22,946 nt of DNA from a virus, in the IMG/VR virus record IMGVR_UViG_3300001472_000009, positions 4,068-27,013 of that record; one strand, written 5' to 3'. The position numbers were made by a program, and so were the translations under genes. The notes below the pieces were generated by a model. That model made no database searches and was not told the DNA's origin. It saw nothing but the letters and a program-made list of their open reading frames with translations. Of this stretch, positions 1 through 22,946 are shown in pieces. The stretch's first letter is position 1; each line of letters starts with the position of its first letter.

Positions 1-1
1 A

Positions 2-1102
2 GACCATACAAAAGCATTAGCTTTTTTAGACCCATCAGGCGGAGTAGCAATTCAACGTTTTGATATGTTAAAATATAAACAGTTTGACAAACTTACTGAC
101 AAACAATTAGGGTTCTTTTGGCGTCCAGAAGAAGTAGATGTGACTAAAGATAGCAATGACTTTAAAAACTTAACAGAACATGAACGTCATATCTTTACGT
201 CAAATTTAAAGAGACAGATTCTTTTAGATTCTGTACAAGGTCGTGCACCAGTAGAAGCATTTGGACCATTAGTGTCTATTCCAGAATTAGAAGCATGGAT
301 ACAAACTTGGACATTTAGTGAAACAATTCATTCACGTTCATATACACATATCATTCGTAATGTCTATTCAGACCCATCAAAAGTATTTGATGAAATGATG
401 GATATTAATGAAATCATGGATTGTGCAGATGATATTTCTAAAAATTATGATGAACTAATTGAAATGACAGGTTTTTATAACTTGTTAGGTGAAGGCAAGC
501 ATACAGTCAATAGCAAGAAAATAGATATTAGTAAGTATGAAATTAAAAAATCTCTATATAAAACACTTATGAGTGTTAACATTTTAGAAGGTGTTCGTTT
601 CTATGTGTCATTTGCATGTAGTTGGGCATTCGCTGAATTAAAGAAAATGGAAGGCAATGCTAAAATCATTAAGCTGATTGCACGTGATGAAAATTTACAC
701 TTAGCAAGTACACAAACACTTCTAAAACTTCTACCAAAAGATGACCCAGATTTTATTAAAATTGCAAAAGAAACAGAAAAAGAATGTATTCAAATGTTTG
801 TTGATGCAGTAGAACAAGAAAAAGAATGGGCAGAATATCTTTTCAAAGACGGTTCAATGATTGGTCTAAACGCAAAATTGTTAGATGATTACATTGAGTG
901 GATTTGTTGTAAACGTATGACCGCAGTTGGATTAAAATGTCCATACAAAACGTCACAAGCTAACCCGTTACCTTGGACACAAAAGTGGATTGCAGGTGCA
1001 GACGTACAAGTTGCACCACAAGAAACAGAAATTTCATCTTATGTTATTGGCGGCGTTAAGCAAGACGTTGACAAAGAAACATTTGGTGGCATGTCGCTCT
1101 AG
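2..1102 (+). CDS. nrdB: Class I ribonucleotide reductase beta subunit (5' end outside window)
   Basis: The radical-generating small subunit, which with NrdA reduces ribonucleotides to deoxyribonucleotides for phage DNA synthesis. The frame is open from base 2, and the residues before the first ATG (base 65) read on naturally (...GVAIQRFDMLKYKQ), so that ATG is internal and the true start lies upstream of the window. Visible family features are FWRPEEVD near the N terminus, the first iron-ligand helix SETIHSRSYTH with Glu, His and the presumed radical Tyr, LEGVRFY with the next Glu, and ARDENLH with the last Glu and His. The C-terminal tail, which docks on NrdA, is present and ends in GGMSL. 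The stop overlaps the next gene by one base. Nine of the ten visible Arg codons are CGT, unlike the AGA-rich neighbours. Family assignment is secure; nrdA is not in the window. Confidence 0.95.
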   Translation, partial: DHTKALAFLDPSGGVAIQRFDMLKYKQFDKLTDKQLGFFWRPEEVDVTKDSNDFKNLTEHERHIFTSNLKRQILLDSVQGRAPVEAFGPLVSIPELEAWIQTWTFSETIHSRSYTHIIRNVYSDPSKVFDEMMDINEIMDCADDISKNYDELIEMTGFYNLLGEGKHTVNSKKIDISKYEIKKSLYKTLMSVNILEGVRFYVSFACSWAFAELKKMEGNAKIIKLIARDENLHLASTQTLLKLLPKDDPDFIKIAKETEKECIQMFVDAVEQEKEWAEYLFKDGSMIGLNAKLLDDYIEWICCKRMTAVGLKCPYKTSQANPLPWTQKWIAGADVQVAPQETEISSYVIGGVKQDVDKETFGGMSL

Positions 1103-1356
1103 TGATTGATACAAATTCAATAGGTGATATTGTATATGATGTCGAAGACCATGTAGCAATAACACCGAATACTAATGCTGATTATTGCTTAGTACCAAAG
1201 GTTGTAGAACAAAACGTTATCTTAAAACTACAAAAGATAATGATGGATATTGGCAACCATAATGTTGAAAAAGATAACTGTCAAAGTTATGAAGTGACAA
1301 TGAGATTTATAAACAATCATCCTGTAGTGGAAATGTTTCTTAACAAAGAGGACTAA
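1102..1356 (+). CDS. Small protein of unknown function after nrdB
   Basis: An 84-residue protein I do not recognise. It starts with GTG, whose G is the last base of the nrdB stop codon, so translation is probably coupled to nrdB. The next gene begins on the base after its stop. The protein is acidic, with no membrane segment, cysteine cluster or nucleotide-binding motif. The middle (about residues 31-55) is rich in Val, Ile, Leu and Lys and could form a helix; the C-terminal part looks like a beta strand followed by an acidic end. There is no earlier ATG, and the first internal ATG would remove more than half of the protein, so GTG is preferred. The tight packing supports a real gene; function unknown. 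Confidence 0.7.
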   Translation: MIDTNSIGDIVYDVEDHVAITPNTNADYCLVPKVVEQNVILKLQKIMMDIGNHNVEKDNCQSYEVTMRFINNHPVVEMFLNKED

Positions 1357-2013
1357 ATGACTGAATTTACGGAAGAATGGATTAGACTTAATAATTTTAA
1401 ATTTGCTATGACTAATGAAGTAGCAAGATTACCAGAAACTGAACTAGATAGAAAGCTAATAGACAGACAATTACCACCATTTATACAGAATTCTTATCCA
1501 GATAAGAAAGATATCAATATACTTGATATTGGTTGTAACGAAGGTTATGCTATGGAAAAATTTTCCGAGTTGGGGTATACCAACGTTCAGGGAATTACTA
1601 TTGAAAAAGAAGAATGGGATAAGTGTAAAGCAAAAGACTTAACAGTACATCTTATGGATTATAACTTTAATCAGGTTATGAACAACTATTTTCATATGGT
1701 ATGGATGCGACAATCATTGCAGTTTTCTCATATGCCTTTTTATACTATGTTAGAACTCAATAGAATTATGAAAATCAATGGTTGGGCTTATATAGAGGTA
1801 CCTCATTCAGCAAATCAACACAAATATTATGCTACATTGCACCCAGATAACTATAGATTGTTTATGATTCGTGCAGGATTTGAAGTCGTACAATATGATT
1901 CGTATGAACTATCTGCTGGTGATGAGAAAGAAAATCATGTATTCTTTGCATTGAATAAAAGAAGAAATGTAACATTACCTGATGCTACTTCTGAGACAAC
2001 CTCAGACAAATAA
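1357..2013 (+). CDS. SAM-dependent methyltransferase (class I)
   Basis: A 218-residue class I methyltransferase. The SAM-binding motif I reads ILDIGCNEGY at about residues 55-64, followed by the acidic end of beta-2 (GITIEKEEW), a motif II-like region (HMVWMRQSLQFSHMP) and a post-II block, RIMKINGWAYIEVPH, typical of the methyltransferase type 11/12 group. The substrate cannot be read from sequence; similar phage enzymes may act on small molecules, glycans or proteins. The gene follows the 84-residue ORF directly. Its last ten codons overlap the end of a convergent leftward ORF. The final residues, rich in Thr and Ser (DATSETTSDK), look like a non-conserved tail. Confidence 0.85.
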   Translation: MTEFTEEWIRLNNFKFAMTNEVARLPETELDRKLIDRQLPPFIQNSYPDKKDINILDIGCNEGYAMEKFSELGYTNVQGITIEKEEWDKCKAKDLTVHLMDYNFNQVMNNYFHMVWMRQSLQFSHMPFYTMLELNRIMKINGWAYIEVPHSANQHKYYATLHPDNYRLFMIRAGFEVVQYDSYELSAGDEKENHVFFALNKRRNVTLPDATSETTSDK

Positions 2014-2158
2014 GTACAAATCCCCACACAGAGCCTACAACAATAACGCCTAGAATCATTCCTATTATCACAGAATATTGGTCTAAATTGTTTACAATAT
2101 TTTCCATACGTTTATTTATGTTTAAATAGTCCAGTATTTCTGCGGCTTTTTCACGCAT
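1985..2158 (-). CDS. Small single-span membrane protein, leftward
   Basis: A 57-residue leftward ORF with a charged N-terminal half (MREKAAEILDYLNINKR) and one strongly hydrophobic segment at about residues 29-52, ending in a short polar tail. The frame stays open to an ATG at 2203, but the ATG at 2158 is preferred because AAGGA lies six bases upstream. It fills most of the only sizeable gap between rightward genes, and its 3' end overlaps the methyltransferase tail by 29 bases. Topology could suit a membrane or lysis-accessory protein, but there is no sequence match I can name. Real-gene status is likely, not certain. Confidence 0.5.
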   Translation of the reverse strand: MREKAAEILDYLNINKRMENIVNNLDQYSVIIGMILGVIVVGSVWGFVLICLRLSQK

Positions 2159-2167
2159 ATTTTTTCC

Positions 2168-2196
2168 TTGACATAACATGCAACTTATGATATTCT
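2168..2196 (+). promoter_or_regulatory. Sigma70-like promoter before winged-helix gene
   Basis: TTGACA at 2168-2173, a 17-base spacer and TATTCT at 2191-2196, followed 14 bases later by the AAGGAGG ribosome site of the gene at 2222. The same -10 sequence occurs before the PRPP synthetase gene. The -35 box lies just upstream of the start of the leftward membrane-protein gene. Confidence 0.65.
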
Positions 2197-2221
2197 TATC
2201 CATAAGAAAAGGAGGTACTTT

Positions 2222-2524
2222 ATGTTTAATTGGTTAAACCGTAAAGATACATTAACACCTAAAGGAGAAATGATGAAAACATCAAAACAAGAAAAAATAA
2301 TCAATGCTTTAAAAGATGGAGAAGCGTTGACAGAAGCTACTATCAAAAATAGGTACGGAGTTGCAAATCCAAGAGCAACTATCAGTGCTTTGAGAATGAA
2401 AGGTTACGCCGTATATGCTAATAAAAGCAAACATGGTAAAACTGTATACAGATTAGGAGCTCCCCTAAGAAGGGTTGTAGCCGCTGGTTACAGAGCCTTA
2501 GCAGACGAAAAAGTGTTTGGGTAA
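2222..2524 (+). CDS. Winged-helix DNA-binding domain protein
   Basis: A 100-residue basic protein with a probable winged helix-turn-helix at about residues 21-78: SKQEKIINALKDGEALTEA, a second helix IKNRYGVANPRATISALR with recognition-helix character, and a wing strand KTVYRLG. Domains of this kind are common in marine T4-like phages and probably bind DNA as small regulators or accessory factors; the target is unknown. A strong ribosome site (AAGGAGG) precedes the ATG at 2222. A second one, AAAGGAG at 2261-2267, lies before in-frame ATGs at 2270 and 2273, so a shorter form lacking the first 16-17 residues could also be made; it would still contain the whole domain. Confidence 0.75.
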   Translation: MFNWLNRKDTLTPKGEMMKTSKQEKIINALKDGEALTEATIKNRYGVANPRATISALRMKGYAVYANKSKHGKTVYRLGAPLRRVVAAGYRALADEKVFG

Positions 2525-2535
2525 AACATAATATA

Positions 2536-2688
2536 ATGCCCTGGCCTGATGAAGAAGCACCCGATTGGCCCGATTGTCACATTTGTGGACAATCACTTGA
2601 CGAGTGCGATTGCATCTGGCCTGGGCAAAACAACCAACCAAAGATGATTTATGACGAGAAAAATCAAAGTGAAATTCACAGACAATAA
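2536..2688 (+). CDS. 50-residue zinc-knuckle-like protein
   Basis: A short ORF starting MPWPDEEAPDWPD, then a cysteine cluster CHICGQSLDECDC (residues about 14-26) that looks like a small zinc knuckle, then a hydrophilic tail. It begins 11 bases after the winged-helix gene and overlaps the next ORF by 38 bases in another frame. There is no clear ribosome site before its ATG. The clustered Cys residues and the Trp/Pro-rich N terminus are unlikely in random AT-rich sequence, which favours a real gene. Function unknown. Confidence 0.5.
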   Translation: MPWPDEEAPDWPDCHICGQSLDECDCIWPGQNNQPKMIYDEKNQSEIHRQ

Positions 2689-2842
2689 AGAGTTTACAGA
2701 AGAAAAAGAAGGTTTAGGACTTAAAAAACTATTCAAATCTATCAATCCGCCCAAGGGAACTAAAGAAATTCGACTAGAATATACTAATAGAAAAGGTACA
2801 AAAATTGATAGATGGGCAAAAATGCCGAAAAAGAAAGACTAA
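2651..2842 (+). CDS. Small basic protein of unknown function
   Basis: A 63-residue, strongly basic protein (MTRKIKVKFTDNKEF...) with alternating hydrophobic and charged residues that suggest beta strands, and a Lys-rich C terminus (KMPKKKD). It has no cysteine, membrane segment or enzyme motif. Its start overlaps the 3' end of the 50-residue zinc-knuckle ORF. A repeated promoter element begins ten bases after its stop, so it probably ends a short transcription unit. A nucleic-acid-binding role would fit the charge but is only a guess. Confidence 0.55.
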   Translation: MTRKIKVKFTDNKEFTEEKEGLGLKKLFKSINPPKGTKEIRLEYTNRKGTKIDRWAKMPKKKD

Positions 2843-2851
2843 AAGTGTCGA

Positions 2852-2895
2852 AAAACTTGACAATATAGCGATTCGTGTTATTATATATACATAAT
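2852..2895 (+). repeat. 44-base direct repeat, copy A (promoter-bearing)
   Basis: This copy matches 4362-4405 at 41 of 44 positions. The shared core, aaaacttgacaatatagcga, is followed by tcgtgttat and tatatacataat. It contains a complete promoter (TTGACA, TATTAT). The two copies bracket the LPD29-like, 46-residue, 83-residue and HNH genes. Confidence 0.85.
2857..2884 (+). promoter_or_regulatory. Sigma70-like promoter, copy A
   Basis: TTGACA at 2857-2862, a 16-base spacer and TATTAT at 2879-2884. It lies in the 75-base gap before the gene at 2918, which has its own ribosome site (AGAGGGA). The near-identical second copy before the ATPase gene supports it as functional. Confidence 0.75.
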
Positions 2896-2917
2896 CAAAA
2901 GAGAGGGACTAAATATT

Positions 2918-3340
2918 ATGGCCTATATATCAACTAACGAAGTTAAAGAAGTAAGAAAATCATTAAAAGAAAAGTTCGGTAAGAACATCAAATTTTCAGT
3001 AACACGTGACCATTACAGTGGCATTAGAGTTTCAATTATGGAAGGTGTTATGGACTTCTATAATGATGGTGACATGGATCATACTGACAAATATAACGGT
3101 AAAGTTCATAAGTTCGACGGTTATACTCAAGTAAATCATTATCACACACATTTTTATGGTAAGTTTGCATCGTTGTTTGACGATATCAAAAGCATATGTC
3201 ATACTGCTCCTGCTAATGCTGAAGGCGGTAGAGAATATTACGATAACTCAGATGCCATGATTGACTACTTTGATACTGCATTTTATGTAAGCATCAATGT
3301 TGGTAAGTGGGATAAACCTTACATTCAAAAAGCGGCATAA
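2918..3340 (+). CDS. LPD29-like polyvalent-protein domain, stand-alone
   Basis: A 140-residue protein. The opening MAYISTNEVKEVRKSLKEKF, then KFSVTRDHYSGIRVSIMEGVMDF, resembles the LPD29 domain (large polyvalent protein-associated domain 29) that I know from long multi-domain phage and plasmid proteins. Here it stands alone and is followed by a His/Tyr-rich middle (VNHYHTHFYG) and a C terminus with YYDNSDAMIDYFDTAFYVSINVG. No catalytic motif is evident. Members are thought to be co-injected or early-acting accessory proteins, but the biochemical role is not established. The gene has a strong promoter and ribosome site of its own and heads a four-gene run ending in the HNH gene. The domain call comes from memory of the pattern and needs a profile search. 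Confidence 0.6.
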   Translation: MAYISTNEVKEVRKSLKEKFGKNIKFSVTRDHYSGIRVSIMEGVMDFYNDGDMDHTDKYNGKVHKFDGYTQVNHYHTHFYGKFASLFDDIKSICHTAPANAEGGREYYDNSDAMIDYFDTAFYVSINVGKWDKPYIQKAA

Positions 3341-3345
3341 TCCTA

Positions 3346-3486
3346 ATGTACGTAGTAAAGATAAAAGAGACTGGCGAAATTGTAGCATATTGTTCTGACT
3401 GGAATGATGCTCGTTCATATCTTGCTAGTAGTATAATCGATAAAGTAACATACATCATTGAAGAAGAAGTGGAAAATAAGAAATGA
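3346..3486 (+). CDS. 46-residue protein of unknown function
   Basis: A short ORF, MYVVKIKETGEIVAYCSDWN..., ending in a Glu/Lys-rich helix (IIEEEVENKK). It begins five bases after the LPD29-like gene and its stop overlaps the next start as ATGA (3483-3486), the coupling arrangement seen repeatedly in this genome, which argues that it is translated. The first half looks like a beta hairpin. No function can be assigned. Confidence 0.55.
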   Translation: MYVVKIKETGEIVAYCSDWNDARSYLASSIIDKVTYIIEEEVENKK

Positions 3487-3734
3487 AAAACCAAACCTTG
3501 GAAGAAGCTGTTTCTAAAAATGTCCCTGTATATTTGGTATATAAGGAAGACACTAAAGAAATTTTAGAATGGTGGCCCTTTGGTGAAGCACTAGCACAGT
3601 CCAGTGCAAAAATGCGTAATAATATGCATGGACCTGATAGTCATAATCATGCCAGTTGGAAAAAGTACGTAGTGATACGTGACCAACACAACCGGCATCT
3701 TAAAAACTTGGAAGAAATAGAACGGAGGTTGTAA
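3483..3734 (+). CDS. 83-residue protein of unknown function
   Basis: A hydrophilic 83-residue protein. The N-terminal part (VPVYLVYKEDTKEILEWW) looks like two beta strands, the middle is His/Asn-rich (NNMHGPDSHNHASWKK), and the C terminus is a charged helix (HLKNLEEIERRL). It overlaps the upstream gene by ATGA, and its stop shares one base with the start of the HNH gene (TAATG), so the three are probably translated together. I do not recognise the family, and no metal site can be claimed from the scattered His residues. Confidence 0.6.
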   Translation: MKNQTLEEAVSKNVPVYLVYKEDTKEILEWWPFGEALAQSSAKMRNNMHGPDSHNHASWKKYVVIRDQHNRHLKNLEEIERRL

Positions 3735-4378
3735 TGCCTGCATGTAAAGGAGATACGTATTCGGTTCCACGCCCAGTTTGTCTAACAGAGGGTTGTGATA
3801 ATTTAGCACATAATACTGCATCAGCGGCTAAGCCAGTTTGGCGCAAATACTGTGGTAAGTGTCATACGATACGTAGAAAGAATTTTCAAAATTTATCATC
3901 TAATTTAACTAAAAATCAATACCCTACTTGTTGTATAAACAACTGTAGGAAAAAAGTAACACTATTGGGAACAGACCATGATGGCAATTTAAAGTTTTCT
4001 CAATACTGCGAAAGGCATGGAGGAGTCCCATATCATTTACAGTGGAGAAAACCTGCATGTGATAATATAAATGGTAAAGGATTGCTATCAGATAGAAGTC
4101 CTATTGGATTTGGTTGTACAACTTATATACATTATGATCCGCCCCTTCCTAAGGGAACAAAGTGGTTAGTAGATTATGGCTTCCCACAACCAATGTTACA
4201 AGTTGACCATATTGACGGTTGTCCATATAATGAACCAACGGATGGGTCTAATTTTCAGACTTTATGTTCTTCTTGCCATGATTACAAATCTTGGAAATCT
4301 GGTGATGGGCAAACACCAGGACGAAAAACCCTAAGAAAACAAGAGGAAATTAATGTTGTCCAAAACTTGACAATATAG
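3734..4378 (+). CDS. HNH endonuclease, free-standing
   Basis: A 214-residue cysteine-rich protein. The C-terminal HNH core reads VDHIDG (Asp158-His159), then Asn173 in DGSNFQTLC, then CSSCHDYK (His182), with a Cys pair (178, 181) probably binding structural zinc. Upstream Cys pairs (16/21, 40/43, 66-71) suggest further zinc sites that would bind or recognise DNA. Free-standing HNH nucleases in T4-like phages often act as homing or intron-like mobile elements, or cut competing genomes. The stop codon lies inside the -35 region of the promoter for the next gene, so its last six or so residues are encoded by the 44-base repeat. That arrangement fits insertion or duplication of this block. Nuclease class is secure, biological role inferred. 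Confidence 0.85.
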   Translation: MPACKGDTYSVPRPVCLTEGCDNLAHNTASAAKPVWRKYCGKCHTIRRKNFQNLSSNLTKNQYPTCCINNCRKKVTLLGTDHDGNLKFSQYCERHGGVPYHLQWRKPACDNINGKGLLSDRSPIGFGCTTYIHYDPPLPKGTKWLVDYGFPQPMLQVDHIDGCPYNEPTDGSNFQTLCSSCHDYKSWKSGDGQTPGRKTLRKQEEINVVQNLTI

Positions 4379-4405
4379 CGAATCGTGTTATAGTATATAC
4401 ATAAT
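4362..4405 (+). repeat. 44-base direct repeat, copy B (promoter-bearing)
   Basis: Second copy of the 2852-2895 element, with three mismatches. It overlaps the 3' end of the HNH gene and carries the promoter of the AAA ATPase gene. Confidence 0.85.
4367..4394 (+). promoter_or_regulatory. Sigma70-like promoter, copy B
   Basis: TTGACA at 4367-4372, a 16-base spacer and TATAGT at 4389-4394. The -35 box is inside the last codons of the HNH gene. Transcription would start shortly before the AAGGAG ribosome site at 4421-4426. Confidence 0.75.
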
Positions 4406-4433
4406 GAAGATTAACACACAAAGGAGTGAAAAT

Positions 4434-5441
4434 ATGAGTGAGACCATAGTAGCACAAATCGAAAAAGGCACATACAGAAATCAGCCCGTTGAAGGTGCGT
4501 TTCCTGTAGTACAAGAACTTAAACAAGCTAAAGACGGTAGTTGGTTTATTACTGTTAATGCTGAGGACACTAAGTTTAAAAGTTCTAAAATTAGAGTTAA
4601 GGTAGACCCAGAAAACGTTCAAGTTTCTGAAGGTACTGTCGAATCAATTAACGAGTCTGATGAAGACGCAATGAATAGGATTGCAGAAAGGTTTGCAATT
4701 CTTGATGAAATGACCGAGGCAACAATCGATGGTGTTGTTAGAGGTATGGTAGTTTCAGGCCCTCCGGGTGTTGGTAAAACATTTGGTGTTGAGCAAGTAC
4801 TTGAAAAAGATTCAATCTTTGATATGATGGCTGATAAGCCGTTAAGACATACTTTTGTAAAAGGTACAATGTCTGCAATTGGTCTTTACTCTACACTTTA
4901 CAAATACTCAGATCCAAAGAGTATCGTAGTACTAGACGATTGTGATAGTATTCTTTTTAATGAGGATGCATTAAACATTCTTAAGGCCGCTCTTGATAGT
5001 GGTAAGAGGAGAAAGATTTCTTGGAACTCTGACTCACATTTCTTAAGAAGGGAAGGTGTTCCTGATACTTTTGAATTCAAAGGTTCAGTTATTTTTATTA
5101 CTAACTTGAAATTTGATAAAGTTAGAGGTAACAAAATCAAAGACCACTTGGAAGCAATTCTTTCAAGGTGTCACTATCTTGATTTGACTATGGATACTGC
5201 AAGAGATAAAATCTTGAGAATTAAACAGATTGCTAGGGATGGTGGTTTGTTTGATACTAAAGGTTTGAGCAAGGAGCAAGAAGTTGAAATTATTGACTTC
5301 ATGGTTGATAATCAAAAGAAACTGAGAGAAGTTTCATTGAGAATGGCTCAGAAAATTGCAGACCTTAGAAATATGTCTAAAGTTGGAGATAGATGGAAAG
5401 CATTAGCCGAGACTACTTGTATGAAGAGGTCAGCGGCTTAA
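4434..5441 (+). CDS. AAA-family ATPase
   Basis: A 335-residue P-loop ATPase. Walker A is GPPGVGKT (residues 109-116) and Walker B is VVLDDCD (165-171), followed by an alpha-helical region and a sensor-type segment VIFITN. The first 70 residues form a separate N-terminal region (strand-rich, possibly for substrate binding). An in-frame ATG at 4404 exists, but AAGGAG at 4421-4426 lies seven bases before the ATG at 4434, which is chosen. Related ATPases are common in marine T4-like phages without a settled role; a DNA-processing or protein-remodelling function is possible. The gene has its own promoter upstream and an intrinsic terminator downstream, so it forms a single-gene unit. ATPase class secure, substrate unknown. 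Confidence 0.88.
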   Translation: MSETIVAQIEKGTYRNQPVEGAFPVVQELKQAKDGSWFITVNAEDTKFKSSKIRVKVDPENVQVSEGTVESINESDEDAMNRIAERFAILDEMTEATIDGVVRGMVVSGPPGVGKTFGVEQVLEKDSIFDMMADKPLRHTFVKGTMSAIGLYSTLYKYSDPKSIVVLDDCDSILFNEDALNILKAALDSGKRRKISWNSDSHFLRREGVPDTFEFKGSVIFITNLKFDKVRGNKIKDHLEAILSRCHYLDLTMDTARDKILRIKQIARDGGLFDTKGLSKEQEVEIIDFMVDNQKKLREVSLRMAQKIADLRNMSKVGDRWKALAETTCMKRSAA

Positions 5442-5444
5442 CAG

Positions 5445-5468
5445 TTAACTAAGAGCCATCTTAGTTAA
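5445..5468 (+). other. Hairpin between ATPase stop and terminator
   Basis: TTAACTAAG pairs with CTTAGTTAA (nine base pairs) around a six-base loop (agccat). It directly precedes the terminator hairpin and may protect the mRNA 3' end or act with the terminator. No T-run follows it. Confidence 0.5.
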
Positions 5469-5474
5469 AACCGG

Positions 5475-5518
5475 GACGGTACTAGGTTTCTCTCACTCGC
5501 CTAGTATCGTCTTTTTTT
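5475..5518 (+). terminator. Intrinsic (Rho-independent) terminator
   Basis: GACGGTACTAGG pairs with CCTAGTATCGTC (12 pairs, one G-T), with a 13-base loop, followed by seven T (5512-5518). This is the only textbook terminator I found in the window. It separates the ATPase unit from the DUF59/uvsW unit. Confidence 0.9.
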
Positions 5519-5528
5519 ATATCTTCTA

Positions 5529-5557
5529 TTGCATTTACTTTCAAAACATGTTATAAT
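5529..5557 (+). promoter_or_regulatory. Sigma70-like promoter, leaderless arrangement
   Basis: TTGCAT at 5529-5534, a 17-base spacer and a consensus TATAAT at 5552-5557. Only seven bases separate the -10 box from the ATG at 5565, and no ribosome site lies between, so the transcript should begin at or next to the start codon. Confidence 0.8.
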
Positions 5558-5564
5558 CTAAAGC

Positions 5565-5906
5565 ATGAGTATAGAAGAAACAAAACAAAAGATAATAGAA
5601 AACCTTAAAGGTGTACATGACCCTGAAATGGATTGTGATGTATACAACTTGGGTTTAATATATGAGGTAAATGTAGGCGAAATGCCTGATACTAAAAAGT
5701 ACTGTCATATTTTAATGTCTTTAACTAGTGCTTTTTGTCCAGCCGCAGATATGATAGTTAACGATGTAAAAGGTGCGGCATTGACAGTTGAAGATGTAGT
5801 AGATTGTCAAGTAGAAATCACATTTAACCCTGCTTGGACACCAGACCGATTAACAGAAGATGGACATGCATACTTAAATTATATGTATATAGATTATCAG
5901 GAATAG
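5565..5906 (+). CDS. DUF59/MIP18-family protein (PaaD/SufT-like)
   Basis: A 113-residue DUF59 protein. The family signature is clear: HDPEMDCDVYNLGLIYEV (residues about 18-35), TSAFCPAAD with the conserved Cys58, and FNPAWTPDRLTEDG at 87-100. Cellular members (SufT, PaaD, MIP18) help assemble or deliver Fe-S clusters to target enzymes. In a phage the likely role is maturation of Fe-S or iron proteins made during infection; the radical SAM enzyme at 12.6-13.5 kb would be one possible client, but this is inference. The gene has a strong promoter placed for a leaderless mRNA and is followed three bases after its stop by uvsW. Confidence 0.88.
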   Translation: MSIEETKQKIIENLKGVHDPEMDCDVYNLGLIYEVNVGEMPDTKKYCHILMSLTSAFCPAADMIVNDVKGAALTVEDVVDCQVEITFNPAWTPDRLTEDGHAYLNYMYIDYQE

Positions 5907-5909
5907 TAA

Positions 5910-7355
5910 ATGAAAGAATGTATCATTAAAATTAAAGATGAAGTAAACATTAAGTTGGAAGGTTTGGATCCTGGTACACGTAGAAAGTGTGCAAATAAAC
6001 TCAAATTCTTCTTACCACATGCTTATCATATGCCAGCTTATAAACTTGGTCGTTGGGATGGCACAGTTAGATTTTGTGATGTTGGAGGTCGTACCTTTTT
6101 AAATTTACTTGATGATATCTTACCTGTCATTGTAGAAGAAGGGTATAACGTAAAGATTGATGATGATAGGAATACGCATAATTTAGAATTTACACAAGTT
6201 CAGGAAGATTTTTGGGGTGATGCAGTATGGCCAGCTGGACACGTACATGAGGGCCAAAAGATACGTTTAAGAGACTATCAGGTAGATATAGTCAATAAGT
6301 TCATAGAACACCCTCAATGCTTACAAGAGGTCGCCACAGGCGCAGGAAAGACGATAATAACTGCTACTTTATCTAGCTTAGTAGAACAATATGGTAGAAG
6401 TATTGTTATTGTTCCAAATAAGGATTTAGTTAGGCAGACATTTGAAGATTATGAAAACTGTGGATTAGATGTAGGTGTGTACTTTGGTGATAAAAAAGAT
6501 ATCGGAAAAACACACACAGTTTGTACTTGGCAAAGTTTAAATTCATTATTAAAAAGAAGTAAAGCCGGAGAGGCTAATATACAAGATTTTATTGAAGATG
6601 TAATCTGTGTTATGGTTGATGAAGTTCATCAGGCAAAAGCAGATGTATTGAAAGAGTTACTTACTGGTGTTTTTGCTAATATCCCAATTCGTTGGGGACT
6701 AACAGGAACGATACCAAAAAGTGATTGGGAATCAGCTTCATTAAAAAGTTCTTTAGGAGAAGTTATTCATAAACTTGCGGCTAAAGAATTACAAGACCAA
6801 GGAGTACTCGCTAAATGTCATGTCAATATTGTACAAACGGCAGAAACGGCTGAGTATGGAGATTATCAGAGTGAACTAAAATTTTTATTAGAAGATAAAA
6901 AACGTATGCAGTATGTTGCAAATATGATTAGTGATATTTCTAAATCAGGCAATACATTGGTTTTAACTGGTAGAATTAGTAACGGTAATATGTTACAAGA
7001 ACTATTAGATGGTTCTGAATTCGTCCAAGGGTCAATGAAAGTAGTTGACAGAAAAGATGCATATGACGAAATTAATCAAGCAACAAATTCAATAACTATT
7101 GCGACTTACGGTGTCGCCGCAGTGGGAATTAACATTCCAAGAATATTTAATCTGGTATTGCTTGAACCAGGAAAGAGTTTTGTACGTGTAATACAATCGA
7201 TAGGAAGAGGTGTACGTATTGCAAGAGACAAGGACTTTGTTAATGTTTGGGATGTGACTAGCAGATGTAAATTTAGTAGACGCCATTTAACAGAACGTAA
7301 AAAGTATTATAAGGATGCTCAATATCCTTTTACAATAGATAAGGTAAATTACTAA
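5910..7355 (+). CDS. uvsW: UvsW-type DNA/RNA helicase (superfamily 2)
   Basis: A 481-residue SF2 helicase matching T4 UvsW, which unwinds branched recombination intermediates and R-loops and shifts T4 from origin- to recombination-dependent replication. An N-terminal region (1-100) carries the RWDGTVRF block. The helicase core follows: RDYQ (about 121), Walker A ATGAGKT (142-148), DEVH (237-240), GLTGT (263-267) and motif VI QSIGRGVR (429-436). Length is close to the UvsW core, with no evident truncation. A ribosome site (CAGGA) precedes the ATG, and the stop overlaps the next start (TAATG). It is probably transcribed from the DUF59 promoter. Confidence 0.93.
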   Translation: MKECIIKIKDEVNIKLEGLDPGTRRKCANKLKFFLPHAYHMPAYKLGRWDGTVRFCDVGGRTFLNLLDDILPVIVEEGYNVKIDDDRNTHNLEFTQVQEDFWGDAVWPAGHVHEGQKIRLRDYQVDIVNKFIEHPQCLQEVATGAGKTIITATLSSLVEQYGRSIVIVPNKDLVRQTFEDYENCGLDVGVYFGDKKDIGKTHTVCTWQSLNSLLKRSKAGEANIQDFIEDVICVMVDEVHQAKADVLKELLTGVFANIPIRWGLTGTIPKSDWESASLKSSLGEVIHKLAAKELQDQGVLAKCHVNIVQTAETAEYGDYQSELKFLLEDKKRMQYVANMISDISKSGNTLVLTGRISNGNMLQELLDGSEFVQGSMKVVDRKDAYDEINQATNSITIATYGVAAVGINIPRIFNLVLLEPGKSFVRVIQSIGRGVRIARDKDFVNVWDVTSRCKFSRRHLTERKKYYKDAQYPFTIDKVNY

Positions 7356-7858
7356 TGAAAATTTTAACACCAGAAAACACATGTTACGAAATGAATAGTC
7401 TTCCAGAGAATGAAATTGAAGACATAAGATATTGCGTAATGGATGTAACGGATAAGAATGAGCCAGACTTTTTCTTTATACCGTTAGTATTCATTGAAAC
7501 ATTTAACGCACCTAGTATTAATCTAAGTATAGGACCATACACGATAGAAATGCCAATAGATTGGAATATTCTAATTGGTGATGCTGACATGGGTCAATTA
7601 GAATTCATTCCATTAACAAGTATTAACGAAAGACATTTTCAAACTATCTTGACAAATCCTCTTGCAGGCTTTACAATGGGGTGGGAAGACATAAAAGTAA
7701 ATAATGTATTTGCAGATGTAAAATGGTTTTTTCCAAAACTCAAATATGGTCATATATTAGTTATACCATTAGAGCATGGACCAAAACCAAAGTGTGCATA
7801 TTTCGTTAAAGACTTAAATAGAATACCAGACGTATTAAACAGTTATGACTTTTTTTAA
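7355..7858 (+). CDS. Conserved hypothetical protein downstream of uvsW
   Basis: A 167-residue acidic protein without membrane segments. The middle (PYTIEMPIDWNILIGDADMG) followed by LEFIPLTSINERHFQTILTN and a Trp-rich block VKWFFPKLKYGHILVIPLEH looks like a pattern I associate with a conserved, unnamed protein of marine T4-like phages; I cannot give a function. The start codon overlaps the uvsW stop, suggesting coupled translation, and a ribosome site for the next gene (AAGGAG) overlaps its stop codon. A role with UvsW or in late transcription is possible but not shown by any motif. Confidence 0.7.
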   Translation: MKILTPENTCYEMNSLPENEIEDIRYCVMDVTDKNEPDFFFIPLVFIETFNAPSINLSIGPYTIEMPIDWNILIGDADMGQLEFIPLTSINERHFQTILTNPLAGFTMGWEDIKVNNVFADVKWFFPKLKYGHILVIPLEHGPKPKCAYFVKDLNRIPDVLNSYDFF

Positions 7859-7868
7859 GGAGTAAACA

Positions 7869-8351
7869 ATGGCAGAAAAAATACCATTAAAAGAAATTCT
7901 CGGTGCAATGGATCGCCGTGACTTTAATTGGTATTCGAATCTTGATGATGAGAAAAAGAAACAATTTTCAAGTTGGCTATTTCTCAGATATGCAAGTAGT
8001 GCCAAAGGCAAGGACAAGGAAGAAGTTCTATTAAACACAAACGAATTTGTAAACAAGTATTATAAAGATTTATATAAACATGAAGATTTGATGTGGAAGC
8101 TATTCTGCTTAACATCTACAGGTAAAAACCAGTTTCATGAATATATAAAACCACCAAACTCACGTATCAAAACAGATACAATATCGCAGTTTATATCACA
8201 AACATATCCTCATATGAAAGGTGATGAAGTTGATTTGTTCAGACAGTTAAATTCTGATGAAGATATCAAACAAATGGCAAGAGATACCGGAATGACTGAT
8301 AAAGAGTTTGATGAAATTTTTGGTAAAACGAAAAAAAGGAAAAAGAAATGA
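7869..8351 (+). CDS. Possible clamp-loader small subunit (gp62-like), tentative
   Basis: A 160-residue protein. The N-terminal half (IPLKEILGAMDRRDFNWYSN, then a region with FSSWLFLRYASS and VNKYYKDLYKH) resembles what I remember of phage clamp-loader A subunits, in which an early helix is followed by a conserved aromatic/Arg motif. T4 gp62 with gp44 loads the gp45 sliding clamp. The C-terminal half (TISQFISQTYPHMKGDEVDL...) is helical and ends in a Lys-rich tail (KTKKRKKK). No gp44 or gp45 gene is visible here, so neighbourhood does not confirm the call. AAGGAG lies before the start, and the stop overlaps the next gene as ATGA. A structure-based search is needed. Confidence 0.45.
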   Translation: MAEKIPLKEILGAMDRRDFNWYSNLDDEKKKQFSSWLFLRYASSAKGKDKEEVLLNTNEFVNKYYKDLYKHEDLMWKLFCLTSTGKNQFHEYIKPPNSRIKTDTISQFISQTYPHMKGDEVDLFRQLNSDEDIKQMARDTGMTDKEFDEIFGKTKKRKKK

Positions 8352-8578
8352 CAAATGACGAACTAGTAACAACAATTAAAATACTCGTAAGTGAAATCGA
8401 GGTACAAAAATTAAGAATTCAACCACATGACACTGGTCACATACATACTACTATCGGCGTATTAGAGGATAGAGTAGAAGAACTTTTAAATGAAGTTAAG
8501 ACAGGTGTTAATATGTTTTCTTCATCTACCTATGTAGGTGTAGAAAATGGAAAATACGTAGGCGTTAAAGATGTTTAG
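8348..8578 (+). CDS. Small coiled-coil-like protein of unknown function
   Basis: A 76-residue protein. Residues 1-50 have heptad-like hydrophobic spacing (TIKILVSEIEVQKLRI, VLEDRVEELLNEV) suggesting a helical coiled coil, then a short Gly/Val-rich tail with an internal repeat, YVGVENGKYVGVKD. It overlaps the preceding gene by ATGA, so it may partner that protein. Its stop lies 14 bases before the tRNA gene. Function unknown. Confidence 0.6.
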   Translation: MTNDELVTTIKILVSEIEVQKLRIQPHDTGHIHTTIGVLEDRVEELLNEVKTGVNMFSSSTYVGVENGKYVGVKDV

Positions 8579-8592
8579 TGGTTGAGATAAAC

Positions 8593-8669
8593 GGACCCGT
8601 AGTTCAGCTGGATAGAACGCTTGTCTACGAAACAAGAGGTCAGAGGTTCGAATCCTCTCGGGTCCGCCA
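8593..8669 (+). tRNA. tRNA-Arg (anticodon ACG)
   Basis: A complete cloverleaf of 77 bases including encoded CCA: acceptor GGACCCG/CGGGTCC, D arm GTTC/GAAC, anticodon arm CTTGT/ACAAG with loop CTACGAA (anticodon ACG), variable AGGTC, T arm AGAGG/CCTCT with loop TTCGAAT. It would read CGT and, after A-to-I editing by a host deaminase, also CGC and CGA. It is the only tRNA seen in the window and lies in the gap between two co-directional genes. All stems are perfectly paired. Confidence 0.97.
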
Positions 8670-8682
8670 GAAAGAGAAATTA

Positions 8683-9354
8683 ATGTTTGAATGTAAATTT
8701 TGCAATAAAAGTTTTAAAAGAGAAAAGACTCTTATTGCCCATATGTGTGAACAAAAAAGAAGATTTACAAACAAAGATTCTAAATATGTAAGATTAGGTT
8801 TTCTTGCATATAATCGTTTTTATGAAATATCTCAAAGAGGAACAAAGCAAAGGACATATGAAGACTTTTCTAAAAGTAACTATTATACTGCATTTACAAA
8901 GTTTGGTAAATATATTATAGAAGTAAATGCTATAGACCCAGAAAAGTTTATAGATTTTGTTATAACAGGTGGTATAAAGCTAGACAAATGGTGTTCTGAT
9001 ACTGTATATGAAACTTATATCAGAGAACTAAATAAGAAAGAGACAGCCGAACGTGCAGTCGAAAGAGGCATCTTATTGATGCAACAATGGGGAATGGAAA
9101 ATGATAGACCGTTTAATGTATTCTTTAGGGAGATTAGTAAGCCACGTGCTATACATTGGATCAAATCCGGACGCATTAGCCCTTGGATTATTTTTAATTC
9201 TATGTCTGGTACTGAACTTTTAAATAGTTTCAATGACCATGAATTGAATTTGATTAATGAGTATCTTGAACCTACGTTCTGGACAAGAAAGTTTGAAGTT
9301 AGAAACGATGATGTTAAATTTGTAAAAAACATTTTAGAAAAGGCAGGAATATAA
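8683..9354 (+). CDS. Zinc-finger-containing conserved phage protein
   Basis: A 223-residue protein starting MFECKFCNKSFKREKTLIAH, a C2H2-like zinc finger with Cys4, Cys7, His20 and Cys22 or another nearby ligand. The remainder (about 30-223) is a helical domain with a conserved look (SKYVRLGFLAYNRFYE; PRAIHWIKSGRISPWIIF) that I associate with unnamed proteins of cyanophages and related marine phages. The open frame continues upstream to a GTG at 8578, but that extension would translate the tRNA gene, so the ATG at 8683, just after the tRNA, is taken as the start. It overlaps the next gene by one base (TAATG). Probably nucleic-acid-binding; precise role unknown. Confidence 0.75.
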   Translation: MFECKFCNKSFKREKTLIAHMCEQKRRFTNKDSKYVRLGFLAYNRFYEISQRGTKQRTYEDFSKSNYYTAFTKFGKYIIEVNAIDPEKFIDFVITGGIKLDKWCSDTVYETYIRELNKKETAERAVERGILLMQQWGMENDRPFNVFFREISKPRAIHWIKSGRISPWIIFNSMSGTELLNSFNDHELNLINEYLEPTFWTRKFEVRNDDVKFVKNILEKAGI

Positions 9355-9554
9355 TGGCAACTAAGAAAGTATCAAAAGCTACGTCAAGAGTAGTAGAAAT
9401 ACAAGAAGACCCAAATACAAAGGAATGTTATTTTGTATTACCACAAGATGTTATAAGAAGCCTAGGTTGGAGTGATGAAGATGAATTAGAATGGGTTGAA
9501 AATTCTGATAAAAGCTGGTCACTAAGAAAAGTAGATGATAAAAATGACAAGTAA
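9354..9554 (+). CDS. AbrB/MazE-like small DNA-binding protein
   Basis: A 66-residue protein. The segment CYFVLPQDVIRSLGWSDEDE followed by LEWVENSDKSWSLRK has the strand-helix-strand pattern of the swapped-hairpin AbrB fold (compare the usual V.LP..v...lgl..GD.l.). Such proteins dimerise and bind DNA as transcription regulators or as antitoxins. No toxin-like gene is adjacent, so a regulatory role is more likely than an antitoxin role. The start overlaps the zinc-finger gene's stop and has AGGA upstream. Its end overlaps the next gene. Confidence 0.7.
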   Translation: MATKKVSKATSRVVEIQEDPNTKECYFVLPQDVIRSLGWSDEDELEWVENSDKSWSLRKVDDKNDK

Positions 9555-10089
9555 AGAAAAAGAAAAATATATCTATGAAAGCCCAGACGGAGGTAAAACT
9601 GTGACTAGAAGAAAGTTTGGAAGTATGGAAAAAGAACTATTAGAAGAATATAATGAAATTCAGTCCTGGAAAAAAGATGAATTAGAAAAAGAACGAAAAG
9701 ATGAAGATTTCGTAACACTAGATTTAGGTACTGCTAATTTAACTACTATAACAACAACTAACAATACAACAGATACAATGGATGTATCAGGTAATTACAC
9801 ATATACAGCAGGCTCACTGTCACCGTCTAGTTTAACTTTAGGTGGAAGTGGATATACTTTTGAAGATGTAGATCCCGACATACAAGTTACGGTCAATGGC
9901 AAAGAAAGAAGTATGAGTAAAGTGATTGAACAGGTAGATGATATCTCAAAAAGATTAAAAGTTTTAGAAAAGCCTGATGAAAAGACTTTAGAAAAATATA
10001 AAGTACTTGCAGATATATATGAGCAATATAAAGTTGCTGATGCATTCTTAAACTCACCGGGTCCGGAGGACGAAGATGAAGAACATTAA
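9544..10089 (+). CDS. Hypothetical protein with Thr-rich linker and acidic tail
   Basis: A 181-residue protein. It opens with a motif, YIYESPDGGKTVTRRKFG, that I have seen at the start of short unnamed marine-phage proteins. A charged helix follows, then a Thr/Asn/Ser/Gly-rich linker (about residues 60-105, e.g. TTITTTNNTTDTMDVSGNYT), a short domain (IQVTVNGKERSMSKVIEQVDDISKRLKVLEK) likely to be coiled coil, and a strongly acidic C terminus (PGPEDEDEEH). An ATG nine bases earlier (9535) is also in frame; neither has a clear ribosome site, and 9544 gives the shorter overlap. The low-complexity linker and acidic end suggest a virion or scaffold-like protein, but this is uncertain. Confidence 0.6.
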   Translation: MTSKEKEKYIYESPDGGKTVTRRKFGSMEKELLEEYNEIQSWKKDELEKERKDEDFVTLDLGTANLTTITTTNNTTDTMDVSGNYTYTAGSLSPSSLTLGGSGYTFEDVDPDIQVTVNGKERSMSKVIEQVDDISKRLKVLEKPDEKTLEKYKVLADIYEQYKVADAFLNSPGPEDEDEEH

Positions 10090-10576
10090 TTATGATTGGG
10101 CAAAAGTAGAAAAATCTGTTCAACACATTGCAATGCAAATGTATGAAAGTGGATGGAGACCAGATTATATAGTTGGTATAACTAGAGGTGGATTAGTACC
10201 AGCAGTTATGCTATCTCATATGACTAACATTCCAATGCATACACTCTCAATACAACTTGGCGCAGAAGGTCTTGAAGAAAACACGGAAAGCAACTGTTGG
10301 ATGGCAGAAGATGCCTTTGGTTACAAAGATAAGCGAAAAAATATATTAGTTATTGATGATATTAATCGTGGTGGCGATGCTCTTGCATGGCTTATGAATG
10401 ATTGGAAAGCAGGTTGTTTACCCAATGATACGTTAAGTTGGGAAAGTATATGGCATAATAATGTAAAATTTGCATCACTTATTATGGATCCAAATTCTAT
10501 TGTAGATACTGATTACTATTGTGAGGAACTATATTCAGAGGATGAAAACTGGGTAACATTTCCGTGGGAAAAATGA
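10076..10576 (+). CDS. Phosphoribosyltransferase (type I PRTase fold)
   Basis: A 166-residue type I phosphoribosyltransferase. The PRPP-binding signature is ILVIDDINRGGDA at about 90-102 (hydrophobic strand, two Asp, then the loop), and the pyrophosphate loop is VGITRGGLVPAV near residues 33-44. The general layout and size are those of xanthine/hypoxanthine-guanine phosphoribosyltransferases, but substrate specificity cannot be read from sequence. Such enzymes salvage a base onto PRPP. The phage also encodes PRPP synthetase at 19.3 kb, which would supply the substrate. GGAGGA lies a few bases before the ATG, inside the preceding gene's acidic tail codons. Confidence 0.85.
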   Translation: MKNINYDWAKVEKSVQHIAMQMYESGWRPDYIVGITRGGLVPAVMLSHMTNIPMHTLSIQLGAEGLEENTESNCWMAEDAFGYKDKRKNILVIDDINRGGDALAWLMNDWKAGCLPNDTLSWESIWHNNVKFASLIMDPNSIVDTDYYCEELYSEDENWVTFPWEK

Positions 10577-11361
10577 AACACATTATTCCATTACAACTTG
10601 AACAAGAAACACATTTATTAGAATATTATGCTGGAACATATGGAGATTATGTTTCTGGTATTATATCTTATTCTATAGAAGATTTTTATGACAACTATTC
10701 TACTATGCCTGATGGTGATAGATATTGGGAAGTGGACGATGCTATTGTAAGAAGAAATAGATATGCTTTAGGTCTTAGAGGCGGCGGCTACGAACATGTA
10801 GAGAATTATACGGACTTCATGTTGTCTCATAAAATATGGTTAGAATTTCAGCCTCACTATGATAATATGCAACCAAAAAAAGTATTGTTTAATACGCACC
10901 CAAGAATTGGATTTGCTGATGATGATACTATAATTTATAGAACAATTACAAATAAATTTAAAAATACTAAAACAAAATTCTTAGCAATACCATTAGAGTT
11001 TAATGCTATATTTAAAGTTGCATGTAATGAATATTATACTAGTAGAATACATGACTCAGATATAGATTTAACAACATTTATCGGCATATTTAATTCCCAT
11101 GTAGATAAACAAAAAGGTGCATTAAAGTACATACCAAAAGAACAACTTTTTGTTATAGAGGATATAGATAATTTATCTGCAAAAGATATAGCATGTTACG
11201 GTGACGTAAATAGAGAAAAATTTGAAGAATACAAATCTAATTATAATATAGAAAAAATGGATTTGTTAAATTATCACATGCAACGGCTTATGAAGTTTTG
11301 TGAGTTTACTAATCCAGAGATAACAAAAAAAATGAAAGACTACGTTAATTCATCAATATAA
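10573..11361 (+). CDS. Unknown 262-residue protein, accessory region
   Basis: The ATG at 10573 overlaps the upstream stop as ATGA; a GTG at 10564 is also in frame. The N-terminal LEYYAGTYGDYVSGIISYSI resembles the nucleotide-binding start of some phage sulfotransferase-like or other transferase proteins, but it lacks a clear P-loop. Later segments, KKVLFNTHPRIGFADDD and TKFLAIPLEFNAIFK, look like a Rossmann-type alternation. Nearly all Arg codons are AGA. The 3' end overlaps the convergent hydrolase-like gene by 22 bases. No function is assigned; a transferase acting on the product of the neighbouring acyl cassette is only a guess. Confidence 0.6.
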   Translation: MKHIIPLQLEQETHLLEYYAGTYGDYVSGIISYSIEDFYDNYSTMPDGDRYWEVDDAIVRRNRYALGLRGGGYEHVENYTDFMLSHKIWLEFQPHYDNMQPKKVLFNTHPRIGFADDDTIIYRTITNKFKNTKTKFLAIPLEFNAIFKVACNEYYTSRIHDSDIDLTTFIGIFNSHVDKQKGALKYIPKEQLFVIEDIDNLSAKDIACYGDVNREKFEEYKSNYNIEKMDLLNYHMQRLMKFCEFTNPEITKKMKDYVNSSI

Positions 11362-12362
11362 TTAGCAAGTATCTTTCTATCTACATACGGTCTTATATTG
11401 TGTGTTTGAAAATCTGAAATCTTATAGTCTATTTCTTGTATATTTAAATTATCAAATTTAAACTGTTTAACATAATCAGAAAATCCAATATATTCATTAT
11501 CGTACTTTCCATATAGATAATCTACTTTAATATGTGGATAAGCACCTAAGTGTCTATATGGATCTAATATTTTATTCTCAATATCTAATTTTTTAAAACC
11601 CCAACATTTAATCATATGCATCATTGCTACGTTCATCATGTCTAGCTTTTGTTCTTCAAGGTGTGACGGTCTGTTAAACCATTTGAAATAAGATTTAATC
11701 CAAGGGGAATGATCCCAAGAATAAGTTGATTGTCCACCTGTAGTTAATACATTTGTTACGATATCACTTAGATGGAATGCTACACTTAATGCACTACCGG
11801 CATGTTTAGAATCTGCATATATTATTACATGTTTATATTTTTTCTTAATATATTCTCTTATCTGATTGCACATTTTTTCTTGTGTATCATTCTGTTTGCT
11901 TACACCTAATACCATTGCACTAGGGTATAAAGACTCAGGATATCTTAATGGGTCTTCATTTACAATTAACAAATCAGTATCTAAGTTTACAATTTTTTCA
12001 CTTACATTTGTTAGTGAACTTGTCAGTCTACCCTCATGCCCTGCATAACTTGTAAAGTGAATTATTAGTTTGTCAAAATCTTTATCTGTCTTTTTCCAAC
12101 ACATAGTATAATCTTCACTGACATTTTCAAACTTATCAGTATCATATTGATATACTATATCGGAATAAACATCCCAACTACCTGTTTTTGTTTTTTGTGT
12201 GTAAGTATCTACAACATCTTTTTTGTAGATTTTGGTGAAGATATCGCTACTTTTTATATTGCGTAAGTCAACATACTTATTGTATACTAGCTTTTCATGT
12301 AAAAAGTATAAGTCAATTTCATCGTTTAAGTCTATATCTAAATCGAGTAGTTTAATTTTCAT
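11340..12362 (-). CDS. Alpha/beta-hydrolase-like protein, leftward operon
   Basis: A 340-residue protein. The centre has an alpha/beta-hydrolase look: strand KLIIHFTSYAG (98-108) as a possible oxyanion strand, strand HVIIYADSKHAG (178-189) with a nucleophile-elbow-like Ser185, YLYGKYDNEY (283-292) with Asp288 in the usual acid position, and FQTHNI with His321 near the end. The order Ser-Asp-His fits the fold, but the elbow is A-D-S-K-H rather than G-x-S-x-G. The first 95 residues are a separate, charged region. The start shares one base with the acyl carrier protein stop, so the two are probably made together, which points to a thioesterase or acyltransferase acting on the carrier. That function is inferred. 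Confidence 0.65.
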   Translation of the reverse strand: MKIKLLDLDIDLNDEIDLYFLHEKLVYNKYVDLRNIKSSDIFTKIYKKDVVDTYTQKTKTGSWDVYSDIVYQYDTDKFENVSEDYTMCWKKTDKDFDKLIIHFTSYAGHEGRLTSSLTNVSEKIVNLDTDLLIVNEDPLRYPESLYPSAMVLGVSKQNDTQEKMCNQIREYIKKKYKHVIIYADSKHAGSALSVAFHLSDIVTNVLTTGGQSTYSWDHSPWIKSYFKWFNRPSHLEEQKLDMMNVAMMHMIKCWGFKKLDIENKILDPYRHLGAYPHIKVDYLYGKYDNEYIGFSDYVKQFKFDNLNIQEIDYKISDFQTHNIRPYVDRKILANYIDELT

Positions 12363-12598
12363 TAATCGTACTCCGCTAGATACTCCACTAAATCTTTAAC
12401 GTTTTTAATTTCGTCTAGTCTTTGGTTGTCTAATTCGATATCTAAATCATCTTCTAGTGAAACTAGAATTTCAATACTATCTAAAGAATCTACACCAATG
12501 TCTGTAAATGGTTTACCCGATTCAATAAATGCATCAGTTAGTTCAACCTCTGCCCTATCAAGTGTAATTGCCTTTAGTGCTTCTAATGTTCTACTCAT
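12362..12598 (-). CDS. acpP: Acyl carrier protein
   Basis: A 78-residue acyl carrier protein. The phosphopantetheine site is GVDSLDSIE with Ser38; the acidic helix II (SLDSIEILVSLEDDLDIEL) and the following INxLDEIKNVKDLVEYL-type helices are typical. Cellular ACPs carry acyl intermediates of fatty-acid or related synthesis on a 4'-phosphopantetheine arm added by a holo-ACP synthase, which the host would have to supply since none is encoded here. The frame stays open for 37 more codons upstream, but that part overlaps the radical SAM gene; ATG at 12598 has GGCGG upstream and gives the usual ACP length. It sits between the radical SAM gene (stop one base away) and the hydrolase-like gene. Confidence 0.93.
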   Translation of the reverse strand: MSRTLEALKAITLDRAEVELTDAFIESGKPFTDIGVDSLDSIEILVSLEDDLDIELDNQRLDEIKNVKDLVEYLAEYD

Positions 12599-12599
12599 T

Positions 12600-13538
12600 T
12601 TAATAGCCGCCTTCGTTCTCTTTTGTGTGTTCATAAAATGGTGCAAGTTTGAAGTTTTCTGTAATACGTCCTCTTCTTTTGCTACCTGGGTCTGGAATAC
12701 CACCATCATTGTCAGTATCCCAATTAGTTATTTTTACCCATCTTCCTCTATTTAGAAGTTTGTTTCCTTCCTTCAGTGGGAATAGAATAGTGTTCTTTTC
12801 ATTAAACTTATTGTAGTAAGGTACACCGTGAAAGCTCCAAATATAGTCCTCTGAGACATTAAACTGGTCTGCACATAGTTTCGCTAGTCCTTGTAGTTTA
12901 ATGTTACCGTCTGTGTCTTTCTGATATCTACCTAGTTGGCCAACGTTTTTAATTCTCATCATTACGTTGTTTATTTTTTCTTTTTCTATAAGTTCTTTTA
13001 GTCTTGCTGGTGCTTCATAGTTAATCTCTGGAATAATAATAGTACCAGTATTTAAATTCATTTTTCTATCTACAATATTACGAAGTGCTTTTAGTTTTTT
13101 CTTTGAACAACGCATTTCGTCTATTTGTTCATACCAATCATCGTTGTCTACGCCATTCATACTTAAAGTTACACTACGTAAGCCTGCTTCAATTAAAGTA
13201 TTTAAATATTTGGCATGTGACAATCTTAAACCATTTGTTACTAAAGTACAACTATGTTTTCTTCCGTTGGTACGTCCACGCTCATAGACTGCACGAATAA
13301 AATTTGCACAGTTAGGAGACATTGTAGGCTCTGCACCAATAATACGGACAAATGCACGACCACCAAGCCTATCCATGAAATCTTTGAATTTATCTAAATC
13401 CATATCAGGTGGTTCTCTGTTAGGTATATAACAGTTTTTACAGGTCATATTGCATTTATGTGTAATATCTGCACATATGTCTACAAACGTATTATCTTCT
13501 GGTTCTGAAATATCATAATTAAAGAGTTTATGAAGCAT
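12600..13538 (-). CDS. Radical SAM enzyme
   Basis: A 312-residue radical SAM protein. The 4Fe-4S motif is CNMTCKNC (Cys29, 33, 36), preceded by strand VDICADITHK; the SAM-binding GAEPTM (about 68-73, variant of GGEP) and the later strands SCTLVTNG and SVTLSMNG follow the partial TIM barrel. No SPASM-type cysteine cluster is visible in the C-terminal part, so it is not a SPASM maturase. The reaction is unknown. ATG 13574 is also in frame, but the ATG at 13538 has AAGGT upstream, and the late-type promoter at 13576-13583 would start transcripts downstream of the earlier ATG. It heads a leftward operon with the ACP and the hydrolase-like gene. Confidence 0.88.
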   Translation of the reverse strand: MLHKLFNYDISEPEDNTFVDICADITHKCNMTCKNCYIPNREPPDMDLDKFKDFMDRLGGRAFVRIIGAEPTMSPNCANFIRAVYERGRTNGRKHSCTLVTNGLRLSHAKYLNTLIEAGLRSVTLSMNGVDNDDWYEQIDEMRCSKKKLKALRNIVDRKMNLNTGTIIIPEINYEAPARLKELIEKEKINNVMMRIKNVGQLGRYQKDTDGNIKLQGLAKLCADQFNVSEDYIWSFHGVPYYNKFNEKNTILFPLKEGNKLLNRGRWVKITNWDTDNDGGIPDPGSKRRGRITENFKLAPFYEHTKENEGGY

Positions 13539-13553
13539 ATAGTTTTGTACCTT

Positions 13554-13561
13554 AATAAATA
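13554..13561 (+). promoter_or_regulatory. T4-late-like promoter element (rightward)
   Basis: AATAAATA, close to the T4 late consensus TATAAATA, 40 bases before the oxygenase gene at 13602. It lies inside the 63-base divergent gap. In an AT-rich genome a single eight-base match is weak evidence. Confidence 0.4.
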
Positions 13562-13575
13562 TGTTTATGTACATC

Positions 13576-13583
13576 TATTTATC
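13576..13583 (-). promoter_or_regulatory. T4-late-like promoter element (leftward)
   Basis: GATAAATA on the minus strand (identical to the elements at 16762 and 22685). It would drive the radical SAM/ACP/hydrolase operon starting at 13538. Confidence 0.5.
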
Positions 13584-13601
13584 GTCTCAGGAAACACAAC
13601 A

Positions 13602-14210
13602 ATGTTAAATCATTTATACAAGTTTAACTATAAAATTGATAAAGACCAACTCAGAAAAGAACACAAACTAATGCAAGAAAGTGAAGAAACTTCCTTACAT
13701 ACAGTTAATACTGAGTTATTAGAGACAGTTAATGCAGGTAGAAATACTGGCGAAGATATATTCCCTACGTATCATGATTTAAAAGATAAGGACCAATGGG
13801 ATGATATGGATACTTTAAAAATAAGAGCATTTAAGGAGTATCAATACCAAGATAATTATCCAGAAATGAAAAGATTGACTAATGACTTTGCTAATATATT
13901 AGATAGTAAAGACATAACACCATTCTTTGTATTACAAGAGCAAGACTCAGACTTTCCAATGCATATTGATATGGGGTTTCAATGTGCAATAAACTTAATT
14001 ATAGATGGTGGGGATACACCAATTATGTTCAGAGAAGACGATGGATCTATACATAAATACAACTACGATAATGCATTACTTAACATCTGTAACGTCTTTC
14101 ACGGTGTACCTAAACAACAGGATATGAAAAGAATGCTACTTAAATTTAGAATAAAAGATGTATCATATGATGATGCATGTAAACGTATGATGGAACATTT
14201 TAGTGAATAA
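13602..14210 (+). CDS. 2OG-Fe(II) oxygenase-like protein, copy 1
   Basis: A 202-residue protein with the iron-binding pattern of 2-oxoglutarate/Fe(II) oxygenases: His and Asp in PMHIDMG, a distal His in NVFHGVP 46 residues later, and Arg ten residues after that in DMKRMLLKFRI, the usual 2OG-carboxylate ligand. Strands CAINLIIDG and PIMFRED fit the jelly-roll core. The substrate is unknown. ATG 13602 is used because CAGGA precedes it; the frame extends to 13530 but that would overlap the divergent promoter region. The next gene is a paralogue with overlapping start. The pair lies between the ACP operon and a desaturase, suggesting hydroxylation of an acyl or linked substrate (inference). Confidence 0.72.
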   Translation: MLNHLYKFNYKIDKDQLRKEHKLMQESEETSLHTVNTELLETVNAGRNTGEDIFPTYHDLKDKDQWDDMDTLKIRAFKEYQYQDNYPEMKRLTNDFANILDSKDITPFFVLQEQDSDFPMHIDMGFQCAINLIIDGGDTPIMFREDDGSIHKYNYDNALLNICNVFHGVPKQQDMKRMLLKFRIKDVSYDDACKRMMEHFSE

Positions 14211-14766
14211 TTCTATACATAATATATATTTTGTAATAAACAGAGAAATGCTTATTAAAGAAAGTGAGATTTGTCAATTTGTGCCAATCAATCGTGTTAC
14301 ATTGAAACGTGTTCAGTTAGGTAGCTATGATGCAAAGGGTAAAAAGTTTTCTGACTATCTTAATAAAGAAGATAAAGATTGGTGGATGAGGCAAGATACA
14401 TGGCAATCAAGCATGAATGCTGATGCAGAAATGTTATCTAAGATGCCAGAGACTACTAGAATACTTTCTATATTTAAAAAAATTATAGGCACAAATGATA
14501 TCGAGGCTAACTTTTTTACACAAAAAGTAGGCACTAACGTTAAGATGCATGTTGATGTTGGTACCGCTTGTGCTATCAATTTTATACTCAAAGGAAAAGA
14601 AACTCCAATAGTATTTGAAGAAGATGGGACATTTCATTATAAAGATGCATTGATAAACGTTAGTAAGAAGCATATGGTACCAAAGCAAACATCTACAGAT
14701 AGAATGCTTTTTAAGTTAAGAATTTTAAACATGCCTTTTGAAGAAGTAAGAGAAAAACTAAGATGA
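14203..14766 (+). CDS. 2OG-Fe(II) oxygenase-like protein, copy 2
   Basis: A 187-residue paralogue of the gene just upstream. It keeps His and Asp (KMHVDVG), the distal His (KKHMVP, 41 residues after the first) and the Arg ten residues further on (DRMLFKLRI). Core strands CAINFILKG and PIVFEEDG align with CAINLIIDG and PIMFREDD of copy 1. The start is GTG at 14203, overlapping the upstream stop by eight bases; it is preferred to an ATG at 14248 because the residues between align with the N terminus of copy 1 (HNIYFVINREML against HLYKFNYKIDKDQL). The stop overlaps the desaturase start as ATGA. Tandem duplication followed by divergence is likely. Confidence 0.7.
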   Translation: MNNSIHNIYFVINREMLIKESEICQFVPINRVTLKRVQLGSYDAKGKKFSDYLNKEDKDWWMRQDTWQSSMNADAEMLSKMPETTRILSIFKKIIGTNDIEANFFTQKVGTNVKMHVDVGTACAINFILKGKETPIVFEEDGTFHYKDALINVSKKHMVPKQTSTDRMLFKLRILNMPFEEVREKLR

Positions 14767-15395
14767 ACAAGAGCCAAATATTTATATTATTACATCATAT
14801 ATCATTAGCAGTAGGTATAGCAATGTATGGGTTTGAATGGCCATGGGCCATTGTATCATTTTTCTTTGGAATGTTTTGGGCTTGGGTAGTTGGACATAAT
14901 ATTATTCATTACTATTTTGCTCATGGCAAATATAAAGATAATCTGAAAAGTTATTTTTACACATTATTGTCATTAACGTCTGGACTAGGGTCACCGATAT
15001 CATTTAGTGCATCACATCGACAACATCATAGATTCACAGATACAGAAAAGGATCCGCATTCGCCACATCATATAGGCTGGAAACGTGTATACTTTTTAAA
15101 TTGGGAACCACAGAATATTAATCCTAGGCTTCTTGCTGATTTTGCCAGAAGTAAATTTCAGAAATGGGTTCACAAACATTGGTATTATTTACATATTGCA
15201 ATAGTGCTAGTGATTGCTGTTATAGATTTGAGATTATTATTTTTTGCGTTATCACCTGGTGTTTTATATAGTTTCCATAGTGCTAGTTTGACAAATACAT
15301 TATCTCATATTGGTGGTGTACAGAGAAATGTACAGTTACTAAGACCTCTTGCATGGTGGGGCTGGAACCACGCTGACCATCATGACTACAAATAA
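14763..15395 (+). CDS. Fatty acid desaturase (membrane di-iron)
   Basis: A 210-residue membrane desaturase. All three His boxes are present: HYYFAH (49-54), HRQHH (85-89) and HADHH (203-207), which hold the di-iron centre. Hydrophobic segments lie at about 5-45 (two spans), 64-80 and 143-172. The enzyme introduces a double bond in an acyl chain; the acyl-CoA delta-9 type is the nearest pattern, but a lipid- or ACP-bound substrate is possible. The protein stops three residues after the last His box, so it lacks the C-terminal cytosolic tail of longer desaturases. It is coupled by ATGA to the second oxygenase-like gene. Related desaturase genes occur in marine phages. Confidence 0.9.
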   Translation: MNKSQIFILLHHISLAVGIAMYGFEWPWAIVSFFFGMFWAWVVGHNIIHYYFAHGKYKDNLKSYFYTLLSLTSGLGSPISFSASHRQHHRFTDTEKDPHSPHHIGWKRVYFLNWEPQNINPRLLADFARSKFQKWVHKHWYYLHIAIVLVIAVIDLRLLFFALSPGVLYSFHSASLTNTLSHIGGVQRNVQLLRPLAWWGWNHADHHDYK

Positions 15396-15399
15396 GCTA

Positions 15400-15428
15400 T
15401 TGACTAATCGTATATAATCGTATATAAT
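15400..15428 (+). promoter_or_regulatory. Sigma70-like promoter with 10-base tandem repeat and palindrome
   Basis: TTGACT at 15400-15405, a 17-base spacer and TATAAT at 15423-15428. The spacer and -10 consist of a tandem aatcgtatat repeat (15406-15425), so a second TATAAT appears ten bases earlier. The palindrome AGATATATATCT at 15430-15441 covers the expected transcription start. Confidence 0.7.
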
Positions 15429-15454
15429 CAGATATATATCTAGGAGAAATGCCT

Positions 15455-15769
15455 ATGGCAGAATATGGCGAACTTATGCGACATTCTAATGTCAAGAAAC
15501 GACTTGAAAGACTTAGAAAATTGCAGAATAAAGTAAAGAACTTAAGAAGGTTCCATAGTGATTTTGAAAACAAAGAGTTTTTAGAATGGACCTGTATGTC
15601 ACATGAAGATATTAATTATGAAAAGCTATTAGTTGAAGGTGCTGGATATGTAACACAGTTAGTAGACTGGTGTAATGGTCATTGTAATGATTTTTATGTT
15701 GCTTATCAAGGAAAATTGTATTTTAAAAATGATACTGATGCGGCGTACTTTACAATGGTGTGGAAATAG
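15455..15769 (+). CDS. 104-residue protein of unknown function
   Basis: A protein with a basic helical N terminus (VKKRLERLRKLQNKVKNLRR, probably coiled coil) and a C-terminal part that looks strand-rich with Cys, Tyr and aromatic residues (VDWCNGHCNDFYVAYQGKLYF). The ATG at 15449 is only three bases after AGGAG; the ATG at 15455 has eight-base spacing and is chosen. It has its own promoter upstream. The promoter of the following gene lies in its last codons. I do not recognise the family. The two close Cys residues (C-N-G-H-C) might bind metal with others, but this is not shown. Confidence 0.6.
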   Translation: MAEYGELMRHSNVKKRLERLRKLQNKVKNLRRFHSDFENKEFLEWTCMSHEDINYEKLLVEGAGYVTQLVDWCNGHCNDFYVAYQGKLYFKNDTDAAYFTMVWK

Positions 15770-15777
15770 TGTATACT
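15749..15777 (+). promoter_or_regulatory. Sigma70-like promoter, leaderless arrangement, inside upstream gene end
   Basis: TTTACA at 15749-15754, a 17-base spacer and TATACT at 15772-15777, then six bases (attaat) and the ATG at 15784. Its -35 overlaps the last codons of the upstream gene. No ribosome site precedes the ATG. Confidence 0.7.
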
Positions 15778-15783
15778 ATTAAT

Positions 15784-16374
15784 ATGAATAAAGTAGAAAC
15801 AGATATCGATATTGATGTTATTGACCGTGACACAGTCCTTACACATTTTCGACACATAATAGCCAGCATTAAAAAAGGTGATAACTGGACAAAACATAAC
15901 AGTGGTGTGTATCTACAACCTATTCCATTTGATCCAATATCTGGATTATCTTCTATTGAATACAAAGAAGCAGAAAAACGAGGATATTTTAAATTAGACT
16001 TTCTTAATAATAGTTTATATGAAGGTGTGCGTGATGAAACGCACCTTGATGATTTAATTAAAAAAGAACCTTTGTGGGATCTACTTCAACATGCAGATAT
16101 TGTAAAAAATCTTGCACATGTTCATAATCATTTAGATGTTTTAAAAGTAATGAAGCCGAAAAGTATAGTAGAACTTGCAGAAGTACTAGCGGTAATTAGA
16201 CCGGCAAAGAGGCACTTACTCAATGAGAGTAAAAGTAAAATTTCAGAATTAGTTTGGCAAAAACCAGAAGACGGTACTTACTATTTTAAAAAAGCACATG
16301 CGATTGCATATGCAGTAAGTATTGTGGTACAGCTTAATCTATTTTGCGAACAAGTTGAACAGAACGCCTCTTAA
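15784..16374 (+). CDS. Mini DNA polymerase III alpha-like protein (reduced catalytic core)
   Basis: A 196-residue protein whose motifs follow, in order, those of the bacterial replicase PolIII alpha (about 1160 residues): TDIDIDVIDRDTVLTH (compare PDFDVDF...RDQVIEH, catalytic Asp401/403), KHNSGVYLQP (HAGGVVIAP), EKRGYFKLDFL (YAGLVKFDFLGL, catalytic Asp555), PLWDLLQ (SFDMLQ), KPKSIVELAEVLAVIRPA (QPDCFEDMIALVALFRPG) and FKKAHAIAYAV (FNKSHSAAYAL). Long stretches between motifs, the PHP domain and most of the thumb and fingers are absent. Asp7, Asp9 and Asp72 match the metal ligands. The GTG at 15760 is in frame, but the promoter's -10 covers it, so ATG 15784 is chosen. Activity is unknown; assignment rests on motif order and should be tested by profile and structure comparison. 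Confidence 0.7.
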   Translation: MNKVETDIDIDVIDRDTVLTHFRHIIASIKKGDNWTKHNSGVYLQPIPFDPISGLSSIEYKEAEKRGYFKLDFLNNSLYEGVRDETHLDDLIKKEPLWDLLQHADIVKNLAHVHNHLDVLKVMKPKSIVELAEVLAVIRPAKRHLLNESKSKISELVWQKPEDGTYYFKKAHAIAYAVSIVVQLNLFCEQVEQNAS

Positions 16375-16723
16375 TACGTTTCTGTATAATATTTGATAGA
16401 CTAGTCTCTGGTCCCCATAGAACCTCAACATCTTTTGAATTCATATTTAATATCCAATTCCTATACTTGCTAATCTGTGAGCCTAAAAATAAATTAATTG
16501 GCATAAGTCTATTTGACTCCCACCACCACTGTTCTCCTAATTCTACGAACTTTTTCCTCAATTCAGGTGTTGGTATAGCCTCAAAATTATACATCGATGT
16601 TATAACCTGGTCTGAATTTATAATTATACCTAAATGCTCAGTAAATTCTTTTTTATTTCCGTATCTCACGTATGAGAAAAACGGATAATTCTCTTGCATC
16701 CATTGTTGTTTTTCATTGTCCAT
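16334..16723 (-). CDS. 129-residue conserved phage protein, leftward
   Basis: A leftward gene whose 3' end overlaps the mini-PolIII-like gene by 41 bases. The Trp-rich block GEQWWWESNRLMPINLFLG (about 63-81) with the Arg-rich C-terminal KRIKRRSVQLVRKID resembles a short unnamed protein family that I associate with marine T4-like phages. No enzyme motif is visible. The start is supported by a late-like element, CTAAATA, five bases before the ATG (minus strand). It is transcribed divergently from the BppU-like structural gene, both with late-type signals, which suggests late expression and possibly a virion or assembly role. Function unknown. Confidence 0.7.
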   Translation of the reverse strand: MDNEKQQWMQENYPFFSYVRYGNKKEFTEHLGIIINSDQVITSMYNFEAIPTPELRKKFVELGEQWWWESNRLMPINLFLGSQISKYRNWILNMNSKDVEVLWGPETSLSNIIQKRIKRRSVQLVRKID

Positions 16724-16728
16724 CGTTA

Positions 16729-16735
16729 TATTTAG
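16729..16735 (-). promoter_or_regulatory. Late-like promoter element close to ATG (leftward)
   Basis: CTAAATA on the minus strand, then five bases and the ATG at 16723. One base differs from the ATAAATA core. If used, the transcript would be nearly leaderless. Confidence 0.35.
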
Positions 16736-16761
16736 CTAAGTTAGAAAAAGGGTCTCTGGGA

Positions 16762-16769
16762 GATAAATA
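16762..16769 (+). promoter_or_regulatory. T4-late-like promoter close to ATG
   Basis: GATAAATA, then five bases and the ATG of the structural gene at 16775. A GGGAG string lies just upstream of the element, too far for a normal ribosome site. Confidence 0.55.
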
Positions 16770-16774
16770 CATAT

Positions 16775-17572
16775 ATGAATTTAAACATGTTTCAATATGA
16801 CAAAACTATTGAGATTACTTGTGCAGATGGTGACAACACAAGTAGTATGACAACTTACCTGAGGAATATGCCAATGTATGACGGACAACACAAACTTCAT
16901 AAGGGTATTGATAATACTCTTAGATTTAATTTAAGGGACACCGATAGAAAACCTATCGATTTGACTACTAAAACTATTATATGGAAAATGTACGATAGAG
17001 AAACGAGAGAGAACGTACTATTCAAATACCTTACTGTCACCAACGCAACCAAAGGTATGGCTTCATTAACTATATTCACAACAGATACGATAATGCTACC
17101 TCAGGGCTTTTATCAATTTGCTATGTACACTGTAGAAAATGGCGTAGAACAAATCATATATACTGACACATATGACAATGCTAAAGGTGTAATTGAAGTC
17201 ATAGATGATGTATACCCAGAATTTGTAGACTCACAAGAAAGCGGGACATTTTTTGATGATGGCTCTTACTTTATTTCAACTGCTTTCGATGGGTCTTCTT
17301 CAACTTCAAAATCAAAGTCTATACACACGATTGCATTATACTTTGATAATTTTTCTGGAACAGTATCCATACAAGGTGATTTGAGTGAACAACCAAGTTC
17401 GCAACACTCAGATTGGTTTGATATAAATCCAAAGTTATTTTCAAATCCAAATATAACAGTAAACAATGAGACTGGTGTTCAAGCATATGTAATCGAAGCA
17501 AATGTAAACTGGATCAGAGTAAGATATACTAATACTAGTGGGTCTATCAAAAAAGTTTTACTAAGAAACTAA
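16775..17572 (+). CDS. Virion structural protein with BppU-like N-terminal domain
   Basis: A 265-residue protein, strand-rich throughout. Residues about 40-135 (NTLRFNLRDTDRKPIDLTTK, then IIWKMYD, then MASLTIFTTDTIMLPQGFYQF) match the immunoglobulin-like N-terminal fold of BppU-type baseplate upper proteins, which attach receptor-binding proteins in siphophages and occur widely in marine phage tails. The C-terminal half contains a Ser/Thr-rich hinge (STAFDGSSSTSKSKS) and another beta domain ending in WIRVRYTNTSGSIKKVLLRN, likely a jelly-roll-like decoration or tail piece. A late promoter precedes it. It stands alone among replication genes. Structural class likely; exact location in the virion not known. 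Confidence 0.72.
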   Translation: MNLNMFQYDKTIEITCADGDNTSSMTTYLRNMPMYDGQHKLHKGIDNTLRFNLRDTDRKPIDLTTKTIIWKMYDRETRENVLFKYLTVTNATKGMASLTIFTTDTIMLPQGFYQFAMYTVENGVEQIIYTDTYDNAKGVIEVIDDVYPEFVDSQESGTFFDDGSYFISTAFDGSSSTSKSKSIHTIALYFDNFSGTVSIQGDLSEQPSSQHSDWFDINPKLFSNPNITVNNETGVQAYVIEANVNWIRVRYTNTSGSIKKVLLRN

Positions 17573-17580
17573 TATAACGC

Positions 17581-17609
17581 TTGACTTTTAGGTCTATTTT
17601 TGCTATATT
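17581..17609 (+). promoter_or_regulatory. Sigma70-like promoter, leaderless arrangement
   Basis: TTGACT at 17581-17586, a 17-base spacer and TATATT at 17604-17609, then six bases (actagt) and the primase ATG at 17616. No ribosome site is present. Confidence 0.78.
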
Positions 17610-17615
17610 ACTAGT

Positions 17616-18617
17616 ATGGACCTTCAACAAGTAATATTCACACATATCCCTGGAAAGAACAGACAATCTAGTGGTGGCTGGACAAGTTTCAACTGCCCAT
17701 GTTGTATCGAGGAAGGCGAGCCTCGATTGGATACTAGAATGCGTGGGGGTGTTCGTAGCGACGGTGATTCCATATCATACCACTGTTTTAACTGTGGGTT
17801 CACTGCAAGCCACCGTCACGGAAGAATACTCAATAAGAAATTTTTAAAACTCATGCGAAATATGAATGTTTCTGAAAGCGAGATTAAGCGTTTACAGTTA
17901 GAAGCAATCCGTCAGAAAGAATTGTCTGAAGGTCCATACCTATTTACATCTAAGACACAAGTGACACGTGTTCCAAGTTTTCCTGATACCGAACTACCTG
18001 AAGGTTCGGAAGATTTAGAAGTTTTACTAGCAAAAGATAATCCTCCAGAAGGAGCCATCTATGCAGTTAAATATTTGATTGATAGAGGAGTACATGACAA
18101 TATAGAAGATTGTTATTGGTCTCCAGATAAGTTTTTTAAAAACAGAGTTATATTTCCATTCTATCAAGGAGATAGAATAGTGGGGTATACTGCACGTGAT
18201 ATAACTGGTAAGTCTTCATCTAAATACATGACAAAGGCACCGAAGAAATTTTTACATAATGTTGATAAGGTAAAATCTAATAATAAATACTTAATCGTAT
18301 GTGAAGGTATAATCGATGCACTTGCATTAGATTGTATTGCGATTACAAGTAATGAGGCTTCACAAGACCAAATTGATTATATTAATCAGTTTAAAGGAGA
18401 GGTTATTGTTTGTCCCGACAGAGATAAAGCTGGCGAGAAATTAATCAAACAGGCTCAAGAAAATGGTTGGAGTGTATCTTTCCCTATGTGGGAGGACGAT
18501 ATTAAAGATGCCGCAGATGCAATTCAACGATATGGTAAACTATATACCTTACAAAGTATTATAGATGCAAGTATAAGTAACAACACTAAGATAAGTGTGA
18601 AAATGAGAATAGGATAA
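17616..18617 (+). CDS. 61: DNA primase (T4 gp61/DnaG-like)
   Basis: A 333-residue primase, close in length to T4 gp61 (342). The N-terminal zinc-binding domain has NCPCC (Cys27, Cys30) and CFNC (Cys57, Cys60). The TOPRIM catalytic region has YLIVCEGIIDALAL with Glu230 and VCPDRDKAGEKLI with Asp268 and Asp270. It makes RNA primers for lagging-strand synthesis and works with the gp41-type helicase encoded at 21.3 kb. It is transcribed from a promoter whose -10 is six bases from the start codon, so its mRNA is predicted to be leaderless. The clpP-like gene follows three bases after the stop. Confidence 0.92.
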   Translation: MDLQQVIFTHIPGKNRQSSGGWTSFNCPCCIEEGEPRLDTRMRGGVRSDGDSISYHCFNCGFTASHRHGRILNKKFLKLMRNMNVSESEIKRLQLEAIRQKELSEGPYLFTSKTQVTRVPSFPDTELPEGSEDLEVLLAKDNPPEGAIYAVKYLIDRGVHDNIEDCYWSPDKFFKNRVIFPFYQGDRIVGYTARDITGKSSSKYMTKAPKKFLHNVDKVKSNNKYLIVCEGIIDALALDCIAITSNEASQDQIDYINQFKGEVIVCPDRDKAGEKLIKQAQENGWSVSFPMWEDDIKDAADAIQRYGKLYTLQSIIDASISNNTKISVKMRIG

Positions 18618-18620
18618 ACT

Positions 18621-19271
18621 ATGAAAAAAGTTAAAAAAATAATGAGTACAATTATACCAGAACCCAAAGAACAACCGGCACCGACGCCTCCACCTCCGAT
18701 GCCAACTCCACCAGTTCCGCCAAAGCCGGCAGGTGAGTTCTTAAGAGAAAATGGTGTATTGTTTATGGATAAAGAATTTAATCAAGATAACTGTATGCCT
18801 CTTGTAAAAATGATTGTTGAATATAATTTGATGCCAAAAGATAAAGCACCAGAAGTTATTCACTTGTATATCAATTCACCAGGTGGGTATGTAGATAGTT
18901 GTATGCATCTAATTGATACTATCAAGCAATCACGTATACCAGTATATACGTATGGAATGGGGTCTATTGCAAGTTGTGGTGTCATGTTAATGATGAGTGG
19001 TGCTAAAGGACATCGTTATGTTACACAAAATACCGCAGTCATGTCACATGAATTTTCAGGTGGTACAAAAGGTCAATATCACGATATGGTAGAAAGTCGT
19101 AAACATATGGACTGGACTAACGAGAAATTAATGGAACACTATATGAAATGTACAGGCAAGACACAAGCATACATTCGTAAACATATGTTAGCACCTAAGA
19201 CAGACCATTGGCTTACACCAGAAGAAGCAGTCAAGCATGGTATCGCAGACGAATTAATTACTACTTACTAA
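18621..19271 (+). CDS. clpP: ClpP-like serine protease with proline-rich N terminus
   Basis: A 216-residue ClpP-family protein. The catalytic triad is recognisable: Ser118 in GSIASCGVM, His143 in VMSHEFSGG, Asp195 in KTDHWLTPEEA; the oxyanion loop INSPGG is at 84-89. The first 37 residues are not ClpP-like: a basic start (MKKVKKIMS) and a linker with about 12 prolines (PTPPPPMPTPPVPPKP). Cellular ClpP needs an ATPase partner (ClpA, ClpX) to unfold substrates; no Clp ATPase is encoded here. Possible roles are modifying host proteolysis or acting as a virion maturation protease; the sequence does not decide. AGGA lies before the ATG, and the gene is co-transcribed with primase. Confidence 0.88.
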   Translation: MKKVKKIMSTIIPEPKEQPAPTPPPPMPTPPVPPKPAGEFLRENGVLFMDKEFNQDNCMPLVKMIVEYNLMPKDKAPEVIHLYINSPGGYVDSCMHLIDTIKQSRIPVYTYGMGSIASCGVMLMMSGAKGHRYVTQNTAVMSHEFSGGTKGQYHDMVESRKHMDWTNEKLMEHYMKCTGKTQAYIRKHMLAPKTDHWLTPEEAVKHGIADELITTY

Positions 19272-19305
19272 CAGATTTCTATTGACTCTTGAGACAAAAT
19301 CTGTT
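19270..19305 (+). promoter_or_regulatory. Inverted repeat over prs promoter
   Basis: AACAGATTT at 19270-19278 and AAATCTGTT at 19297-19305 form a perfect nine-base inverted repeat with an 18-base centre. The arms flank the -35 box and touch the -10 box. It could be a repressor operator or an mRNA hairpin ending the clpP transcript; no T-run follows. Confidence 0.5.
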
Positions 19306-19310
19306 ATTCT
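19282..19310 (+). promoter_or_regulatory. Sigma70-like promoter of prs
   Basis: TTGACT at 19282-19287, a 17-base spacer and TATTCT at 19305-19310. Here a normal leader with AAAGGTGG follows before the ATG at 19344. Confidence 0.72.
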
Positions 19311-19343
19311 AACAGTAAGAATTTTGTAACAAAGGTGGGTCTT

Positions 19344-20294
19344 ATGAAGATTATATCAGGCAATAGTAATATTGAACTGGCGGCTAAAGTAGCTGAACAT
19401 TGTTTCACAGATATTGTTCCAGCAGAAATAAAGACATTCGCAGACGGTGAATGTTCAGTAGAATTTCATGAAAATATTCGAGGAGAGGATGTGTTTATTA
19501 TTCAAAGCACAAGTACTCCTGTAAATGATAACTTAATGGAATTATTGGTTATGATTGATGCGGCAAAACGTAGTAGTGCTAGTCGTATCACTGCCGTAAT
19601 TCCTTATTTTGGTTATGCAAGACAAGATAGAAAGAGTGCATCACGTACTCCTATCACTGCAAAGCTAGTTGCGAATCTGCTTACAAAAGCAGGCGCAAAT
19701 AGAGTACTAACAATGGACTTACATGCTGGACAAATTCAAGGCTTCTTTGATATACCTGTAGATGATTTAACAAGCAGGTTAGTTTTTGCAAAAGATATTC
19801 AAAGACAGATTAGAGTAACAGAAGAACCAATTGTATTTGTTTCACCAGATGCTGGTGGTACAGTAAGAGCAAGAAAGTTTGCTGATATGTATCATGCCAA
19901 TTATGCAATAGTTGATAAACGTAGACCCAAAGCAGGCAAGGCAGAAGTAATGAACTTGATTGGTGAAGTCAAAGGCAAACATGCAATACTAGTAGACGAT
20001 ATTGTAGATAGTGGTGGTACACTATGTAATGCGGCTGAGGCACTATTGGATGCAGGTGCATTATCTGTTAGAGCATATATTACTCATGGAGTACTAAGTG
20101 ATAATGCATGTAGTAAAATTGAAAAAAGTAAATTAGATGAACTTGTTATTACTGATAGTATCCCATCAATTAATGAGGGTGCTTGGAAAAAGACACGGGC
20201 AGTTAGTGTTTGTGGATTATTAGGAGAAGCAATCAGACGAGTCAATAACGAAGAAAGTGTAAGTAGTTTATTTAAGGTTAAGATACATTCATGA
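19344..20294 (+). CDS. prs: Ribose-phosphate pyrophosphokinase (PRPP synthetase)
   Basis: A 316-residue PRPP synthetase that converts ribose-5-phosphate and ATP to PRPP and AMP. Family signatures are [20 protein letters not shown], the ATP/metal segment [23 protein letters not shown] with the catalytic His, SPDAGG, and the PRPP-binding loop [13 protein letters not shown]. Length is the normal bacterial size, so the enzyme looks complete. A GTG at 19335 is in frame, but AAGGTGG places the start at ATG 19344. PRPP feeds purine, pyrimidine and NAD synthesis and would supply the phosphoribosyltransferase at 10.1 kb. The gene has its own promoter with an inverted repeat. Its stop overlaps the next start as ATGA. 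Confidence 0.95.
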
Positions 20295-20716
20295 GAATTA
20301 AATTAGATTTAAATAAGATTAATAGTAGGTTACACTGGACAACACTTTATAGTGAAAAATTATTATTAGCAATAATTGGATTGCTAACAATGGTTGCGGC
20401 TTTTACAGACATTTATGAAATGCTAATCTATTTGAAAGTAGAACTAGGCGACTTGTTCTTGCTTTTCATTTATGCAGAGATTATAGGAATGGTGGGAGCA
20501 TTTTATATTAGTAATAGAATACCTGTTACTCTACCTATCATTATTGCTATGACGGCACTTTGTAGATTAATTGTTCTACATTCAAAAGAAGCAGACCCAT
20601 GGATGCTTGTTGCAGAAGCAAGTGCTATTGCAGTATTGGCAGGGGCGGCTTATCTTATGAGTGCTAAAGAAAAACTGAGTTTAGAAAAAGATAAAATACG
20701 TGAGAAAAATAAATAA
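20291..20716 (+). CDS. PsiE-like membrane protein
   Basis: A 141-residue protein with four predicted membrane spans (about 23-40, 54-74, 79-97 and 104-124) and a Lys/Glu-rich cytosolic tail. The pattern [20 protein letters not shown], then [12 protein letters not shown], matches the PsiE family (phosphate-starvation-inducible in E. coli; biochemical role unknown). Phosphate-related genes are common in marine phages because of low-phosphate waters. It is translationally coupled to prs by ATGA, whose product is a phosphate-rich metabolite; whether the two are functionally linked is not shown. No Pho-box-like element was seen upstream. Confidence 0.75.
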
Positions 20717-20729
20717 GAAAGGTAATTAA

Positions 20730-21242
20730 ATGTATAAGGTAACGGCATACTTTAGAGACCATAAAGTTGTTGAAAAGTTTTATAACTTATATGATGCAAT
20801 AGATTTTAGAGATAGTGCAGATGCTAATTATCCTGAAAACGTAAAATTTGAAAAGGTAATATCAATGAGAGAATGGGTAGTAGAATGTTGGAATAGTGTA
20901 ATGGATATGGAGCATAATCCACTAAAGAATATTCCAGACTTTAGCACACGACATATGATTATGCAAGTATTAGCATGGATGTGGTGTATTGCGTTTGCAT
21001 TCATCGTAAGTAGTATGTGGGCAGGAGTAATTAGTATGTTTGTTCATACAGTATTACTAGGAGCCATTGCAATCACAGTTGCTACATTTGAAACAGCAAA
21101 ACGCAAGCCAACTGCATTTAACTTCATAAACGGATATAACTCACATGGTAGAGCAAGGACTTATACTATCTGGAGAGATAAAAAAGGTAATGCACATAAA
21201 GTACAGTTAGATGCCAATGATCCAGGCGGAGAACACGAATAA
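20730..21242 (+). CDS. Membrane protein of unknown function (two spans)
   Basis: A 170-residue protein with a soluble N-terminal 70 residues (MYKVTAYFRDHKVVEKFYNL...), two hydrophobic spans at about 76-95 and 98-120 forming a hairpin, and a hydrophilic C terminus with KRKPTAFNFINGYNSHGRAR. It follows the PsiE-like gene with AAGG before its ATG. An AATAAATA string overlapping the previous stop resembles a late element but may be chance. Nothing indicates enzyme activity. The N-terminal portion has the look of a small alpha/beta domain. Function unknown. Confidence 0.6.
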   Translation: MYKVTAYFRDHKVVEKFYNLYDAIDFRDSADANYPENVKFEKVISMREWVVECWNSVMDMEHNPLKNIPDFSTRHMIMQVLAWMWCIAFAFIVSSMWAGVISMFVHTVLLGAIAITVATFETAKRKPTAFNFINGYNSHGRARTYTIWRDKKGNAHKVQLDANDPGGEHE

Positions 21243-21247
21243 ATCAT

Positions 21248-21276
21248 TTGACAATCATCGTTGAACAGAGTAGAAT
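21248..21276 (+). promoter_or_regulatory. Sigma70-like promoter, leaderless arrangement
   Basis: TTGACA at 21248-21253, a 17-base spacer and TAGAAT at 21271-21276, then six bases (agaagt) and the helicase ATG at 21283. No ribosome site is present. Confidence 0.78.
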
Positions 21277-21282
21277 AGAAGT

Positions 21283-22686
21283 ATGGCAGAAGAAGTAAAA
21301 GATTACAATTTAGATTTACAGAAATTGTTTGTTCAGTTCATGTTAACTGATCCTGAACTTTATACAAGAGTTAGGGCAATAGTAGAGCCTAAGTATTTTG
21401 ATAGAAATCTAAGAAAAGTAGTTGAACTCTTAGTCAATCATACTGAGGAATACTCTACGATTCCAACTACTGAAATTATTAAAGCACAAACTGGACAAGA
21501 GATAGAAAAATTAGATGATATCGGTCAACATGCAGATTGGTTTATTGATGAGTTTGAAACATTCTGTAGGCATAAGGCAATAGAAAGAGCAATCATTGAT
21601 AGTGCAGACTTACTAGAGACAGGCAAATATGGTGAAGTAGAACTTAGAATTAAAGAGGCAGTACAAACTGGACTAGCCCGTTCATTAGGTACAGACTATT
21701 TTGCAGATCCTAGAGCAAGACTTGAAAAGCTAAAAGATAACAATGGTCAAATTACGACTGGTTGGAAATCATTAGACGATAAATTATATGGTGGCATCAA
21801 TCGTGGTGAGATAACTATTTTTTGTGGTGGGTCTGGTGCAGGTAAATCTTTGTTTATGCAAAACATGAGTTTGAATTGGGCAGAAGCAGGTTTAAATTGT
21901 GTATACTTTACACTTGAACTTTCAGAAGAACTATCAAGTATGCGTATGGATGCGATGCTAACAGATAGAAGTACAAAAAGAATTTTTAAAGAATTAGATG
22001 ATGTAGAATTACAAGTTAGAACTAAAGGCAAATCGTCTGGAATGTTACGTGTTAAGTATCTTCCTTCTGGTTCCACAGTTAATGATATACGTTCTTATAT
22101 TAAAGAATTGCAAATACAAACTGGCAAACGAGTTGATTGTATGTGTGTAGATTACTTAGATTTATTAATGCCAGCAACAAAGAAAGTATCAGCAAGTGAT
22201 TTGTTCATTAAAGACAAATATGTAGCAGAAGAAATTCGTAATTTTGCAATGGAAACTGAGACAGTTTTAGTAACTGCATCACAATTAAATAGAAGTGCAG
22301 TAGAAGAAATTGAATTTGACCATTCTCATATCGCAGGTGGTATATCTAAAATTCAAACTGCGGATAATGTTATTGGTATCTTTACAAGCCAAGCAATGAG
22401 AGAACGTGGACAATATCAGTTACAGCTATTAAAAACACGTTCATCAAGTGGTGTAGGTAGTAAAATTAATCTAGTATTTGATAGAGATAGTCTTAAAATC
22501 TCAGATGATACAGAAGGGTTAACTGACGACCAAACAACGTCAAATACGATGAGTGTGGTTGATACATTACGACAAAAAACTACAGTAAACGCACCAGAAA
22601 CTAACACAGAAGCAAAAACTGATGTTGCAATGAACTTGAGAGCAATGTTGAAGACCAAGACACGTTCTCCTTTTGATGAAAACTGA
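21283..22686 (+). CDS. 41: Replicative DnaB-type helicase (T4 gp41)
   Basis: A 467-residue hexameric replicative helicase. The N-terminal domain (1-140) is helical, as in DnaB and gp41. The RecA-like core has TGWKSLDDKLYGGINRGEIT, Walker A GGSGAGKS (182-189), FTLELSEE (motif 1a), Walker B MCVDYLDLL (near 285-293) and the Gln motif VTASQLNRSA. The C terminus after residue 420 is a disordered Thr/Asn-rich tail, probably for partner contacts. It unwinds DNA at the fork with the primase at 17.6 kb. The promoter leaves six bases before the ATG, predicting a leaderless mRNA. No truncation is evident. Confidence 0.93.
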   Translation: MAEEVKDYNLDLQKLFVQFMLTDPELYTRVRAIVEPKYFDRNLRKVVELLVNHTEEYSTIPTTEIIKAQTGQEIEKLDDIGQHADWFIDEFETFCRHKAIERAIIDSADLLETGKYGEVELRIKEAVQTGLARSLGTDYFADPRARLEKLKDNNGQITTGWKSLDDKLYGGINRGEITIFCGGSGAGKSLFMQNMSLNWAEAGLNCVYFTLELSEELSSMRMDAMLTDRSTKRIFKELDDVELQVRTKGKSSGMLRVKYLPSGSTVNDIRSYIKELQIQTGKRVDCMCVDYLDLLMPATKKVSASDLFIKDKYVAEEIRNFAMETETVLVTASQLNRSAVEEIEFDHSHIAGGISKIQTADNVIGIFTSQAMRERGQYQLQLLKTRSSSGVGSKINLVFDRDSLKISDDTEGLTDDQTTSNTMSVVDTLRQKTTVNAPETNTEAKTDVAMNLRAMLKTKTRSPFDEN

Positions 22687-22692
22687 TAAATA
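22685..22692 (+). promoter_or_regulatory. T4-late-like promoter element
   Basis: GATAAATA overlapping the helicase stop codon, 21 bases before the ATG at 22714. It is identical to the element at 16762. A normal ribosome site (GGAG) lies between. Confidence 0.45.
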
Positions 22693-22713
22693 CAGTTAGA
22701 ACGGAGAAATATC

Positions 22714-22946
22714 ATGGATAAACCTCGTAAGAGCCTATTTGAAGAACTAAATTCTTTAGCTTTTGATAAAGAAAAAGAACGTTTAGTGGAGCAAAAAGGT
22801 GAACATATCATATCAGGAGCGATAAATCTTATAGAATTTATCAATCGTGAGTTTGATGGCGAGACTGCAAATGACTTAACTAAGAGATTAGTTAATAGCA
22901 TTAGGTCTCAAGATCCGAGAAAGTTTAAACGTGGTATAAAAAGTGT
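22714..22946 (+). CDS. Small hypothetical protein, 3' end outside window
   Basis: An open frame of at least 77 codons running off the window end. It begins MDKPRKSLFEELNSLAFDKE and is helical and highly charged (KERLVEQKGEHIISGAINLI, EFINREFDGETANDLTKRLV, NSIRSQDPRKFKRGI). CGGAG is seven to eight bases before the ATG. The spacing of hydrophobic residues suggests a compact helical bundle. Its place directly after the helicase suggests a replication accessory, but I do not recognise a named family. Confidence 0.7.
   Translation, partial: MDKPRKSLFEELNSLAFDKEKERLVEQKGEHIISGAINLIEFINREFDGETANDLTKRLVNSIRSQDPRKFKRGIKS

Follow-up and report, generated by a model that had tools for sequence, protein, structure and literature searches.

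Does a phage that carries an acyl carrier protein (ACP) beside a radical SAM protein, a hydrolase-like protein, two oxygenase-like proteins and a desaturase use them together, and on what would they act? The locus lies in a stretch of 22,946 nucleotides (the window) of IMG/VR record IMGVR_UViG_3300001472_000009, whose source is an uncultured giant marine phage. A sequence-only reading had proposed that these six genes, at 11340-15395, build or edit an acyl-linked molecule. We give a probability of roughly one half to a late, phage-borne module, dependent on the ACP, for tailoring an acyl group and passing it to an acceptor, likely a surface or secreted one.

Layout, selection and late-promoter-like motifs

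The leftward side of the cassette runs from the radical SAM gene (rSAM) through the ACP gene to the hydrolase-like gene (HYD), and the rightward side holds two oxygenase-like genes (OX1, OX2) and the desaturase:

11340..12362, minus strand: HYD, alpha/beta-hydrolase-fold protein, 340 aa (AlphaFold2 model, Foldseek, invariant residues)
12362..12598, minus strand: ACP, 78 aa, phosphopantetheine site D37-S38-L39 (PF00550, PHROG acyl carrier protein)
12600..13538, minus strand: rSAM, radical SAM protein, 312 aa, CxxxCxxC (PF04055, invariant cysteines)
13539..13601, no strand: intergenic region between the two divergent gene groups, holding two T4-late-promoter-like NATAAATA sites that face outwards (motif conservation)
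13602..14210, plus strand: OX1, 2OG-Fe(II) oxygenase-like, 202 aa (invariant residues, hhalign)
14203..14766, plus strand: OX2, OX1 paralogue, 187 aa (invariant residues, hhalign as OX1)
14763..15395, plus strand: desaturase, short membrane type, 210 aa, three His boxes plus H182 (PF00487)

The positions, strands and tight junctions claimed for the six ORFs are borne out by the sequence. A gap of 1 nt separates the rSAM stop from the ACP start, the stop codon of ACP shares 1 nt with the start codon of HYD (TAATG), OX1 and OX2 overlap by 8 nt with GTG as the OX2 start codon, and OX2 meets the desaturase at ATGA. The rSAM start is most likely 13538, where the relatives' alignment begins, and not 13574. 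Measured against two relatives, all six genes have dN/dS of 0.03-0.13, which indicates purifying selection and argues that these are not chance ORFs.

The motifs GATAAATA and AATAAATA are conserved between diverged cassette loci, and ATAAATA occurs only 9 times in the window with both strands counted. These late-type motifs suggest that the cassette may be expressed late in infection. A tblastn search of the catalogued phages in INPHARED retrieved no match for HYD, rSAM or OX1 and one weak match for the desaturase (27% identity over 54%), so a host is not indicated by any cultured relative.

Families, folds and active-site residues

The ACP, for which a Ser38 attachment site had been proposed, matches PF00550 (2.2e-10, 41.1 bits, cutoff 20.8) and the PHROG acyl carrier protein family, and D37-S38 is invariant in an alignment of 15/15 phage ACPs. 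Its score against the NCBIfam equivalog TIGR00517 is below the cutoff (45.9 bits vs 70.45), and we therefore regard it as an ACP, though one outside the standard equivalog. A gene for a holo-ACP synthase (AcpS) lies outside the window in the phage's own record (G000:85942-86355, about 70 kb from the cassette); its product scores about 58.7-58.8 bits against PF01648 (cutoff 25), and a 342-kb relative (G002) likewise encodes AcpS. An ACP without an arming enzyme is thus ruled out for this phage, and, judging from its gene content, the ACP is probably phosphopantetheinylated; the synthase, not being adjacent to the cassette, could serve another ACP. The cassette contains no acyl ligase or ketosynthase, and neither the phage's 89-kb record nor a 187-kb contig of the same population, both possibly fragments, yielded a ketosynthase. 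G002 has a ketosynthase plus a desaturase.

The rSAM protein matches PF04055 (6.9e-16, 59.3 bits, cutoff 29.5), and the CxxxCxxC residues Cys29/33/36 are the sole invariant cysteines among 27 sequences, in which no SPASM-type C-terminal auxiliary-cluster cysteines are conserved. The best matches of its profile in the PDB are tetraether lipid synthase (E 2e-23) and MoaA (7e-23), and its scores are far below the NCBIfam equivalog cutoffs for both (36.9 bits vs 450 and 52.7 vs 284, respectively). On the rightward side, the two proposed 2OG-Fe(II)-type paralogues are 32-33% identical, and the HxD...H iron ligands and 2OG arginine of OX1 (H121, D123, H167, R177) are invariant in 15 relatives, as are those of OX2. 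Neither has a direct Pfam match, PF05118 included; both are linked indirectly to PF05118 through a phage family that matches it (hhalign probability 92, E 7e-7). The protein read as an ATGA-coupled desaturase scores exactly at the PF00487 cutoff (6.9e-7, 29.7 bits), and its histidines H49/H54, H85/H88/H89 and H203/H206/H207, together with H182, are invariant in 9 homologues.

Sequence searches assigned HYD to no family, and its profile retrieved spurious matches only among PDB sequences. The call of a hydrolase-like protein is upheld by an AlphaFold2 model (pLDDT 86, pTM 0.88), for which Foldseek returned 420 PDB matches at E<=0.001, those listed being alpha/beta-hydrolases. Ser185, Asp288 and His321 are invariant in 11 homologues and occupy the canonical alpha/beta-hydrolase places in the model, with S185 between strand 178-183 and helix 185-197, D288 after strand 279-285 and H321 after strand 306-311. 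A profile comparison with family F77, in which a cysteine replaces the elbow serine, gave E 0.002 at a probability of 13.5, a suggestion of relationship. The same triad is kept in a HYD homologue (35%, E 1e-52) encoded immediately after a ketoacyl synthase in another phage's cluster (L217), which also holds a halogenase, a desaturase and a ligase. Its context, after the ACP here or after the ketosynthase in L217, makes HYD a candidate ACP thioesterase or acyltransferase; it could also be a plain esterase.

Variation among relatives and linkage to the radical SAM gene

Among close contigs, five carry all six genes, three keep five and are missing exactly the ACP, one has desaturase, rSAM and HYD, and six have HYD alone. 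These counts show that neither HYD nor the ACP is obligate, and phages with an ACP-less cassette would need a host ACP. This presence and absence rules out an obligate six-gene pathway.

Linkage was assessed in 48 deduplicated rSAM loci from marine viral contigs by counting genes within 3 genes of rSAM and farther away; the loci were chosen for carrying rSAM, and the argument from them is one of guilt by association. The ACP (11 near, 0 far) and the desaturase (25 near, 11 far; near in 22/48 loci) each gave p of about 3e-6 in a Fisher test that treats genes as independent. Near and far counts were 18 and 11 for the F2 oxygenase, 10 and 3 for a TauD-like family, 5 and 0 for HYD, and 15 and 6 for GNAT4, called GNAT by inspection only. 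GNAT20 showed no such clustering near rSAM in these loci (2 near, 5 far). In four other loci AcpS-like genes adjoin rSAM and ACP (L080, L102, L104, L108), with weak AcpS matches in L102 and its relative L104. The order rSAM-ACP-HYD is retained at another genomic site in L075/L079, and ACP-adjacent rSAM genes fall in separate clades of the rSAM tree, whose well-supported branches force at least 2 changes. In other phages a GNAT-fold protein stands at the place of the window's HYD, and the rSAM partner in a second phage clade, GNAT20, was settled as GNAT by its fold, its profile having no match in the PDB.

The cassette is therefore modular and its linkage still real. The expected co-occurrence in marine viral genomes holds for rSAM with ACP, desaturase and oxygenases, but there is no fixed six-gene set; independent, scattered occurrence, named beforehand as evidence against a shared function, was found in part, for HYD and the ACP. 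One could suppose that the six are unconnected auxiliary genes that gathered at a variable cargo site and that each affects host metabolism by itself. Between one and six genes are present at the site among close relatives, and lone phage ACPs and desaturases are known: ACPs in Erythrobacter phage vB_EliS-R6L (PMC5463345) and Alteromonas phage R22Y (PMC11705849), fabG-acpP-fabF in roseobacter prophages (PMC8224337) and desaturases in Lake Baikal phages (PMC7678222). Nevertheless, the association of rSAM with its partners across 48 diverse loci, the rSAM-ACP-HYD unit at a second site and purifying selection on 6/6 genes make such an accumulation unlikely.

The rSAM family is mostly viral. The idea that it is a common bacterial enzyme was rejected: across two classes, 3 of 754 genomes carry it, and all three were known carriers before. 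The rare cellular loci have as neighbours HlyC or GNAT acyltransferases, RTX proteins, MBOAT, a fatty-acid desaturase and a hydroxylase, with HlyC in L169 and L173 and RTX-repeat proteins in L169, L172 and L167; two MAG contigs with phage-type genes (L166, L170) were left out of this count. Neighbours of this kind point tentatively to an acceptor that is secreted or sits at the surface. The window proteins scanned matched neither HlyC nor RTX.

Such neighbours also suit a modification of protein, in which rSAM and AspH-like hydroxylases would change side chains of a virion adhesin and ACP and HYD would add or remove its acyl group. AspH/PF05118 relatives often hydroxylate proteins, and in other phages tail-fibre-like genes adjoin the cassette (by inspection). 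Radical SAM cassettes are reported from the gene cluster for host recognition in pelagimyophages (PMC7029224). However, no candidate acceptor lies in or beside the window's cassette and a membrane desaturase fits poorly with protein side chains, so that we consider this somewhat less likely still. Of the original proposal, then, an ACP-based gene set probably working on an acyl-linked molecule finds support in AcpS, the rSAM-locus linkage and the cellular neighbours, while a fixed six-gene pathway is contradicted by lone HYD, absent ACP and the GNAT exchange.

A proposed route and its counterparts in known systems

Computed support for the ACP-dependent module covers gene families, folds, active-site residues, linkage, purifying selection and AcpS presence; from these we infer phosphopantetheinylation, acyl loading, reaction order, a transferase role of HYD on an ACP-bound acyl group, late timing and the acceptor, as well as substrate, product and target. 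The cassette would be expressed late, as its late-type motifs suggest. The phage AcpS would put phosphopantetheine on Ser38 of the phage ACP, and the holo-ACP would bear an acyl chain that is either taken from the host's pool or a starter made by the phage. This chain would be modified by the membrane desaturase, by both AspH-type 2OG oxygenases and by the radical SAM enzyme, although rSAM may act on the acceptor instead. HYD would then off-load the acyl group through Ser185 onto the acceptor, taking the place of the GNAT-fold enzyme of other phages and of the HlyC, GNAT and MBOAT enzymes beside cellular rSAM homologues. As acceptor, a macromolecule at the surface would be most likely: an adhesin of the virion or a polymer of the host envelope.

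Membrane remodelling only, with desaturase and oxygenases acting on host lipids, HYD as a lipase or esterase and ACP and rSAM incidental, would suit a HYD that resembles esterases and survives alone, and cyanophage lipid desaturases were reportedly described by Roitman et al. in 2018. The desaturase's frequent proximity to rSAM and the pairing of cellular rSAM loci with acyltransferases, not lipases, make it improbable. That the ACP carries no substrate and instead serves as a decoy for, or a regulator of, host proteins that bind ACP is very hard to credit: ACPs bind many non-biosynthetic partners and this one is expendable in close relatives, but its attachment serine is invariant in 15 ACPs, the phage encodes AcpS, and the ACP repeatedly adjoins modifying and transfer enzymes.

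Earlier phage ACPs were reported singly with function unclear; here an ACP and its arming enzyme share one genome, and an ACP with linked modifying and transfer enzymes is a recurring unit across marine phages. If an acylated product is made, phages would own dedicated acyl-tailoring chemistry directed at membranes, the envelope or virions. The radical SAM family would then offer a way into a so far undescribed modification of acyl groups or proteins, one that in bacteria occurs, though rarely, next to HlyC/RTX and MBOAT genes. More speculatively, and with considerable doubt, virus-borne acylation may be widespread, with rSAM and oxygenases modifying an acyl group on a phage ACP, HYD or GNAT installing it on phage adhesins (a lipidated virion) or the host envelope, and the radical SAM core shared with bacterial acylation systems for RTX proteins or surface polymers.

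Individual parts are already known in phages, and literature searches, with most subscription journals outside their coverage, found no description of the six-gene set. Freshwater pelagimyophages carry the lipid genes fabF, stearoyl-CoA desaturase and 2OGFeDO (PMC7029224); similar to G002, they combine ketosynthase and desaturase in a T4-like phage, but no ACP/AcpS/rSAM cassette is described. The single phage ACPs (PMC5463345, PMC11705849, PMC8224337) share the phosphopantetheine site, whereas the accessible parts of those reports mention no rSAM, desaturase, 2OG oxygenases or AcpS with them. Phage lipid desaturases, from cyanophages and Lake Baikal (PMC7678222), are likewise PF00487-type membrane enzymes of aquatic phages, but the window's enzyme, at 210 aa, is short, and its gene is linked to those for the radical SAM protein, the ACP and the oxygenases. 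Tetraether lipid synthase (Tes/GDGT-MAS) and MoaA, the top PDB matches of rSAM, cover it partially, chiefly over the radical SAM core, and their NCBIfam cutoffs are missed. Pathways for N-acyl amino acids and ornithine lipids (FeeL/FeeM; OlsB/OlsC; LpxO-type hydroxylases) share an ACP donor, an N-acyltransferase with the GNAT fold also seen in the second phage clade, and a PF05118-type acyl hydroxylase; the phage adds rSAM and a membrane desaturase, and the window's cassette has no GNAT. In RTX activation, HlyC (PF02794) is an acyl-ACP-dependent lysine acyltransferase acting on its RTX protein, and it is HlyC that adjoins cellular homologues of the window's rSAM. In contrast, the window, in which no HlyC or RTX protein was found, has an alpha/beta-hydrolase in the transferase place, and the phage supplies an ACP of its own together with rSAM, a desaturase and 2OG oxygenases.

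Gene order, selection and source virus

The six genes that the sequence-only reading had placed at window positions 11340-15395 were all recovered, with the same positions, in an ORF listing of the window.

Genes of the cassette (window coordinates)
13538-12600, leftward, radical SAM protein (rSAM); Pfam radical SAM, 7e-16
12598-12362, leftward, acyl carrier protein (ACP); Pfam ACP, 2e-10
12362-11340, leftward, alpha/beta-hydrolase-fold protein (HYD); no Pfam match
13602-14210, rightward, 2OG-Fe(II) oxygenase-like protein (OX1); no Pfam match
14203-14766, rightward, its paralogue (OX2); no Pfam match
14763-15395, rightward, desaturase; Pfam 7e-7, score at the family cutoff

A 1-nt gap separates rSAM from ACP, ACP and HYD overlap by 1 nt, OX1 and OX2 overlap by 8 nt, and OX2 meets the desaturase at an ATGA. 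Measured against two relatives, the six genes have dN/dS values of 0.03-0.13, similar to the adjacent replication genes; a gene adjoining the cassette (10564-11361; dN/dS 0.18-0.34) evolves faster than its neighbours. Elsewhere in the window, the listed start of the ORF at 8578-9354 overlaps a tRNA-Arg (8593-8669), and its true start is probably near 8680.

Between rSAM and OX1 lie 63 nt that contain a pair of NATAAATA motifs facing outward; these motifs resemble T4 late promoters and are kept across diverged loci. ATAAATA occurs only 9 times in the window with both strands counted, and AGATAAATA lies upstream of HYD in a HYD-only locus (L013). We infer that the cassette would be expressed late. 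The window is part of a virus record of 89,155 bases, most likely from an uncultured marine jumbo phage, since the closest named relatives of its DnaB (46-55% identity) are in jumbo phages including PA5oct, Phosso and Atu_ph07, and a close relative contig (G002) spans 342,607 bases.

Active sites and probable ACP arming

D37-S38 is invariant across 15 phage ACPs. The CxxxCxxC cysteines are the only invariant ones among 27 rSAM sequences, and rSAM is therefore predicted to lack a SPASM cluster; its profile has tetraether lipid synthase and MoaA as best PDB matches, and it scores far under the NCBIfam cutoffs for both. OX1 and OX2 share 32-33% identity, HxD...H...R is invariant in 15 of their relatives, and profile comparison connects them (E 7e-7) with a family of phage proteins matching PF05118. 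The desaturase keeps all its His boxes. The AF2 model of HYD is an alpha/beta-hydrolase (pLDDT 86, pTM 0.88), as Foldseek agrees, with S185, D288 and H321 in canonical positions and invariant among 11 homologues.

A holo-ACP synthase (AcpS), the enzyme that attaches phosphopantetheine, is encoded in the same virus record at 85942-86355 (PF01648, 58.7 bits), and also by the 342-kb relative alongside two further ACPs. AcpS-like genes adjoin rSAM and ACP at L080 (TIGR00516, over cutoff), L108, L102 and its relative L104, the last two being weak matches. A carbamoyltransferase, a DUF6071 protein and a very large protein adjoin a second ACP site (L075, L079, G002 109-115 kb), and a hotdog thioesterase-like protein is found at own-record 44963-45361 (L159:17964-18362; PF03061 just below cutoff). 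An Fe-S_biosyn (IscA-type) protein lies near a second ACP, a nitroreductase and a J-domain-like protein at L163:8210-10361 (G002 ~32-34 kb), and window 5565-5906 encodes an FeS_assembly_P (MIP18-like) protein; these phage iron-sulphur genes could serve radical SAM enzymes.

Modularity and linkage in other phages

At the window's site, all six genes are present in five contigs. L071, L072/L024 and L073 have five, ACP being absent, and there 0 nt separate the rSAM stop from the HYD start versus 237 nt in the window type, a difference that is exactly the ACP gene. L017 has only desaturase-rSAM-HYD, and L012-L016 and L018 only HYD. The genes thus behave as a modular set, in which HYD is the one most consistently present at this site.

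A scan with the rSAM alignment found 97 viral relatives, of which 80 were retained. Removing redundancy at 90% identity left 48 loci, all selected for having rSAM, in which linked genes were counted as within three genes/farther, with genes treated as independent: ACP 11/0, HYD 5/0, desaturase 25/11, F2 oxygenase 18/11, TauD-like 10/3, GNAT4 15/6, AMP-ligase-like 5/0 and AcpS 3/0, with no enrichment of GNAT20 (2/5). rSAM-ACP-HYD with a second HYD occurs in L075 and L079, a site with different flanking genes. ACP-bearing rows fall in separate clades of the rSAM tree, well-supported branches forcing at least two changes; one clade has HYD or the HYD-like F77, the other a desaturase and a GNAT-fold protein (AF2, Foldseek).

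Beside rSAM cassettes in diverse phages are proteins of 95-135 aa with a TRPNxDxPFF-like start, and G002 has numerous radical SAM genes in a single region (94-147 kb; L200-L203, L164).

Small proteins with a TRPNxDxPFF-like start
L115, 2827-3117; no PHROG match
L108, 4264-4569
L113, 4654-5037
L102, 6376-6780

An AMP-ligase, a tryptophan-type flavin halogenase, two desaturases, a GNAT-like protein and a ketoacyl synthase with Cys-His-His form a cluster in the 342-kb relative and five further contigs (L200:1-5045 and L199:18604-19965, G002 82.1-88.5 kb; L212-L217). A homologue of HYD (35%, E 1e-52) that retains the triad follows the ketosynthase in L217. No ketosynthase was found in the window's own 89-kb record or a 187-kb contig of the same population, both of which may be fragments.

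Cellular relatives, proposed mechanism and known systems

One genome scan found 22 cellular relatives of rSAM, mostly in MAGs. L175, L176 and L177, from different bacterial groups, share an operon of rSAM, a haem-oxygenase-like protein, an MBOAT and one more protein (L175 by Pfam, the others by inspection only). At L171, rSAM accompanies a fatty-acid hydroxylase and desaturase; among MAG loci, HlyC is found at L169 and L173, GNAT at L172 and L167, and RTX-repeat proteins at L169, L172 and L167, three loci whose cellular origin is less sure because the contigs are short. Such neighbours suggest that acyl groups are transferred to macromolecules that are secreted or at the surface. Cells seldom carry the family: among 754 genomes sampled from two classes it occurred in 3, all of them previously known carriers.

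We give about even odds to a mechanism in which Ser38 of the ACP would be armed by phosphopantetheinylation, the armed ACP loaded with an acyl chain, the chain tailored by the desaturase, oxygenases and rSAM, and the acyl group off-loaded by HYD, ending on a surface acceptor. Computation supports the families, folds, active-site residues, linkage, selection and presence of AcpS. Three points weigh most against the mechanism: HYD and ACP are each found apart in relatives, the cassette has no loading enzyme, and rSAM is only presumed to act in tailoring.

A literature search of partial coverage found no published description of the six-gene set. Single phage ACPs (PMC5463345 and PMC11705849), a prophage fabG-acpP-fabF (PMC8224337) and a phage acyl-CoA desaturase (PMC7678222) have been described, and pelagimyophages carry fabF with a desaturase, as well as radical SAM cassettes (PMC7029224).
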